Origin: Jannaschia pagri
Lineage (GTDB): Bacteria; Pseudomonadota; Alphaproteobacteria; Rhodobacterales; Rhodobacteraceae
Direction of reading: 5' to 3'
NCBI RefSeq assembly: GCF_019655435.1
Contig: NZ_BPFH01000005.1
Coordinates: forward strand, 1-64,000
DNA: 64,000 bases
Shown: piece after piece, positions 1 through 64,000 of the stretch
Layout: each line of letters starts with the position of its first letter
Numbering within the stretch: position 1 is the stretch's first letter
The notes under the pieces: model-generated
The model's database searches: none
Seen by the model: the letters and a program-made list of their open reading frames with translations, nothing else
What the model was told of the DNA's origin: nothing
Program-made: the position numbers and the translations under genes

Positions 1-2356
1 CGTCCACGTCCGTGTCATTGGCAAGCACGTCGATCACGACGCTGTCGTCTTCGTCCACCGAAACTGTATCGGTCTCGGCGACAGGGTCGTCGTTCACGGG
101 GTTGACCGTGATATTCACCGTCGCCGTATCCGTTCCACCGTTCCCGTCGCTCACTGTATAGGTGAAGCTATCGGACCCGTTGAAATCGGCGTTCGGCTCA
201 TAGGTGAAGGTGCCGTCACCGTTATCGACCAACGTACCATTCGCCGGGTCGGAGACGTCGGTGATGGTCAGTGTGTCGCCATTCCCGTCCGTATCGTTGT
301 CGAGGGGCCGGATGACGACGGTCGTGTCCTCATCCAAGGTCACGCTGTCATTGACGGCGTCTGGGTCGTCGTTGATCGGGACCGCGCCCACAACGTTCTC
401 GATGTTCAGGAACCGCGCCGTGTCGCCGTCGACCCGCTGACCGTCGCCATCCAAGAAGAAGATCGTGCCGTTCTCTTGATTGTCGTCGTCGAACTCGACC
501 TGGGCATTGGCGCCGGTCAGGTCGAGGGTGTCCAGGTCCACGCCGCCTTCGTTACCGTCGATCAGATCACCGACCGAGACATTGACGAAGGTATCCTGGT
601 CATCGCCACCCGACAGCTCATCCGCGCCGTCGCCGCCATCAAGGGTATCGTCTCCGCCTTCGCCAAAGATCGTGTCTGCGCCATCGCCCCCGATCAAGCT
701 GTCGTTGCCGTCCTCATCGGTGAACCCAATGATCGGGTCGAAGAACACATCCGAAACGGTGATCCCGCTCGCGCCGTTGGCGTCTTGGGCATGCAGGATT
801 TCAATCCGGCTGACCGGCCCGTCAATGGCCACGTTCACGGCGTAGTCTTCGTCCGTGTCCGGGCTGAAGCCGCCCTGGCTGTCGGCAACGTTGCCGTCGA
901 TGTCGACCTTGGAGCCGCCCTCTAGGACGACATCTGTCGCGTTACCATCGGCGTCAAAGGCCCGCACCGTGACGACGCTGTTGCCGTCCACGTCTGCGAT
1001 GTTGAACGATACGCCTTTCACGGCCGTGGCAAAGTCGAACTCATAGGTGACGTTGTCGCCATTGTTCCGCAGATCCGAGAACAGGCTGGAGGTGTCGTTG
1101 ATCGTCTCCGACCCGCTGTCGATGCCATTGACCGCAATCTGGTCGTCCTCGAACTCGGTCGTCACCCCCCCGTTTTCGGACAGGGTGGAGAAGGTCACCT
1201 CGACCGTTCCCGTGTTCTGGCTGGCCGTGGTGACAGCGACGCCTTCGGCATAGCCATCGATTTCAGACCAGTTGAAGCTTTCGCGTGGGCCGCAGATCGG
1301 CTCACCGTCCTGACCGTTGCTATCGCCGTAGATCAGATCGTCGTCGGATCCGCCGTCCACGGTGTCATCGCCCGCGCCACCGAAGAGCGTATCCTCGCCG
1401 GCCTCGCCACGGACGAGGTCATTGCCGTCTTCGCCATCGGCTTTGTCGTCGCCAGACCCCATGACGAGGCGGTCGTTTCCGTCCCCACCCGTGGCCATGT
1501 CATCGCCAGAACCGCCGCCGATGATGTCGTTTTCTGATCCGCCGTCCAACATGTCATTGCCGCGACCGCCAATCAGCGTGTCCGCACCTTCGCCACCCTC
1601 GATAGTGTCGTCGCCGTTCTGACCTTCGAGGCTGTCGTTGCCCTCCTCGCCGCGAATGATGTCGTCACCTTCCGCCGCACGGACGGTGTCGTCACCAGCG
1701 CCCGCAAGGACGAGGTCATCGTCGCCGGTCGTCCCTTCCACGCCGAGGGCGTCGTTGCTGTCGATCTTGTCGCCCTGTTCGTCGGTGAAGCCAGTCTCGA
1801 TCAGCTCACCCTGGGCCGTGCCATTGACGATCCCGTCGGGCTGCAGCGCGGGCGTGAAGGCCAGGTTATCAACCCCACCAGAGCCGTTGATCCCAACCAA
1901 CATGTAGGCCGCACCGTCGACGTCGATATCGAAATCCACGTGCTCGCCATCTTCGGTCCGGACGTCCAACCGCTTGAGCAGGTTGCCGTCGGCATCAAAG
2001 ACTTCGATCACCGCGCCGCGCTCCACATCCACCATGGTGATGGAGTTAACCGAGGTCGTGCTCTCAAAATCAAAACGGAAGCAAGCGCCGCCCGCGTTGT
2101 CGTCGGGGTCGGAGCTGTCGCCATCCTCGGACGCAATCAGAATGCCGCCCGCGCCTTCCTTCAGAAGATCGTCATCGCCACCGCTGACCCGTCCGCTCGG
2201 GTCTTGCTCGGCGTCGAAGATCATCGGCGGGTTGTTCGTATTTACGGAGCCATCAGCATTGATGTTGCTGATCCGAACACCGCTCGCCGCGAACTGATCG
2301 CCAACGATGGTGCCCGCGTCGAGGTTATTGAAATCAATGAGAGTCTTCTCGGTCAT
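1..2356 (-). CDS. RTX (hemolysin-type Ca-binding) protein with cadherin-like repeats, 3' end outside window
   Basis: Partial gene. The frame is open from the ATG at 2356 to the window edge (785 codons), so the C-terminus is missing. The start has a clear AAGGAG 8 nt upstream. Residues about 1-200 form a Ser/Gly/Asp-rich beta domain. Residues about 207-345 hold at least a dozen RTX nonapeptides (for example GGEGADTLI, GGRGNDMLD). A second beta domain of about 200 residues contains one of the very few Cys. A second RTX block lies at about 546-590. From about 662 a cadherin/VCBS-like repeat starts (NDDPDAVND...), and a second begins at about 753 with DVLANDTD. There is no N-terminal signal peptide, as expected for type I secretion, whose signal would be at the unseen C-terminus. 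Likely role: a calcium-binding extracellular or surface protein. No T1SS genes are in view. Adhesin versus enzyme cannot be decided. Confidence 0.85.
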   Translation of the reverse strand, partial: MTEKTLIDFNNLDAGTIVGDQFAASGVRISNINADGSVNTNNPPMIFDAEQDPSGRVSGGDDDLLKEGAGGILIASEDGDSSDPDDNAGGACFRFDFESTTSVNSITMVDVERGAVIEVFDADGNLLKRLDVRTEDGEHVDFDIDVDGAAYMLVGINGSGGVDNLAFTPALQPDGIVNGTAQGELIETGFTDEQGDKIDSNDALGVEGTTGDDDLVLAGAGDDTVRAAEGDDIIRGEEGNDSLEGQNGDDTIEGGEGADTLIGGRGNDMLDGGSENDIIGGGSGDDMATGGDGNDRLVMGSGDDKADGEDGNDLVRGEAGEDTLFGGAGDDTVDGGSDDDLIYGDSNGQDGEPICGPRESFNWSEIDGYAEGVAVTTASQNTGTVEVTFSTLSENGGVTTEFEDDQIAVNGIDSGSETINDTSSLFSDLRNNGDNVTYEFDFATAVKGVSFNIADVDGNSVVTVRAFDADGNATDVVLEGGSKVDIDGNVADSQGGFSPDTDEDYAVNVAIDGPVSRIEILHAQDANGASGITVSDVFFDPIIGFTDEDGNDSLIGGDGADTIFGEGGDDTLDGGDGADELSGGDDQDTFVNVSVGDLIDGNEGGVDLDTLDLTGANAQVEFDDDNQENGTIFFLDGDGQRVDGDTARFLNIENVVGAVPINDDPDAVNDSVTLDEDTTVVIRPLDNDTDGNGDTLTITDVSDPANGTLVDNGDGTFTYEPNADFNGSDSFTYTVSDGNGGTDTATVNITVNPVNDDPVAETDTVSVDEDDSVVIDVLANDTDVD

Positions 2357-3146
2357 ATCATTGGCTCCTTATGCCGCGCCGTGGCGCGCGCGCCGCGCGG
2401 CAATCCGGCAAAGTGTCTTAAAGAACGGAGACGGCGTTGCCCGGCGGTGACCGCCTGCAACCTGTCGCATGGTGTATGACGTCCTCTGCATGACAGACAT
2501 CTCCGTATAACTCTGTACCCGGTCCCTAATGAGTGACGATGTCGGAGATGTGGCGGACGCACGCACAAACAGAGGCGATTGAGCGCATTGTTGCGAAAAG
2601 CGTCCAGGCGTCACTCGTCCTGGGATGAGGGGTCAAAACGACCCTCCGCACATTTCGCTCCGCGCCCAACTGGGCCACCTTTCATGCGCGGCCGCCCCCG
2701 TGGCCTGCAGACATCGCCCCTAGGGGCCATGGACATTTACTTAACGGAACAGCGGCTATGCGGGAAGCCTTTGGAATTCACGTCCGGTTAATGCAGGCCA
2801 TTTTTGGGCAAGTTGCCGCAATCTTGGCGTAGTCTCTGAGCGGATATTTCCAGTGTCTGTTTCACTTCCTGCAACAGTCCGTGTGACGCAGTGCAGCGCT
2901 GGGGGCCGTGGGACGCGTTCAAACATCTTTAATGCTTGGTGCTTCGCAGCCATCGCGGATCGATACACTCCGATCCATTGTTTCCAGTGAAGATGCTGAA
3001 ATGTGGCGAAGCCGTGGCACTGGGAAAATGCTTTGTTTCCCGCCGCGCAACCACTGCGCGCGAGGTCTGTCAACGGGCGGGTGTCAAAGTGGCCTGGGGG
3101 GACGAATCGTTTCGTCAGGGGGACACCACATTGGTGTCTGCGTTGT
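2357..3146. other. Intergenic region, no gene recognised
   Basis: About 790 bp between the start of the RTX gene and the 3' end of the tRNA-Leu gene. Short open frames exist on both strands, but none has a convincing ribosome binding site, domain or codon pattern. The part next to 2356 must contain the RTX promoter, but I could not pick out clear -35/-10 boxes. I see no further RNA gene here. Confidence 0.5.
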
Positions 3147-3231
3147 TGGTACCCGTGGCCGGACTCGAACCGGCAAGCCTCGCGGCGGCGGATTTTGAAT
3201 CCGCTGCGTCTACCAATTCCGCCACACGGGC
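3147..3231 (-). tRNA. tRNA-Leu (anticodon CAA)
   Basis: On the minus strand the sequence begins GCCCGTGTGGCGGAATTGGT and ends CACGGGTACCA, so the acceptor stem is formed by GCCCGTG and CACGGGT with a G-U closing pair, and CCA is encoded. The anticodon arm is GCGGA-TTCAAAA-TCCGC, giving anticodon CAA (reads UUG). A variable arm and the T-arm GGTTCGAGTCC are present. The length of about 85 nt and the long variable arm are those of a class II leucine tRNA. Confidence 0.95.
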
Positions 3232-3462
3232 AACGCTCGGACGGGCTACCGTTCCTCGGGACCGACGTCAACGGCCCATAGACCATCATCTGTCCGTTCC
3301 GACGTGTTTTGAGCCGCGAAGGATTTCTCGGCGCGTCACTAATCGGTCATACGCGTCGAATTTCGGCTCTCGCTGCCCAATCGTGCGCCCCGATCCGCGT
3401 GGGCCGGAAGTTGCCCGCCAACCGCCTTGACCTCGCCTAGGTTTAATGGGACCGCAAACCCT

Positions 3463-4041
3463 ATGATCCGCCGCCTTTACGATTGGACGCTGGGCCTTGC
3501 CGCCCACCGAAATGCGCTCTGGGCGCTGGCCTTGGTGAGTTTCGTCGAAAGCTCAGTCTTTCCGATCCCACCAGACGTTATGATGATCCCGATGATACTC
3601 GCCGCGCCCCACCGCGCGTGGCTGATCGCCGGCGTCTGCACCGTCGCAAGCGTGCTGGGCGGTGTTGCGGGGTACTTCATTGGCGCCCTGGCCTTCGAAA
3701 CCATCGGAGAGCCCGTCCTGACAGCGCTCGGTAAGGCCGACAGCTTCGACGGCTTCACGGATCGGTACAACGACTACGGCGCCTGGGCCGTTCTGATCGC
3801 TGGAATTACGCCATTCCCCTTCAAGGTCATCACCATCCTGTCGGGCACCACCGGTCTGTCGTTGCCCGTCTTTATCGTATCCTCCATCGTGGCGCGGGGA
3901 CTGCGCTTCTTCATTGTTGCGGGTCTCCTCTGGAAATTTGGCCCGCCCATCCGCACCTTTATCGAAGACCGCCTGGGCCTCGTGTTTACTGTCTTCATGG
4001 TCCTGTTGATCGGCGGCCTTTGGGGAGTGCGCTACCTGTGA
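3463..4041 (+). CDS. DedA/YqaA-family membrane protein (SNARE-associated-like)
   Basis: 192 residues. Start placed at the ATG of MIRRLYDW (3463); an upstream ATG at 3427 would add 12 residues with no hydrophobic or family character. About five hydrophobic segments are visible. The characteristic proline-rich re-entrant stretch ESSVFPIPPDVMMIP lies near residue 30, and a glycine-rich segment GVAGYFIGAL follows. This matches the YqaA branch of the DedA/VTT superfamily, whose members are thought to move or flip lipids in the inner membrane; the exact substrate is not known. It overlaps dsbB by 4 nt (GTGA), so the two are probably co-transcribed. Confidence 0.82.
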   Translation: MIRRLYDWTLGLAAHRNALWALALVSFVESSVFPIPPDVMMIPMILAAPHRAWLIAGVCTVASVLGGVAGYFIGALAFETIGEPVLTALGKADSFDGFTDRYNDYGAWAVLIAGITPFPFKVITILSGTTGLSLPVFIVSSIVARGLRFFIVAGLLWKFGPPIRTFIEDRLGLVFTVFMVLLIGGLWGVRYL

Positions 4042-4499
4042 CCGCACCGCGTTTGACGGCTCTTGCGACGACGGGACACCTGGGCCTGTTGGGTGGGGCC
4101 TTTCTGTTCCAAGCCTTTGGCTACGCGCCTTGCGCCATGTGCCTTTGGCAGCGCTGGCCCCATGCAGCCGCAATCGCCTTCGGGGTGCTCGCGTTGATTG
4201 GGATCGCGCCGCGCGCGATGACCTTGCTGGCCGCGCTGGCCGCCCTGACAACGGCGGGGATCGGTGCCTTTCACGCGGGCGTTGAACAAGGCTGGTGGGA
4301 AGGCCCGAGCAGCTGCACCGGAGGCGCCGACCTCGGCAGCTTTTCAGGGGCGGACCTGTTGTCCACCGACATCGTCGACACCGTCATCATGTGCGACGAC
4401 ATCGTCTGGCAGTTCGGGTTGAGCATGGCGGGCTGGAACGCGGTCCTGTCCCTGGGGTTGGCCGCGATTTGGGTCTTGGCCAGTCGCCGCACGACTTAA
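4038..4499 (+). CDS. dsbB: Disulfide bond formation protein B
   Basis: 153 residues, four hydrophobic segments. Start chosen at GTG 4038, which overlaps the stop of the DedA-like gene by 4 nt. An in-frame TTG at 4020 is less likely. The first redox pair is CAMC at about residue 33, followed by LWQRWPH, the DsbB family signature. The second periplasmic loop carries SSCTGG and, about 30 residues on, MCDD, giving the second cysteine pair. DsbB passes electrons from periplasmic DsbA to quinone. No dsbA is in the window. Confidence 0.85.
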   Translation: MTAPRLTALATTGHLGLLGGAFLFQAFGYAPCAMCLWQRWPHAAAIAFGVLALIGIAPRAMTLLAALAALTTAGIGAFHAGVEQGWWEGPSSCTGGADLGSFSGADLLSTDIVDTVIMCDDIVWQFGLSMAGWNAVLSLGLAAIWVLASRRTT

Positions 4500-4511
4500 C
4501 GCCCTGACATC

Positions 4512-4526
4512 GCCGCGAAACGCGGC
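4512..4526. terminator. Small GC-rich hairpin between convergent dsbB and usg
   Basis: GCCGCG-AAA-CGCGGC, a 6 bp perfect stem with a 3 nt loop, in the 53 bp gap between two convergent genes. There is no T-run on either side, so intrinsic termination is only a guess. Confidence 0.25.
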
Positions 4527-4552
4527 AGGCGCCGAACCCGCTCAGCCCACGC

Positions 4553-4828
4553 CTAGTGCATGGTGAATTCCCCCACCACGTGGCGCCATTCCCCCGGAGA
4601 GATCAGTTTGCGATGGGTAAACCGCACGGAATGCAAGGGACCCTCAATCTCCTCGCCCCAATACTCGATGAACCGAAACAGGCGCGGGTGGTCTGGCGCC
4701 AGATCGTAATCCTGCCAGACGAAGGTGTTCAGCACGTGGGGATGATCAGGCATGTGGTAAAACATCTCTGCCGTCGTCAGCCCATAGCCCTTTAGCATCA
4801 GTTCGGTCTCGGAATTTGGGTTTGTCAT
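4553..4828 (-). CDS. Usg-family protein
   Basis: 91 residues starting at ATG 4828, with GGAG upstream. The sequence contains LMLKGYGLTTAEM, FVWQDYDLAPDHPRL and GPLHSVRFTHRKLI, conserved across the small alphaproteobacterial Usg family (named for a gene upstream of a Caulobacter biosynthetic locus and sometimes labelled tryptophan-synthase-like). The biochemical role is unknown to me. It reads convergent to dsbB and divergent from gyrA; its promoter must lie in the roughly 200 bp before gyrA. Confidence 0.8.
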   Translation of the reverse strand: MTNPNSETELMLKGYGLTTAEMFYHMPDHPHVLNTFVWQDYDLAPDHPRLFRFIEYWGEEIEGPLHSVRFTHRKLISPGEWRHVVGEFTMH

Positions 4829-5026
4829 ATCTGCTCCGCCTTCTTGGGTCTTTCCGCCCCAGACGAAGCCTGTCACATGCGGATTAACAGTCAATAAAAA
4901 CAAGTTGTTATCACTTGCCAAGGCGGGCTGCCAAACCATAGGCCAGCTTGGCGTTGAGCCCATATGCGGTGGGTGATACAACCGACTCCAACCAGATATA
5001 GACCCGGCACAAGGGCGGAGATTCGG

Positions 5027-7777
5027 ATGAGCGACGAGCCGCAAACCCCTGATAACGAAGACGAAGGCCCCGAGCGGGCGGTCATGGCCCATGACGGCCC
5101 GCAGGTCTCGATCATCGAGGAGATGCGCACCTCGTTCCTGGATTACGCCATGTCGGTCATAATCAGCCGCGCAATCCCGGACCTGCGCGACGGCTTGAAA
5201 CCTGTGCACCGGCGCATTCTTTACGCGATGCACGAAACCGGAAACACCCATGACAAGGCATATCGCAAGTCGGCGCGGCCCGTGGGTGACGTCATGGGCA
5301 AATACCACCCCCACGGCGACAGCGCGATTTACGAAGCGCTCGTGCGGATGGCACAGGATTTCTCCATGTCGCTGCCGCTGCTGGATGGACAGGGCAACTT
5401 TGGCAGCATGGATGGCGATAACGCCGCTGCCATGCGCTATACCGAGGTCCGGATGGACAAACCGGCCGCTGCCTTGCTGGAGGACATCGAAAAAGACACC
5501 GTCGACATGGTGCCCAACTACGACGGCAAGGATCTGGAGCCCTCGGTTCTGCCCGCGCGCTTCCCGAACATGCTGGTCAATGGCGCTGGCGGCATCGCGG
5601 TCGGGATGGCCACGAACATTCCACCCCACAACCTTGGCGAGGTCGTGGACGCTTGTCTGGCGTTGATCGAGAACCCGGACCTCAGCTCTGAGGATCTGAT
5701 CGACTATGTTCCCGGCCCCGACTTCCCGACGGGCGGCGTGATCCTGGGGCGCAGCGGCATCCGAAAGGCCTATCTGGAGGGCCGCGGCAGCGTCATCATG
5801 CGCGCGAAGACCCGGGTCGAAGAGATCCGCAAGGACCGCTTCGCCATCGTCGTGGATGAGGTGCCCTACCAAGTGAACAAGGCCTCGATGATCGAAAAGA
5901 TCGCCGAGGCCGCCAAGGACAAGCGCATCGAGGGCATCGCCCACGTCCAGGACGAATCGGACCGGATCGGGGTCCGCGTGGTCGTCGAGTTGAAGCGGGA
6001 CGCCACGCCAGAGGTGGTGTTGAACCAGTTGTTCCGATTCACGCCGATGCAGACCAGCTTTGCCTGCAACATGCTGGCCCTGAACGGTGGTCGGCCCGAG
6101 CAACTGACCCTGCGCGGCTTTCTGACGGCCTTCCTCGACTTCCGCGAAGAGGTGATCGCCCGACGGACCGCGCATCTGCTGTCCAAAGCGCGGGAGCGGT
6201 CGCACATTCTGTGTGGTCTCGCGGTGGCGGTCAGCAACGTGGATGAGGTGGTGCGCACCATTCGCGGCTCGGCGGATGCGCCCGAGGCCCGTCATAAACT
6301 GATGGAACGGCGCTGGCCTGCCGAGGACATCCTGCCCTACATCGCGCTGATCGACGACCCGACCCATAAGGCCAATGAGGACGGCACCTACAACCTGTCT
6401 GAGACCCAGGCGCGCGCAATCTTGGAATTGCGCCTGCAACGTCTGACCCAACTGGGCGTCAAAGAGGTGACGGACGAGCTGGAAGAGCTGGCCGCCAAGA
6501 TCAAGGATTACCTGGAAATCCTAGGGTCGCGCGCGCGGATCCTGTCGATCATCTCGGACGAGTTGCGCACCGTGCGCGCTGATTTTGCCGTCGATCGTCG
6601 CACGGAGATCACCGATTGGTCCGGCGATATGGAAGACGAGGACCTGATCGAGCGCGAGGATATGGTCGTCACCATCACGGCCTCTGGCTATGCCAAGCGC
6701 ACGCCGCTCGCCGAGTTCCGCGCCCAAAAGCGGGGCGGCAAGGGCACGGCTGGCATGGCCACCAAAGACGAAGATGTTGTGACCACCCTGTTCGTGGCCA
6801 ACACCCACACACCGCTTTTGTTCTTCACGACCGACGGCATGGTCTACAAGCTGAAGACCTGGCGCCTGCCCCAGGGCGGGCGGACGGCGAAGGGCAAAGC
6901 GCTGGTCAACCTTTTGCCCATCCAAACGGGCACGGGCATCGCCGCCATCATGCCCGTGGATCGGGATGAGGACGAATGGGGCGACCTCCAGGTCGTCTTC
7001 GCGACCGATCACGGCACCGTTCGCCGCAACAGGCTTTCCGATTTCGCCAACGTGATGCGGAACGGCAAAATCGCCATGAAGTTCGAGGGCGAGTCCGAGG
7101 GCTGGTCGCTCATCAACGCGCGCATCGCTTCGAACGATGATGACGTGATGCTGGTCACCCGGTCGGGTCGCGCGATCCGTTTCCCGGCCACGGATGTGCG
7201 GGTCTTCAACTCCCGCGCGTCGACGGGCGTACGGGGCATTAAACTGGGGGAGGACGATGCAGTCGTCTCCATGGCTGTGATCCGGCATTTCGACGCAACC
7301 TCCGACGAACGCGCCGCCTATCTGAAAATGCGCCGCGCTATGGTTGGCTTGGCCGATGATGCTGAGGTCGATGTGGAGGAAGAGGCAAACGCCAATGCCA
7401 CCATCGATCAGGCCCGCTATGCGGAGATGTCAGCCGCCGAAGACCTGATCCTCACGATCACCGAGGGGGGCGCGGGCAAACTGTCATCATCCCATGACTA
7501 CCCAGTCCGGGGTCGGGGCGGCATGGGCGTCGGCGCCCAGGACAAGGGCGCCCGTGGCGGCGCCATCGTGGCCGCCTTCCCGGTGGAGATGGACGACCAG
7601 ATCATGCTGGCCACATCAACCGGCCAGTCCATTCGCTGCCCAGTGGATGGCATCAGCTTCCGCTCGCGCAGTGCCGGTGGCGTCCGTGTGTTCGACACGG
7701 GCGCAGGCGAAAAGGTCGTCTCGGTCGCCCGCGTCGCCGACTCCAGCGAAGAGGAACAGGACGCGCCGGAAACGTAG
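5027..7777 (+). CDS. gyrA: DNA gyrase subunit A
   Basis: 916 residues. Start placed at ATG 5027 ([12 protein letters not shown]) with GGCGGAG upstream. The open frame extends 21 codons further 5' but without family character. GyrA cuts and rejoins DNA in the A2B2 gyrase. Visible landmarks are the N-terminal PHRRILYAM region, the quinolone-resistance region [13 protein letters not shown], the catalytic tyrosine in [10 protein letters not shown], and the GyrA-box QKRGGKG in the C-terminal beta-pinwheel. At the QRDR site equivalent to E. coli Ser83 there is Ser, and the Asp87 position is Glu. The tail has an acidic patch (EEEQDAPET). It is monocistronic as far as can be seen. Confidence 0.97.
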
Positions 7778-7874
7778 GGACACACCCTCTCTATTTATGC
7801 AAATCCGCTATCGCACTTTCGTTGGTTCGTGCTAGGGTTGAGTCCGGAGCCGGAGGACACGCGCGGAGGCGGTC

Positions 7875-8717
7875 ATGGATCTAGAGAATTGGGACGATCT
7901 CAAATTCGTTCTGGCCATGACTCGCCATGGAACCATGTCGGCGGCCGCTCGGTTCCTGGACACGAACGTTGCCACGGTGTCCCGCCGGATTGAGCGGATG
8001 AGCCAGGACATCGGCATGTCCTTGTTCGAAAAACGTGGGCAAGCCTTTGTCGCCACTCCAGCGGCCCTGCAACTGTCGGAACTCGCCGAAGGCTTGGAGC
8101 AGCAGTTGCGGACCCTGATGAGCGGTCTGCGAACCGACGACGACAACGTGGCCGTGCCCCTTGAGGTTGCCGCCCCACCCGCGGTGCACAGCACCTACCT
8201 GATGCCGCGCCTCACCGAACTTGCCGAACATATGCCCCAGGTCATGATGACCTTGACCGATAAGGTTTTTGCCCAGGGGCTGGGCGAGGCGGATATTCAA
8301 GTGCGGATCGGACGCCCTGAAGGCGGGCGCCTGAAGGCCCGGAAATTTCGGGACTATTCCCTGCGGGTCTTCCACGGCGCAGATCATCAATTGAATGGCG
8401 ATTGGATCGGCTTGTCCCATCGCTACCCCGACAGCGATCTGCTGTGCGAAGTCTACCAAAACGCCAAGCCTCTGCCCCGGTACAGGGTCGAGGAAATGCC
8501 GCTGGTCTATCATCTGGTGTGTTCCACCGGGCTGCCCGGTCTGCTGCCGGATTTCATTGTTCAGCCAGGGGATGGGCTGGTGGTCGCAGATCTGCCCAAC
8601 AACGACCTGCCTGGGGAACTTTGGATCACCTACCACGAAACGCGTCACGCAGATACGACGTTGCGTGCCGTGGTGGACTGGTTCTGTCGCCCCTCCAACA
8701 GCGAAGCTGCGGCATAG
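7875..8717 (+). CDS. LysR-family transcriptional regulator
   Basis: 280 residues, ATG preceded by GGAGG. The N-terminus (WDDLKFVLAMTRHGTMSAAARFL) is a LysR winged helix-turn-helix with the TVSRRIERM recognition helix. The remainder is a short substrate-binding domain. Family members are autoregulated activators that usually control a divergent gene, but here the neighbour gyrA points the same way, so the target cannot be inferred. A local role controlling trmFO is not supported by anything seen. Confidence 0.88.
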   Translation: MDLENWDDLKFVLAMTRHGTMSAAARFLDTNVATVSRRIERMSQDIGMSLFEKRGQAFVATPAALQLSELAEGLEQQLRTLMSGLRTDDDNVAVPLEVAAPPAVHSTYLMPRLTELAEHMPQVMMTLTDKVFAQGLGEADIQVRIGRPEGGRLKARKFRDYSLRVFHGADHQLNGDWIGLSHRYPDSDLLCEVYQNAKPLPRYRVEEMPLVYHLVCSTGLPGLLPDFIVQPGDGLVVADLPNNDLPGELWITYHETRHADTTLRAVVDWFCRPSNSEAAA

Positions 8718-8807
8718 GTCACGGTCCTAACTGACCTGACACCCCGTCGCAGGGCCCGCCGCGCGGAGCCCCTTTTCGCGGCACCCCGCGCCAGATAGAT
8801 TGCGCCC

Positions 8808-10157
8808 ATGACAGAGACACTCCACATCATCGGCGGCGGCATGGCCGGATCAGAGGCGGCTTGGCAGGCAGCACAGGCCGGTGTTCCCGTCGTCATCCAT
8901 GAGATGCGCCCGACCGTCGGCACCTTTGCCCACCGCACCGGATCCCTCGCCGAGATGGTATGTTCCAACTCTTTCCGGTCCGACGACAGTGAGCAAAATG
9001 CGGTGGGCCTGCTCCATTGGGAAATGCGCGCAGCGGGCGGGTTGATCATGGAGATGGCCGACGCCCACCGCCTGCCGGCTGGTGGGGCCTTGGCCGTTGA
9101 CCGCGACCCTTTCGCCGAGGCTGTCACGGATCGCCTGCGCGCCCATCCCATGGTCACTGTCGTCGATGAGGAAGTGAGCGCCCTTCCCGACCAAGGTCAT
9201 TGGATCATCGCGACCGGCCCCCTGACGGGCAGTGCCCTTGCCCAGGCCATCGCGGCAGAGGCCGGTCAGGAGAGCCTCGCCTTCTTTGACGCCATCGCCC
9301 CCATCGTCCATGCCGACAGCATCGACATGGATCAGGCTTGGCGCCAATCCCGCTATGACAAAGGCGACACCGAGGAGGAGCGGACGGCCTACATCAACTG
9401 CCCGATGGACCGCGATCAATATGAGGCGTTCATTGACGCGCTCTTGGTCGCGGAAAAGACAGAGTTCAAACCGGGTGAGACAGCGGGCTATTTCGACGGC
9501 TGCCTCCCGATCGAGGTCATGGCGGAACGGGGGCGTGAAACCCTTCGGTTTGGCCCGATGAAGCCAGTGGGTCTCACCAATCCACACGCCCCGGACGCGA
9601 AGCCCTATGCGGTGGTCCAACTTCGGCGGGATAACAAGCTGGGCACGCTCTATAACATCGTCGGCTTTCAGACGAAGATGAAATACGGCGCGCAAAAGAC
9701 TGTTTTATCTATGATTCCTGGCCTGCAATCGGCCAGCTTTGCGCGCCTTGGCGGGATCCACCGAAACACCTTCATCAACTCGCCCACGCTTCTCGATGCG
9801 CAGATGCGCCTGCGGTCGAAACCTCACATCCGCTTCGCGGGGCAGATCACCGGCGTAGAAGGCTATGTGGAATCAGCGGCCATGGGCTTGCTGGCCGGTC
9901 GTATGGCGGCGGCGGACATCCTGGGGCACGACCTGGCCCCCGTGCCGGAGACGACCGCCATGGGCGCGCTGGTCACCCACATCACCGGCGGGGCCGAGGC
10001 GAAGACGTTTCAGCCGATGAACGTGAATTTCGGGCTCTTCCCGCCTGTCGATGCCCGCGGCGGTCGGCTGGGGCGTGCCGTGCGTTACAAGATGTATACG
10101 GACCGTGCAAAGGCCGACTGGACCGATTGGTTGGGCCTGCGGGTCGCTGCCCAATGA
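8808..10157 (+). CDS. trmFO: Folate-dependent tRNA (uracil-54-C5)-methyltransferase
   Basis: 449 residues. TrmFO uses methylenetetrahydrofolate and FADH2 to make ribothymidine at U54 of tRNA. An N-terminal FAD-binding [12 protein letters not shown] is followed by the family signature [10 protein letters not shown]. The later block [20 protein letters not shown] contains the conserved active-site cysteine, and KMKYGAQK follows. Its stop overlaps the start of the following methyltransferase (ATGA), so the genes form an operon running through gluQRS, three proteins of which two act on tRNA. Confidence 0.95.
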
Positions 10158-10759
10158 CCTCGCCGGACACCGGCAACCTATGGACGGCGCGAACCCCTGC
10201 CGATACGCGCCAGCTCTATGATGATTGGGCGACGAACTACGACACCGACATGGCCGATTGGGGCTATCTCGGCCCGGCGCGCTGTGCCGAGATGTTGCTC
10301 CGCCATGGGCCAGGGGGGGCGGTGCACGATTTCGGCTGCGGAACCGGTTTGGCCGGCGCAGCCTTAGCGGAGCGTGGAGTCACGACCGTCGACGGGTCTG
10401 ACCTGTCAGACCGCATGTTGCAGCAGGCACAGGACCGCAACCTGTACCGCACGTTGGCCCTGGCTGAGGCCGGTGCTGCAATTTCCTTCGCGCCGGACGT
10501 CACAGCGGTGCTGGCCTGCGGTGTCATCAGCTACGGCGCGGCGCCCGCCACGCTCCTGGGGGATCTGATCCAAGCGCTGCCAAAGGGCGGGCTTCTGGTG
10601 ATGACCTATAACGACACGACGTTGACCGACGATGCCTACCAAATCGCCCTAGCTCAGGTGCAGGGCAGCGGGGAGGCGCGCCTGCTCCAGGCGGAATACG
10701 GACCCCAATTGCCGGGCCAAGATCGGGGATGCACCGTCTACGCGCTGCGGCGCATGTGA
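10154..10759 (+). CDS. Class I SAM-dependent methyltransferase
   Basis: 201 residues. The start is ATG 10154, overlapping trmFO by 4 nt; the open frame begins 9 codons upstream. Motif [16 protein letters not shown] binds S-adenosylmethionine, followed by [13 protein letters not shown] (motif II acidic residue). The opening [13 protein letters not shown] resembles the Williams-Beuren (WBSCR27/METTL27-like) methyltransferase group. The substrate is unknown. Its place between trmFO and gluQRS hints at, but does not prove, an RNA or translation-linked role. Confidence 0.75.
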
Positions 10760-10772
10760 GACGGGTCGTTTT

Positions 10773-11666
10773 GTGATCACACGCTTCGCGCCCTCGCCCA
10801 CTGGCCCGTTGCACTTAGGCCACGCGTGGTCGGCGTGGACGGCCTATGACCTGGCACACTCCCAAACAGGGCGTTTTCTGCTCAGAATCGAAGATATCGA
10901 CCGCGCCCGGTCAAAACCGGTCTGGGAGCGTGAGTTGCTGCAGGATCTGGAATGGCTTGGCCTTCGGTGGCACGGGGAGCCGGTGCGCCAATCCTCGCGG
11001 ATGGCGGATTACGGGGATGCCCTCGACAGGTTGTGGGATCGCGGCTTGCTCTATCCCTGCACCTGCACGCGCCGTGATATCGCCGCCGCTCTGTCCGCCC
11101 CGCAGGAAGGCGATACGCCCCACGGACCAGATGGTCCGGTCTATCCGGGCACCTGTCGCCCATCGGGGGGGCCGCCGTCGGGTCGGCGTCCCAGCGGTGT
11201 GCATCTGCGTCTCAACATGCGCGCGGCCGTCGACGTGCTCCGCCGTGCGGGCCTGGGGGATGGCCTGTCATTCGAAGACACAGGCCCAGTCGCACCGGGG
11301 AAAACGCGGACCTTTTGGCAGGCATTTGTCGAGCGAATTGGAGACATCGTGTTGGCCCGCAAGGATTTTGGCACTTCCTACCACCTGTCGGTCGTGCTGG
11401 ATGATGCCGCGCAAGGGGTGACGACGGTGGTGCGGGGCGCCGATCTCATCGAGGCGACGCCCATCCACGTGCTGTTGCAGCACCTGCTGGGTCTGCCCGA
11501 GCCCGCCTATCACCACCATGCGCTCGTCCGGGATGGGGCCGGGAAACGCCTTGCCAAACGGGACGACGCGCGCTCCATCGCCAGCTACCGCCAAGCGGGT
11601 TGGACGCCAGAGTCCCTTCGCGCCCACCTGAACAAAGATCTAACGGCCCCCGAAACGGCGCCTTGA
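10773..11666 (+). CDS. gluQRS: Glutamyl-Q tRNA(Asp) synthetase
   Basis: 297 residues with a GTG start. This is a truncated glutamyl-tRNA synthetase paralogue that attaches glutamate to queuosine at the wobble base of tRNA-Asp. The HIGH-type motif is in APSPTGPLHLGHAWSAW, then LRIEDIDRAR, a zinc-type CTCTRRD with a later YPGTC, and a KMSKS-like KRLAKRDDARS near the C-terminus. The anticodon-binding domain of GluRS is absent, as expected for the family at about 300 residues. It lies 13 bp after the methyltransferase gene. Confidence 0.92.
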   Translation: MITRFAPSPTGPLHLGHAWSAWTAYDLAHSQTGRFLLRIEDIDRARSKPVWERELLQDLEWLGLRWHGEPVRQSSRMADYGDALDRLWDRGLLYPCTCTRRDIAAALSAPQEGDTPHGPDGPVYPGTCRPSGGPPSGRRPSGVHLRLNMRAAVDVLRRAGLGDGLSFEDTGPVAPGKTRTFWQAFVERIGDIVLARKDFGTSYHLSVVLDDAAQGVTTVVRGADLIEATPIHVLLQHLLGLPEPAYHHHALVRDGAGKRLAKRDDARSIASYRQAGWTPESLRAHLNKDLTAPETAP

Positions 11667-11703
11667 CCCGCACCTAAGGTACCGGAAGCTGCGTGCGGGC
11701 AAG

Positions 11704-12879
11704 TTACCCCACCGGCCCGTCCAAAGGTTGGGCGAGTTCCACCGCGCGGGCAAAGAAACTGGCCCCGATGGGGGCAATCGCGTCATTAAAATCGTAAGAT
11801 TCATGGTGCAGAACGGGCCCTGGCCCGGCGCCTAGGAAGAGGTAGGCACCCGGTCGCGCGTTCAACATGTAGCTGAAGTCCTCTGCCCCCATTTCGCGCC
11901 CCGTGTTGGGCGTCACGGCCCCTGCCCCGACCACGTCTTCGGCAACCCGTGCGGCAAAAGCCGCCTTGTCGGCATTGTTCACCGTCGCCGGATATCCCCG
12001 CTCATACCGACAGGTGGCGGTGACGCCGTAACTGGCGGCTTGGCCTTGGGTGATTTCGGACAGGCGCCGCTCGACCATATCTTGCACCTTCGGGTCGAAG
12101 GTCCGAACGGTCCCGCCCACAAAAGCCGTCCCAGGAATGATGTTATCGGCGCTGCCCGCATGGATCTGCGTGATCGAAACGACAAGTTCGTCCATGGCAT
12201 AGTGGTTGCGCGACACAATGGTCTGGATCGCAGCGCCAATCCCCAGGGCGGCCGTGATCGGATCGCGTGTCTCATGGGGCATGGCGCCATGACCGCCTTG
12301 CCCGGTGATATCGATATGAAAGGTGTCCACCGCCGCCATGATCGGCCCCGGCGTCGTGTAGAACTGACCTTCGGCAAAGTTTGGCGCGTTGTGAATGCCG
12401 TAGACTTGCGAGATCTCGAACCGATCCATGATACCTTCTTGGACCATGACCTCTCCGCCGCCGCCGCCTTCTTCGGCGGGCTGAAAGATCAGCGCCACAC
12501 GGCCCGCGAAGTTGCGCGTCTCCGCCAGGTATTTCGCGGCACCCAGCAGCATCGTCGTATGGCCGTCGTGCCCGCAGGCATGCATTTGCCCTGCCGTCTC
12601 AGAAGCATAGGGAACCCCAGACGTCTCGTGGATCGGCAAGGCATCCATGTCCGCGCGCAGGCCGATGGTTGGCCCCGGCGCGCGGCCTTCGATAATCGCC
12701 ACCACGCCAGAGGTCGCGATCCCCTCGTGAATCTCCGTGATGCCAAACTCCCGCAGTCTCTCGACGACAAAGCCTGCGGTGCGCGGCAGATCGAACTGAA
12801 GCTCCGGGTTGCGGTGCAGCCAATGGCGCCATGCACGGAGTTCCGGCCCCAGTGCGGCGATGGAATTGATAACGGCCAT
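11704..12879 (-). CDS. M20-family amidohydrolase (hippurate hydrolase/aminoacylase type)
   Basis: 391 residues. Start placed at ATG 12879 (MAVINSIAAL) with AAAGGA upstream; the longer open frame would extend into the mazG leader. It shows the metal-binding RADMDALPI and HACGHDGHTTMLLGAAKYL, the catalytic glutamate in FQPAEEGGGG, and the dimerisation-domain histidine in GQGGHGAMPH. The family hydrolyses N-acyl amino acids, hippurate or indole-acetyl conjugates in the cytoplasm; the substrate here is unknown. It is divergent from mazG, with 58 bp between. Confidence 0.88.
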   Translation of the reverse strand: MAVINSIAALGPELRAWRHWLHRNPELQFDLPRTAGFVVERLREFGITEIHEGIATSGVVAIIEGRAPGPTIGLRADMDALPIHETSGVPYASETAGQMHACGHDGHTTMLLGAAKYLAETRNFAGRVALIFQPAEEGGGGGEVMVQEGIMDRFEISQVYGIHNAPNFAEGQFYTTPGPIMAAVDTFHIDITGQGGHGAMPHETRDPITAALGIGAAIQTIVSRNHYAMDELVVSITQIHAGSADNIIPGTAFVGGTVRTFDPKVQDMVERRLSEITQGQAASYGVTATCRYERGYPATVNNADKAAFAARVAEDVVGAGAVTPNTGREMGAEDFSYMLNARPGAYLFLGAGPGPVLHHESYDFNDAIAPIGASFFARAVELAQPLDGPVG

Positions 12880-12937
12880 GGCTTGTGTCCTTTCGCGCAG
12901 GTCTGGCACAGATGATGCCAAATCGGAGGCCCGCGCA

Positions 12938-13741
12938 ATGACTGACCCGTGTTTGACCCCCAACGGTGGGCTGCCACGCCTTCTGGCAATCATGGCGCGG
13001 CTGCGTGATCCGGACGCGGGCTGCCCCTGGGACATCGTGCAGGATTTCTCCACGATTGCGCCCTTCACCATCGAAGAGGCCTATGAGGTCGCGGACGCCA
13101 TCGAGCGTGAGGCTTGGGACGAGTTGGAAGGGGAATTGGGCGACCTGCTGTTGCAGGTGGTCTATCACGCGCAAATGGGGGCCGAAGCGGGACGTTTTGA
13201 CTTTCATTCGGTCGCGGAGCGGGTGGCGCAAAAGATGATCGACCGGCATCCCCACATCTGGGGTGACGGTGACCGCGACAAGTCTGCGGACCAGCAGATT
13301 GCCGATTGGGAAGCCGCTAAGGCGAAGGAGCGCAAAGGTCGGACGTTGGATGGCGTCGCGCTCGGCTTACCCGCCTTGCTGCGCGCGCTCAAACTGCAGA
13401 ACCGCGCGGCGCGCGTAGGGTTCGATTGGCCGGACACAGAACAGGTCCTCGACAAGATCCAAGAAGAGGCAGCGGAACTGGTCGAAGCGCGGGACCAGCT
13501 GACCCAGGCCCAGGTTGAGGAGGAAATGGGTGATCTGCTGTTCGTGATGGCCAATTTATCCAGGCACCTGGGCGTGGACCCAGAGGCGGCCCTACGCGGG
13601 GCCAACACAAAGTTCGTGCGTCGGTTCGAAGCCATCGAGGATGCCCTGTCGAAGACGGGCCGCACCCCAGCCGACTCGGACCTGACAGAGATGGACGCGC
13701 TTTGGACAGCCGCCAAACAAGCGGAAACGGCGGAGACCTGA
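12938..13741 (+). CDS. mazG: Nucleoside triphosphate pyrophosphohydrolase MazG
   Basis: 267 residues, start at ATG 12938 with GGAGG 9 nt upstream. It contains the two tandem MazG domains of the E. coli-type enzyme. The first has CPWDIVQDFSTIAPFTIEEAYEV and ELGDLLLQVVYHA; the second has IQEEAAELVEA and EEMGDLLFVMANL. The EExxE and ExxD metal-binding residues are present in both. The enzyme converts NTPs to NMPs and pyrophosphate and is linked to house-cleaning and (p)ppGpp control. This is not the MazF-associated antitoxin MazE, and no toxin is nearby. Confidence 0.93.
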   Translation: MTDPCLTPNGGLPRLLAIMARLRDPDAGCPWDIVQDFSTIAPFTIEEAYEVADAIEREAWDELEGELGDLLLQVVYHAQMGAEAGRFDFHSVAERVAQKMIDRHPHIWGDGDRDKSADQQIADWEAAKAKERKGRTLDGVALGLPALLRALKLQNRAARVGFDWPDTEQVLDKIQEEAAELVEARDQLTQAQVEEEMGDLLFVMANLSRHLGVDPEAALRGANTKFVRRFEAIEDALSKTGRTPADSDLTEMDALWTAAKQAETAET

Positions 13742-13821
13742 CCGGTGGCGCCCCCGTGTCCTGAGAGCGTCCCCCTTGGACCGACTGGACAAGATAGCAC
13801 CGCCCGTGTGACGCAGGGGCC

Positions 13822-14757
13822 ATGACACAAAAGATCATTATCGACACCGATCCCGGTCAGGACGACGCCGTCGCGATCCTATTGGCTTTGGCCTCGCCCG
13901 AGTTGGAGGTTTTGGGGATCACAGCGGTGGCGGGCAACGTTCCTCTGGAGTTGACCGCGCGCAACGCACGGATCGTGTGTGAGCTGGCCGGTCGGACGGA
14001 CATCCCGGTCTATGCGGGGTGTGACCGCCCCATCGCCCGCACCTTGGTCACGGCGGAACATGTTCACGGCAAGACCGGGCTCGACGGCCCGCCGCTGGCC
14101 GACCCGCAGATGCCCCTGCAACCGGAGCACGGGGTGACGTTTCTCATCGAAACGCTGCGCGCCGAAGATCCGGGAACGGTCACGCTCTGTCCCCTTGGAC
14201 CGCTTACAAACATCGCGACCGCCTTTCGCCAGGCACCGGATATCGTCGACCGGGTGCAGCGCATCGTCTTGATGGGCGGGGCCTATTTCCAGGTGGGCAA
14301 CATCACGCCAGCGGCCGAATTCAACATCTACGTCGATCCCGAAGCCGCGAAGGAGGTCTTCGCGGCAGGCGTGCCATTGACGGTGCTGCCCCTCGACGTG
14401 ACCCACAAGGCCTTGACCACGGCGCCCCGCGTGCAGGCTTTTCGCGACCTGGGCACGCGTGTGGGTGAGATGGTGTCGGCCTGGACAGACTTCTTTGAGC
14501 GCTTCGACAAGGAGAAATACGGCAGCGCGGGCGCACCGCTCCATGATCCCTGCGTCATCGCTTGGTTGCTGCGCCCGGATCTGTTCACCGGGCGAGAGGT
14601 GAACGTGGAAATCGAGGTGGACAGCCCGCTCACCCGGGGCATGACCGTCGCCGACTGGTGGCGTGTGACCGACCGGGCGCCCAACGCCCTTTTCATCGGG
14701 GATCTGGATGCCGATGGCTTTTTCGGTCTGCTGACCGAACGCCTCGCCCGGCTGTAG
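13822..14757 (+). CDS. Inosine-uridine preferring nucleoside hydrolase
   Basis: 311 residues. The N-terminal IIIDTDPGQDDAVAI is the calcium-binding aspartate cluster of nucleoside N-ribohydrolases. NITPAAEFNIYVDPEAA supplies ribose-binding residues, and HDPCVIAWLLRPDLF contains the second calcium-site aspartate. The enzyme splits ribonucleosides into base and ribose for salvage. Whether it prefers purine or pyrimidine nucleosides cannot be read from the sequence. It lies 80 bp after mazG on the same strand. Confidence 0.92.
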   Translation: MTQKIIIDTDPGQDDAVAILLALASPELEVLGITAVAGNVPLELTARNARIVCELAGRTDIPVYAGCDRPIARTLVTAEHVHGKTGLDGPPLADPQMPLQPEHGVTFLIETLRAEDPGTVTLCPLGPLTNIATAFRQAPDIVDRVQRIVLMGGAYFQVGNITPAAEFNIYVDPEAAKEVFAAGVPLTVLPLDVTHKALTTAPRVQAFRDLGTRVGEMVSAWTDFFERFDKEKYGSAGAPLHDPCVIAWLLRPDLFTGREVNVEIEVDSPLTRGMTVADWWRVTDRAPNALFIGDLDADGFFGLLTERLARL

Positions 14758-14917
14758 AGGCGACGGCTACACCCAGCGTCATAGACCGGCGGTCGCCCAG
14801 CTTTGAGAACGTATCGCCCGTCATAACGGCAGACGTGGGGGGTGTGGCGCGCCGGGCGGCACCCTACATTCCACCTTGCCGAAGGGCTTATCTGGCCCGC
14901 CCACAACAGAGATCCCC

Positions 14918-16306
14918 ATGTTTACCTTTGACAACAGCTATGCGCGCTTGCCGGAGCGGTTTTACACGCGGATGGCGCCAACGCCTGTATCCGCGCCGAC
15001 CTGGGTCGCCGTGAACGAGGGCTTGGCGCGAGATCTCGGGCTCGACCCTAAGGCCATCGAAAGCAACATCGACGTCTTTGCGGGCAACAAAACGCCGGAC
15101 GGGGCAGCCCCCTTGGCGCAACTCTATGCCGGTCACCAGTTTGGTGGCTGGTCGCCCCAGTTGGGGGACGGTCGGGCGATCCTGTTGGGCGAACACTGCC
15201 ATGGGGACGCACGCTGGGACGTGCAGTTGAAGGGCTCCGGGCCGACGCCCTACAGCCGTATGGGCGACGGTCGCTCTGCGCTTGGCCCCGTGATCCGGGA
15301 ATACATCATGTCCGAGGCGATGCACGCCCTCGGGGTGCCCACGACCCGCGCCTTGGCCGCCGTGCGAACGGGTGACACCGTCCTACGCCAAGAGGGTCCG
15401 CTGCCCGGTGGGATCCTGACCCGGATCGCGGCCAGCCATCTCCGAGTTGGGACATTTCAAGTCTATGCCGCCCGCGATGACACAGAGGGGCTCCGCACGC
15501 TTCTGGACTATGCGATTGCCCGCCATGCGCCCCAGGCGGACGGGCCCATGGACTTGCTCCGCCACGTCATGGAACGCCAGGCGGAGTTGATCGCCCGTTG
15601 GATGGGCTTGGGGTTCATCCACGGCGTTATGAACACGGACAACATGACAATTTCGGGCGAGACCATCGATTACGGCCCCTGCGCCTTCATGGAAGCCTAT
15701 CACCCAGAAACGGTCTTTAGCTCCATCGATCAATTCGGGCGCTATGCCTGGAAGAACCAACCGGACATTGCCCTGTGGAACCTGGCGCAGCTTGCGACCG
15801 CGCTCTTGCCGCTCATTGGCGACCGCACCTCCGCCGTGGACGAGGCGACCGAAGTGCTTGAAGGGTTCCGCGATCTTTATGATAGGGCGTGGCGCGCTGT
15901 CATGGCCGCGAAGATCGGCCTCAATGACATGAACCTCGCCATGGAACTGCTTGATATCATGTCAGAAGGACAAGCGGACTTCACCAATACTTTCCGCGCG
16001 TTGACCCTGGCACCAGAAACGGCCCGCGATGAGGTCACCACCCCCGCGCGCTTCGACGATTGGTGCCGCAGATGGCAATCCGCTGGTCCAGACCATGCCG
16101 CCATGCGCGCCGCCAACCCAGCCGTGATTCCCCGCAACCACCGCGTCGAAGAGGCGATTGCAGCGGCCTATGCGGGCGATCTGGCGTCGTTCCATGCGTT
16201 GAATGACGTGCTTGCAACGCCGTGGGAGGAAACGGAGGCCAACCGCCCTTATCGCAAGCCCGCGCAGCCCGACGAAGCCGTCACCCGGACATTCTGCGGC
16301 ACATGA
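14918..16306 (+). CDS. selO: SelO (YdiU) protein adenylyltransferase
   Basis: 462 residues from ATG 14918 ([12 protein letters not shown]); the open frame starts 14 codons earlier. SelO is a pseudokinase that binds ATP upside down and AMPylates proteins. Motifs: [38 protein letters not shown] (nucleotide binding) and [12 protein letters not shown] (the catalytic-loop region with its Asn/Asp metal ligands). The C-terminus TRTFCGT has a Cys at the position that is selenocysteine in the animal protein. Family members are tied to redox stress. Confidence 0.93.
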
Positions 16307-16341
16307 TGGACCTTGGCGCGCCAGGCGGCTAGACCGCCCCC

Positions 16342-16749
16342 ATGACCGCGACCATTCTCGACCGCTGCGAGGCCAAGGGCCTCCGCCTGACGGCCCCTCG
16401 GCGTCTGATCGCGGAGGTGTTGCAGGCTGCGTCGGACCATCCCGATGTCGAGACAATCCACGCCCGCGCCGCGGCGAAGGACGCATCGATTTCCTTGGCG
16501 ACGGTTTACCGGACGATGAACCTGTTCGAGGATGCGGGGATCGTCGAACGCAGGGAGTTCGGTGATGGACGGGCCCGCTGGGAAGATGCCGAGCGTGATC
16601 ACCACGACCATCTTATTGATGTGCAAACGGGTGAAGTGATCGAGTTTGTCGACCCGGAGATTGAGGCCCTGCAGGAACGGATCGCGGCCCGGTTAGGGTA
16701 TGAACTCAAAGGCCACCGGCTAGAGCTCTTTGCGATTAAGCGAAAATAG
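16342..16749 (+). CDS. Fur-family metal-responsive regulator (Fur/Mur type)
   Basis: 135 residues. The winged-helix part has RLTAPRRLIAEVLQAASDHP and SLATVYRTMNLFEDAGI. The metal site includes HPDVETIH and the histidine-rich DHHDHLIDVQTGEVIEF. No CxxC structural zinc motif is present. In Rhodobacterales this form usually acts as Fur or as the manganese-responsive Mur; which of the two cannot be told from the protein. It is 36 bp downstream of selO, so the two may share a transcript. Confidence 0.9.
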   Translation: MTATILDRCEAKGLRLTAPRRLIAEVLQAASDHPDVETIHARAAAKDASISLATVYRTMNLFEDAGIVERREFGDGRARWEDAERDHHDHLIDVQTGEVIEFVDPEIEALQERIAARLGYELKGHRLELFAIKRK

Positions 16750-16858
16750 CGAGCCAAATTTACGACGGATTGTCAGTATCTTGCGCGCGGTGCAGTAGTC
16801 TTTTCTTAACGACTTCGGGGCATGGTCCTAGGCGTCTGCTCTGGATGCGAGGCTTGCC

Positions 16859-17221
16859 ATGCAAGAACGACCGCCGCGATATGCGTCGACCATGCAGATC
16901 ACTGTCTGCCATGACGGGCGGGAGGTGATGGCAAAAATCCTGGACGTATCCGAACGCGGCATGAAACTGTTCATTAAGAATGGGTTGCCCGTGGGGTGGA
17001 TCGTTGGCTTGCGCACGCCGGACTTTATCGCCGCTGCCGAAGTCCGTTGGAGCCGCCACAGCCATACCGGCTTAGCGCTGACCGAACCGTTGTCGCCGGA
17101 TCAACTCTTGCAATTGCTTGGAGGCCCGTCGCGCGACACCGGAGTGACGCCGCGCCCGCCGCGGACGGAGCCAACAGAGACGACGGGGCCGGTAAACAGC
17201 CTTGCGCAGCGGGGGTTTTGA
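16859..17221 (+). CDS. PilZ-domain protein
   Basis: 120 residues. It has the c-di-GMP-binding pattern of PilZ domains: a basic RPPRYAS stretch at the N-terminus and DVSERGMKL about 30 residues later (D/NxSxxG), then a beta-barrel-like sequence. The last 30 residues are Pro/Thr-rich and probably disordered. The N-terminal motif is ERPPRYAS rather than the strict RxxxR, so c-di-GMP binding is likely but not certain. No cyclase or motility gene is adjacent. Confidence 0.7.
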   Translation: MQERPPRYASTMQITVCHDGREVMAKILDVSERGMKLFIKNGLPVGWIVGLRTPDFIAAAEVRWSRHSHTGLALTEPLSPDQLLQLLGGPSRDTGVTPRPPRTEPTETTGPVNSLAQRGF

Positions 17222-17781
17222 CCTGACGAGGCGGTGCCGTCCGATCTTAACCTTAGACTGGCACAGGCGGCGTTATGGGTTTGCTCTCGAGGCCGCTAGG
17301 GCAGTGAACCTGGCTGACGACCGGGACGAACATCATGTTCTTCCGCTTGTTTGCATTCCTCGGCGCGTTTGCTTTTCCTCGACAAACGACCGGCTCAGTT
17401 CATTCCCCTAAGACACAAGATCGATCTCGCGTTCCTTGGTCCGCATGAATCCTGACAGTTGGCCGTTCTCTAAGTCGGTGCCTGCCGAGTAAGAGTTGCC
17501 TATGTTATCGTGACAGTACGGCGATTGAACGAGGCCCATCCACATGGCTGAGTAAGGTCGACGATCGACGCAAAAACGCTAGCTCGCCAACGGGCAACAC
17601 CAAAGCAAGGGACCACAACACCTCTGGCATGACCACCGGAAAGCCGCTTGCCACCCTTCGTCCAAACGCACCACGTCAGAGCGATTACCCGCGCAGTCCC
17701 ATACGTCCCTTGCCGAGCAGCGGCAGATCCAGCTAGGCGTCGCAGGGTGATCAACAGATCACCGCTTACTCCGAGCTTCCT
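17222..17781. other. Intergenic region of about 560 bp, no gene recognised
   Basis: Between the PilZ gene and an EamA transporter. Several short open frames occur on both strands, the longest 84 codons on the minus strand, but none has recognisable sequence or a good ribosome site. Base composition looks lower in GC than the flanking genes. It could be a decayed gene or regulatory DNA; I see no tRNA or repeat. Confidence 0.4.
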
Positions 17782-19987
<2,206 letters not shown>

Positions 19988-20038
19988 AGACAGAATGGCG
20001 GTCCAGTTGGTTATGGGGCCGCCATCACGACGCCGCGT

Positions 20039-21316
20039 ATGGGCACTCTCACTCCTTTGACGACTGCCGAGACGGCGGCACGGTTGCGCGCCCTGGGCCT
20101 GGTCGAAGATGCGCAATCCTCGGGTCGCGTCTTGAAGCACGCGATGATCGCGGGCGGCCTGGGTCTCATGCTGCTGTTCGGCGCTCCGGTCTGGATCGCC
20201 GCGTTTTCCCCGGTCTATGCCCTCTGGGACTATGGCTGGGTGTGGCACCTGCGCCAGGTCAGGGCACGGGGCCAGATCAGCATGGCGCGGTACCGCCTGT
20301 TGATCCTACATCATGCGTCCAATGTTGCAGGCTTTGGGGTGCTGCCCCTGACGATCAGCATGATGGATTGGGCGATGGCCATGGTCGCTGCCGTCACACT
20401 GGTGGTGGCGCAGGCGTTCCACAACCTTGCCTACGAAGTCAGGTCGCGGGATCAATTCATCGCAAGCTATGCCGTCATGGCTATCATGGCGCAAATGCTC
20501 GCGGCGGAGGTCGCGCCCGACGCGACGCCCCTGTTGGAGCAGCTTTTCATCCACTTGGTGTTCGCGGCCGTCAGCGGTTTCGGAGCGATTGCTGGCCTTC
20601 AGGCCAATAGAACACAGCGATCTCTGGAAGAGACGAGCGCCATGCTGGCCATGTCCCGTCGAGGGGATGCGGTCAACCAGCTCTCCAGTGGAATTGCACA
20701 TGATTTCAACAACCTGCTGACGGTTCTTCGGGGAAACATCGACCTTATCGATGAGGTTCCCGACGCCGAGCGGGTGCGATTGATCGCTGAAATCAAGACG
20801 GCCACCAACCGAGGGGCCCATCTGGTGGCGCATCTCATGAGCGGCGCGCGACGCGGGCCGCCTGAGACCACGTCCATCGACCTGGCAGCCAGTTTGACGT
20901 CCTTCGCCGATTTCGCCCGTCGCGTTCTGCCCGCGAATATCGCTCTGACCGTCGACAGCGCGTCCGACATCACATTGCGCACACAAGTCGCGCAGCTTGA
21001 GGCGGCTCTGCTGAACCTGATCGTGAATGCGCGGGATGCCATGCCCCAAGGCGGCGCCATTTCCATCAGCGCGCGGAGTGTGCCGCGTCGCCAGATCGAA
21101 GGCGTCTTAATCCAGGTAAGCGACACCGGTCCCGGCATGCCGCCAGAGATCCTGGACCGGGCGCTGGAGGCCTATGTGACGACCAAAGCCGACGGCAAGG
21201 GGACCGGCCTGGGCCTGCCCATGGTGCGCATATTCGCAGACACCCACGGCGGTGAGGTGACGCTCAACAGCGCCCTGGGCCAAGGGGTTCAGGTCGATCT
21301 CTGGCTACCTCTCTGA
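20039..21316 (+). CDS. Membrane-bound sensor histidine kinase (orphan)
   Basis: 425 residues. The first about 190 residues contain roughly six hydrophobic helices without an obvious extracellular domain. The kinase core follows: H-box SSGIAHDFNNLLTVLRGNI, N-box LLNLIVNARDAMPQGG, G1 DTGPGMPPEIL and G2 GKGTGLGLPMV. The FNN after the His-Asp pair is typical of NtrB/hybrid-type kinases. There is no receiver domain and no adjacent response regulator, so its partner is elsewhere. The signal is unknown. No strong ribosome site precedes ATG 20039. Confidence 0.85.
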   Translation: MGTLTPLTTAETAARLRALGLVEDAQSSGRVLKHAMIAGGLGLMLLFGAPVWIAAFSPVYALWDYGWVWHLRQVRARGQISMARYRLLILHHASNVAGFGVLPLTISMMDWAMAMVAAVTLVVAQAFHNLAYEVRSRDQFIASYAVMAIMAQMLAAEVAPDATPLLEQLFIHLVFAAVSGFGAIAGLQANRTQRSLEETSAMLAMSRRGDAVNQLSSGIAHDFNNLLTVLRGNIDLIDEVPDAERVRLIAEIKTATNRGAHLVAHLMSGARRGPPETTSIDLAASLTSFADFARRVLPANIALTVDSASDITLRTQVAQLEAALLNLIVNARDAMPQGGAISISARSVPRRQIEGVLIQVSDTGPGMPPEILDRALEAYVTTKADGKGTGLGLPMVRIFADTHGGEVTLNSALGQGVQVDLWLPL

Positions 21317-21358
21317 CGGCCCTTTTCCTTCGCTGCCCATGGGCCTAGCCTGCGCCCG

Positions 21359-22264
21359 ATGGCCGTTTCCCCACCCTTTGACCGTCCAGCGCTTGGCATG
21401 GTGCTGATGCTGGGATTTTGCCTTCTGGCCCCCCTGAGCGATGGCATGGCCAAGCTGTTGGCTGAGGACTTTCCGGTGCTGCAACTGGTTTGGGTGCGCT
21501 TTGCGGTGCAGACCGTCGTGCTGATCCCCTTGGCGCTGATCACCCGGCGAAGCTTTGCCATGAGCCGTCTAGGATGGCAGCTGACGGCCTTGCGGACAGC
21601 GTTGCAGGTGGCGGGTATCTGGCTGATGACGACGGCCCTCACCCACCTGCCCTTGGCCGATGCGATCGCCATTGCGTTCGTCATGCCGTTCCTCCTTTTG
21701 CTGCTGGGCCATGTTGTCCTCGGGGAGGCGGTCGGACCGAGACGACTGATTGCCTGCGGGATCGGGTTTCTTGGCACGCTGCTGGTCATGCAGCCCTCGT
21801 TCGCTACCGTCGGCTGGGCCGTGTTGTACCCGCTTGGGGTCGCCGTGGTCTTTGCGGTTTTCATTCTGGTGACGCGGCGTGTCGCGCGGGAAGCAGATCC
21901 AATCGCGATGCAGGGCACGTCGGGGCTGATGGCTGTCGTGGCCCTCTCGCTGGTCTATGGGGTGTTTCCCGACGCTGGGCCCTTGCGGTTGGAGCCGCCG
22001 CGGGACGCAGGTCTCTTGCTGTTGGCCATGGGTCTGTTGGGGACCGGAGGGCACCTTTTGATGACGTGGTCCCTACGCTTTGCGCCAGCCGCGACACTGG
22101 CACCGATGCAATACCTCGAAATCCCTGTGGCGGCTCTGATTGGCCTGGCCATGTTTGGTGATTGGCCAAACGGACTGGCGCAGGTCGGGATCGCCGTGAC
22201 CATCGCGACCGGTCTCTATATTCTTTGGCGAGAGCGTCAGCAGATCGAAGGAACAACCCCATGA
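21359..22264 (+). CDS. EamA/DMT-family transporter
   Basis: 301 residues, ten predicted membrane helices in two EamA repeats. LAPLSDGMAKLLAEDFPVLQLVWVRF near the N-terminus and the FMPFLLLLLGHVVLGE stretch in the fourth helix region are typical of the roseobacter DMT group. Substrate unknown. Its stop codon overlaps the start of the cupin gene (ATGA), suggesting translational coupling. Confidence 0.85.
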   Translation: MAVSPPFDRPALGMVLMLGFCLLAPLSDGMAKLLAEDFPVLQLVWVRFAVQTVVLIPLALITRRSFAMSRLGWQLTALRTALQVAGIWLMTTALTHLPLADAIAIAFVMPFLLLLLGHVVLGEAVGPRRLIACGIGFLGTLLVMQPSFATVGWAVLYPLGVAVVFAVFILVTRRVAREADPIAMQGTSGLMAVVALSLVYGVFPDAGPLRLEPPRDAGLLLLAMGLLGTGGHLLMTWSLRFAPAATLAPMQYLEIPVAALIGLAMFGDWPNGLAQVGIAVTIATGLYILWRERQQIEGTTP

Positions 22265-22695
22265 CCGACCCGAGATCCGCGGAAGATGTCATCGCAGCCT
22301 TGGACTTGACCCCTCACCCAGAGGGCGGCTGGTACCGCCAAACCTGGGTGGCGGAGGCGCCTGACGGAGAGCGGCCGGCTGGGACAGCCATCTACTTCCT
22401 TCTGGCTGAGGGACAGGCGAGCCATTGGCACCGCGTTGACGCCGCAGAGATCTGGCTGTGGCACGCAGGCGCCCCGCTTGTCCTGTCTCGCGCGGCAAGC
22501 GCCGAAGGACCGGCTACTGACGTGATCTTAGGGCGCGATCTGGTCTATCAGGCGGTCGTCGATCCCTTCCACTGGCAAGCCGCACGCACCACGGGGCCCT
22601 GGTCCTTGGTTAGTTGTACGGTCTCGCCAGGCTTTGGCTTTGATGGCTTCGACTTGGCGCCTCCGGGCTTCGACATTCCGCGAGAGGTTGGGTGA
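22261..22695 (+). CDS. Cupin-like protein, DUF985 family
   Basis: 144 residues, start at ATG 22261 overlapping the upstream transporter gene by 4 nt. The N-terminus has VIAALDLTPHPEGGWYRQTW, the DUF985 signature. SHWHRVDAAEIWLWHAGAPL gives the cupin metal-site histidines, and GPWSLVSCTVSPGFGFDGFDLA closes the barrel. The fold belongs to the RmlC-like cupins; members have no established reaction. Coupling to the transporter is the only functional hint. Confidence 0.82.
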   Translation: MTDPRSAEDVIAALDLTPHPEGGWYRQTWVAEAPDGERPAGTAIYFLLAEGQASHWHRVDAAEIWLWHAGAPLVLSRAASAEGPATDVILGRDLVYQAVVDPFHWQAARTTGPWSLVSCTVSPGFGFDGFDLAPPGFDIPREVG

Positions 22696-22714
22696 CGGCC
22701 AGACCTGTCGCGTC

Positions 22715-23320
22715 CTAGGCGTCCAACTCCGCGTCCCAGTAGAGGAAATCCATCCAGCTTTCGTGCAAGTGATTGGGCGGGAACTTACGTCCCATGTTCA
22801 TCAACTCACCCGACGAAGGCTGACGCGGCGGTTTGCGCAAATGATAGCCAACCTGCTTGAGGGACTTAGACCCTTTGCGCAGGTTGCAACGCCCGCAGGC
22901 CGCGACGACGTTTTCCCAACTCGTGATACCTCCGGCGGCCCGGGGGACCACATGGTCAAACGTCAGATCACCCTTTGCACCGCAGTACTGACAGCTAAAT
23001 TCGTCGCGCAGAAACAAGTTAAACCGTGTGAAGGCGACCTTTTTCTGTGGCGCAACGTAATCCTTGAGGACCACCACCGATGGAATGCGGATCGTCGTCG
23101 TCGGCGAGCGCACCACCTCTTCGTATTCGCTGACGATATCCACCCGTTCGAGGAAGGCGGCCTTCACCGCATCCTGCCACGGCCACAGCGACAGCGGATA
23201 ATAGCTGAGCGGACGGTAATCGGCGTTCAGAACAAGTGCCGGGAAATGCTTCAACCCCGCCGGCTCACGGGTAAAATCTGTGCGAAAATCGCTGTCTTTC
23301 GGATCGGTCAACGCGGTCAT
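22715..23320 (-). CDS. HNH endonuclease-family protein
   Basis: 201 residues starting at ATG 23320. The central HNH fold has the zinc pairs CQYCG and CGRCN with the catalytic DHVVPRAAGG between them and WENVVAAC. The N-terminal LKHFPALVLNADYRPLSYYPLSLWPWQDAVKA is the usual extension of this widely conserved bacterial HNH group. These are usually stand-alone chromosomal nucleases of unknown role rather than homing or restriction enzymes. It is convergent with the cupin gene (19 bp gap). Confidence 0.88.
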   Translation of the reverse strand: MTALTDPKDSDFRTDFTREPAGLKHFPALVLNADYRPLSYYPLSLWPWQDAVKAAFLERVDIVSEYEEVVRSPTTTIRIPSVVVLKDYVAPQKKVAFTRFNLFLRDEFSCQYCGAKGDLTFDHVVPRAAGGITSWENVVAACGRCNLRKGSKSLKQVGYHLRKPPRQPSSGELMNMGRKFPPNHLHESWMDFLYWDAELDA

Positions 23321-23782
23321 CGGCTCGCTTCCTGATCGGAGAGCGGCCCGCCCGGCCCTCGGGCGCGCGGCCCTCTCGCTGTGGACTATATATGGGGATC
23401 GACCCCTGGCAAGTCTCTAGATGCGGGCTGCATAGTCGCAGGGGATGTCGGTTTCGTGACGCTTCGCCGGGACGGGTGAATCGGAGCGAATTTGCGTGTC
23501 CCGATGACCTGGCGTGCGGGCGACCTGCGGGCCGAAAAACACGTCTTAGGTGTGGAACCGTCAGGGGCGATCTCAATTCATCGTGGTTCCCAGCTTGCGC
23601 TACCGCTGCCGGGAAACCTGCTGCATGTGGAACAACAGGGTGAGCAGCGTGAAACCTGCGCAGACAGACACACCAAGATCGCCGTCAGCCGCACGCCATG
23701 GGCTTGCACCCGGCGCGGACGAAAACGAGGTTCGGCTCCAGAGCCACATCGTCGGGTCGAAGACTGCGACGTTCAGACAGTC
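23321..23782. other. Intergenic region upstream of the HNH gene, no gene recognised
   Basis: About 460 bp holding the HNH promoter side. It includes two small palindromes, GGGGATCGACCCC at 23394-23406 and a GC-rich inverted repeat near 23350. Open frames of 80-130 codons overlap one another in different plus-strand frames and carry no recognisable sequence. Confidence 0.4.
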
Positions 23783-23808
23783 AAAACAGCAGGCGGATTA
23801 CTGCCGCC
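23783..23808 (-). terminator. Probable intrinsic terminator of the cbiD-cobK-glycosylase-esterase operon
   Basis: On the minus strand: GGCGG-CAGTAAT-CCGCC (23808-23792), then TGCTG and TTTT. A 5 bp GC stem and a short T-run lie 12 nt past the esterase stop codon. Position and orientation fit, though the stem is short. Confidence 0.5.
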
Positions 23809-23820
23809 CCACCAGCAGCC

Positions 23821-24477
23821 TCACTCCATCCCGAACACGTCGCGCATAAAGGCGAGCGCGACTTGCAAGCCGTCGGGCGCAATCCCGTGACCCGTGCCCT
23901 TTTGGATATGGGCATAGACCCGGTCAAACCCGGCGCCCTCGAGGGCTTCGGCGGCTGCGGGCAGGCTCTGAACCGGGACCACCTCATCCTGATCGCCGTG
24001 TACGAGCAGAATGGGCGGGCGGCTTTGGACGTCATCGGCCAGCGTTTCCGGCTTGAGCAGCCGCCCCGAGAAGGCAACGACGCCCGCAAAGGCGTCGGCC
24101 CGCCGAGGGGCCACGTGCAGCGACATCATCGTCCCCTGGCTAAAACCAAACAGGACGACTTGCTCTGGCGACACGCCTTCCCGCGCCATGGCCTCGTCCA
24201 GAAAGACAGTGAGGTCGCCCACAGCACGGTCCATGCCCTCCATGCTCTCCTCCTCAGAGGATCCGTCAATCCAAGGGATCGGGAACCACTGGTAGCCACC
24301 GGGAACCCCGGCACAGGCCTCGGGCGCATCGGGGGCCAGAAACGCCGTGCCGGGCATATGCGGCTCCAAGGGGTCAGCGAGGCCGATCAGATCCGCCGCA
24401 TTGGCGCCGTAGCCATGGAGAAAGATCACCAGACGCTCCGCCGTCTGGGGCCCGCGCCGTTCGTATTGTAGGCTCAC
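23821..24477 (-). CDS. Carboxylesterase/phospholipase (alpha/beta hydrolase)
   Basis: 218 residues. Start placed at GTG 24477, which overlaps the stop of the upstream glycosylase gene by 4 nt (GTGA). The open frame continues upstream but only inside that gene. The oxyanion region LVIFLHGYGANAADL, the nucleophile elbow LFGFSQGTMMSLHVA (Ser), HGDQDEVVPV (Asp) and KGTGHGIAPDGL (His) form the complete triad of the acyl-protein-thioesterase-like carboxylesterase family (YpfH/Abhydrolase_2). The physiological ester is unknown. Confidence 0.87.
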   Translation of the reverse strand: MSLQYERRGPQTAERLVIFLHGYGANAADLIGLADPLEPHMPGTAFLAPDAPEACAGVPGGYQWFPIPWIDGSSEEESMEGMDRAVGDLTVFLDEAMAREGVSPEQVVLFGFSQGTMMSLHVAPRRADAFAGVVAFSGRLLKPETLADDVQSRPPILLVHGDQDEVVPVQSLPAAAEALEGAGFDRVYAHIQKGTGHGIAPDGLQVALAFMRDVFGME

Positions 24478-25097
24478 CGGATGCCCTCTCGCTGTTTGGC
24501 AACGTGGTAGTAGGACCACAGCGCGCGCGCCGCAACCGCCCGCCAGGGCGACCACGCCTCGGCCATCTGGCGCATGGCCTTTTCCTTGGGGCGGTCAGGC
24601 AGGTCGAATAGGATCCGCGCCGCCTCTTGCAGGGCCAGGTCACCTGGCGCGAAAACATCGGCGTGGCCCAGGCTGAACATGGCATAGATTTCAGCGGTCC
24701 AGGTGCCGATACCGGGCACCTCGGTAAGCGTCGCAACCACCTGATCCGTGGGCGCGTCGCGCAGGGCTTTCCAGTCAATGCGGGCCTCGGCCAAGGCCCG
24801 CGCGTAGCGGATCTTCTGACGAGACAACCCACAGGCGCGCAGGTCTTCGTCACTGGCCCACATGATCTTGCGTGGTCCGCACAGTTTGGCGGCAACGACC
24901 CGGCCCATGATGGCATCGGCCGCGGCAACGCTCACCTGTTGGCTTATGATGGCATCGAGCAGCGCGCGGAACCCATCCCGGCGACGTCGGAGCGGCGGCA
25001 AGCCGGTCAAGGCGAGCGCCTCCGCCCAGCGAGGGTCCTGCGCCGATAGCCAGGCGGCCCCCTCCGCCACGTCATCCAGGCTATGGATTCGCCGCAT
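24474..25097 (-). CDS. DNA-3-methyladenine glycosylase, AlkA-like HhH-GPD
   Basis: 207 residues from ATG 25097; the frame extends 24 codons upstream inside cobK, less likely. The helix-hairpin-helix-GPD core is LTEVPGIGTWTAEIYAMFSLGH, and the catalytic aspartate lies in VFAPGDLAL. ALLDAIISQQVSVAAADAI is the usual substrate-pocket helix. It excises alkylated purines from DNA. The N-terminal TBP-like domain of E. coli AlkA is missing, as in the short bacterial MAG forms. It overlaps cobK by 17 nt. Confidence 0.88.
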   Translation of the reverse strand: MRRIHSLDDVAEGAAWLSAQDPRWAEALALTGLPPLRRRRDGFRALLDAIISQQVSVAAADAIMGRVVAAKLCGPRKIMWASDEDLRACGLSRQKIRYARALAEARIDWKALRDAPTDQVVATLTEVPGIGTWTAEIYAMFSLGHADVFAPGDLALQEAARILFDLPDRPKEKAMRQMAEAWSPWRAVAARALWSYYHVAKQREGIR

Positions 25098-25794
25098 GGT
25101 CTTGGATGAAGCGGACGGCGCGGGCGATATCATGGGTGGTTTCTCCGGGCGCAGGTCGCGGGCGGTCAATCATATGCACCGCTATCCCGAGCGCGCGGGC
25201 CGCGTCCAGTTTCGCCCGACCGCCCCCGGAGTTCTTAGTCACAAGATGGGTGATGGACAGGCTGCGGAACGTCTCGATCTCGTGTTCCAGCGTAAACGGA
25301 GGTCGCCCAAGCACCCAGGTCACGCCCGCCACAGCAGGCGCCGGATCGATCCGGCGACACCAGAGGGTGAGACCTCGATCTAGAAACGCCTCCAGACTGC
25401 CCGGCCCCGTGGCCAAGAAAACCCGCGCCTTGGCAGGCAGCGCGCGGGCCGCCGTCGCGGCATCTGTGGCGTGGGTCCATTCCGGCTCGGGGGCCCAAGG
25501 TGGGCGGAGCAGCCGCAGATACGGCACCCTCAAATCGACGCAGAGCCGCGCTGCCCGCGCCGTCATCCGCTGCGCAAAGGGGTGTGTCGCATTCACGACG
25601 GCGCTGACATCTTGGAGGGCGGCGCGAAACCCCGCCTCTCCGCCGAAGCCGCCGTGTCGCGTGGGAACGGCCAAATCAGCGGGCTTTTCGGTCGCGCCCG
25701 CAAGGGACGCGCAGACCGGCAGTTCGCGCACCTGGGAACAGAGCCGCCGCGCCTCGGTCGTGCCCGCGAGGACAAGAACCTTACGCCGTGGCAT
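25081..25794 (-). CDS. cobK: Precorrin-6A reductase
   Basis: 237 residues from ATG 25794 (MPRRKVLVLAGTTEARRL). CobK/CbiJ uses NADPH to reduce precorrin-6A in corrin synthesis. Family markers are LAGTTEARRL, VVNATHPFAQRMTARAA, the PPFTLEHEIETFR segment, and HLVTKNSGGGRAKLDAA. It overlaps cbiD upstream by 14 nt and the glycosylase downstream by 17 nt, so all are probably translated from one message. Confidence 0.92.
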   Translation of the reverse strand: MPRRKVLVLAGTTEARRLCSQVRELPVCASLAGATEKPADLAVPTRHGGFGGEAGFRAALQDVSAVVNATHPFAQRMTARAARLCVDLRVPYLRLLRPPWAPEPEWTHATDAATAARALPAKARVFLATGPGSLEAFLDRGLTLWCRRIDPAPAVAGVTWVLGRPPFTLEHEIETFRSLSITHLVTKNSGGGRAKLDAARALGIAVHMIDRPRPAPGETTHDIARAVRFIQDHAANP

Positions 25795-26809
25795 GGGCCA
25801 GGACGGTCCCCGCGCGATCAATGACGACGATATCGACCTCCGCGTCGATCATGCCCAGCACGCGCACCCGCGCCTCTGACGCGATACGAGCAGGCAAATC
25901 CGGGACGCGGGTCGCGGCCTCTAACGTGGTGTTGCAATCCGTGAGGTCCTGGCCCGCCCAGTCCGACAGGCGTGCGAAGTCAACCTGACTGCGCGCAGAG
26001 TGAAGGTCCACCGCCCCTTGGGCCAGTTTCGCCAACTTACCAACGCCGCCGCCCACGGTGACGCGGTCGATAGGATGGCGCGCCAGGTACTTCAACATGC
26101 CGCCCGCGAAATCGCCCATGTCCAGCATGGCATGGTCCGGCAAGCCGTGCAGGGATTGTACCACCCGCTCCGACGTGGCGCCCGTACAGCCCGCTACGTG
26201 GGTCAAACCATCGGCCCGCGCCACGTCGATGCCTCGGTGGATCGAGGCGATCCAGGCCGCGCAACTGAAGGGTCGCACAATGCCTGTTGTGCCCAAGATC
26301 GAAAGCCCCCCCGCGATCCCAAGCCGTGGGTTCCAGGTTTTCTCTGCAATGGCGGCGCCACCGGGGATGCTGACCGTGATCTCCACATCCGGCGTGCGCG
26401 CAAAGAGCGCGGCGGCCTCTGCCACGGCTTCGTCCATCATGGCGCGCGGCACGGGGTTGATCGCGGGCTCGCCAACGGCGATCGGCAGACCCGGCTTCGT
26501 GACATGCCCAACGCCGTCGCCCGCGCGGAAGGTCACGCCGCCCGGGGCCGCGCGCACACGCACGCGAATGGTCGCGCCATGGGTGACGTCGGGGTCATCG
26601 CCCGCATCCTTGACCACCGCCGCCTCCGCCCAGCCCACGCCAAGGGTGGCTTCGGTGATACTGAAGCTGGGCGTCTCGCCCCGCGGCAGTCGAATTGTAA
26701 CGGCGTCGGGGATGTGCCCCGTCCATAGCCCCTCGACCGCGGCGCGGGTGGCTGCCGTAGCACAGGCCCCCGTGGTCCAACCACGGCGAAGGGGAGGTGT
26801 CGCGCTCAT
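25781..26809 (-). CDS. cbiD: Cobalt-precorrin-5B (C1)-methyltransferase
   Basis: 342 residues. The N-terminus RRGWTTGACATAATRAA is the CbiD signature. GIAGGLSILGTTGIVRPFSCAAWIASI and MGDFAGGMLKYLARHP follow, then VGGGVGKLAKLAQGAVDLHS. CbiD performs C1 methylation and deacylation in the cobalt-early branch; in oxygen-dependent organisms it often stands in for CobF. It is divergent from cobA with 96 bp between, and I see no cobalamin riboswitch in that gap. Confidence 0.93.
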   Translation of the reverse strand: MSATPPLRRGWTTGACATAATRAAVEGLWTGHIPDAVTIRLPRGETPSFSITEATLGVGWAEAAVVKDAGDDPDVTHGATIRVRVRAAPGGVTFRAGDGVGHVTKPGLPIAVGEPAINPVPRAMMDEAVAEAAALFARTPDVEITVSIPGGAAIAEKTWNPRLGIAGGLSILGTTGIVRPFSCAAWIASIHRGIDVARADGLTHVAGCTGATSERVVQSLHGLPDHAMLDMGDFAGGMLKYLARHPIDRVTVGGGVGKLAKLAQGAVDLHSARSQVDFARLSDWAGQDLTDCNTTLEAATRVPDLPARIASEARVRVLGMIDAEVDIVVIDRAGTVLAHATA

Positions 26810-26905
26810 GCCCTATCCTTGGCACGACCAAAGCACGACGCCAATGGGGCCTGTGATGTCGCCCAACGGCTTCCCAGGGCGCATTAAACCCGTCATAAGC
26901 CCCCC

Positions 26906-27751
26906 ATGACCGACCCCCTTCCCCCCCATGATTGGCCGCAGATGCACCCCGGCTGGGTCTGGCTCTGTGGAGCGGGCCCAGGCGACCCGGGCCTGATGAC
27001 GTTGCATGGCTTGAACGCGCTGCGCCAAGCCGATGTCATCGTCTATGACGCGCTGGTGGGTGACGGCATTCTGGATTGGGCCCCCCAGGCGGAACGGGAA
27101 TATGCGGGCAAGCGGGGCGGCAAGCCGTCCGCCAAACAGCGCGACATTTCGCTGCGCCTTGTGGACCTGGCGCGGCAAGGCAAGCGGGTCCTGCGGCTGA
27201 AAGGCGGGGATCCCTTTGTCTTTGGCCGGGGCGGCGAAGAGGCCCAAACCCTCGTCCAGCATGGCATCCCCATTCGTATCGTTCCGGGGATCACCGCCGG
27301 GATCGCGGGCCTGGCCTATGCCGGTGTGCCGGTGACCCATCGGGACGTGAATCAGTCGGTGACCTTCGTGACGGGCCACGACGCAACGGGCAATGCGCCC
27401 ACGGCCTTGGATTGGACCGGCATCGCGCGCGGCAGCCAAGTCATCGTGATCTACATGGGAATGAAGCACATCGGCCAGATCGCCACGCAGTTGATCGCCG
27501 CTGGCCGCGCGCCCACGGAGCCGGTGGCCGTCACGACCACGGCCACCCTGGCCGAGCAGCAGACCATCGAAACGACATTGGCCACCGTCGAGGCCGACAT
27601 CGCCAAGGCCGAGCTAACGCCGCCTGCCATTATCTGCATCGGTCAGGCGGTGACCCTCCGCCAGGTGCTCGACTGGCAGGCCATGGCGCGGGGTATCCCG
27701 GCGCGAAAGCTGGATCCGTTGGACCGGGGGCGCCCCGCCGAAGCCGGGTGA
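26906..27751 (+). CDS. cobA: Uroporphyrinogen-III C-methyltransferase
   Basis: 281 residues. Methylates uroporphyrinogen III at C2 and C7 to precorrin-2, the branch point to cobalamin and siroheme. It shows VWLCGAGPGDPGLMTLHG, DVIVYDALVG, LRLKGGDPFVFGRGGEE (SAM site), VPGITAGIAGLAYAGVPVTHRD and VIYMGMKHIG. The length is that of stand-alone SUMT, with no CysG reductase domain fused. It is followed by an inverted repeat and cobB. Confidence 0.95.
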   Translation: MTDPLPPHDWPQMHPGWVWLCGAGPGDPGLMTLHGLNALRQADVIVYDALVGDGILDWAPQAEREYAGKRGGKPSAKQRDISLRLVDLARQGKRVLRLKGGDPFVFGRGGEEAQTLVQHGIPIRIVPGITAGIAGLAYAGVPVTHRDVNQSVTFVTGHDATGNAPTALDWTGIARGSQVIVIYMGMKHIGQIATQLIAAGRAPTEPVAVTTTATLAEQQTIETTLATVEADIAKAELTPPAIICIGQAVTLRQVLDWQAMARGIPARKLDPLDRGRPAEAG

Positions 27752-27753
27752 GA

Positions 27754-27776
27754 CCCATTTTTCTGAGAAAAATGGG
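27754..27776. repeat. Perfect inverted repeat between cobA and cobB
   Basis: CCCATTTTT-CTGAG-AAAAATGGG, a 9 bp perfect stem with a 5 nt loop starting 2 nt after the cobA stop and ending 6 nt before the cobB ATG. There is no T-run after it in either direction. It could act as a transcript-stabilising hairpin, attenuator or protein site; its AT core is unusual in this GC-rich setting. Confidence 0.6.
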
Positions 27777-27782
27777 CGCGCC

Positions 27783-29063
27783 ATGCCGGGCGTGATCCTG
27801 GCTGCACCGGCGTCGGGCGCTGGCAAGACGACCGTCACTTTGGGCTTGCTGCGGGCCTTCCGGGATCGCGGGGTCCAGGTGCGCGGCGCGAAGTCAGGTC
27901 CCGACTACATCGACCCCCGCTTCCACGAAGCCGCCAGCGGTCTTTCCTGCCCTAATCTGGACGCTTGGGCCATGCCCCCGACCGTGACCGCAGGGCTCGC
28001 GTCGGGGCCTGGGTTGTTGCTGATCGAGGGCGCCATGGGCCTCTTTGATGGTGCGCCGCCAGATGGGCGGGGCGCAGTAGCCGATCTGGCCCGTGATCTG
28101 TCGTTGCCGGTCGTCCTGGTGGTGGATGCCGCGCGCATGGCACAATCCATCGGCCCCCTTGTCGCGGGGTTCGCGGGCTTCGACCCATTGGTCCGTGTTG
28201 CGGGCGTGATCCTCAACCGTGTCGGCAGCCCCCGCCACGAGGCCATGTTGCGCAAGGCCTGTCCCCTGCCCGTCTTGGGTGCCCTCCCAAGGGACCCGCA
28301 CTTGGCCACACCGTCGCGACATCTGGGGCTAGTCCAAGCGCAGGAGCGCGCGGATCTGGACGCTTTTCTCACCCATGCGGCGGCGCAGATGGCCGCCCAT
28401 GTGGATCTGGAGGCGCTGCAAGCGATCGCGGCCCCCCTGCCGCCAGCGCGTACGCCCCGATGTCACCCGCCTGCGCAACGGATTGCCCTCGCCCGCGATG
28501 AGGCCTTCGCCTTTGCCTATCCCCATCTCTTGGACGCTTGGCAGCGCGCAGGGGCCGAGATCTCTACGTTCTCACCGCTCAACGACGATGCAGCACCCGA
28601 TGCGGATCTGGTTGTTCTCCCCGGCGGATACCCGGAACTGCACGCCGGTCGCTTGGCTGGGAACCACCGCTTTCTTGCGTCCCTGCGCGACAGGCCCGTC
28701 TACGGTGAGTGCGGCGGCTACATGGTCATGGGCGCGGGGTTGGTGGATGCCGATGGCACCCGCCACGCCATGGCCGATCTCCTCCCCCTAGAGACCAGCT
28801 TTGCGGAGCGTAAGCTTCACCTGGGCTATCGGTCGTTGCATGCCGATGGCGGACCCTTTGCTGGGGCATGGGCGGCCCATGAATTTCACTATGCGACAAC
28901 GCTTCGGGCGGAGGGGACGCCCCTCTTCACCGCGCGGGATGCCGAGGGCACGCCCCTGCCGCCCATGGGCCTGCGCCACGGGCTGGCATGTGGGTCGTTT
29001 GCCCATCTGATTTGGGTCAATGACGGAACGATGCCGCAGGGGTCATCCCTGGACGGATCCTAG
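27783..29063 (+). CDS. cobB: (Hydrogeno)cobyrinic acid a,c-diamide synthase
   Basis: 426 residues. An ATP- and glutamine-dependent amidation of the corrin a and c side chains. The N-terminal P-loop APASGAGKTTVTLGLLRAF, AKSGPDYIDPRFHEAASG and LLIEGAMGLFDGAPP belong to the BioD-like half. The C-terminal GATase_3 domain has LPGGYPELHA, the nucleophile in YGECGGYMVMG and a histidine in HEFHY. This family includes CobB and CbiA; the aerobic name is chosen by lineage. It lies 31 bp after cobA. Confidence 0.93.
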   Translation: MPGVILAAPASGAGKTTVTLGLLRAFRDRGVQVRGAKSGPDYIDPRFHEAASGLSCPNLDAWAMPPTVTAGLASGPGLLLIEGAMGLFDGAPPDGRGAVADLARDLSLPVVLVVDAARMAQSIGPLVAGFAGFDPLVRVAGVILNRVGSPRHEAMLRKACPLPVLGALPRDPHLATPSRHLGLVQAQERADLDAFLTHAAAQMAAHVDLEALQAIAAPLPPARTPRCHPPAQRIALARDEAFAFAYPHLLDAWQRAGAEISTFSPLNDDAAPDADLVVLPGGYPELHAGRLAGNHRFLASLRDRPVYGECGGYMVMGAGLVDADGTRHAMADLLPLETSFAERKLHLGYRSLHADGGPFAGAWAAHEFHYATTLRAEGTPLFTARDAEGTPLPPMGLRHGLACGSFAHLIWVNDGTMPQGSSLDGS

Positions 29064-29084
29064 CCCGAAGCGTAAGGCTGCCCC

Positions 29085-30308
29085 ATGAGCACAACGACCA
29101 CAGAGATCATCGGCGACGACCGGCGCGCCAAACGCAATGTCTTGGTCCTTGTGCTGGCCCAGGCGCTGCTGGGCGCGCAGTTGCCCGTGAACTTCACGGT
29201 CGCCGGTCTGATCGGCATCACCCTGGCGCCGACCCCGCTGCTGGCGACGCTGCCCATATCGCTCATTGTGTTCGGGTCCATGACCACGGCGCCTTGGGTC
29301 AGCCCCCTGATGCAGCGCCACGGGCGGCGCCTCGGCTTTATGATTGGCGCGGGCGCCGGTGCGCTGGGCGCGGGTGTCTCGATCTTGGCGCTCATCTGGG
29401 GCAGCTTCCCGGTGTTTCTGTTGGGCGCCTATTTGACCGGAATTTTCATGTCGACGGCCGGGTTCTATCGGTTTGCGGCAACCGATACGGCGAGCGCGGC
29501 CTTCCGCCCGAAGGCAATCAGCTATGTCATGGCGGGTGGGCTGGTGTCGGCCTTTGTGGCCCGGATGATCGTCACCGAAACAGAGACGGCGACGATTATC
29601 CCCTTCCTGGCCACCTACGGCGTCCTGATGGCCATGAACGCCCTGGGCATGTGGTTGTTTCTGCTCCTGGACATACCCACGCCCACGGCTACGAAGACCG
29701 AGACCGCCGCGGGGCGATCCCTGTCCGAACTATTGCGGACCCCGGCCATCGCCGTCGCCATCATCTGCGCCATGGTCAGCTATGCCCTGATGAACCTGGT
29801 CATGACCTCGACGCCCTTGGCCGTTGTCGGATGCGGGTTCGGGGTCTCTGACGCGTCCAACATCGTGATGTTTCACGTCTTCGCCATGTATGCGCCAAGC
29901 TTTTTCACTGGGCACTTGATCCTTCGCTTTGGAACGCCGCGCATCGTGGCCACGGGGCTTGGCCTGCTGGCGGCGGCGGGGATCGTTGCGTTGTCAGGGA
30001 CGACCTTGCCGCACTTCTACACCGCTCTCGTGCTGTTGGGGCTCGGGTGGAACTTCGGCTTTATTGGCGCGACGACCCTGCTGGCCGAGAACCATGACGC
30101 CCAGGAACGGGGCACCGTTCAGGGCCTCAACGACACGCTCGTGTTTGGCTTGGTGACGGTCGCCTCGCTGAGCTCGGGCGGGCTCATGGGATCTGCCGGA
30201 GATGCCGTCAGCGGGTGGAACGCCGTGAATTTCGCCATGGCGCCGTTCCTGTTCTTGGCCGGAGGCGCGCTGATCTGGCATGTGGTCGGCCTACGCCGCC
30301 GCGCCTGA
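29085..30308 (+). CDS. MFS transporter
   Basis: 407 residues with about twelve hydrophobic helices and a short polar N-terminus. GSMTTAPWVSPLMQRHGRRLGFMIGAG in the loop between helices 2 and 3 is the major-facilitator motif A region. The second half begins near LLRTPAIAVAIICAMVSYALMN. Substrate unknown. It starts 21 bp after cobB, so it may share the cob transcript; a link to corrinoid or cobalt traffic is only a positional guess. Confidence 0.85.
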   Translation: MSTTTTEIIGDDRRAKRNVLVLVLAQALLGAQLPVNFTVAGLIGITLAPTPLLATLPISLIVFGSMTTAPWVSPLMQRHGRRLGFMIGAGAGALGAGVSILALIWGSFPVFLLGAYLTGIFMSTAGFYRFAATDTASAAFRPKAISYVMAGGLVSAFVARMIVTETETATIIPFLATYGVLMAMNALGMWLFLLLDIPTPTATKTETAAGRSLSELLRTPAIAVAIICAMVSYALMNLVMTSTPLAVVGCGFGVSDASNIVMFHVFAMYAPSFFTGHLILRFGTPRIVATGLGLLAAAGIVALSGTTLPHFYTALVLLGLGWNFGFIGATTLLAENHDAQERGTVQGLNDTLVFGLVTVASLSSGGLMGSAGDAVSGWNAVNFAMAPFLFLAGGALIWHVVGLRRRA

Positions 30309-30317
30309 GGCCGCGCG

Positions 30318-30956
30318 CTAGCTATCGGTCTGACGCAGGCCCATGCGGGTGGCATGCCAGGCCGCCTCCGCCCGGCTGGAAATACCAAGTTTGCGATAGA
30401 CCGCCTTGATATATCCGGCGACGGTGGTCTCGGCCAAACCGAGCTCGGCCGCCACCTCGCCCGTGCGCAGACCGCGTCCGATCAGGGCCAGCACGTCGCG
30501 CTCCCGATCCGTTAGACGCGTGTCGATCCCGACCGGACCCGTCAGGCGGAAGTGATCCATGATGCGCCGCGCGATGGACGGTGACAGGGCGGGCACGCCA
30601 TGGCTGATCTGCATGAGTTGACGGGTCAGCACGCCTGCTGGGTTTTCCTTCAGCAGATAGCCATCGGCGCCCGCCGACAGCGCCGCGACGACCGTGGCGT
30701 CATCGGCCATCACGGTTGTGACCACACACAGAACGCCAAGGTGATCGCGCTTGATGTCTCGCAACAGGTCCAAGCCGCTCCCATCGGGCAGGTTGAGGTC
30801 AATCAGCGCAAGATCCAGTCCATCCGACAGCAAGGGACGCGCCTGGCCGAGGCTATTGGCCAAATGAACCGTGCAGCCCGGCCAAGCCTGCTCGATCAGG
30901 TCCGCCAACCAACCCCGCGTTTCGACAATATCCTCGACGATCAGGGCGTTCTGCAT
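30318..30956 (-). CDS. NarL/LuxR-family response regulator
   Basis: 212 residues. The receiver domain has the acidic pair in NALIVEDIVETRG, the phosphorylation site in LALIDLNLPDGSG, and the conserved Lys in GYLLKENP. The C-terminal LuxR HTH is LTDRERDVLALIGRGLRTGEVAAEL with TTVAGYIKAVYRKLGI. The gene starts 2 nt after the stop of the upstream kinase gene and reuses its end as ribosome site, so the two form a cognate pair. Target genes unknown. Confidence 0.93.
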   Translation of the reverse strand: MQNALIVEDIVETRGWLADLIEQAWPGCTVHLANSLGQARPLLSDGLDLALIDLNLPDGSGLDLLRDIKRDHLGVLCVVTTVMADDATVVAALSAGADGYLLKENPAGVLTRQLMQISHGVPALSPSIARRIMDHFRLTGPVGIDTRLTDRERDVLALIGRGLRTGEVAAELGLAETTVAGYIKAVYRKLGISSRAEAAWHATRMGLRQTDS

Positions 30957-30958
30957 CG

Positions 30959-33142
30959 CTATTCCCCGGCCAACGGCATGGCGATCGTCCCATCGAAGGG
31001 CAGGATCATGCGCAACGTCGTCCCATGGGGCCCGGTATCCAGCGCGAAATGCCCGCCCAAAGGTTCGGCGCGGATCGCCAGGTTGTCCAACCCATTGCCC
31101 CGCGCCGCGTCTTGGGCGATGCCCGTACCATCGTCACGGACGACCAGGGAAACGGATCCATCCTGGGTCGAAAGCTTCACCGACACGCGCGAAGCATTGC
31201 TGTGGCGCAGGGCGTTGCCCGTCGCTTCCCGCACGATTGCGCGCAGCGATGACGCCACGGCGGCGGAAACGGTCACATCGGGCAGATCTCGGTCGGCCCA
31301 CTCCAACGGAAGGCCCGCCGCCTCATAGATCATCCCGACTTCGCCACGCAGGTCGGCCACCACCTCCCGCAAGGGCGCATCGACGGCTTTGGTGTTGGCA
31401 ACGATGTCGCGCAGGTCGGAGAGGGTCTGCCGGATCAACGCGTTCTTCCGCTCCGGCTGAGCGGAATGGAGTGCGCCCAGCAGTTGAACCCCAATGTTGT
31501 CATGGACATCCCGGTCGATGCGCGCCCGCTCCATCTCCACGGCTTTGTCCCGCGCATCGGCCAGGGCATCGAGACGGGCAATCGTGCCGACAATCCCCTC
31601 GGCCCGGCGCAGATCCGACGGCGCATAGAGCCGTCGCCCCCCGCCCGTCCACCGCAGCCGAAGGGGCGGAACGCCAGCAGGCCCCGGGACGTCCAGAGCC
31701 GCCCCTTCGTCGATCAGCGTCGGAGCCTGGACAGCACCCGGCGCCGGGTCAATGGTGAGCGGGCGAAAGGCCGCCTCAAGCACATCGCGATAGCGGGCCT
31801 CCCGCTCCTGGGGTGTGGGGGCCAGGGCAACCGCCCCGATGGCATCGCTCAGATCTTCGGCAGGTCGGGCCGTTCGACGCCGCAGAACCGCCGAAAGCTG
31901 GTCCCGAAACGGCAGGTACAGAACCACGACGATCAAAAGCGCGCTGCTAAAGGCGGGGACCGCGTCAAAGGACAGCGACGAGATCAGCGCGGCGTCCAGC
32001 CCGAAGAGCAACACAACCCCGACCGCATAGTAAAAGATCCGAAAGGACCAATCGCCCAGGTCGAACATCCGAAACCGCGCGACCCCAATGGCGAGGCCCA
32101 GGTAGACGAACAGGAAGAGCAGGAACGCATGGCCTTGGCGGATCGTCGGCTCGTACCCCAAGGCGCCGGGAACGGCCATGAGCGCGATGAACATACCGGA
32201 CCCAAAAACCACAGAGATCCCGAACCAGACGGCGATGGACCGCTCCTTCGGGTTTTTACGTGTTGCCCAGAGCTGCGCCAGCAGACCCAGGACGATCATC
32301 CCCATTTCCACGGCCGTGGCGAGGTGGCCCCCCGTCGCCCGCGAGGCCCAAAAGCCCAGCGGATTGCCCAAATACCAAAGGGCAAACACGACTGGCTGGA
32401 TCCAGACCGCCCAGAGTGGGATCAAACGGACCGGGTAGATCAGCATCATGGACCCCATAAAGGCCCCAAAGGTGATCGCACCGAACACGTTGAGCGACGA
32501 GACGAACGTCCAGGTGGCCTCTGGCAGGGCCAAATCGCGCGTCGAATAAAGCGCCGCGGCGAAGATGGCTAAGGCCAATCCTGCCCCCGCCGCCGCAAAA
32601 AGCCAGGGGGCTAGATCTTTGGGACGCAGGCTTGCTGCCCAGCCCCCCAAAACGAGTGAGGACACCGCGACCAGGATCTGAATCCAGAAGACGAACGGCA
32701 AACTGCCGAGCGGGCGGCTTTGGGCGGCGGTTACGGTTGCGGCGGCCTCATCGGTCACAATGGTCACCGGCCCGGCGCGCAGCGCCTCGGTCAGAGCGCC
32801 CTGATTTGCGAAGAGATCCCGCATGGCTTGGTAGCTGGGCAGAACATCCGGCTCCTCCAAGGCGTCGGCGGGGGTCACGTCGATCCGCCCCGTGGACCCC
32901 TCTATTGCAAGGATGCGGCTCCCTTGGACGTCAGCGGCGGGGCCTGCCGGGTCGAAGCCCGTGATGGCGATGCCCGGCCCCTCGCCCCCGATCGTCTTCT
33001 CCGCCCCGATCCAAGGTTGGTTGAGCGCGGTGACCGTGGTCAGAACAGACAGGATTGCCGCCAGCACGACAGCCAAGGATGTGCCAAACACTGGCCCTAT
33101 ACGCAAACCCGTCCTGACAGTCATCTGCGCCCCCCAACACAC
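30959..33142 (-). CDS. NarX/DesK-type sensor histidine kinase with PDZ-like sensor region
   Basis: 727 residues. The GTG at 33142 has AGGAG upstream; an ATG six codons later is the alternative. One N-terminal helix precedes a periplasmic segment of about 110 residues whose FDPAGPAADVQGSRILAIEG resembles a PDZ domain. Seven or so membrane helices follow (about 150-400). The cytoplasmic part has the HisKA_3 site ERARIDRDVHDNIGVQLLGAL (His) and the ATPase motifs REATGNALRHSNAS and VRDDGTGIAQDAARGNGL. It phosphorylates the regulator encoded just downstream. The signal is unknown. Confidence 0.9.
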   Translation of the reverse strand: MCWGAQMTVRTGLRIGPVFGTSLAVVLAAILSVLTTVTALNQPWIGAEKTIGGEGPGIAITGFDPAGPAADVQGSRILAIEGSTGRIDVTPADALEEPDVLPSYQAMRDLFANQGALTEALRAGPVTIVTDEAAATVTAAQSRPLGSLPFVFWIQILVAVSSLVLGGWAASLRPKDLAPWLFAAAGAGLALAIFAAALYSTRDLALPEATWTFVSSLNVFGAITFGAFMGSMMLIYPVRLIPLWAVWIQPVVFALWYLGNPLGFWASRATGGHLATAVEMGMIVLGLLAQLWATRKNPKERSIAVWFGISVVFGSGMFIALMAVPGALGYEPTIRQGHAFLLFLFVYLGLAIGVARFRMFDLGDWSFRIFYYAVGVVLLFGLDAALISSLSFDAVPAFSSALLIVVVLYLPFRDQLSAVLRRRTARPAEDLSDAIGAVALAPTPQEREARYRDVLEAAFRPLTIDPAPGAVQAPTLIDEGAALDVPGPAGVPPLRLRWTGGGRRLYAPSDLRRAEGIVGTIARLDALADARDKAVEMERARIDRDVHDNIGVQLLGALHSAQPERKNALIRQTLSDLRDIVANTKAVDAPLREVVADLRGEVGMIYEAAGLPLEWADRDLPDVTVSAAVASSLRAIVREATGNALRHSNASRVSVKLSTQDGSVSLVVRDDGTGIAQDAARGNGLDNLAIRAEPLGGHFALDTGPHGTTLRMILPFDGTIAMPLAGE

Positions 33143-33684
33143 CAGAAACTCCTGACATTAGAAGGGCATGCCAAGAACCACCGGTCAAGGCTATGGCAGA
33201 GGACCGTTCGCCAGGGGTCAAGTCGGGAAATGCCCCCCTAAACGGGGGGTATGAGGGGCCGCTCTGTGGTCGGAGTGGGCTTGGTGAGTAGGACATCCGG
33301 CGCCGCTAAGGGCTTTGACACGGGCGATGCTTGGGCTTGGTAGAGCGGGAGGGACACTGGACCCTTGGCGCTCTGGATTTCGACTGTGCGTATTCGGTCC
33401 TGGCACCCAGCGGCAGCAGGAAGCATGCAAGATGGTGCTCCTCTTCGCCTCAGCAAAAGAGCACAGGCTACATGCGTGTCAGCCACTAAGGCCACCGACG
33501 CCGTTAGTTCCGGGGGTGAGGCGGCGACACGATTACGCAAAGGGATCATTTGCAGGGTGGACCACGCTCTTATGCTGCCCCTCGCGTCTTTACGCGGCGC
33601 GTGAGAGCCTAGGCCGAAATGTGATCCCGCCAGATCATGGATCACTCCGTTTAGAGGACTTTACCCGTTCAATCATGGCGCCAC
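33143..33684. other. Intergenic region between kinase gene and tau terminator, no gene recognised
   Basis: About 540 bp. A minus-strand frame of 135 codons (33238-33645) and overlapping plus-strand frames exist but show no family pattern. Around 33345-33425 complementary segments (GGTCC with GGACC, CCC with GGG) could pair into an interrupted hairpin about 60 nt long. I tested this by eye for a tRNA and it fails: no 7 nt anticodon loop and no T-arm. A small RNA is possible but unproven. Confidence 0.35.
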
Positions 33685-33714
33685 AAAAAAAGGGGCGCCC
33701 AAAAAGGACGCCCC
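33685..33714 (-). terminator. Strong intrinsic terminator of the tauABC operon
   Basis: Reading on the minus strand: GGGGCGTCC-TTTTT-GGGCGCCCC followed by seven T residues. A 9 bp stem with one G-U pair and a 5 nt loop, 27 nt after the tauC stop codon. This is a textbook rho-independent terminator. Confidence 0.9.
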
Positions 33715-33740
33715 CTCTTAGATCCATTTCGGATGCCGCC

Positions 33741-35012
33741 CTAGCTGCGACCCTTCCAGGGCACCAAGACGTTCTCTGCCTTGCGCATCAGGATATCGAT
33801 CCCGAACCCGATGATCCCAATCAGGATAATCCCCATGACAACGACGTAGGTCTGTTGGAACTTGGAGGCGGTCGTGATCATCATGCCTGCGCCGACGTTC
33901 GCCGCCACAAGTTCCGCCGCGACCACCGTGCCCCAACAGACCCCCATGGCAACCCGCGCCGCCGTGAAGATTTCGGGCAAGGAGTTCGGAATGATCACAT
34001 GGCGCAAGATCTGCGTCTTGGACGCGCCCAGGGAATAGGCGGCATGGACCTTGGTGATGTTCACACCAGAGACCCCTGCCCTGGCCCCGATGGCCATGAT
34101 CCAAAGCGCGGCCAGAAACAGCAGCACCACTTTCCCGGTCTCATCGATCCCGAACCAGATGATGACCAGCGGGATCAGGGCCAAGGGCGGCACGGGCCGC
34201 ATAAACTCCACGATCGGGTCAAACCAGCCGCGGAACCAATCGCTGAGGCCCATGGCATAGCCAAGCGGGATGCCAATGGCCGCACCCAAAACGAAGCCCG
34301 CAAGCACACGGAACAGCGAGTAGCCAAGATGCTCCCACAGGGTGAAGTTGCGGAACCCATCGGTGGCCACATCGACCACCGCCTGCCAGACCCGCTCGGG
34401 CGACGGCAGGTAGAGGGGGCGCATTTGCAGGCCAGGATCGGGCACGAAGCTCAGACTACCACGGGGTGTCATGTTGACGACGCCATCGGCGGTATCGACC
34501 GACCCACCGGGTTCGATGGGCGCGCCATTAACCGCGACAATGCGGAATCCGTCAGCGTCGCCACCCACATCGTTCCGCGTGGCCCGGATCAGCGCGGAAC
34601 TATAGACCGGAACCTCGTCAAAATCGTTGAGGGCAAAGCCGTCGCCCGCGTCGGCTTCGATGCTGTCCACATCGGCGCCGAACTCATGGACGCGCACGAA
34701 AACCTCGGCGTCATCCTGGCTGCCGTCAGGTGCCTGGGCCGTATAGCTGAAGGAGGTGTCGCCTTGGAAAGGGGCTGGCACATGGATCGGCACCAGTTTT
34801 GAGCCGGTGAACGCGCCCCAGATCAGAAACAGCACGACGACAGAGATCACACTGGCCGCGCGATTGGGGCGCACCGCGCTTTCATCCCCAAAAGTCACGG
34901 TCTTGAGGGAGGTGAAATCCTTGCGCTGAGTCCGTTTGCCAATGGCCGTTACGATGAAGGCAGAGGCCGCAAACAAAGCGACGTAGACGACGACAATCAA
35001 TATCCCGGTCAT
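33741..35012 (-). CDS. tauC: Taurine ABC transporter permease with extra periplasmic domain
   Basis: 423 residues, about 150 longer than E. coli TauC. TM1 (residues 3-23) and TM2 (about 50-70) are followed by a soluble insert of about 150 residues. The insert starts VPAPFQGDTSFSYTAQAPDG with an FVRVH strand and resembles a cadherin/VCBS beta repeat. The canonical BPD permease domain then begins near PSPERVWQAVVDV, with the EAA-loop region HAAYSLGASKTQILRHVIIPNSLP. It starts 1 nt after the tauB stop with GGAGG upstream. Role: inner-membrane channel of the taurine importer, paired with TauA and TauB. Confidence 0.88.
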   Translation of the reverse strand: MTGILIVVVYVALFAASAFIVTAIGKRTQRKDFTSLKTVTFGDESAVRPNRAASVISVVVLFLIWGAFTGSKLVPIHVPAPFQGDTSFSYTAQAPDGSQDDAEVFVRVHEFGADVDSIEADAGDGFALNDFDEVPVYSSALIRATRNDVGGDADGFRIVAVNGAPIEPGGSVDTADGVVNMTPRGSLSFVPDPGLQMRPLYLPSPERVWQAVVDVATDGFRNFTLWEHLGYSLFRVLAGFVLGAAIGIPLGYAMGLSDWFRGWFDPIVEFMRPVPPLALIPLVIIWFGIDETGKVVLLFLAALWIMAIGARAGVSGVNITKVHAAYSLGASKTQILRHVIIPNSLPEIFTAARVAMGVCWGTVVAAELVAANVGAGMMITTASKFQQTYVVVMGIILIGIIGFGIDILMRKAENVLVPWKGRS

Positions 35013-35013
35013 A

Positions 35014-35820
35014 TCAGGCGTCCTCCGTCCGGCCCATGATTTCCTCTTCCATCTCCCAGATCATGGTCAGGATCTCTTCGCGGGTAGAGGCGAAATCAGG
35101 GTGTTTCTTGACCTCTCGCAGGTCGGCGCCCACGCCCATTTCGGCGAAAGGCAAGCGGTATTCTTTATGGATGCGCCCAGGACGCGGGGCCATTACCAGC
35201 AGGCGTTCTCCCAAGAGCAACGCCTCTTCCACGGAGTGCGTGATGAGGATGATGGTCTTGCCCGTCTCTTTCCAAAGCTCCAGCACCAGGCCTTGCATCT
35301 TTTCGCGGGTCAGCGCGTCCAAGGCGCCCAGAGGCTCGTCCATCAGGATCACGTCAGGTTCATTGGCCAGGCAGCGGGCCAAGGCCACGCGCTGCTGCAT
35401 CCCGCCCGACAATTCGTAGACCATCTTGTCCTTGAAGTCCTGAAGACCCGTGATCTCTAGCAAGCGATCCGACGTCTTACGCCGGTCGGCCTGGGGCGTG
35501 CCCTTCATGCGGGGACCGAATTCCACGTTGTCGCGGACGGTCATCCACTCGAACAAGGCGCCCTTTTGGAACACCATGCCCCGTTCGGCGTCCGGGCCCG
35601 TAACGGCGTGGCCGTTCAGATTGATCGCGCCGGAGGTGGGCGCCAGAAACCCAGCGACAATATTGAGAAGTGTCGTCTTGCCGCAGCCCGACGGCCCGAG
35701 CACGGACAATAATTCCCCACTTTTCAAATCGAGCGATACATCCTTGAGCGCCTGAACAAAGGAGCCATTGGGGAGATCAAATCGCATCGAGAGGTTCTCG
35801 ATGGACAATCCAGTCGTCAT
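35014..35820 (-). CDS. tauB: Taurine ABC transporter ATP-binding protein
   Basis: 268 residues. Walker A LGPSGCGKTTLL, Q-loop MVFQKGALF, signature YELSGGMQQRVALARCL, Walker B VILMDEPLGALD and the switch histidine in ILITHSVEEAL are all intact. It belongs to the nitrate/sulfonate/taurine ATPase group. AAGGGA lies before the ATG. It is separated from tauA by 193 bp that contain a strong hairpin, and directly abuts tauC. Confidence 0.93.
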   Translation of the reverse strand: MTTGLSIENLSMRFDLPNGSFVQALKDVSLDLKSGELLSVLGPSGCGKTTLLNIVAGFLAPTSGAINLNGHAVTGPDAERGMVFQKGALFEWMTVRDNVEFGPRMKGTPQADRRKTSDRLLEITGLQDFKDKMVYELSGGMQQRVALARCLANEPDVILMDEPLGALDALTREKMQGLVLELWKETGKTIILITHSVEEALLLGERLLVMAPRPGRIHKEYRLPFAEMGVGADLREVKKHPDFASTREEILTMIWEMEEEIMGRTEDA

Positions 35821-35975
35821 ACGATGTCCCTTCCTGGGTCTGCTGTGCGGTCAGACCCGTTGCGTCGGTGCTCGTGGCCCATGGAGCCTGTGGGCCATTC
35901 GCGCACGGCACACCGATCGGTTGTGACTGGGCAAGGTGTGATCGGTCTATGACACACCCCACCCGTGATGTGAGA

Positions 35976-35999
35976 GGGGCGGACCGTTTGGCCCGCCCC
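35976..35999 (-). terminator. Intercistronic hairpin between tauA and tauB
   Basis: On the minus strand GGGGCGGGCC-AAAC-GGTCCGCCCC, a 10 bp stem with one G-T pair, 14 nt after the tauA stop. No T-run follows. It most likely protects the 3' end of the tauA message or partly terminates, letting the binding protein be made in excess over TauBC, as is common for ABC importers. Confidence 0.6.
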
Positions 36000-36013
36000 A
36001 TCGTCGTTTTGGC

Positions 36014-37018
36014 TTACATCGCCGCCGCTTCGGTGAGCGGCTCTGCGTTGACTGCATCCTCATAGCTGTCGAGCGCCGAGGGGATGGAGCCTGCTTCCAC
36101 GAAGACGTCCGCGACGCCCTTCATGAAGGTGGAGGCGTTGCCGCCCAGCCACTTCTCCGAGAGCTGCTCGTCAACGCCCGGGAAGGACATGGTCGAGATC
36201 GACGCCTTGGCGTCTTCGACGCTCATCCCAGCTTCGGACGCGATGACGGCCAGTTGCTCATCGCTGTTGTCGGCGTTCCAAGCGGCATTGGCTTCGGCGG
36301 TCACGGCCAGGAACTTGGCGACCACCTCGGGGTTCTCGTCCACGAACTGCGTCGGCGCCGAGGTCACGTCGAACACCAGAATGCCCAGGTCTTCCTTTTC
36401 GGCACCGGTCAGCAGCGTGTTGCCCGATTCCTTCATGCGGGCCAAACCACCGCCGTAGCCGCAGGCGAAGTCCACATCACCCTGCGACAGGGCCACAGCA
36501 CCCGAGGGCGGATCCATGTCGACCACTTCCAGCGAGGCGAGGTCGACGCCAAAGTGATCCATCTGACGGAGGAAGCCATAGTGGGCAGCGGTGCCCAGCG
36601 GCACGGCGACCTTCTTGCCCGACAGCTCGGAGGCGTTCTCTTTGTCGATCTCAAGCTCCGCGTTCACCACGCAGTTGTCGTTCTCCGAGTAGGAGACGGC
36701 CACGTCCAGGACCTGCAGGTCTTGACCGCCCGAGGCCGCGACCACGAAGGGCGGCACGCCCTGGGACACAGCGATCTGCACGTCGCCCGAGGCCATGGCG
36801 GCGGACATGGCGGTCCCGGTCTCAAAGCTGACCCAGTTGACCGTCAGGCCCAAGGCCTCGTCATAGGCGCCCGAGTTCTTGGCCGTCATGAAGGGCATGG
36901 GCCATTCCAGGAAGTAGGCCACGGTGATTTCGCTCAGGTGGCCATCGGCGTGGGCCGCGTTCATCGGCAGCAGCGCAGCGGCGGCGGTCGTCGCGGCCAG
37001 GAAAGTTCTCTTCAGCAT
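36014..37018 (-). CDS. tauA: Taurine ABC transporter periplasmic binding protein
   Basis: 334 residues. Start at ATG 37018 (MLKRTFLAATTAAAALLPMN), which gives a proper signal peptide cleaved near NAAHADGH. The longer frame would put 31 polar residues before it. Family features of the NMT1/TauA-SsuA fold are visible: EITVAYFLEWPMPF, GDVQIAVSQGVPPFVVAASGG, KKVAVPLGTAAHYGFL and DVDFACGYGGGL. It binds taurine in the periplasm and hands it to TauBC. It is downstream of the DAO-family gene and probably in its transcript. Confidence 0.92.
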   Translation of the reverse strand: MLKRTFLAATTAAAALLPMNAAHADGHLSEITVAYFLEWPMPFMTAKNSGAYDEALGLTVNWVSFETGTAMSAAMASGDVQIAVSQGVPPFVVAASGGQDLQVLDVAVSYSENDNCVVNAELEIDKENASELSGKKVAVPLGTAAHYGFLRQMDHFGVDLASLEVVDMDPPSGAVALSQGDVDFACGYGGGLARMKESGNTLLTGAEKEDLGILVFDVTSAPTQFVDENPEVVAKFLAVTAEANAAWNADNSDEQLAVIASEAGMSVEDAKASISTMSFPGVDEQLSEKWLGGNASTFMKGVADVFVEAGSIPSALDSYEDAVNAEPLTEAAAM

Positions 37019-37051
37019 TAAGGGGTCTCCCAGTTGGTGTTTGGCGCGTTT

Positions 37052-37075
37052 TTGGTTGGCGCCTTGGTTGGTGCC
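37052..37075. repeat. 12-bp tandem direct repeat in the tauA leader
   Basis: TTGGTTGGCGCC (37052-37063) followed directly by TTGGTTGGTGCC (37064-37075), 11 of 12 identical, with a weaker related stretch near 37034-37046. It lies 34 nt upstream of the tauA start codon, in the leader on the minus strand. The function is unknown; a regulator site or translation-control element is possible. Confidence 0.55.
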
Positions 37076-37107
37076 GACACCGAAGTTTCGGTCGCAGACA
37101 GGTAGGG

Positions 37108-38445
37108 TCATTGCACTCCCTGTGTGAATGACTGGCCAGTCCAGCCAGCAATGTCCAGTCTATCGCGCATGCGAAGTGCCGCCATCCCGAGGCCAGCGCC
37201 CAAGGATTGGAGACGCGCCGCTGGATACGGCGAGATATCGGTCACGGGAAAGGTCAGGTCCGAGGCGGGTATTCCAGACGCCCGGCGGGCCAGTTCACCG
37301 CCCATGATCGACGACATCGCCACCCCGCGGCCGTTGTAGCCCAACCCGACTGTCAATCCGGGCATCGGTTCATGCAAATGCGGCACCCGGTCCGCTGTCA
37401 AAGCGATCCGTCCACCCCAGCGATATCGCCATGTCACGCCCCGCAAGCTCGGAAAGATCTTGGGCGCATCCTGCATCAGCCACGCATAGCCACGGCGCCC
37501 CAGCCCCCAAAGGTTGAAACCGATTCCGCCAAAGACGATCTGTCCGGTGGCTTCGCGTCGGGCATACATGATCAGCCTGCGCGTATCCGAAATGGTGTGC
37601 CCCTCGGGCAGGATCGACTGTAGCCGCTCCTCAGGCAGGGGGTCGGTCGCGATCTGAATGGGGTGCAACGTCAGAACGGACCGCTTCAACCCCGGCACCA
37701 ATCCATCGGAATAGCCGTTGGTCGCCACGACGACCTGCGCGGCGGTGACATGATGGGCGCCGCTGGTCAGCGTCCAGCGCTGTCCGTCCCGCTGCATCCG
37801 CGTCACCGGGGACCTTTTAAATATGCGCGCGCCGGCCCGTAGGCAGGCGGTCGCAAGACCGCGGGTCAAAGCAAGCGGCTGAACCGCGCCGCCCTTCGGC
37901 GACAGCACGCCAGAGACGTAGCCCTTGGCCCCCGTCATCACCTCGACTGCATCGGCCTCCAGCACCTCAAACCCGGCGCCATGGGCGTTCCAAAGCCGCG
38001 CGTTTTCCCGCGCTATGCCCGCCGCGCGGGGACAATGGTCGGCCCGCACCCATCCAGCCTGCCGCGCGTCACAGGCAATTCCAAGCCGTCGGATCAAAGC
38101 AAATAGTGCGTCGGCCGATCCAAGGGCCGCATCGCACATCCGGTCAAAGTAAGTGGTCCCGACGGCTGCGCGCAGCGTATCGGGGCGGTCCACAGGCAAC
38201 ATCGGGTTGACCTGACCCCCGCTGCGCCCAGAGGCGCCCTGCGCGATGTCTCCGGCCTCAAGCAAGACGACCTGCGCCCCACCGTCTGCCAGGTCCAGAG
38301 CAGCGCGTAGACCCGTTAGGCCCCCGCCGATCACGGCCACGTCGCAGGACAGGTTATCGCGCAAAGGCGAAAGACCCGGAAAGTCGGGTGCTGTCTGCGA
38401 CCAGAAGACCGTCTCTTTTGCCAAACCTACGATGCCCCCCGGCAT
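37108..38445 (-). CDS. FAD-dependent oxidoreductase (DAO family), TauY-like candidate
   Basis: 445 residues from ATG 38445. An ATG at 38526 would add 27 residues, but that region abuts the predicted TauR site and so is likely promoter or leader. FAD-binding CDVAVIGGGLTGLRAALDLADGG and GDIAQGASGRSGGQVNPMLP, then VVVATNGYSDGLVPGL and the C-terminal FAD segment GLTVGLGYNGRGVAMSS define the glycine/D-amino-acid oxidase group. In relatives a DAO-type subunit (TauY) with a small TauX forms a taurine dehydrogenase. No tauX is seen, so the activity is inferred from position ahead of tauABC. It could oxidise another amine. Confidence 0.8.
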   Translation of the reverse strand: MPGGIVGLAKETVFWSQTAPDFPGLSPLRDNLSCDVAVIGGGLTGLRAALDLADGGAQVVLLEAGDIAQGASGRSGGQVNPMLPVDRPDTLRAAVGTTYFDRMCDAALGSADALFALIRRLGIACDARQAGWVRADHCPRAAGIARENARLWNAHGAGFEVLEADAVEVMTGAKGYVSGVLSPKGGAVQPLALTRGLATACLRAGARIFKRSPVTRMQRDGQRWTLTSGAHHVTAAQVVVATNGYSDGLVPGLKRSVLTLHPIQIATDPLPEERLQSILPEGHTISDTRRLIMYARREATGQIVFGGIGFNLWGLGRRGYAWLMQDAPKIFPSLRGVTWRYRWGGRIALTADRVPHLHEPMPGLTVGLGYNGRGVAMSSIMGGELARRASGIPASDLTFPVTDISPYPAARLQSLGAGLGMAALRMRDRLDIAGWTGQSFTQGVQ

Positions 38446-38526
38446 GAAACCTTGCGCAGCTTCCCCACGTGCGCTGCTTCGGAAGCCTAGGCGCCTGCTC
38501 GTTTCTGCGGCAAGCGTGGCGCCCAT

Positions 38527-38559
38527 CTGGACCTAAGGGTCCAAAACGTCTGGCCCGAT
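38527..38559. promoter_or_regulatory. Candidate TauR operator between the DAO gene and tpa
   Basis: CTGGACCTAA at 38527-38536 and CTGGCCCGAT at 38550-38559 form direct repeats spaced 23 bp. The first copy also starts a perfect palindrome, TGGACC-TAAG-GGTCCA (38528-38543). As I recall, TauR of Rhodobacter capsulatus binds direct repeats of the form CTGGAC(T/C)TAA; copy one matches exactly and copy two at 7 of 10. The site sits in the divergent promoter region and could serve both directions. Confidence 0.65.
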
Positions 38560-38647
38560 GCAACGCAACAAATGAGGCGCATGACAGCGAGGTGAATGCT
38601 ATACCAGCACCTAGAAATCTTCAGTCCCTTCGTCCCAGGAGCGTCCG

Positions 38648-40033
38648 ATGAAAGACTTCAACCAAAATGACCTGACCGCCGTCGTCGAAGCCGACCGCGC
38701 CCACGTCTGGCACCATCTGCTGCCCCACAAGCCGCTCGAATCCTCTGACCCCCGCATCATCGTCGAAGGCAAAGGGATGCGTGTTTGGGACCAGAAGGGC
38801 AAAGAACATTTGGACGCCGTGTCCGGTGGCGTCTGGACGGTAAACGTTGGTTACGGGCGCGAAGAAATCGCCGACGCAGTGCGCGACCAGCTGGTCAAGA
38901 TGAACTATTTCGCACAGTCCGCCGGGTCCATTCCCGGGTCACGTTTTGCCGAACGCCTGATCTCCAAGATGCCGGGTCTGAGCCGTGTGTTTTATGCGAA
39001 TTCCGGTTCGGAGGCGAACGAGAAGGCCTTTAAGATGGTGCGCCAGATTTCGGCGCGTCACCACGGAGGCAAGAAATCCAAGATCCTCTATCGCCACCGC
39101 GACTACCACGGCACCACGATCACCACGCTGTCGGCGGGCGGCCAAGAACACCGCAACGCGCTCTACGGGCCGTTTACCCCTGGCTTCGTTTCGGTCCCCC
39201 ACTGCCTGGAGTACCGCGCCCACGAACAAGGCCTGGAGGGCGAGGACTATGGGATCGCCGCCGCCAACGCCATCGAAGAGGTCATCCTCCGCGAGGGGCC
39301 CGACACGATCGGTGCCCTCTGCCTGGAGCCCATCACGGCTGGCGGCGGTGTGATCGTCCCTCCCAAAGGCTATTGGGAGCGGGTTCAGGAGATCGTCGAG
39401 AAATACGACATCCTGCTGCATATCGACGAAGTGGTCTGCGGCGTGGGCCGGACCGGCACCTGGTTCGGGTATCAGCACTACGGCGTGAAGCCAGACTTCG
39501 TGACCATGGCCAAGGGCGTCGCCTCTGGCTACGCCGCGATTTCCTGCTGCGTCACGTCCGAGCGTGTGTTCGACATGTTCAAGGACGCGCCCGAGGATCC
39601 GCTGCACTACTTCCGTGACATCTCCACCTTCGGGGGCTGCGCGGCTGGCCCGGCGGCAGCGCTCAGCAATATGGACATCATTGAGCGCGAGGGCCTGCTG
39701 GAGAATTGTACCGCCATGGGCGAATACATGTTGGACCAGCTGAACGCCTTGGCCGACCGGCACGAGGTGATCGGCCAGGTGCGCGGCAAGGGTCTGTTCC
39801 TGGGCGCCGAACTGGTTCAGGACCGGACCACCAAGGAACCTGCCGACGAAAAGAAGGTCCAAGCGGTGGTCGCTGACTGCATGCAGCAGGGGACGATCAT
39901 CGGGGCAACCAACCGATCCATCCCCGGCTACAACAACACCCTGTGCTTCAGCCCCGCGCTGATTGCCACAAAGGGCGACATTGATGAGATCATCGAGTCC
40001 GTCGATGGCGCCTTGGGCCGCGTTTTCGGCTAA
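38648..40033 (+). CDS. tpa: Taurine-pyruvate aminotransferase
   Basis: 461 residues. Transfers the amino group of taurine to pyruvate, giving sulfoacetaldehyde and alanine. A class III PLP aminotransferase: YANSGSEANEKAFK binds the cofactor phosphate, HIDEVVCGVGRTGTWF holds the PLP-ring aspartate, and the Schiff-base lysine is in FVTMAKGVASGYAAIS. The N-terminal DRAHVWHHLLPHKP and the SAGGQEHRN stretch match the Tpa subgroup. CAGGAGCG precedes the ATG. It is divergent from the tauABC operon and headed by the candidate TauR site. Confidence 0.93.
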   Translation: MKDFNQNDLTAVVEADRAHVWHHLLPHKPLESSDPRIIVEGKGMRVWDQKGKEHLDAVSGGVWTVNVGYGREEIADAVRDQLVKMNYFAQSAGSIPGSRFAERLISKMPGLSRVFYANSGSEANEKAFKMVRQISARHHGGKKSKILYRHRDYHGTTITTLSAGGQEHRNALYGPFTPGFVSVPHCLEYRAHEQGLEGEDYGIAAANAIEEVILREGPDTIGALCLEPITAGGGVIVPPKGYWERVQEIVEKYDILLHIDEVVCGVGRTGTWFGYQHYGVKPDFVTMAKGVASGYAAISCCVTSERVFDMFKDAPEDPLHYFRDISTFGGCAAGPAAALSNMDIIEREGLLENCTAMGEYMLDQLNALADRHEVIGQVRGKGLFLGAELVQDRTTKEPADEKKVQAVVADCMQQGTIIGATNRSIPGYNNTLCFSPALIATKGDIDEIIESVDGALGRVFG

Positions 40034-40049
40034 CTTTATCTAGATAGCC

Positions 40050-40069
40050 CCCCGCCCATCCGGGCGGGG
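40050..40069 (+). terminator. Hairpin downstream of tpa
   Basis: CCCCGCCC-ATCC-GGGCGGGG, a perfect 8 bp GC stem beginning 16 nt after the tpa stop. It is followed by TCGCAG rather than a T-run, so it may be a pause or mRNA-stabilising element as much as a terminator. Confidence 0.55.
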
Positions 40070-40116
40070 TCGCAGCGCCAGTTGACGGGTCTGTTTGGCG
40101 GCCTACCTGCGCCTCC

Positions 40117-40338
40117 ATGACGCACAAACTGGCCATCTTGTTTCTTGACAGCCTGGCAATCGGCATTGTCGTTGCAACGTCCTTCCTGACGTGCCTGCTG
40201 GTGTTTCAACCCGAGACCTCGGGCGTGACGCTCAACGGAATGGGGCGTGTGACCTTCACACTGATTTGGATGTACTTGTCGGTGTCTGCCGCCCCATTTG
40301 GCACGCTCTATCTTTTGTGGCGCATGCGGCAATCGTGA
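40117..40338 (+). CDS. Small two-helix membrane protein between tpa and tauR
   Basis: 73 residues that I do not recognise. Two hydrophobic helices are clear: about residues 4-28 (LAILFLDSLAIGIVVATSFL) and about 47-68 (TLIWMYLSVSAAPFGTLYLL), ending in WRMRQS. There is no strong ribosome site, but the sequence has coherent membrane-protein composition and lies in a tight 350 bp gap inside the taurine cluster. Confidence that it is expressed is moderate. Confidence 0.5.
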   Translation: MTHKLAILFLDSLAIGIVVATSFLTCLLVFQPETSGVTLNGMGRVTFTLIWMYLSVSAAPFGTLYLLWRMRQS

Positions 40339-40352
40339 TGGCGGGCGATTGA

Positions 40353-40382
40353 TAAGTCCAACTTGGCGGCCTTATAGTGCCA
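40353..40382. promoter_or_regulatory. Candidate TauR operator at the tauR promoter
   Basis: TAAGTCCA at 40353-40360 is the reverse complement of TGGACTTA, the core of the CTGGACTTAA form (8 of 10 over the full motif). A weaker TAGTGCCA follows at 40375-40382, 22 bp away. The site ends just before the ATG at 40386, where bound protein would block tauR itself, consistent with autoregulation. Confidence 0.45.
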
Positions 40383-40385
40383 GTC

Positions 40386-41873
40386 ATGCCAGTCGCCGTC
40401 GAAACCTTTATCCTCGATCCAAACCACCAGGGGACTCTGCAACGGCAGTTGCAGGACATCGTGACCGCCGGAATCCTAGAGGGCCGGTTTCGTCCGGGCG
40501 ACCGTATGCCGTCGTCCCGTGGGTTGGCCCGGCACCTGGGGATCAGTCGGATCACCGTGACCCTGGCGTATACGGAGCTTGTGGCGAATGACTACTTATC
40601 GTCGCGCGGACGGTCGGGATACTTCGTGTCCGAGACAGCGCCACGCCCGCCCGTGGTCGCCAATGCCGCCGCCGTTCCGGGCCACAGCAAAGTTGACTGG
40701 TCTCGGGCGATTGGACGGCGCACCGTGGCGTCGCCTACGCCAGATCGTCCCGAGGACTGGCGGCGGTACCGCTACCCCTTTATCTACGGTCAGGCGGATG
40801 CTCGGCTGTTTGACCATCAGAATTGGCGCAAATGCGCGCTGCAGGCCTTGGGCGCCCGTGACTTCGAGGCCATGACCTCCGACAGCTATGGGCGCGACGA
40901 TCCAATGCTAGTGGAGCAGATCATTCGCCTGATTCTCCCTCGTCGGGGAATCGTCGCCCATGGGGATGAGGTGCTTGTGACCCTGGGCGCCCAAAATGCG
41001 CTGTGGATGTTGGCGCAGATTCTTTTGACGCGCTCAAAGACGGCGGTGGTCGAGCATCCATGCTATCCCGCCCTGCGCGCCGTGCTGCAACAGGCGGAGT
41101 GTACGACCCTGTCTATCCCGGTGGATGGGAACGGTTTGCCGCCGGACCGCGTGCCCCGGGCCACGGATGCCCTGTTCATCACACCGTCCCACCATTGCCC
41201 CACCTCTGCGACGATGCCGGTGGAGCGGCGGCGCGAAATCCTGTCGCGCGCGGACCGCGATGATTTTCTGATCGTGGAGGACGATTACGAGTTCGAGCTG
41301 GCCTTTGCCACGTCGCCTTCGCCGGCGCTCAAGTCCCTGGATCGGTCGGGACGGGTGATCTACGTCGGCAGCTTTGCGAAGTCCCTCTTTCCCGGTCTGC
41401 GCCTGGGCTACATCGTCGGCCCTGCACCCTTGATAGAGGAGGTGCGGCGCCTGCGCACCCTGCTGGTGCGTCAGGTTCCCGGCCATATTCAACGGGCCTG
41501 CGCTTACTTTCTGGCCCACGGGCATTATGACGCGCAGGTCCACAAGATCTCCCGCGCGTACCGCGAACGACGGAGCGTGGTGGAGGCCGGGCTGCAGGCC
41601 GAAGGGTTAACCATCGCGGGCTCGACCAAGTTCGGCGGCTCCTCGCTTTGGATGAAAACGCCCGGGGATGTCTCTGCCCGTGTCCTGGCCAATCGCCTCC
41701 GGGCTCAGCAGGTGTTGATTGAGCCGGGCGGGCCTTTCTTTGACGACGGCGATGATCCGGGGACATTCTACCGGCTCGCCTATTCCTCGATATCCGTCGC
41801 CGACATCCCCGAGGGCATCAAACGGATCGGCACCGAAAGTGCCGCGCTCGCCGATCGCCCAATGGCGCGATAG
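40386..41873 (+). CDS. tauR: TauR, MocR-type (GntR/aminotransferase) taurine regulator
   Basis: 495 residues from ATG 40386; GTG 40377 is an alternative start. The N-terminal GntR winged helix has GRFRPGDRMPSSRGLARHLGISRITVTLAYTELV. The large C-terminal domain is a fold-type I aminotransferase with the PLP aspartate in LIVEDDYEFEL and the lysine in YVGSFAKSLFPGLRLGY. PLP-taurine adducts are the likely signal. In Rhodobacter capsulatus the homologue activates taurine genes. It lies between tpa and xsc, both preceded by candidate sites. Confidence 0.9.
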   Translation: MPVAVETFILDPNHQGTLQRQLQDIVTAGILEGRFRPGDRMPSSRGLARHLGISRITVTLAYTELVANDYLSSRGRSGYFVSETAPRPPVVANAAAVPGHSKVDWSRAIGRRTVASPTPDRPEDWRRYRYPFIYGQADARLFDHQNWRKCALQALGARDFEAMTSDSYGRDDPMLVEQIIRLILPRRGIVAHGDEVLVTLGAQNALWMLAQILLTRSKTAVVEHPCYPALRAVLQQAECTTLSIPVDGNGLPPDRVPRATDALFITPSHHCPTSATMPVERRREILSRADRDDFLIVEDDYEFELAFATSPSPALKSLDRSGRVIYVGSFAKSLFPGLRLGYIVGPAPLIEEVRRLRTLLVRQVPGHIQRACAYFLAHGHYDAQVHKISRAYRERRSVVEAGLQAEGLTIAGSTKFGGSSLWMKTPGDVSARVLANRLRAQQVLIEPGGPFFDDGDDPGTFYRLAYSSISVADIPEGIKRIGTESAALADRPMAR

Positions 41874-41941
41874 CCGCCTTGGTCCTGACCTTCCCCAAAC
41901 CGGCGCGCCCCGCGACCTCTGGCGCTAAGGCGCATATCAAT

Positions 41942-41974
41942 TTGGTCCTATAGAGGTCTTGACGGTCGTCCTAG
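41942..41974. promoter_or_regulatory. Candidate TauR operator upstream of xsc
   Basis: TTGGTCCTAT at 41942-41951 and GTCGTCCTAG at 41965-41974 are direct repeats sharing GTCCTA, spaced exactly 23 bp, as at the tpa site. They match CTGGACCTAA at 7 and 6 of 10. They lie about 70-100 bp upstream of the xsc start, a position suited to an activator. Confidence 0.5.
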
Positions 41975-42044
41975 TCTTGCGGCAATACTTCCACAAATCG
42001 AGACTTACGGTCTCAATTTTGAACACCAGGGGAGGAGCCAACCC

Positions 42045-43823
42045 ATGAAGATGACCACCGAAGAAGCCTTCGTCAAAACACTCCAGGCACATGGCATTCG
42101 CCACGCCTTTGGGATCATCGGATCGGCCATGATGCCGATTTCCGACATTTTCCCGGCCGCGGGCATCACGTTCTGGGATTGCGCCCACGAAGGCTCTGCC
42201 GGGTTCATGGCCGATGGCTACACCCGCGCCACCGGCGAGATGTCCATGATGATCGCCCAGAACGGCCCCGGCATCACGAACTTCGTGACCGCCGTCAAAA
42301 CCGCCTACTGGAACCACACGCCCTGCTTGCTGGTGACGCCCCAGGCCGCCAACAAGACCATCGGTCAGGGTGGCTTCCAGGAAATGGAACAGATGAACCT
42401 GTTCGCCGACTGCGTGGCCTATCAGGAAGAAGTCCGCGACCCCACACGGATCGCCGAAGTCCTCACCCGCGTGATCGCCAAGGCCCACCGCCTGTCCGGC
42501 CCGGCCCAGATCAACATCCCGCGCGACTTCTGGACCCAGGTCGTCGACATCGAAATCCCCGAGCCCATCGTGTTCGAAGCCTCCCCCGGCGGTGAAAACT
42601 CGGTCGCCAAGGCTGCTGAGCTGATCTCCAACGCCAAAAACCCGGTCATCCTAAACGGTGCCGGCGTGGTCCTCTCCGAAGGGGGCATCGCCGCCTCCAT
42701 GGCCCTTGCCGAAAAGCTCGATGCGCCTGTTTGCGTAGGCTACCAGCACAATGACGCCTTCCCAGGCAGCCACCCGCTGTTTGCTGGTCCGCTGGGCTAC
42801 AACGGCTCCAAGGCCGGGATGCAGCTGATCTCCGAGGCCGACGTGGTCGTCTGCCTGGGCACGCGCCTGAACCCCTTCTCGACCCTGCCCGGCTACGGCA
42901 TCAACTACTGGCCGACGGATGCGAAGATCATCCAGGTGGACATCAACCCCGACCGCATCGGCCTGACCAAGAAGGTCACCGTGGGCATCGTTGGCGACGC
43001 CGCCAAGGTTGCCACCGGCATCCTGAACGCGCTGGCCGATGACGCAGGCGACGCCGGTCGTGAGGAGCGTAAGGCGAAGATCGCGCAGACGAAATCCGCC
43101 TGGGCGCAGGAACTGTCCTCCCTCGACCACGAGCAGGACGATCCCGGCACCACCTGGAACGAGCGTGCCCGCGCCGCGCGTCCCGACTGGATGTCTCCGC
43201 GTAAAGCATGGCGCGCCATCCAGCAGGCCCTGCCCCGCGAGGCGATCATCTCCTCGGACATCGGCAACAACTGCGCCATCGGCAACGCCTATCCGGACTT
43301 CGACGAAGGCCGGAAGTACCTGGCCCCCGGCCTCTTCGGTCCCTGCGGCTACGGCCTGCCCTCGATCGTGGGCGCCAAGATCGGCCAGCCCAACGTTCCG
43401 GTCGTCGGTTTTGCCGGTGACGGTGCCTTCGGGATCGCGGTGAACGAGTTGACGGCCATCGGTCGCGGCGAATGGCCCGCCATCACGCAGATCGTCTTCC
43501 GCAACTATCAGTGGGGCGCGGAAAAGCGGAACTCCACCCTGTGGTTCGACGACAACTTCGTCGGCACCGAGCTGGACATGCAGGTCTCCTACGCGGGCAT
43601 CGCCCAGGCCTGTGGCCTGATCGGCGTCCAAGCCAAGACCCAGGAAGAGCTGACGGCCATGCTCAACCAGGCGATCAAAGATCAGATGGAAAACAACAAA
43701 ACCACGCTGATCGAGGTCATCCTGAACCAGGAGCTGGGCGAGCCCTTCCGCCGCGACGCCATGAAGAAGCCGGTCCGCGTGGCGGGCATCTCCAAGGACG
43801 ACATGAACGTCGCCGCCGAGTAA
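42045..43823 (+). CDS. xsc: Sulfoacetaldehyde acetyltransferase
   Basis: 592 residues. A thiamine-diphosphate enzyme that cleaves sulfoacetaldehyde with phosphate to acetyl phosphate and sulfite, the committed desulfonation step. The N-terminal domain has HGIRHAFGIIGSAMMPISD and the conserved HEGSAGFMADGYTRATGEM (ThDP-activating Glu). The C-terminal ThDP motif is FAGDGAFGIAVNELTAIG with the Asn in FRNYQWGAEKRN, an Xsc hallmark. AGGGGAGGAG lies before the ATG. Codon use is strongly biased to C-ending codons compared with neighbours, suggesting high expression. It is followed by a hairpin and pta. Confidence 0.96.
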   Translation: MKMTTEEAFVKTLQAHGIRHAFGIIGSAMMPISDIFPAAGITFWDCAHEGSAGFMADGYTRATGEMSMMIAQNGPGITNFVTAVKTAYWNHTPCLLVTPQAANKTIGQGGFQEMEQMNLFADCVAYQEEVRDPTRIAEVLTRVIAKAHRLSGPAQINIPRDFWTQVVDIEIPEPIVFEASPGGENSVAKAAELISNAKNPVILNGAGVVLSEGGIAASMALAEKLDAPVCVGYQHNDAFPGSHPLFAGPLGYNGSKAGMQLISEADVVVCLGTRLNPFSTLPGYGINYWPTDAKIIQVDINPDRIGLTKKVTVGIVGDAAKVATGILNALADDAGDAGREERKAKIAQTKSAWAQELSSLDHEQDDPGTTWNERARAARPDWMSPRKAWRAIQQALPREAIISSDIGNNCAIGNAYPDFDEGRKYLAPGLFGPCGYGLPSIVGAKIGQPNVPVVGFAGDGAFGIAVNELTAIGRGEWPAITQIVFRNYQWGAEKRNSTLWFDDNFVGTELDMQVSYAGIAQACGLIGVQAKTQEELTAMLNQAIKDQMENNKTTLIEVILNQELGEPFRRDAMKKPVRVAGISKDDMNVAAE

Positions 43824-43845
43824 TCGGCAACCAGTCCCAAAAGTC

Positions 43846-43873
43846 TAAGGCGGCGGATCGACCCGCCGCCTTA
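43846..43873 (+). terminator. Hairpin between xsc and pta
   Basis: TAAGGCGGCGG-ATCGAC-CCGCCGCCTTA, a perfect 11 bp stem starting 22 nt after the xsc stop. There is no T-run after it, so read-through to pta is expected, with the hairpin capping and stabilising the abundant xsc message. Confidence 0.6.
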
Positions 43874-43919
43874 CCCGGCCTCTGACGGCTTGAACGACCC
43901 AGCCCTCCCGGAGGTTTCC

Positions 43920-44891
43920 ATGTCCCCGCTGACCGCCCTACGTGACCGCGCCAAGGCTGCCCGTCATCACATCGTCCTGCCCGAGGGCACCGATCCTCGC
44001 GTGCAAGAGGCCGCCGCCCGCGCGACCTCCGAAGGGCTCGCTCGGATCACGCTTCTGGCACCCGAAGGCACGGCCATGCCGGACGGCGTAACGGGCGAAG
44101 ACCCAACGAAGAGCGCCCGCAGGGACGCGATGAGTGCGGCCTTCTTGCGGGCCCGCGCCAAGAAATCGCCAACCCAAGATCAGGCCGACGCTGCGATTAA
44201 CGACCCGCTGACCTGGGCTGCGCTCATGGTGCGGGAAGGTCTGGCCGATGGCACTATCGGCGGCGCCGTTGCCACCACATCGGACACGGTGCGCGCCGCG
44301 CTTCAGATGATCAGCACGGCCCCAAGCGCCCCGATGGTCAGCAGCTTTTTCCTGATGGTCCTGCCCGACAGCCACCCGACCCGACCCGGCCAGGGTCTGA
44401 TCTTTTCGGACTGCGGCTTGGTGATCGAGCCATCGGCCACAGAGTTGGCCGCCATCGCCGCGCAGGCCACCGCCTCCGCCGCAGCCCTCCTACCAGAGCC
44501 GCCAAAGACAGCCATGCTCAGCTTTTCAACCATGGGCAGCGCCAAGCATAGCAACGTGAACAAAGTCACCGAAGCCCTTGAAATCGCACGTACCAATGGC
44601 CTGACCGACATTGACGGAGAGCTTCAGTTCGATGCGGCCTTCGACAGCAGCGTGGGGGCAAAGAAAGCCCCAAGCAGCGGTGTGGCCGGTCAGGCCAATG
44701 TCATGGTCTTTCCGAACCTTGATGCCGGGAACATCGGGTACAAGATTGCCCAACGGATCGGCGGCGCCACCGCCATCGGCCCGGTGCTGCAAGGGCTTGC
44801 CAAACCGGCCAATGACCTGTCGCGGGGCTGCACGGCCGACGACATCATCGACATGATCGCCGTGACCTCGGCGCAGATCGACGCCCTATGA
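43920..44891 (+). CDS. pta: Phosphate acetyltransferase
   Basis: 323 residues from ATG 43920, with GGAGG upstream; the open frame begins ten codons earlier. Converts the acetyl phosphate made by Xsc to acetyl-CoA. It is the short PTA_PTB catalytic domain only, lacking the N-terminal DRTGG/BioD-like part of enterobacterial Pta. HHIVLPEGTDPRVQEAA and VMVFPNLDAGNIGYKIAQRIGGATAIGPVLQGL are family signatures. Its stop overlaps the following exporter gene (ATGA). Confidence 0.93.
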   Translation: MSPLTALRDRAKAARHHIVLPEGTDPRVQEAAARATSEGLARITLLAPEGTAMPDGVTGEDPTKSARRDAMSAAFLRARAKKSPTQDQADAAINDPLTWAALMVREGLADGTIGGAVATTSDTVRAALQMISTAPSAPMVSSFFLMVLPDSHPTRPGQGLIFSDCGLVIEPSATELAAIAAQATASAAALLPEPPKTAMLSFSTMGSAKHSNVNKVTEALEIARTNGLTDIDGELQFDAAFDSSVGAKKAPSSGVAGQANVMVFPNLDAGNIGYKIAQRIGGATAIGPVLQGLAKPANDLSRGCTADDIIDMIAVTSAQIDAL

Positions 44892-45904
44892 TCGCGGCCC
44901 TGTCCCCCGACGCCCTCCGAGGTCAGATCAGCACCCTGGGCCCTGGAGTTCTCGTGGCGGTTATCGTGGCCGTCGCCGCGCAGTTCCTCGCCTCTCACTA
45001 CGACACACCCGCCATGCTCTTGGCGCTGCTCCTGGGGATTGCCCTGTCCTTCCTGGGGACTGAGGGGAAAACCCCCGCTGGTATCGCCTATTCCGCCCGT
45101 ACGTTGCTGCGCTTGGGCGTAGCACTTCTGGGCGTTCGGATCTCGTTTGGAATGCTCGCGGGGCTTGGGGCGCCGCTCATCCTGTTGGTGGTCGGGGGCG
45201 TTGTCGCGACGATTGGCTTCGGCATGGCGTTTGGGCGCTTCTTTGGGCACAAATGGCGCTTCTCGTTGCTGACCGCGGGGTCGGTCGCCATCTGTGGCGC
45301 GTCAGCCGCCATGGCCATCAGTGCGATCCTGCCCAAGGATGAACGGTCGGAGGAGCGGCTGATCTTCACCGTCATGGGCGTCACCGTCCTGTCGACGGTT
45401 GCGATGATCGCTTACCCGATCCTCGTCCGTTCATTGGGTCTGAATGACGTCCAAGGGGGCGTCTTCCTGGGCGGGACGATCCACGACGTGGCCCAGGTGG
45501 TGGGTGCAGGGTATTCCGTGTCGGAGCCGACGGGTGACACGGCGACTTTGGTAAAGCTGATGCGCGTTGCGATGCTGGCCCCAGTGGTGCTCATCGCGTC
45601 GCTGGCCATTCGCCGCTGGGCCGAGCCGGACCCCGACGGCAGCCGCCCGCCACTTTTGCCAGGATTTGTCATTGCGTTTCTGGTGCTCGCTGCGCTCAAC
45701 TCATTTGGGATTATTCCCACCGTTGTCGCGACCTTTGCCAGCGATGCATCGCGGTGGTTGCTGCTGACCGCCATCGCCGCGGTTGGCATGAAGACAGACT
45801 TGCGATCCGTGATGTCGGTTGGAGGAGCCGCCATCGCGCTGATCATACTCGAAACGCTGTTTATCGCAGCCATAACGCTCGCCGGGATCACGCTATTGAC
45901 CTGA
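44888..45904 (+). CDS. YeiH-family (UPF0324) membrane protein, putative sulfite/sulfate exporter
   Basis: 338 residues with about ten hydrophobic helices. YSARTLLRLGVALLGVRISFGML, AGSVAICGASAAMAISAILP, GGTIHDVAQVVGAG and LTAIAAVGMKTDL are UPF0324 signatures. Proteins of this family in taurine and other sulfonate clusters of relatives are proposed to export the sulfite or sulfate released by Xsc. Overlap with pta by 4 nt and position before soeABC support that role, but transport has not been shown by anything in the sequence. Confidence 0.82.
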   Translation: MIAALSPDALRGQISTLGPGVLVAVIVAVAAQFLASHYDTPAMLLALLLGIALSFLGTEGKTPAGIAYSARTLLRLGVALLGVRISFGMLAGLGAPLILLVVGGVVATIGFGMAFGRFFGHKWRFSLLTAGSVAICGASAAMAISAILPKDERSEERLIFTVMGVTVLSTVAMIAYPILVRSLGLNDVQGGVFLGGTIHDVAQVVGAGYSVSEPTGDTATLVKLMRVAMLAPVVLIASLAIRRWAEPDPDGSRPPLLPGFVIAFLVLAALNSFGIIPTVVATFASDASRWLLLTAIAAVGMKTDLRSVMSVGGAAIALIILETLFIAAITLAGITLLT

Positions 45905-45932
45905 GACAGGGCGACCAAGGGGAGGACGCCAG

Positions 45933-48764
45933 ATGACCATCCAGCAACCGATAGTGGACCTTTCGCCCAAGGTCGGCGACGAGGTCCGCAAGACCACCTG
46001 CTACATGTGCGCGTGCCGCTGTGGCATTGACGTCCACGTCAAGAAAACGCCCGACGGCGAAAAGATCGCCTACATCGAGGGGAACCGCGATCATCCGGTG
46101 AACCAAGGGGTCCTCTGCGCCAAGGGCAGCGCGGGCATTATGCAGCACAACGCGCCCTCTCGGCTCAAGGCCCCGATGAAGCGCGTGGGCGAGCGCGGTG
46201 AAGGCAAGTTCGAAGAAATCTCCTGGGAGGAAGCCTACGACATCGCCGCCTCGTGGCTGGAGCCGATCCGCAAGACCGACCCCTCCAAACTCGCCTTCTT
46301 CACGGGCCGCGACCAATCCCAAAGCTTCACCTCCTGGTGGGCCCAGGCCTTCGGCACGCCCAACTACGCGGCCCACGGCGGCTTCTGCTCGGTCAACATG
46401 GCGGCGGGCGGCATCTATACCATGGGCGGCGCGTTCTGGGAGTTCGGCCAGCCCGATTGGGAACGCACCAAGCTGTTCATCCTGTTTGGCGTGGCCGAGG
46501 ATCACGACAGCAACCCCATCAAGATGGGCATCGGCAAGATGAAGGGCCACGGGGGGCGCGTCGTGGGCGTGAACCCCATCCGCTCCGGCTACAACGCTGT
46601 GGCCGACGATTGGTTCGGCGTTACACCCGGCACCGACGGCCTGTTGATCCTGTCCCTGGTCCACTGCCTGCTAAAGGCGGGCAAGATCGACCTGGAATAC
46701 CTCCGCGACTTCACCGACGCGCCCGTCCTGATCGACGCCGACCCCGCCTCGCCCACCCATGGCCTCGCGCTGGTCGACGACGACGGGCACAAGCTGGTCT
46801 GGGACAAGACCGAGAACCGCCCCCGCTGCTACGACGCCGAGGACGTGGACATCGACCTGACCGGGACGTGGGAGCGGGACGGCATCACCCATCGCACCGT
46901 CTTTGCCCATATGGTCGACAAGTACCTCGACGCCCAATACGCGCCCGAGGCCGTGGCCGAACGCGTCGGCATTGAGGCGGGCCGCATCCGGGCTCTGGCC
47001 GCTGAGATCGCCCGCGTTGCCTTCGAGGAAGCCATTGAGCTGGACCACGAATGGACCGATTTCCGGGGTCGCACCCACAAGACGATGAAGGGCCGCCCTG
47101 TCAGTTTCCACGCCATGCGCGGGATCTCTGCCCATGCCAATGGTTTCCAGACCTGCCGCGCGCTGCACATGCTGCAAATCCTGATCGGTGCGGTCGAAAC
47201 GCCCGGCGGCTTCCGCTTCAAGCCGCCCTACCCCAAACCCGCGACGATCCACCCCAAGCCCCATTGCAAGGTCACCCCCGGCGCGCCGCTGGATGGCCCG
47301 CATCTGGGCTTCACCCACGGGCCGGACGATCTGTGCCTCAAGGACGATGGCACCCCTGCTCGCATCGACAAGGCCTATACCTGGGAAAACCCCATGAGCA
47401 GCCATGGCATGATGCACATGGTGATTTCCAATGCCCACGCCGGCGATCCGTATAAGATCGACACGCTGTTCCTCTATATGGCGAACATGGCGTGGAACTC
47501 GTCCATGAACACGTCCGGCACCATGAAGATGCTGTCCGATAAGGACGAGAACGGCGACTACGTCATCCCGCATATCATCTACTCGGACGCCTATTCGTCA
47601 GAGATGGTCGCCTATGCGGATCTGATCCTGCCCGACACGACCTATTTGGAACGGCACGACTGCATCTCCCTGCTAGACCGCCCCATCTGTGAGGCCGAGG
47701 CCGCTGCCGACGCCATCCGCTGGCCCGTGGTCGAGCCGGATCGCAACGTGAAAGGCTTCCAAACGGCGCTGATCGAGTTGGGCGCCAAGATGGGTCTGCC
47801 CGGCTTCGTGAAGGACGACGGCAGCCCCAAGTTCAAGGACTACGCCGACTACATCACCAACCACGAACGCCGTCCCGGCGTCGGCCCGCTGATGGGCTGG
47901 CGGGGCAACGGTGAGGAAACGGGCCGCGGGGCGGTGAACCCGCAGCAGTTGGACCGCTATATCGAGAACGGCGGCTTCGCCATCGCGCACATTCCCGAGA
48001 ACGCGCAGTTCTACAAACCCTGGAACATGGCCTATCAGGACTGGGCGGTAGAGATCGGGCTATTCGACAAAGCCGCGCCCTATCTGTTCACCCTGTGGTG
48101 CGAACCGCTCCGCCGCTTCCAACTGGCCGCCGAAGGTCACGGAGAGCGTCAGCCCCCCGACCATCTGCGCGCCCGCATCAAGACGACCATGGACCCGCTG
48201 CCCATCTGGTGGGACGCAACCAAGGAGCATGACGGCGACGGCGCCTATACGGTGACCGCGCTGACCCAGCGGCCCATGGCCATGTACCACTCCTGGGGCA
48301 CCCAGAATGCGTGGCTGCGTCAGATCCACGGGATGAACCCGCTCTATGTGCCCACCAAGATCTGGCAGGCCGAGGGCTTCGCCGAAGGCGATTGGGCCAA
48401 GGTCAGCAGCCCCCATGGCGAAATCACCGTGCCTGTCGCCCATATGCCCGCGCTCAACGAGAATACGGTCTGGACCTGGAACGCCATTGGCAAGCGCAAG
48501 GGCGCCTGGGCGCTAAAGGACAATGCGCCCGAGGTGACCAAGGGTTTCCTACTGAATCACCTGATCCACGAATTGATGCCGCCCAAAGCGGACGGCATGC
48601 GGTGGTCAAACTCTGATCCGATTACGGGTCAGGCGGCTTGGTTCGACCTAAAGGTCAAGATCGAGAAGACCGCCGCGCCCGCCGATGGGCAGGCGCGACC
48701 GAATACCGGATCTCAGGCCAGCCCAGTCGGGACAGGGCCGGACGCCTTGGCGTGGGAGGTCTGA
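45933..48764 (+). CDS. soeA: Sulfite dehydrogenase molybdopterin subunit (SoeA)
   Basis: 943 residues, GGGGAGG before the ATG. A DMSO-reductase-family molybdenum protein. The N-terminal [4Fe-4S] motif is CYMCACRCG with the fourth cysteine in GVLCAKG. Molybdopterin-binding stretches include LFILFGVAEDHDSNP and MRGISAHANGFQTCRALHMLQILIG is near the active site. There is no Tat signal, placing it on the cytoplasmic side, as for SoeABC. Mo-enzymes of this family also include formate dehydrogenase and tetrathionate or polysulfide reductases; the taurine/Xsc context selects sulfite oxidation. The 3' 52 nt overlap an antisense gene. Confidence 0.87.
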   Translation: MTIQQPIVDLSPKVGDEVRKTTCYMCACRCGIDVHVKKTPDGEKIAYIEGNRDHPVNQGVLCAKGSAGIMQHNAPSRLKAPMKRVGERGEGKFEEISWEEAYDIAASWLEPIRKTDPSKLAFFTGRDQSQSFTSWWAQAFGTPNYAAHGGFCSVNMAAGGIYTMGGAFWEFGQPDWERTKLFILFGVAEDHDSNPIKMGIGKMKGHGGRVVGVNPIRSGYNAVADDWFGVTPGTDGLLILSLVHCLLKAGKIDLEYLRDFTDAPVLIDADPASPTHGLALVDDDGHKLVWDKTENRPRCYDAEDVDIDLTGTWERDGITHRTVFAHMVDKYLDAQYAPEAVAERVGIEAGRIRALAAEIARVAFEEAIELDHEWTDFRGRTHKTMKGRPVSFHAMRGISAHANGFQTCRALHMLQILIGAVETPGGFRFKPPYPKPATIHPKPHCKVTPGAPLDGPHLGFTHGPDDLCLKDDGTPARIDKAYTWENPMSSHGMMHMVISNAHAGDPYKIDTLFLYMANMAWNSSMNTSGTMKMLSDKDENGDYVIPHIIYSDAYSSEMVAYADLILPDTTYLERHDCISLLDRPICEAEAAADAIRWPVVEPDRNVKGFQTALIELGAKMGLPGFVKDDGSPKFKDYADYITNHERRPGVGPLMGWRGNGEETGRGAVNPQQLDRYIENGGFAIAHIPENAQFYKPWNMAYQDWAVEIGLFDKAAPYLFTLWCEPLRRFQLAAEGHGERQPPDHLRARIKTTMDPLPIWWDATKEHDGDGAYTVTALTQRPMAMYHSWGTQNAWLRQIHGMNPLYVPTKIWQAEGFAEGDWAKVSSPHGEITVPVAHMPALNENTVWTWNAIGKRKGAWALKDNAPEVTKGFLLNHLIHELMPPKADGMRWSNSDPITGQAAWFDLKVKIEKTAAPADGQARPNTGSQASPVGTGPDALAWEV

Positions 48765-49420
48765 GCGTGCCGACGACCCACCCCAACGAGCCCCGCGAAG
48801 GCTGCCAACATCATCAAGACAGATGCAGGCAAAGGCACGGCGGCAACGGTAAAGGAATCAAATCCGACCGTTTCCGAAACGCCGACCCAGCTTTCGGTCC
48901 CAACCTCGAACGAGGTCACATTGGCCAGCACGGATTGAAATACGGACTCGGATGTGCCGAACTCCGCAGCCGAGAGGGTCAAGGCGCCAGCGTACCAACC
49001 GTCGGCGTTGAACCCACTGATTGCCTTGCCAGAAATCGCATTGGACCCGCTGCGGAGCGTAACCTCGCCGAAGTTCCGGGTTGCGTACCGGCCACGTCCG
49101 TTGTCGCCGAGATGGCCGAGCATGAACGAAATCTCCGAGCCAGACATGGCGCTCAGATCCCCGGTCAGCGCTTGGGGGCCGACCAAATACATGTAGTTGC
49201 CGCTGCGGTCCTTGATCGAGGCATAACCATCCCCGGACGGACCGCCGTCCACGCGGGTGACGGAGTTCCTGGGGGTGTTGTTCCGCTTTTTGTAGTTGTC
49301 CCGCACCGACCAGCCGCCAAGCCCGGTGTCGAACGTCTCTTGATAGTGGATCGTCGCCGCCGAGGCAGCGCTCGCCAGCCCAAGGCCGATTGCGGCCGCT
49401 CCAATAATAACCTTAGCCAT
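48713..49420 (-). CDS. VPLPA-CTERM secreted/surface protein inserted between soeA and soeB
   Basis: 235 residues from ATG 49420. The N-terminal signal peptide is MAKVIIGAAAIGLGLASAASA, with cleavage near ASA-ATI. The mature part is a beta-rich, lectin-like domain (YQETFDTGLGGWSVRDNY). The C-terminus has the exosortase-type sorting signal VPLPASVLMMLAAFAGLVGVG followed by RRH. Normally such proteins stop a few residues after the basic cluster. Here 16 to 18 further residues run across the soeA 3' end on the opposite strand. It is unrelated in theme to the sulfite genes around it. The exosortase is not in the window. Confidence 0.8.
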   Translation of the reverse strand: MAKVIIGAAAIGLGLASAASAATIHYQETFDTGLGGWSVRDNYKKRNNTPRNSVTRVDGGPSGDGYASIKDRSGNYMYLVGPQALTGDLSAMSGSEISFMLGHLGDNGRGRYATRNFGEVTLRSGSNAISGKAISGFNADGWYAGALTLSAAEFGTSESVFQSVLANVTSFEVGTESWVGVSETVGFDSFTVAAVPLPASVLMMLAAFAGLVGVGRRHAQTSHAKASGPVPTGLA

Positions 49421-49512
49421 AATTACAGAACCCGTCCGTTTCGTTGGGCTTCTGATGTGACAGCGAATTCAGGAGTATTTGCGCCAAATCCGGGATACTT
49501 CGGGGGGAAACT

Positions 49513-50274
49513 ATGACCGCTTTGCCTAAATCTACCGACAAAAAGCTGGGTCTTGTCATCGACTTGGACACCTGCGTGGGCTGCCACGCCTGCGTCACCG
49601 CGTGTAAGGGCTGGAACACCCAGAACTACGGCGCACCGCTCTCGGACATGGACCCCTATGGCAAGCCCGAAGGGACCTTTCTAAACCGCATCCATGCCTT
49701 CCAAAGCCAGCCGGAAACGGGCCTGGCCCAAACGACCCACTTCCCCAAATCCTGCCTCCATTGCGACGACGCGCCCTGCGTCACCGTCTGCCCGACGGGC
49801 GCCAGCTACAAGCGGGCCGAAGACGGTATCGTCTTGGTGAACGAGGACGCCTGCATGGGCTGCGGCCTCTGTGCCTGGGCCTGCCCCTATGGCGCGCGGG
49901 AAATTGATCAGGCTCAGGGGGTTATGAAGAAATGCACCCTCTGTGTGGACCGGATTTATAACGAGAACCTGCCGGAGGTTGATCGCCAACCGGCCTGTGT
50001 CCGCACCTGTCCTGCAGGCGCTCGGCACTTTGGGGATCTGGCCGACCCCACGTCGGATGTCTCGATCCTCGTGGCCGAACGCGGCGGGATGGATCTGATG
50101 CCGGAGCAAGGCACGGCGCCGGTCAACAAGTACTTGCCGCCGCGCCCCAAGGATCAGATCCAGGCCCCCGTCATGGGCGGCGACGAAGACATCCTGGCCC
50201 CCTACCTCGCCCCCGTCGCCGAAGAGCCCAAGGGCCTGCTGGCCTGGGTCGACCGTGCTCTGGAGAAACTCTGA
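49513..50274 (+). CDS. soeB: Sulfite dehydrogenase iron-sulfur subunit (SoeB)
   Basis: 253 residues, preceded by GGGGGG. Four ferredoxin-type [4Fe-4S] clusters carry electrons from SoeA to SoeC: CVGCHACVTACKGW, CLHCDDAPCVTVCP, CMGCGLCAWACPYG, and CTLC with CVRTCPAGARHFGD. This is the DmsB/PhsB/NrfC-type electron-transfer subunit. It is separated from soeA by 748 bp holding an antisense gene, so it must be transcribed from the divergent 92 bp promoter region or through that gene. It ends sharing one nucleotide with soeC. Confidence 0.88.
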   Translation: MTALPKSTDKKLGLVIDLDTCVGCHACVTACKGWNTQNYGAPLSDMDPYGKPEGTFLNRIHAFQSQPETGLAQTTHFPKSCLHCDDAPCVTVCPTGASYKRAEDGIVLVNEDACMGCGLCAWACPYGAREIDQAQGVMKKCTLCVDRIYNENLPEVDRQPACVRTCPAGARHFGDLADPTSDVSILVAERGGMDLMPEQGTAPVNKYLPPRPKDQIQAPVMGGDEDILAPYLAPVAEEPKGLLAWVDRALEKL

Positions 50275-51161
50275 TGCATCCCGCACCCTCCGTCATCATC
50301 TTCTCATCACTCTCGGGCGCGGGTTTCGGCCTGTTGTTTTTCCTCGGCCTTGGGATGCCTGCGCCCAGCGGGTGGGTCGCCTTCGTCTTCTACGTCATTG
50401 CCTATGCGCTTGCCGTGGGGGGACTGCTATCAGCCTTCTTCCACCTGGCGAACCCAAAGAATGCTGTGAAATCCTACAGTCAGTGGCGCACCTCCTGGCT
50501 CTCGCGCGAGGCCTGGGCCGCCGTGGCCGCCCTGGTCGTCATGGGCCTCTATGCCTTTGGTCAGGTCTTCCTAGGGACGACTTGGACAGCGCTCGGCTGG
50601 CTCGGCGCGGCGCTCAGCATCGGGACTGTGTTCACGACGTCTATGATCTATGCCCAGCTGAAGACAATCCCCCGCTGGAACCAACTGCCCGCAACGCCCC
50701 TGATGTTTCTGTCGTGCAGCCTCGCTGGGGGGGCACTCCTGTCGGGCAACGTGACGCTGGCCGTGGTCCTCCTGCTGGTAGCGGGCGGCGTGACCCTTTG
50801 GCATTGGTCAGCGGGCGACACGCGCTTTGCGGAGGCTGGTTCGACGCTGAACACCGCGACGGGGCTGAAGGGCAAGATGGGCCTTTGGGAAAAGCCGCAT
50901 ACGGGCGAAAACTACCTCACCCGAGAAATGGTGTATCAGGTCGCGCGCAAACATGCGGTCAAGCTGCGGGTGATCGCCATTGCCTTGATGTCGCTGCTGC
51001 CTGCTTTGCTGATCTTGGTTTTACCGACGCATATCGGCGCGGTGCTTGCAGTGATCTCCCATATCGCTGGGATCCTGACACAACGCTGGCTATTCTTTGC
51101 GGAAGCGGAGCACGTGGTCGGCCTCTACTACGGGGCCCACTTGGGAAAGGCCGCCGCTTAA
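50274..51161 (+). CDS. soeC: Sulfite dehydrogenase membrane anchor (SoeC, DmsC-like)
   Basis: 295 residues with about eight hydrophobic helices. The N-terminus is HPAPSVIIFSSLSGAGFGLL, SAFFHLANPKNAVKSYSQWR and TSWLSREA are typical of the DmsC/NrfD-like quinone-reducing anchor, and EHVVGLYYGAH closes it. Passes electrons from SoeB to the quinone pool. Its start shares one base with the soeB stop (TGATG). Two strong hairpins follow the stop codon. Confidence 0.87.
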   Translation: MHPAPSVIIFSSLSGAGFGLLFFLGLGMPAPSGWVAFVFYVIAYALAVGGLLSAFFHLANPKNAVKSYSQWRTSWLSREAWAAVAALVVMGLYAFGQVFLGTTWTALGWLGAALSIGTVFTTSMIYAQLKTIPRWNQLPATPLMFLSCSLAGGALLSGNVTLAVVLLLVAGGVTLWHWSAGDTRFAEAGSTLNTATGLKGKMGLWEKPHTGENYLTREMVYQVARKHAVKLRVIAIALMSLLPALLILVLPTHIGAVLAVISHIAGILTQRWLFFAEAEHVVGLYYGAHLGKAAA

Positions 51162-51170
51162 CGCGAGCGT

Positions 51171-51214
51171 CGTCTCCGGGTGACCGGAGACGGATCGCGG
51201 GGTGACCCGCGATC
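51171..51214 (+). terminator. Two tandem hairpins with GUGA loops after soeC
   Basis: CGTCTCCGG-GTGA-CCGGAGACG (51171-51192) directly followed by GATCGCGGG-GTGA-CCCGCGATC (51193-51214). Both are perfect 9 bp stems, and on the plus strand both loops are GUGA, a member of the very stable GNRA tetraloop class. No T-run follows. They start 10 nt after the soeC stop codon and overlap the last codon of the convergent carboxypeptidase gene, so they may terminate or stabilise transcripts from either side. Confidence 0.7.
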
Positions 51215-52682
51215 ACCCCCCGTAAAGATCGGAGAACTTGGCATCCAAGTAGTCCAGCAACGGGCGTGCCGAGGGCTTTTGTCCCGTGGCATGGCGGATT
51301 GTCTCCGTGGGAGTGCGCAGGGCGCCGTGCCGTTGTAGCTTGTCCCGCATCCAGCCCGTGGCCGCAGACGGGTCACCCTTGGCAAGGTCTGCATCCAACC
51401 CGGGCAGGTCCGCTCGTGCTGCCGCCATCAGGCAGCCCGCAAAAAGATTGCCCAGCGAATAGGTCGGGAAGTACCCCATCAGGCCCACGGACCAATGGAC
51501 ATCCTGCATGAACCCGTTGGACGGCTTGTCCACAGCCACGCCGAAATCCGCTTCGAACCTCTCATTCCAGGCGGCTTCCAGGTCGGCGACGTCCAACTCC
51601 CCCCGGATCAGCGCACGCTCGAGATCGAAGCGCAGCATGACGTGGAGGTTATAGTGTAATTCATCCGCCTCCGTGCGGATATAGCCGGAGTGGACGGCGT
51701 TCACGGCGCGGTAGAAGTCGCGCTCCGACCCGACACCGATGTCACCAAAGACGTCCCGCATCCGACCGTAGAGCCAGCCGCAATAGGCCTCGGACCGGCC
51801 CATCTGGTTCTCATAGCTGCGGGATTGGCTTTCGTGGACACCCATGGAGACGCCGTTGCCGATGGGCGTTAGCAAATAGGCGCCATCAACCCCCTGCTCG
51901 TAACAGGCATGACCGACCTCATGGATTGTTGAGTAGAGGCAGTTGAACGGATCGGCCTCATCCACCCGCGTGGTGATCCGAACATCAAGGCCGGAGCCGC
52001 TGGAGAACGGATGAACCGCCAGATCCAAGCGACCATGGTCGAAGTCATAGCCGAAGGCAGCCGCGATTTGTTCCGCTAGCTTCAGCTGATCGGCCTTGGG
52101 GAAATGTCCTGACAAACGCGGCGCCTCGGGCCCGTCCAGGGCCATCTGACGCAGAGCGACCAGACGGGGGCGCATCTGATCGAACATCGCCGCCATGTCC
52201 TCGGCAGAGCCGCCTGGTTCGTAGTCCTGCATCAAGGCGTCGTAGGGGTCGCCACCCTCCGCCAGATGCGCGGCCTCTTCCCGGCGCAGGCGCACGACCT
52301 CCGACAGGACGGGCAAGAAAGCGGCTGCGTCCTCGGCCGCGCGGGCCTCGGCCCATTGGCCCTGGGCCAGCGAGGTCACGCGCGCGAGTTCGGCGGCCAA
52401 GGCAGCGGGCACCTTACGATTGCGGTCATAGCTGCGCCGTATCTCGCGCAGGTTGGCGTCGGCCACCGCATCGGGGGCGTGGGCCTCACGCAGCCAATCG
52501 CCCAACCGCGGGTCCGTTCGGCGAGCGTGGAGCACCTCCTCGAGAGCAGCCATTTCTTCGGCCCGTTGGGGCGCGGCGCCCCGTGGCATGATGGCTTCCT
52601 GATCCCAGCCGGCCCGGCCCGCCACTTGGGACAGGGCCTCCGTCACGCGCTGGAAGGCCATCAGATCGTCATAGGCTGGCAT
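51213..52682 (-). CDS. Carboxypeptidase Taq-type M32 metallopeptidase
   Basis: 489 residues. The zinc site HEVGH is in STIHEVGHACYEQG, and the third ligand Glu follows about 30 residues later in MGVHESQSRSYENQMGRS. DVRITTRVDEADPFNCLYSTIH and GYIRTEADELHYNLHVMLRFDLE are M32 signatures. It removes C-terminal residues from peptides in the cytoplasm. It is co-directional with cox15 upstream (3 bp between), so the two are probably co-transcribed. Confidence 0.92.
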   Translation of the reverse strand: MPAYDDLMAFQRVTEALSQVAGRAGWDQEAIMPRGAAPQRAEEMAALEEVLHARRTDPRLGDWLREAHAPDAVADANLREIRRSYDRNRKVPAALAAELARVTSLAQGQWAEARAAEDAAAFLPVLSEVVRLRREEAAHLAEGGDPYDALMQDYEPGGSAEDMAAMFDQMRPRLVALRQMALDGPEAPRLSGHFPKADQLKLAEQIAAAFGYDFDHGRLDLAVHPFSSGSGLDVRITTRVDEADPFNCLYSTIHEVGHACYEQGVDGAYLLTPIGNGVSMGVHESQSRSYENQMGRSEAYCGWLYGRMRDVFGDIGVGSERDFYRAVNAVHSGYIRTEADELHYNLHVMLRFDLERALIRGELDVADLEAAWNERFEADFGVAVDKPSNGFMQDVHWSVGLMGYFPTYSLGNLFAGCLMAAARADLPGLDADLAKGDPSAATGWMRDKLQRHGALRTPTETIRHATGQKPSARPLLDYLDAKFSDLYGG

Positions 52683-52685
52683 GGG

Positions 52686-53816
52686 TCAGGCTCTCACGCT
52701 TTGGGTCAGGGGATATTTGGCCCGGTGGCGCGCGCGCACCGCCAGACAGATCAGGATGACCGCACCGAATTGGTGCAGGATCGCGAAATACCAGGGCGAA
52801 GAATACATCACCGTTATAATGCCGAGCAGCATTTGCAGGATCGACATGTGCATCACGCCAGCGAAGGCCAGAGTCGTCTTGCGATTGGCCGAGGATCGCG
52901 CCCGCCACCAGATCGCGACGATGGTCGCAAACAGCGCATACCCGGTCACGCGGTGGAAGAACTGGACCGTGCCGTCATTCTCGAACAGATTCCGCCACCA
53001 AGGGTCTAACTCCCACATGCCGGGCGGGGTGAAGCCGCCGGCCATGAGCGGCCAGTCGATGTAGTTCCGGCCCGCGTCGATCCCGGCGACAAGTGCGCCG
53101 ATAACGATCTGAACGAAGGTGAAGCCAATCAGAACCGACCCCAGGGTCATCAACGTCGCGTCCTTGTCCCGCCGGGCTTGCAGCAGCGCCGCCTCGGGCC
53201 GGGACATGGAGAGCACATACCAGGCGATCAGCGACAGGATCACGAAGGCCAGGCCCAAGTGGGTGGCGAGCCTGTAGGAGGCCACGTCGAGCATCGTGCC
53301 CGTCAAACCGCTGGAGACCATCCACCAACCGATGGCCCCTTGAAGACCGCCCAGCACCCCGAGCGCCAGAAACCGACCGCTCCAGCCCACGGGCATCTTG
53401 CGCGTCAGCAGCAGACCGAAGAACCCGATGGCCCAGACAAGACCAATCACCCGGCCCAACTGGCGATGCCCCCATTCCCACCAATAGATCACCTTGAACT
53501 CGGACAGGCTCATGCCCTGGTTTTGCAACTGGTACTCGGGGATTGCGCGGTAGAGTTCGAACTCAGCCTCCCAATCCTCGGCGGTGAGCGGAGGCATCGC
53601 CCCGGTGAGCGGCTTCCACTCTGTGATCGATAGCCCGGAGTCGGTCAGCCGCGTCAAGCCGCCCACGGCGATCATCACGACCACCAGCACGAAAAGCGTG
53701 ATCAACCAGGCCCGAGCCAAGACGCGCGATCCGCGCTTGGCGCCGTCGATGACACCAACCGTCGCGGCGGGACGCGCCGTGGTCTGAACCTCTTCGAATA
53801 TCGCACGTTTCGCCAT
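52686..53816 (-). CDS. ctaA: Heme A synthase (COX15/CtaA type 2)
   Basis: 376 residues from ATG 53816, with AAGGGG upstream; the frame extends 19 codons earlier. It oxidises the C8 methyl of heme O to make heme A for aa3 oxidases. Eight membrane helices; heme-ligand histidines sit in WGHRQLGRVIG, ATHLGLAFV, FHRVTGYAL and LHQFGAVIL. SGLSITEWKPLTGAMPPL is the type 2 (proteobacterial/mitochondrial) signature. No other cytochrome oxidase assembly gene is in view. Confidence 0.94.
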   Translation of the reverse strand: MAKRAIFEEVQTTARPAATVGVIDGAKRGSRVLARAWLITLFVLVVVMIAVGGLTRLTDSGLSITEWKPLTGAMPPLTAEDWEAEFELYRAIPEYQLQNQGMSLSEFKVIYWWEWGHRQLGRVIGLVWAIGFFGLLLTRKMPVGWSGRFLALGVLGGLQGAIGWWMVSSGLTGTMLDVASYRLATHLGLAFVILSLIAWYVLSMSRPEAALLQARRDKDATLMTLGSVLIGFTFVQIVIGALVAGIDAGRNYIDWPLMAGGFTPPGMWELDPWWRNLFENDGTVQFFHRVTGYALFATIVAIWWRARSSANRKTTLAFAGVMHMSILQMLLGIITVMYSSPWYFAILHQFGAVILICLAVRARHRAKYPLTQSVRA

Positions 53817-54608
53817 GCGGGACCCCTTTGTCTTTCTCGCGTCCGATGTAAGACGTTTGCCGCCCCACCGCATCCCTTAGTTGACCGTGGATGGGTGCGA
53901 CCTGTGGGCCGGGTGCGACGGGATGACACCAGATTCTTGGGTTGGAATTGGGCTTTCCTGCGGGCCGGGCATGTTCAACGTTTGGTGCGCTATCGATGCC
54001 CAAGACCTCTGCGCCTGTGCCTGTTACGTGGGAGGCAGTCCTTTGAGATGCGTCCCTGCGACGCTGCCGAAACACTCACGGGACTCGGTGTCTCGGGAGA
54101 TCTTGAATACAAGAAGGGTTGCCAAAGATCCCTACGACAGGCCCAGGCGGCCTATGGCTTTTCAGACCGCGTATCTCGACCGAATAGCATTAGCATCCGT
54201 ATCTTCTCCGATGACCCGATGCGCTCTCGATGCGGTTCTTAAAAGCATGTCATCAATCATCCACGCGTCCAAGATGCCGCTTAGGTTTGCGACGCAACCC
54301 GTTGAGACAGCGATATATTGCATCCACGTTTCTCAACTGCGCGTCGATCTATGATTGCCGCTCCAACGCGTCTTATTCATCGTCAGCAGAAACGTTGACC
54401 CCGGTGCGGTCGATCAAACTGGTCACCTGGACACTCGGACCACGGTAAAAATATTGAACGGCCAGACCCTAGCGGCCTTAATGCGCTGGCCTTCCCCAGT
54501 TTACCTTTCGTCAAACGTCATGGGCGTCACTTGAGGGAACCGTCTGGACCCGAAGGCATCTGAGCCCAGCACCAACCCGAACCAAGCGAAAGCGTCAGGG
54601 GCCAGCGC
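53817..54608. other. Gene-poor region of about 790 bp, possibly decayed DNA
   Basis: Between the ctaA start and the trmJ end. Open frames of 115-157 codons overlap each other in two plus-strand frames (53881-54354 and 53895-54242), but neither resembles a family I know nor has a good ribosome site. The stretch around 54100-54400 is clearly lower in GC than the flanking genes. It may be a relic of a lost gene or mobile element; I found no terminal repeats or transposase motif. Confidence 0.4.
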
Positions 54609-55346
54609 TCAACCCCGCTCTTTCCAGCGCACCATTTGTCGAAGGATCCCGTGGAAGATCTGGGCGTCTGCGCGTGTCAGGGGCATGCGGGACCACATGT
54701 TGCGCAGGGACCGCTTCATGGACGCCGCTTTGCCTTCGGGAAAGAAAAACCCAGCCTGCTCCAAGCGGTCCTCGTAGTGGGTCACCAAAGCCTCCAATTC
54801 GGCTTGATTGACCCAGTCCGTTCCCGCCATCTCCATCTCGGATCCAGCAGCGCCGGTCGCGAGCCTGCGCCACTCGTAGCCCATGAGCAGGACACATTGG
54901 GCTAGGTTCAGCGATGCAAAATCCGGATTGGTCGGCACGCTCACAATGGCATTTGCCCGAGCGATGTCATCGTTTTCGAGGCCCGCCCTCTCTGGGCCAA
55001 AGAGCACAGCAACCTTTTGGCCGTCGCGCCCCCGGGCCAGGGCCTCGGCCATGGCGGCTTCGGGCGTATAGACGGGCTTGGTCAGATCCCGATCTCTGGC
55101 GGTCGTCGCGAAGACATAGGTGCAATCGGCCACCGCCTCTTGGGTGGACTCGGTCAACATGGCCGTGTCAAGCAACCGCCCGGCCCCGCTTGCCAAAGCG
55201 ACCGCACGTTCATTCGGCCAGCCATCGCGGGGGGCCACCACGCGCATGTGTTCGAGGCCAAAGTTCAACATGGAGCGGGCGGCGGCCCCGATGTTTTCAC
55301 CCATCTGCGGGCGGACGAGGACGAATGCGGGGCGAGGATCGGACAT
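54609..55346 (-). CDS. trmJ: tRNA (cytidine/uridine-32-2'-O)-methyltransferase TrmJ family
   Basis: 245 residues from ATG 55346 (MSDPRPAFVLVRPQ); the open frame runs about 100 codons further upstream but into unrelated sequence. SPOUT/TrmH fold: PQMGENIGAAARSMLNFGL (motif 1), VAVLFGPERAGLENDDIARA (motif 2) and SLNLAQCVLLMGYEWRR (motif 3, knot and SAM site). It 2'-O-methylates position 32 in the tRNA anticodon loop. It is divergent from the ThiE-like gene. Confidence 0.9.
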   Translation of the reverse strand: MSDPRPAFVLVRPQMGENIGAAARSMLNFGLEHMRVVAPRDGWPNERAVALASGAGRLLDTAMLTESTQEAVADCTYVFATTARDRDLTKPVYTPEAAMAEALARGRDGQKVAVLFGPERAGLENDDIARANAIVSVPTNPDFASLNLAQCVLLMGYEWRRLATGAAGSEMEMAGTDWVNQAELEALVTHYEDRLEQAGFFFPEGKAASMKRSLRNMWSRMPLTRADAQIFHGILRQMVRWKERG

Positions 55347-55458
55347 GGGGCGCAGGTAGCGTGCCATGCGCGCCGCTGCAATCGGTTCTGCCGCGCCTTT
55401 GCCTTGCGGAGGTGACGCGGCACGGCTACTCGACAGGCCAAGGCAAGGAACCGACGAC

Positions 55459-56070
55459 ATGACCGACGCACCGCAACTGTACCTTGTGACGCCACCGGAG
55501 GTTGACGCCACCTTCCCCGACCGCTTGGCCCGCGTGCTGGACGCTTTTCCCATCGCCTGCCTGCGCTTGGACCTGGCCACCCGGGACGAGGACAGGCTGA
55601 CACGGGCCGCCGACCTCTGCCGAGAAGTCGCACATGCGCGGGACGTTCCGGTCGTGATCACGGATCATGCGACCCTGGTTGAGAAAGTTGGGCTGGACGG
55701 TGTCCACCTCACCGACCCGCGTCCGTTGCGTAAGTTGCGCGCGGACTGGGGGCCGGACCCGATCATCGGCGCGTTTTGTGGCACATCCCGCCATGATGGC
55801 ATGACAGCAGGTGAGGCGGGGGCGGACTACGTGGCCTTTGGACCCGTTGGCGCAACCGCTCTGGGAACAGGCGAACGTGCAGAGCTTGATCTGTTCAAAT
55901 GGTGGTCCGAAATGATCGAGGTGCCCGTCGTGGCCGAAGGGGCGCTCGATGTCTCTACTTTGGGTGACCTGAAGGAAGCGACGGATTTTGTGGCCCTGGG
56001 CGAAGAGATCTGGGCCGACGCCGACCCGGTTGCCGCCCTCGCCGCCCGCGTTGCGGCCCTGGGCGGGTAG
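55459..56070 (+). CDS. ThiE-like (thiamine phosphate synthase family) protein
   Basis: 203 residues from ATG 55459 with AAGGAA upstream. A TIM-barrel with the ThiE landmarks in order: LYLVTPPEVD at the N-terminus, VVITDHATLVEKVGLDGVHL, FCGTSRHDGMTAGEAGADYVAFGPV and PVVAEGALDVSTL. The pyrophosphate-binding GVHLGQED of true ThiE reads GVHLTDPR here. Activity as thiamine-phosphate synthase is therefore uncertain and it may be a paralogue. No other thi gene is nearby. Confidence 0.72.
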   Translation: MTDAPQLYLVTPPEVDATFPDRLARVLDAFPIACLRLDLATRDEDRLTRAADLCREVAHARDVPVVITDHATLVEKVGLDGVHLTDPRPLRKLRADWGPDPIIGAFCGTSRHDGMTAGEAGADYVAFGPVGATALGTGERAELDLFKWWSEMIEVPVVAEGALDVSTLGDLKEATDFVALGEEIWADADPVAALAARVAALGG

Positions 56071-56083
56071 TCGTCACCGGCTG

Positions 56084-56923
56084 CTAGGCTTGGTCGACCA
56101 TTTTGACACCGGACCCTTGCAACCCCTGCCGAACGGCACCTTCGGCGGCCAAGGCCAGGTCTTTACGGTTGGCGTAGTCCGACACCAGCAGCGGCGCGTG
56201 GTATATCACATCAATTCGTCCATGGCGGGGCGCGGCCAGCATCCGCAACATATGCTCCCCGGCGGATTGGTCGCCCCACCACCCATAGAACGTGGCAGGC
56301 CCCCCGTCCGGAGCATGATAGGCAAGCGTGACGGGTTGGACGCGAAGGTCATCTGGCACGCCGGGCGTATAGAAGGCTGCGAACAGCGTCGTCTTGAAGC
56401 GGAGGACCCGCAGCCCATCCGTGCTGGTGCCTTCCGGAAAGAACAGCAGCTTATGGCCAAGCCGCAGACGGTCTTCGATGACCTGGGCATGTTCCCGGGC
56501 CTCGCGCCGGTCGCGTCGGATGAACACGGTTCCCGTGGCCCGCGCCAACCACCCGATGCCCGGCCAGCTGGCGACTTCGGACTTTGACACGAAGTAGACC
56601 CGCTTCGCCGCGTTCAGCGCGAAAATGTCCAACCACGACGCATGGTTGGCAACGACGGCCGCTGCCCCCTCGGTTGGCGTCCCCCGCTGGAGCCGCCGGA
56701 TCCCCATGAGGCGCAGGGCGTTGCGGCAGACAAATTGGGTGATGTGGGGCGTCCAAGGGCGCTGTTGACCGTGCAACGGTCGCTCCAACAGGCGAACGGC
56801 CAGCAGGATTGCAAGGCCGCCGAAAACCAACGTCACCACAGGCCCTCCGCGCCGCACCACCCGCAGCCAATCGCGCAGGCCCAGGGTCGCGGGATCTGGC
56901 GGAGGCGCGTCGTTCCAGGTCAT
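56084..56923 (-). CDS. olsA: Lyso-ornithine lipid O-acyltransferase (PlsC family)
   Basis: 279 residues. The acyltransferase block has the catalytic NHASWLDIFAL (HxxxxD), TGTVFIRRDRR, the FFPEGTSTDGLRVL glycerol-binding-type motif, and VQPVTLAYHA. One N-terminal membrane helix (VVTLVFGGLAILLAVRLL) anchors it. In general PlsC acylates lysophosphatidate. Its position 6 bp after an OlsB-type gene points to the second step of ornithine-lipid synthesis, acylating lyso-ornithine lipid. Confidence 0.82.
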   Translation of the reverse strand: MTWNDAPPPDPATLGLRDWLRVVRRGGPVVTLVFGGLAILLAVRLLERPLHGQQRPWTPHITQFVCRNALRLMGIRRLQRGTPTEGAAAVVANHASWLDIFALNAAKRVYFVSKSEVASWPGIGWLARATGTVFIRRDRREAREHAQVIEDRLRLGHKLLFFPEGTSTDGLRVLRFKTTLFAAFYTPGVPDDLRVQPVTLAYHAPDGGPATFYGWWGDQSAGEHMLRMLAAPRHGRIDVIYHAPLLVSDYANRKDLALAAEGAVRQGLQGSGVKMVDQA

Positions 56924-56929
56924 CGCGTC

Positions 56930-57676
56930 TTACCCTTCGGCGCGCGTGGTCTGCGCCACACAGGCCCCAGCCCGTGCCAACTGCGCTGCGCGGGGCAGTC
57001 GAAGGCGCGCCATGTCCAGCACGATGCAGACGTCCACCGTATCAAAGGCATGATCGACCCAAGCCCCTTCACCCACCCAGGCCCCGGCCCGCAGATAGCT
57101 TTTGATGAGGGATGGGACATCGCGCATGTGCAATCGGTCCACCGGTCCATCGAGCGACACGGCATCGGGGCCGCGGGCCACGGGACGCAGGTCCTCCGGC
57201 GCGAGCGCGGTGGCCCGGAGGGCGCGCAAGGCTGGCAGGTGGCGGGATGGATCGGCGCCATCGAAGGATGCCGTCCCAATGAGGTAGCCCAGGTCCTGAC
57301 CCGCAAGGTGGTCGAGGATTCCGGTAAACAGGGTCACGGCGGCAAGCCCCCCCCGATAAGCGGGATGAAGACAGGTCCGGCCGAGCTCCACGATTGGTCG
57401 TCCCGTGGCTTGCAGGGCCGAAACATCGAATTCCTGTGCCGTGTACTGGCAGCCACGGCCAAGCCGAGCGGTGGCGATCACACCCAGCTTGGGGGCTTGC
57501 TTGTCTCTCAGGATCACATGATCGGCGTCAGTGTCAAAGGCGTCCGCCTCGGTCAGAGGCCGAGCATTGGGCCTACTTTGACCCCGTTCCTCGACGAAAA
57601 CCGCATGACGCAACCCCTGCGCGGCGCGGACAGCATCGGGGTCCTGCGTGATGGTGAGATCGAAGCGCGACGTCAT
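56930..57676 (-). CDS. olsB: Ornithine N-acyltransferase (lyso-ornithine lipid synthase)
   Basis: 248 residues. GNAT-like acyltransferase of the OlsB/hemolysin-like family: LRHAVFVEERGQ, FDTDADHVILRD, VELGRTCLHPAYRGGLAAVTL and GYLIGTASFDGADP. It attaches a 3-hydroxy-acyl chain from acyl-ACP to ornithine, the first step of ornithine-lipid synthesis, phosphorus-free membrane lipids common in marine alphaproteobacteria. It is followed closely by olsA. No PhoB box was recognised upstream. Confidence 0.87.
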   Translation of the reverse strand: MTSRFDLTITQDPDAVRAAQGLRHAVFVEERGQSRPNARPLTEADAFDTDADHVILRDKQAPKLGVIATARLGRGCQYTAQEFDVSALQATGRPIVELGRTCLHPAYRGGLAAVTLFTGILDHLAGQDLGYLIGTASFDGADPSRHLPALRALRATALAPEDLRPVARGPDAVSLDGPVDRLHMRDVPSLIKSYLRAGAWVGEGAWVDHAFDTVDVCIVLDMARLRLPRAAQLARAGACVAQTTRAEG

Positions 57677-57786
57677 ACCAGAGGCTGCTAATGCCAGCGG
57701 GTACTACGTGCAAGGAGCGACGGTTTCGCCGAGGCTACCTGCGGCGTCTCAACCTTTCGTTAACGCTCTCGTTGCAATGCTTGGCG

Positions 57787-57969
57787 TCAGTCGAATACTG
57801 GCATCAGGGGAACGCGCGTGCTGTCGATCACTTGCTTGCCGCTGTTTTCAAAGTTCACTGTGACCTTGGCGCCGACGTTGGACTGGACTTGGCCCAGTCC
57901 CCAATCGGGCGCCTCTGGATGTCTGACCAACATCCCAGGCTCAAGCATTGCGTTTTGGTCATTTGACAA
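57787..57969 (-). CDS. DUF3553-family small protein
   Basis: 60 residues. The TTG at 57969 is chosen as start because it has GGAG seven bases upstream and gives the N-terminus expected of the family (MSNDQNAMLEPGMLVRHP); an ATG seven codons later is the alternative. PDWGLGQVQSNVGAKVTVNFENSGKQVI is the DUF3553 core, an SH3-like CarD/UvrD-tail-type fold. The function is unknown. It is divergent from chpT, with 12 bp between start codons. Confidence 0.8.
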   Translation of the reverse strand: MSNDQNAMLEPGMLVRHPEAPDWGLGQVQSNVGAKVTVNFENSGKQVIDSTRVPLMPVFD

Positions 57970-57981
57970 GGAAGGTCTCCG

Positions 57982-58614
57982 ATGACGAGTGGCTCACAGG
58001 ATAGCACGACGATGGCAGACACCAAGACCGATCCCGATCTTGTCGCGTTGCTCGGCTCCCGTCTCTGCCATGATCTGGTCAGCCCCATAGGCGCCATCGC
58101 CAATGGGCTGGAACTGCTCGAACTGACAGACGGGGCCTCGGAAGAGATCGCTTTGATCCGTGGGTCGGTCCAGGCGGCCTTGGCGCGTATCGCGTTCTTT
58201 CGTCTCGCCTTCGGGAAGGCCAGCGATGATGCCGTCGTTTCCGCCCGAGAGGTCCGGGATACGGTCGATGCCATGTATCGCGAGACCCGGACCACTGTGA
58301 AATGGCTCGATCAAGACGACCGTCCCCGGTCTGAGTTGCGCTTGGCCTGTCTTGCGTTGAACTGCATCGAGGTTGCGACGCCTTGGGGCGCCGTCGTCGA
58401 GGTGTCGCGCAATCCGAACGCCTGGCTGTTCCATGTTGATGCGAAACGCCTCAAGATCGACGCGCCGCTCTGGCAAGGCTTGGGTCGAGGGGATTTGCCG
58501 TCCGACCTCCAGGGCTCAGAGGTACAATTCGGCATTCTCGCGCGAGATTGCCGACGGCTGCGCCGCCCCATCTCGGTCAGTGCCGATGACACGCATCTGA
58601 GCCTTTTGGTATAA
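57982..58614 (+). CDS. chpT: Histidine phosphotransferase ChpT
   Basis: 210 residues from ATG 57982, with AAGGAAGG six bases upstream; an ATG ten codons in is possible. ChpT relays phosphate from CckA to CtrA and CpdR in the alphaproteobacterial cell-cycle and motility pathway. The phosphorylated histidine is in LGSRLCHDLVSPIGAIANGL. The C-terminal half is a degenerate HATPase-like fold without the ATP motifs, as expected for the family. No cckA or ctrA is in the window. Confidence 0.9.
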   Translation: MTSGSQDSTTMADTKTDPDLVALLGSRLCHDLVSPIGAIANGLELLELTDGASEEIALIRGSVQAALARIAFFRLAFGKASDDAVVSAREVRDTVDAMYRETRTTVKWLDQDDRPRSELRLACLALNCIEVATPWGAVVEVSRNPNAWLFHVDAKRLKIDAPLWQGLGRGDLPSDLQGSEVQFGILARDCRRLRRPISVSADDTHLSLLV

Positions 58615-58671
58615 GGGGCGGCCCCGCCCCCAAACCCAACCGGTCATACTGGCCCGTCAGGGGCCGCTCCC

Positions 58672-59190
58672 TCAGACCGGCTTCAGCCCCGCGCGAAACC
58701 GCGCCGCTGTCGCGCGGTAGTGCGCTGCCGAAGCCAACAGCTTTTGCTGCGCCGGGCCGTCCAACTCCCGCACGACCTTGCCCGGTGCGCCCATCACCAA
58801 GCTGCCTGGCGGGATGACCTTGCCTTCGGTGACCAAGGCCCCTGCCCCGATGAGCGACCCTGCACCGATGACGGCACCGTTTAGCACGGTTGCGCCCATC
58901 CCCACCAAGGCCCCATCTTCGATCGTGCATCCGTGAAGCATGGCCTTGTGACCGATGGTGCAATCGGCGCCAATGGTCAGCGGATAGCCCGCATCCGTGT
59001 GCAACACGCAGTTCTCCTGCACGTTGGATCCGCGTCCCACCACGATGGGCTCTCCGTCTCCGCGCAAGGTGCAGCCGAACCAAATGCTGGAGGCCGCAGC
59101 CAGGGTCACGCGCCCAATCACGTTGGCATCGGGCGCCACCCAAGCATCCTCCGCGACCTCGGGGGTGACGTCGTCCAGTGCGTAAATCAT
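58672..59190 (-). CDS. Gamma-class carbonic anhydrase-family protein
   Basis: 172 residues from ATG 59190, which overlaps the gmk stop by 4 nt. Left-handed beta-helix hexapeptide repeats run through the protein. [37 protein letters not shown] and [18 protein letters not shown] carry the three zinc-site histidines typical of the CamH/YrdA group. Many such proteins lack measurable carbonic anhydrase activity, so the reaction is provisional. Confidence 0.88.
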
Positions 59191-59846
59191 TGCTCTCTCT
59201 CCCGAAATTCGTCGGATAGGCCCCGCGTGAACTGCGACAACCAAGGTTGGCGATCCCGGCGCAGGCGTTCTGCGGTCAAAATCGTCCGCAGGCGATCTTC
59301 GGTCTGGTCCAAATCGTCGTTGACCAGGACGTAGTCATATTCCGCCCAGTGGCTGATCTCGGACTCGGATTTCTGCATCCGGCCGGCAATGACCTGGGCG
59401 TCGTCTTGACCCCGGTCCCGCAACCGGCGCGCCAGTTCCGCGATGGACGGCGGCAGAATGAAGATCGAGACCACATCGCGCCCCAAAGCGGAGTTGCGCA
59501 CCTGCTGTCCGCCTTGCCAGTCAATATCGAACAGGACATCTCGGCCCGCTTCCAGGGCCGCCTCGACCGGTGCGCGGGGGCTGCCGTATCGATTGCCGAA
59601 CACGTCCGCATGTTCCAGCATTTCACCATCGGCAACCATCTGGTCGAAAGCCGCCCGCGATCGGAAAAAGTAATGGACGCCGTCCACCTCACCGTCCCTG
59701 GGCGCGCGCGTTGTGGCAGAGACCGAAAAGCTCAGCGTCGGGTCCCAGTCCATCAGGCGACGCGCCAGGGTGGATTTGCCCGCCCCCGAGGGGCTCGACA
59801 GGATCACGGCCAAACCGCGACGGGGGGATTGGGACGGGGCGGTCAT
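59187..59846 (-). CDS. gmk: Guanylate kinase
   Basis: 219 residues. Phosphorylates GMP to GDP. The P-loop is [16 protein letters not shown], the GMP-binding [17 protein letters not shown] and [12 protein letters not shown] follow, then [12 protein letters not shown] and the lid-region [15 protein letters not shown]. All expected blocks are present. It lies between yicC (4 bp upstream) and the carbonic-anhydrase-like gene (overlapping), forming a three-gene operon. Confidence 0.96.
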
Positions 59847-59850
59847 GGGG

Positions 59851-60711
59851 TCACTCCACGTTTTGCACCTGCTCGCGCAGGCGGTCGATGACGGTCTTGA
59901 GGTCCATACCGATGGCCGTCAATGCCGACATCTGCGCCTTGGAACATAAGGTGTTGGCTTCGCGATTAAATTCCTGGGTCAGGAAGTCCAGGCGGCGGCC
60001 CACCGGACCCTCTGCCGTCAACAGATCCCGAGCCGCCGACACATGGACGCCAAGGCGGTCCAACTCCTCCGTCACATCGCCCTTGACGGCCAGCATCGCG
60101 ATTTCCTGGGCGAGGCGTGCCTGATCCACATCGGCGGCCGCGATGCGATCAAGGGCCGCCGTTAAAGCCGCGGACAAATGGGCGGATCGTTCCGGCGCAA
60201 GGTCCGTTGCCGCTCGGGTCAGGCGCTCGATCTCATCAACGTGCTCCCCAAGAACCCGGGCCAGAGCACCGCCTTCCCGCGCCCGGTCGGCATCAAACGC
60301 GGTGAGCAACTCAGACAAGTCGCTGCGACAGGTCTCTGGGGTGAGGTCTGGCGCCGTCTCGCCCACCTCCCAAAGACCGCGCAATGCCAAGATGTCGGTC
60401 GCTGACACAGGCCCAAGCGCGAGGCCTCTCGCCTCAGCCGTTGCCTGAACCTCGGCCACGGCGTCGAGGGCCGCAGGCAGGGACCCCGCGTTCAATTGTG
60501 GCACCCCTCCGCCCGCGGAATTGATCCGCAAGGTAAGCGTCACATTTCCGCGCGCCACTTGGCTGGTCAGCATCTCCCGCGCCAGTGGCTCCAACCCCGG
60601 GACGGCTTCTGGCAGTTTGAGCCGCACGTCCAAACCGCGCGCATTCACCGAGCGAAGCTCCCACCGCCGACCGGGCCGATCGAGCGCCGCATATCCCGTC
60701 ATAGACTTCAT
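59851..60711 (-). CDS. yicC: YicC-family endoribonuclease
   Basis: 286 residues. The N-terminus [11 protein letters not shown] and [19 protein letters not shown] form the YicC_N domain. The C-terminal DUF1732 part is [45 protein letters not shown] (read here in two pieces, [11 protein letters not shown] and [20 protein letters not shown]). The E. coli homologue is an RNase affecting small-RNA turnover. It is first in the operon with gmk, an arrangement common in bacteria. Confidence 0.93.
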
Positions 60712-60960
60712 GGCAGTGACCTAGAGCCCTTTGCGGCGAGTCGAAACCGGTCTTTCCGAAAACTGCGATGACAGGATGCAAGTCCCATCTGGGCCACACC
60801 CCGGCCTGTCCCGCGCTCGGCTGCTCACGGACGTTAACCAGACATGAAGGAAATGCGGGCATTTTAAGGCAACTCGCCTTATTTCTGCCATCGGGTGGCG
60901 GGTTTCGCCGCATTTTGGTCCGCATCGGGCCCAAATCGGCGCCCAACAAAGGATAGACCA

Positions 60961-61650
60961 ATGACCGGTCGTGACAGTTTCGATGGTGGGTTTGCCGACA
61001 CCGGCGCCGATGTCCACGATATCATGGGGCAGCGTATGATGCGCAAATCGCCCCTTCTGGAGGAGGCCTGGCGCTATTGGTCCTCGCTGCGGTCGGGCAG
61101 AAACCTGCCAAAGCGCGAGGCGTTGGACCCCCGTGCCATGTCTCTGACACTGGGCCATTCCATGATCCTGGACCGCGTGCGTCCCGGCACGGTTCGCGTC
61201 CGCCTCGGTGGGCGTGTCATGAACAGCTTGATGGGCATGGAGGTTCGGGGCCTCCCCGTCCGCGCCTTTTTCGACGTGGCGCAACGGGCGCGTGCCATTG
61301 ATCTGGTCGAGCATGTCTTCGAAGGACCCTCGACCCTGGAACTGGATCTGATCAGCCAGACCGACAGCGGCCTGACCCATGCGCGCATGCTCATCCTGCC
61401 ACTCCAGGATGCCTCCGGCGCGGTGAGCAAGGCCCTCAGCGTGATCGCCTTGGACACCTTCGACCCAGAACCGCCCCACCGCTTTTCGATCCTGCGGGAG
61501 CGGATCAACCCGCTGACCCGTCAAACGGATACGGCCTTTGCACGATTGGCGCGGCGTGCACCTGTGCAACCACCGATGGAAATGGCCGACCCGGCTGCGC
61601 CCTATGCCGCTGGCCCCAAAGCCCGTCCCTATCTGCGCGTCGTAAAATAA
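60961..61650 (+). CDS. PAS-domain protein (PAS_5/DUF1457-like)
   Basis: 229 residues. Start at ATG 60961; the frame is open earlier but without character. The central SPLLEEAWRYWSSLRSGRNLPKREALDPR with HSMILDRVRPGTVRVRLGG and LILPLQDASGAVSKALSVIAL follow the PAS_5 family, a single sensory-like domain with no output domain. Members are common in Rhodobacterales and Rhizobiales and the function is unknown. It is divergent from yicC and convergent with the DAHP synthase gene. Confidence 0.75.
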   Translation: MTGRDSFDGGFADTGADVHDIMGQRMMRKSPLLEEAWRYWSSLRSGRNLPKREALDPRAMSLTLGHSMILDRVRPGTVRVRLGGRVMNSLMGMEVRGLPVRAFFDVAQRARAIDLVEHVFEGPSTLELDLISQTDSGLTHARMLILPLQDASGAVSKALSVIALDTFDPEPPHRFSILRERINPLTRQTDTAFARLARRAPVQPPMEMADPAAPYAAGPKARPYLRVVK

Positions 61651-61671
61651 TCGCCTATCGAGCAGAGGCGA

Positions 61672-61704
61672 AAAGGGCCGGACGAGCTGATCGTCCGGCC
61701 CTTT
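61672..61704. terminator. Bidirectional terminator between the PAS gene and DAHP synthase
   Basis: AAAGGGCCGGACGA-GCTGA-TCGTCCGGCCCTTT, a perfect 14 bp stem with a 5 nt loop, 22 nt past the PAS stop and 22 nt past the DAHP synthase stop on the other strand. The A/T ends give each direction a short U-tract (CTTTCC on plus, CTTTTCG on minus). Confidence 0.85.
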
Positions 61705-61725
61705 CCAAATAAGCTACGCCGCCGC

Positions 61726-63090
61726 TCAGGAGGCCGCGCGCGCCCGGTCTTGACGTAGACCCGACAGTTCCTCGGCAACCAAGAACGCCAGTTCCAAGGA
61801 CTGCGAGGCATTCAGCCGAGGATCGCACGCCGTGTGATAGCGCAGCGACAAATCTTCGGACGTCACATCTCGCACGCCGCCGGTGCATTCGGTCACATCT
61901 TGGCCCGTCATCTCAAAATGAACACCAGCCGGGATCGTGCCGTGATCGCGGTGGACGGCAAAGAACTCCCGCACTTCGGACAAGACCTTTTCAAAGGGCC
62001 GCGTCTTATAGCCGGAGTTCGCCTTGATCGTGTTCCCGTGCATGGCGTCACAGGTCCAAACGACGTTGGCATCCATCTCCTGAACGGTGCTGATGAGGCG
62101 CGGCAAATGCTTCGCCACTTCGCCCGCGCCGAACCGGGCGATCAAGGTCAGACGACCCATCTCGTTCTCGGGGTTGAGCTTTTCGATCAGGATCTTCAGG
62201 TCTTCGGCGGTGGTGGACGGCCCGCACTTCAACCCAATTGGGTTCAGCACGCCCTGGCAGAATTCCACGTGGGCGCCATCGGGCTGCCGCGTGCGGTCCC
62301 CGATCCAGATCATGTGACCCGATCCCGCAAGCCATTGCCCACTGAGCGAATCCTGGCGGCAGAGCGCCTCTTCATACTCCAGCAGCAGCGCCTCGTGGGA
62401 GGTGTAGAAGTCCACGGTGGACAATTCGGCGTTCGTATCAGCGGTCAAACCTGCCGCCGTCATAAAGTCGAGCGTGTCTTGGATCCGGTTCGCCATATCC
62501 CGGTACTGCTCAATGCGCTGGCCCTGCGCGAAGCCCAGAGTCCAGGCATGGACCTGGTGGACGTCGGCGAAACCACCTTTGGAAAAGGCGCGCAACAGGT
62601 TCAGCGTCGCCGCCGCCTGGGTGTAGGCGCGCAACATCTTATCGGGGTTCGGGATGCGCGCCTCGGCGGTAAAGGGCAACTCATTGATGATATCGCCGCG
62701 GTAGCTGGGCAGCTCCACGCCGTCCTTCATTTCTGTGGCCGCACTGCGCGGCTTGGCGAATTGCCCTGCCATGCGACCCACCTTCACCACAGGCACCTTG
62801 GCGCCATAGGTCAGGACCATCGCCATTTGCAGCATGACCTTGAAGGTGTCGCGAATGGTATCGGCGCTGAACTCCGCAAAGCTTTCGGCGCAATCGCCCC
62901 CTTGCAGCAAGAAGGCTTCACCGCGTCCGGCGGCCGCAAGCTCCTCTTTTAGCGTCCGGGCCTCGCCCGCGAAGACCAAGGGGGGATAGGTGGCCAGGCG
63001 CGCCTCGACCGCGGCCAAGGCGGCCGTGTCGGTATACTCGGGCATTTGAACCCGTGGCTTCGCTCTCCAATCGGCTTTCGACCATGCCAT
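61726..63090 (-). CDS. Class II 3-deoxy-7-phosphoheptulonate (DAHP) synthase
   Basis: 454 residues from ATG 63090, with GGAGGG upstream. First step of the shikimate pathway, joining PEP and erythrose-4-phosphate. The class II (plant/mycobacterial) type is shown by [36 protein letters not shown]-like [29 protein letters not shown] and [20 protein letters not shown], which bind PEP and metal through Cys, His, Glu and Asp. No regulatory domain is added. It is divergent from the GlxA-type gene. Confidence 0.94.
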
Positions 63091-63247
63091 ATCATTCCCT
63101 CCGGTCGGTCGGTACGGATGCCTGCGATAGCGCAATCAACCGGTCAGGACCAGACGATCCGAGAAGGATTCGCTTGATCCTGGTCACGAAGGCGGTTTTT
63201 GCTGTCACCCGCGCCGCCGGGCGCGGGCCGCGCGCAGGGGATTCGCC

Positions 63248-64000
63248 ATGGCAACACAGGGTCGGCACATGACCTCCTCCACCACGCAAGTTCGCCAGGC
63301 GAGCGTCTTGACCAAGCCGGTGCCGACGCGGCCCCTCCACTATGTTTTCGTCTTGCTGGATGGCTTTACCTTGATGTGCCTGGCCAGCGCCGTGGACGCC
63401 ATGCGCATCGCGAACCGGATGGCTGGCGCCACGCTCTATAGCTGGGAAATGATCGGAGAGGGCGGCGGCACGGTCCGGTGTTCGGCCGGCACGGCCTTTG
63501 TCATGGACCGCGACCTGGAAGAGATCAGCCGCGATGACACCCTTTTGGTGGTCGGCGGCGTCGACGTTGCCGAGGCGTCTTCCAAACGCATCATCTCCTG
63601 GCTGCGGCGTGAGGCGCGCCGGGGGATCACAATCGGCGGGCTTTGTACGGCGTCCTACACATTGGCGGTCGCCGGGCTTTTGGATGGGAAACGTGCCACG
63701 ATCCATTGGGAAAACCACGACAGCTTTGCCGAGACGTTCCCGGACATCGACCTCACCAAATCCGTGTTCACCGTGGACGGCAAACGCTTGACCACCGCTG
63801 GCGGCACGGCAGAGGTCGATCTGATGCTGTACATCATCGCCCGCGATTTCGGTGAGGACCTGGCGTCTCTCGTGGCCGACCAGATGATCTATAGCTCCAT
63901 TCGCACGGATCAGGACACGCAGCGTCTGTCGATCCCGACGCGGATTGGCGTGCGTCACCCACGCCTGAGCCAGGTGATCCGCGAGATGGAGCAGAACATA
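63248..64000 (+). CDS. GlxA-family AraC transcriptional regulator, 3' end outside window
   Basis: 251 codons seen; the gene runs off the right edge. Start at ATG 63248 (AGGGG six bases upstream); an in-frame ATG at 63269 is possible. The N-terminal DJ-1/PfpI-like domain has YVFVLLDGFTLMCLASAVDAMRIAN and the pseudo-nucleophile GGLCTASYTLAVAGLLDGK with TIHWENHDSFAE. Then SLVADQMIYSSIRTDQDTQR leads into the start of the AraC HTH (HPRLSQVIREMEQNI). Such regulators control amine, choline or arginine use; the target is unknown. Confidence 0.87.
   Translation, partial: MATQGRHMTSSTTQVRQASVLTKPVPTRPLHYVFVLLDGFTLMCLASAVDAMRIANRMAGATLYSWEMIGEGGGTVRCSAGTAFVMDRDLEEISRDDTLLVVGGVDVAEASSKRIISWLRREARRGITIGGLCTASYTLAVAGLLDGKRATIHWENHDSFAETFPDIDLTKSVFTVDGKRLTTAGGTAEVDLMLYIIARDFGEDLASLVADQMIYSSIRTDQDTQRLSIPTRIGVRHPRLSQVIREMEQNI

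Follow-up and report, generated by a model that had tools for sequence, protein, structure and literature searches.

In Jannaschia pagri, an opposite-strand gene lies between soeA and soeB, which encode two subunits of a predicted sulfite-oxidising enzyme. This raises the question of whether the operon is broken at this point or whether its subunits can still be produced in a coupled manner. Within the 64,000-nt stretch of DNA analysed (the window), soeA (45933..48764, + strand) was an ORF of 943 aa for the molybdopterin catalytic subunit, with matches to Pfam Molybdopterin and Molybdop_Fe4S4 and 82–88% identity to 13 Jannaschia SoeA proteins. It was followed by soeB (49513..50274, +), encoding a 4Fe-4S subunit of 253 aa by ORF and family match, and by soeC (50274..51161, +), encoding a DmsC-type membrane anchor of 295 aa (Pfam DmsC 25.7 bits, cut-off 22.3). 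While soeB and soeC had base 50274 in common, 748 nt lay between soeA and soeB, and the antisense gene (48713..49420, − strand) was found there, as an earlier note on this DNA had described and the ORF coordinates confirmed. On its 5′ side, soeA was adjoined by a block (42045..45904, +) of xsc (42045-43823, +), pta (43890-44891, +) and, directly upstream of soeA, a yeiH-like exporter gene scoring below the cut-off of its model (44888-45904, +). The SoeABC names, and with them the predicted substrate, were based on the family matches, none of which was to a curated SoeA model, and on the upstream xsc-pta. In particular, a molybdenum subunit, a 4Fe-4S subunit and a DmsC-type anchor occurred in that order near a sulfite-producing pathway, which we take to be the defining features of this enzyme family. 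The mean identities of SoeA, SoeB and SoeC placed the window mid-field among 14 Jannaschia rows, with no excess divergence and therefore no sign of relaxed constraint, so that relaxed selection on SoeABC was unsupported. The end branch of the window was longer than that of its sister (0.16 vs. 0.046).

The antisense gene and its product

Judging from its VPLPA motif, codon usage and homologues, the antisense ORF is a real gene. It encodes a predicted VPLPA-CTERM surface protein (235 aa) carrying a candidate domain that is distantly Laminin_B-like, as supported by TIGR03370, by homologues at two other loci (L153 and L154) and by a profile-profile match. The VPLPA-CTERM motif (48767..48838, −) matched TIGR03370 with 31.5 and 35.7 bits, over the NCBIfam cut-off of 25.35. 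The codon score was gene-like on the minus strand (0.19 bits/codon) vs. −0.15 for the opposite frame, relative to a gene set that was picked greedily and included at least one spurious ORF (50255-51205 in place of soeC). Moreover, a signal peptide (MAKVIIGAAAIGLGLASAASA) is likely at 49358..49420 (−), from the translation judged by eye. The Laminin_B-like region (48851..49204, −) was delimited with hhalign, which aligned it to Laminin_B domains over 115 columns (probability 97.6, E 4.5e−12), with profiles that were shallow (3 and 4 rows). The Pfam Laminin_B model did not match the window protein at E≤1, and the homologues at L153 and L154 reached 16.6 and 16.1 bits, below the cut-off of 22.4. 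The single-sequence AlphaFold model (pLDDT 40.8) was too poor for fold comparison, and only chance-level matches were obtained for the ectodomain against solved structures (best E 0.17). Judging from the profile-profile match, the protein may resemble the Laminin_B (domain IV) family, but it differs from it in having no Pfam match. It also resembles the VPLPA-CTERM (TIGR03370) proteins in its motif over the cut-off and its signal-peptide-like start, while differing from them in a 16-residue extra tail and in a host where no exosortase was found (no match to PF09721 at E≤0.1 or to TIGR04178 at E≤10; genome 99.97% complete).

This extra tail comprised 16 residues (QTSHAKASGPVPTGLA) plus the stop (48713..48763, −) and read the antisense of the soeA 3′ end, which the antisense ORF overlapped by 52 nt. 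Counted from the V of VPLPA, the C-terminal part of the window protein measured 41 residues vs. 24–32 in 28 other VPLPA proteins (35 loci supplied, of which 7 were unread by the script; one spurious second pattern match in L090 was dropped), and would measure 25 if it stopped at the soeA end. The motif is therefore not near the C-terminus, where VPLPA-CTERM proteins carry it. At L153 and L154, the antisense genes did not reach soeA, their normal stops being 95 and 116 nt away from it, and their proteins ended in ..GRRQRA and ..RRRIVKG, 25 and 26 residues counted from the VPLPA start. The 16 extra codons of the window look like a lost spacer and a lost stop; apparently deprived of its stop, the gene runs 16 codons into soeA, which supports the fusion of the antisense gene to the soeA end proposed in the earlier note. 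A tblastn match of the VPLPA query to the congener locus L100 was rejected as a gene, being really the tail of the window protein against the antisense of the soeA end. L100 had no VPLPA gene there, yet the tail matched.

Distribution of the antisense gene

The gene was absent between soeA and soeB in 19 out of 19 other genomes of the genus (gaps of −4 to 262 nt) and also from the 80 nearest soeB loci compared. Searching 394 family genomes with the ectodomain, two strong homologues (E 1.2e−16 and 1.4e−12) were detected in two other genera, so that three genomes, including that of the window, matched the ectodomain near full length at E<1e−11, and at all three loci the gene lay antisense between soeA and soeB. 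With the whole protein as query, no other sequence was found among 295 family genomes (E≤1e−6) or 385 class genomes (E≤1e−5), and the search of 20 genus genomes (E≤0.01) added weak partial matches and nothing else. The recent insertion that had been proposed for this gene is favoured by its absence from the 19 congeners but is not supported as a one-off event, since two other genera have it at the same site. Likewise, comparing the soeA-soeB spacing in relatives indicated an antisense layout that is not that of most of them, yet is not unique either.

No relatives of the antisense gene were found on plasmids, phages or viral contigs, and its GC content was near that of its neighbours, not strikingly different. 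A mobile-element origin was rejected on these searches and on the flanking direct and inverted repeats, none of which went beyond chance-like matches. Recombination of the flanks with a G694/G738-like donor was rejected as well, since scanning SoeA, SoeB and SoeC in 80-column windows showed no such tract. In other roseobacters, real genes were observed inserted at soeA-soeB in an ATGA-to-ATGA architecture; those in other lineages were named by eye as alpha/beta hydrolase, DUF2199-like and LysE-like.

The open frame on the sense strand

Facing the antisense gene and codon-aligned with it, an ORF was found on the sense strand (48767..49516, +), running from a GTG start to the TGA within the ATGA that overlaps the soeB start (49513..49516, +). 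The GTG at 48767 starts 2 nt past the soeA stop and 7 nt after a putative Shine-Dalgarno-like GGAGG (48755..48759, +), so that both junctions in the window showed the overlap or very short distance expected for reinitiation coupling, although this ORF needs a GTG start and has no overlapping ATG. At L153 and L154, ATGA was present at both ends of the sense ORF. Overall, the sense frame was open from the soeA stop to the soeB start at the three antisense loci, always in the ATGA phase. Resampling synonymous codons from local genes (hand list) and shuffling the flanks, the simulated chance of any open frame at the three loci was 0.0131, 0.0087 and 0.0019, values computed after the pattern had been noticed, for three antisense loci only, and not fully independent because L153 and L154 are related. 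Furthermore, it is on the antisense strand that the conserved protein is encoded, with the sense frame nevertheless remaining open: the two related loci differed at 71, 43 and 141 sites for antisense codon positions 1, 2 and 3, respectively (223 codons), with an identity of 62% for the antisense protein and 33% for the sense frame.

Prompted by these open frames, a frame rule was then tested in ordinary soeA-soeB spacers. The ATGA phase was open in 67 of 69 distinct spacers of 30–270 nt (66 when the last codon, sharing the first base of soeB, counts), with an expectation of 21.9, while the other two phases, open in 38 and 31, were above expectation as well. Taking one spacer per cluster, the ATGA phase was open in 28 of 30 vs. 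15 and 21 for the other phases (expected 11.9). In Jannaschia, it was open in 16 of 16 spacers vs. 11 and 10 (expected 7.2). In other same-strand gene pairs used as control, it was open in 34 of 81 (expected 28.9), with the third phase above expectation (39/81 vs. 28.3). Moreover, 67 of 79 distinct soeA-soeB loci, including 18/18 in Jannaschia, had a gap length of 1 mod 3, compared to 41 of 108 control pairs; the 748-nt gap of the window still fits this spacing. The spanning ORF was missing in 6 of 88 loci with gaps of at least 30 nt (some genomes counted twice), and the bridge is therefore not obligatory. From these sequences, soeA and soeB appear to be normally joined through an open frame that terminates within the ATGA at the soeB start.

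Regarding transcription, a consensus scan of 48500-49700, which is a weak test, detected neither a sigma-70-like promoter nor a terminator. The separate transcription of soeA and soeB suggested in the earlier note was accordingly not borne out, as the frame-preserving sense ORF points to coupling.

A translated bridge as candidate explanation

We lean slightly towards the antisense gene being tolerated inside a translated bridge, in an arrangement resembling a noncontiguous operon, with soeBC still coupled to soeA. In the ordinary state, soeA and soeB would be coupled by translation, an ORF at or beside the soeA stop and ending in the soeB ATGA bringing ribosomes over the spacer. In this Jannaschia and in two other genera, this spacer also houses the opposite-strand gene, whose VPLPA-CTERM product is predicted to be secreted and Laminin_B-like, and the facing strand is stop-free in the bridging frame. 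With such a stop-free strand, ribosomes may still be able to move on from soeA to soeB, so that a single soeABC message would be translatable through the antisense gene, and translation through the bridge would shield the message from Rho-dependent polarity and supply ribosomes to soeB. The antisense gene would be made from its own transcript. In the lineage of the window, a later deletion would have taken the spacer and the antisense stop, adding the 16 codons over soeA. The open frame may have been caused by selection or by the survival of compatible inserts. In a stronger form, which we doubt somewhat more than we believe, bacteria could keep one strand of a gene open solely as a road for ribosomes, with selection between soeA and soeB acting on frame and absence of stops and not on protein sequence, and with the Ser and Leu codons of the antisense gene avoiding TCA, TTA and CTA so that the subunits stay coupled.

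Alternatively, GC-rich codon usage could have left the sense frame open as a by-product; the VPLPA gene would then be no more than an acquired antisense gene, and soeBC would have its own weak promoter in 49421-49512. GC-rich genomes often have an open opposite frame, and alphaproteobacterial promoters can go undetected by a consensus scan. Considering the gene alone, any opposite frame was open in 26 of 86 genes of 200–270 aa. The codon-aligned one was open in 84 of 342 stretches of 236 codons and, among the other VPLPA-CTERM genes, in 7 of 27. However, when 100 nt per side were included, a frame was open on the opposite strand in only 6 of the 86 genes, whereas at all three antisense loci the frame was open across the gene and its two flanks, each time in the ATGA phase; this phase was also kept in ordinary soeA-soeB spacers and not in other gene pairs, and the scan gave no promoter-like site. 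We therefore regard a by-product as rather unlikely, while still giving it more weight than the view of the earlier note, in which a recent insertion broke the operon, leaving soeA and soeB on separate transcripts and lowering soeA by antisense transcription. The absence from the congeners and the tail fused to soeA agree with such a break, which is nevertheless quite improbable given that two other genera carry this gene in the same location, that the 1 mod 3 spacing is retained and that the three subunits have mid-field identities.

The layout could also be a regulated noncontiguous operon, in which the VPLPA and soeABC transcripts would repress each other through RNase III and polymerase collision, selection keeping that regulation and not the bridge. 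By analogy, the topology is as described for menE-menC of Staphylococcus aureus in PMC7154746, and the layout recurs in three genera. This is an unlikely reading, as 19 congeners manage without the antisense gene and, alone, it leaves the frame conservation in spacers without that gene unexplained. As for the sense ORF being itself a functional protein gene overlapped by the VPLPA gene, its ATGA-to-ATGA ends are like those of the inserted genes of other roseobacters. Such dual coding is, however, scarcely credible with the low identity of the sense frame between L153 and L154, changes falling mostly at sense first positions, and a sense codon score (−0.154) under the mean of codon-aligned opposite frames (0.099).

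If the translated bridge is true, a frame-preserved and sequence-free bridge would show how an operon stays coupled over long gaps, would explain which inserted genes an operon tolerates and would impose a hidden constraint on which codons antisense genes can use. It also predicts unannotated translated ORFs that could be found from gap length modulo 3 alone, and is therefore testable genome-wide. As a caution, an antisense gene within an operon need not mean a broken operon. In the noncontiguous-operon and translational-coupling literature, surveyed mostly at the level of listings, nothing describing a bridge ORF that spans an antisense gene was found, and PMC12548453, a review on coupling, used neither 'bridge' nor 'intervening' in its main text.

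Among known systems, menE-menC-MW1733-ytkD-MW1731 of S. aureus is a noncontiguous operon (Saenz-Lahoya 2019, via the review PMC7154746). The window shares with it an opposite-strand gene that interrupts a predicted operon of functionally linked genes, and differs in that its sense strand is a spanning ORF phased with the next cistron. Regarding coupling, PMC10666635 reports that genes for subunits of heteromeric complexes overlap more often than others and that coupling in native gene pairs is almost gone at ~20 nt spacing. The soeA-soeB gaps often exceed this limit. Reporter work cited in that paper gave a decrease of just ~1.4-fold per 100 nt, and the bridge would therefore be less needed if this applies. 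Finally, the soe link resembles the ATGA termination-reinitiation coupling described in PMC10666635 and PMC12548453 in its soeB ATGA, its heteromeric subunits and a start beside the upstream stop, but differs from it in a frame of 250–300 codons that does not code for a conserved protein and has another gene on the strand facing it.

The soe locus and its antisense gene

The host genome (3.91 Mb, 99.97% complete) belongs to Jannaschia on the evidence of its closest soeB loci in the genome collection, the first 13 of which all carry that genus name. The gene order was xsc-pta-yeiH-soeA, antisense gene, soeB-soeC, in which the function of the putative sulfite-oxidising enzyme SoeABC (soeA 45933-48764, soeB 49513-50274 and soeC 50274-51161, all on the plus strand) was assigned from family and gene context. 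The yeiH-like exporter gene (44888-45904) was also found between pta and soeA in one of the 13 named Jannaschia loci (L011) and in G738, a genome of another genus. Moreover, pta lay within about 30 nt of soeA in 9 of the 11 named loci having it in reach, and about 750 nt away in L006, with no yeiH match.

The earlier note had placed an antisense gene for a VPLPA-CTERM surface protein between soeA and soeB, and its coordinates, the soeA-soeB gap of 748 nt and the overlap of 52 nt with soeA were all correct. This gene (48713-49420, minus strand) encodes a 235-aa protein whose start resembles a signal peptide by eye and which has an ectodomain and, above the curated cut-off, a VPLPA-CTERM motif. 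Codon usage of the gene scored 0.19 bits per codon on its own strand and -0.15 in the opposite plus-strand frame; 34 window ORFs averaged 0.28 and their codon-aligned opposite frames 0.10. Furthermore, the ectodomain has homologues, and a profile built from it and two of them matched the Laminin_B domains of two RTX proteins (probability 97.6, E 4.5e-12), while the Pfam Laminin_B model remained below cut-off in all three antisense proteins (window, L153 and L154).

The distance from the V of VPLPA to the protein end was 25 and 26 residues in the homologues at L153 and L154, where the antisense gene stops 95 and 116 nt from the soeA stop, respectively, and 24-32 residues in 28 other VPLPA proteins (28 read of 35 loci). 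In the window protein this distance is 41 residues; an end at the soeA stop would bring it to 25. A deletion of spacer and stop would account for this long tail, so that the fusion of the gene to the soeA end proposed in the earlier note gains support from both the tail length and the stops in L153 and L154. Removal of the C-terminal signal in the usual way would make the tail harmless, but no exosortase was found in the window's genome with PF09721 or TIGR04178. This genome had three VPLPA-CTERM proteins over cut-off (C1:423425, C4:368853 and C5:48767). In a family draw of 149 genomes, 53 were VPLPA-positive, 15 of which lacked PF09721; TIGR04178 added no exosortase in those 15, and some PF09721-lacking genomes (G032, G106, G128 and G134) had 12-20 VPLPA proteins. 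These proteins may be handled by another sorting enzyme, or the motif may serve a different purpose. Within the same draw, 34 of the 35 genomes whose exosortase was of the high-scoring type (E up to 1.1e-60) had VPLPA-CTERM proteins, while the low-scoring type alone showed no association (4/15).

Distribution and origin of the antisense gene

All 20 genus genomes searched had soeB. The antisense gene was absent from the junction in the 19 congeners, since their soeA-soeB gaps of -4 to 262 nt, versus 748 nt in the window, leave no room for it. A wider set comprised the best 80 of 365 soeB loci, ranked on similarity of soeB (13 were Jannaschia loci and overlapped the genus set), distant soe loci thus falling outside the survey. 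Among these best 80, 72 gaps were of ≤262 nt and eight of 559-992 nt, and the genes read in those eight lay on the same strand as the soe genes. No further homologue of the whole antisense protein was found in 295 family genomes (E≤1e-6) or in 385 class genomes (E≤1e-5). With the ectodomain as query, nine of 394 family genomes gave matches at E≤0.01, and just three, including the window's, fell below 1e-11. The other two, L153 (G694, E 1.2e-16) and L154 (G738, E 1.4e-12), belong to two genera other than Jannaschia, and both lie antisense between soeA and soeB. Three of the six weak matches were looked at: L155 and L156 were RTX-Laminin_B proteins, and the ORFs listed for L159 included none of the soe genes. 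Thus, the close homologues were all at this junction (3/3), the gene itself being rare.

The closest relative of the window in the SoeA/SoeB tree, G308 (SH-aLRT 98), did not have the antisense gene. As neither G308 nor the other 18 congeners carried it, the gene must have been either gained on the branch of the window or lost repeatedly. In the flanking proteins, identity showed no local stretch of similarity to G694 or G738. In the same tree, the terminal branch was 0.16 for the window versus 0.046 for its sister G308.

An open sense frame from soeA to soeB

The gaps of 748, 883 and 898 nt in the window, L153 and L154 were all 1 modulo 3, and in all three the sense strand was open, in the frame whose codons coincide with those of the antisense gene. 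Sense stops could therefore arise only from antisense TCA, TTA or CTA codons, none of which occurred among the 86 Ser and 56 Leu codons of the three genes. The chance of any frame being open was 0.0131 (window), 0.0087 (L153) and 0.0019 (L154) when synonymous codons were resampled from neighbouring genes and flanks shuffled, a statistic formed after the pattern was seen and covering three loci, two of them related. In matched and empirical controls, which were milder, an open opposite frame covered the coding sequence in 7 of 27 other VPLPA genes, and the coding sequence with 100 nt of flank on either side in 6 of 86 genes. L153 and L154 differed at 71, 43 and 141 antisense codon positions 1, 2 and 3 over 223 codons, with identities of 33% for the sense product versus 62% for the antisense product; hence, it is the antisense strand that encodes a conserved protein. 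Judging from these sequences, the sense strand conserves openness only.

Because a sense ORF extending from the soeA stop and ending in ATGA at the soeB start was noticed in all three antisense loci, ordinary loci were tested, these tests being predictions made after the antisense-frame pattern had been seen. The set had 99 loci (the best 80 of 365 plus 19 of the genus, some genomes in both), 80 of which had spacers of 30-270 nt (69 distinct). The ATGA phase was open in 67 of the 69, versus 38 in soeB's own frame and 31 in the third (21.9 expected by shuffling), or in 66 when the final codon, into which the first base of soeB falls, is included (L044 then failing too). With one spacer per sequence cluster it was open in 28/30 (15 and 21 for the other phases, 11.9 expected), and in Jannaschia in 16/16 (11 and 10, 7.2 expected). 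Moreover, an ATG overlapped the soeA stop in this phase in 51 of the 69 distinct spacers, and a spanning ORF was present in 82 of the 88 loci of the 99-locus set with gaps ≥30 nt, long inserts included. Of 79 distinct loci with gaps ≥10 nt, 67 had a gap length of 1 modulo 3, as did 18/18 in Jannaschia. Control gene pairs from the same DNA, called as greedy ORFs, showed no such bias, either in the ATGA phase (34/81 open, 28.9 expected) or in gaps 1 modulo 3 (41/108), while their third phase was open in 39/81 (28.3 expected).

What was constant across spacers was the open frame, not the protein. A motif search found a 48-69-residue single-TM protein with the core SFIWFIATWD in 22 of the 99 loci (L019, L024, L025, L027, L036-L038, L040, L042, L047, L049, L050, L054, L055, L059, L060, L069, L070, L072, L074, L076 and L079), which the spacer proteins of L023 and L067 resemble by eye. 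It had no good match in Pfam (four members scanned) or NCBIfam (three), and might be a fourth subunit of SoeABC, or an assembly factor for it, that has gone unrecognised. In four loci (L029, L033, L039 and L048) the spacer held a gene coding for about 187-282 residues, with an ATGA at its start and its end. For Jannaschia and others, the bridge peptide differed by species without visible family resemblance, the frame still being open. The spacers of Jannaschia loci L006, L012 and L099 shared the stretch GTGCGCCCAGTGAYGTCA, which may encode a short conserved peptide or act as a regulatory element. In another locus (L085:3683-4504), the spanning ATGA-phase ORF overlapped, in another sense frame, a gene like the L033 insert (by eye), perhaps another bridge held open over an out-of-phase gene.

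A possible translational bridge

Ribosomes ending soeA may restart at the GTG at 48767, 2 nt past the stop and with GGAGG 7 nt before it, translate the bridge (48767-49516) and restart again at soeB through the ATGA. Such translation would keep Rho off the message and link subunit synthesis. According to PMC10666635, reinitiation at native gene pairs has almost vanished at a distance of about 20 nt and overlaps are enriched in complexes, which would give the bridge a reason; reporter studies cited there gave a much weaker distance dependence. A separate promoter would drive the VPLPA gene, as in a noncontiguous operon (PMC7154746).
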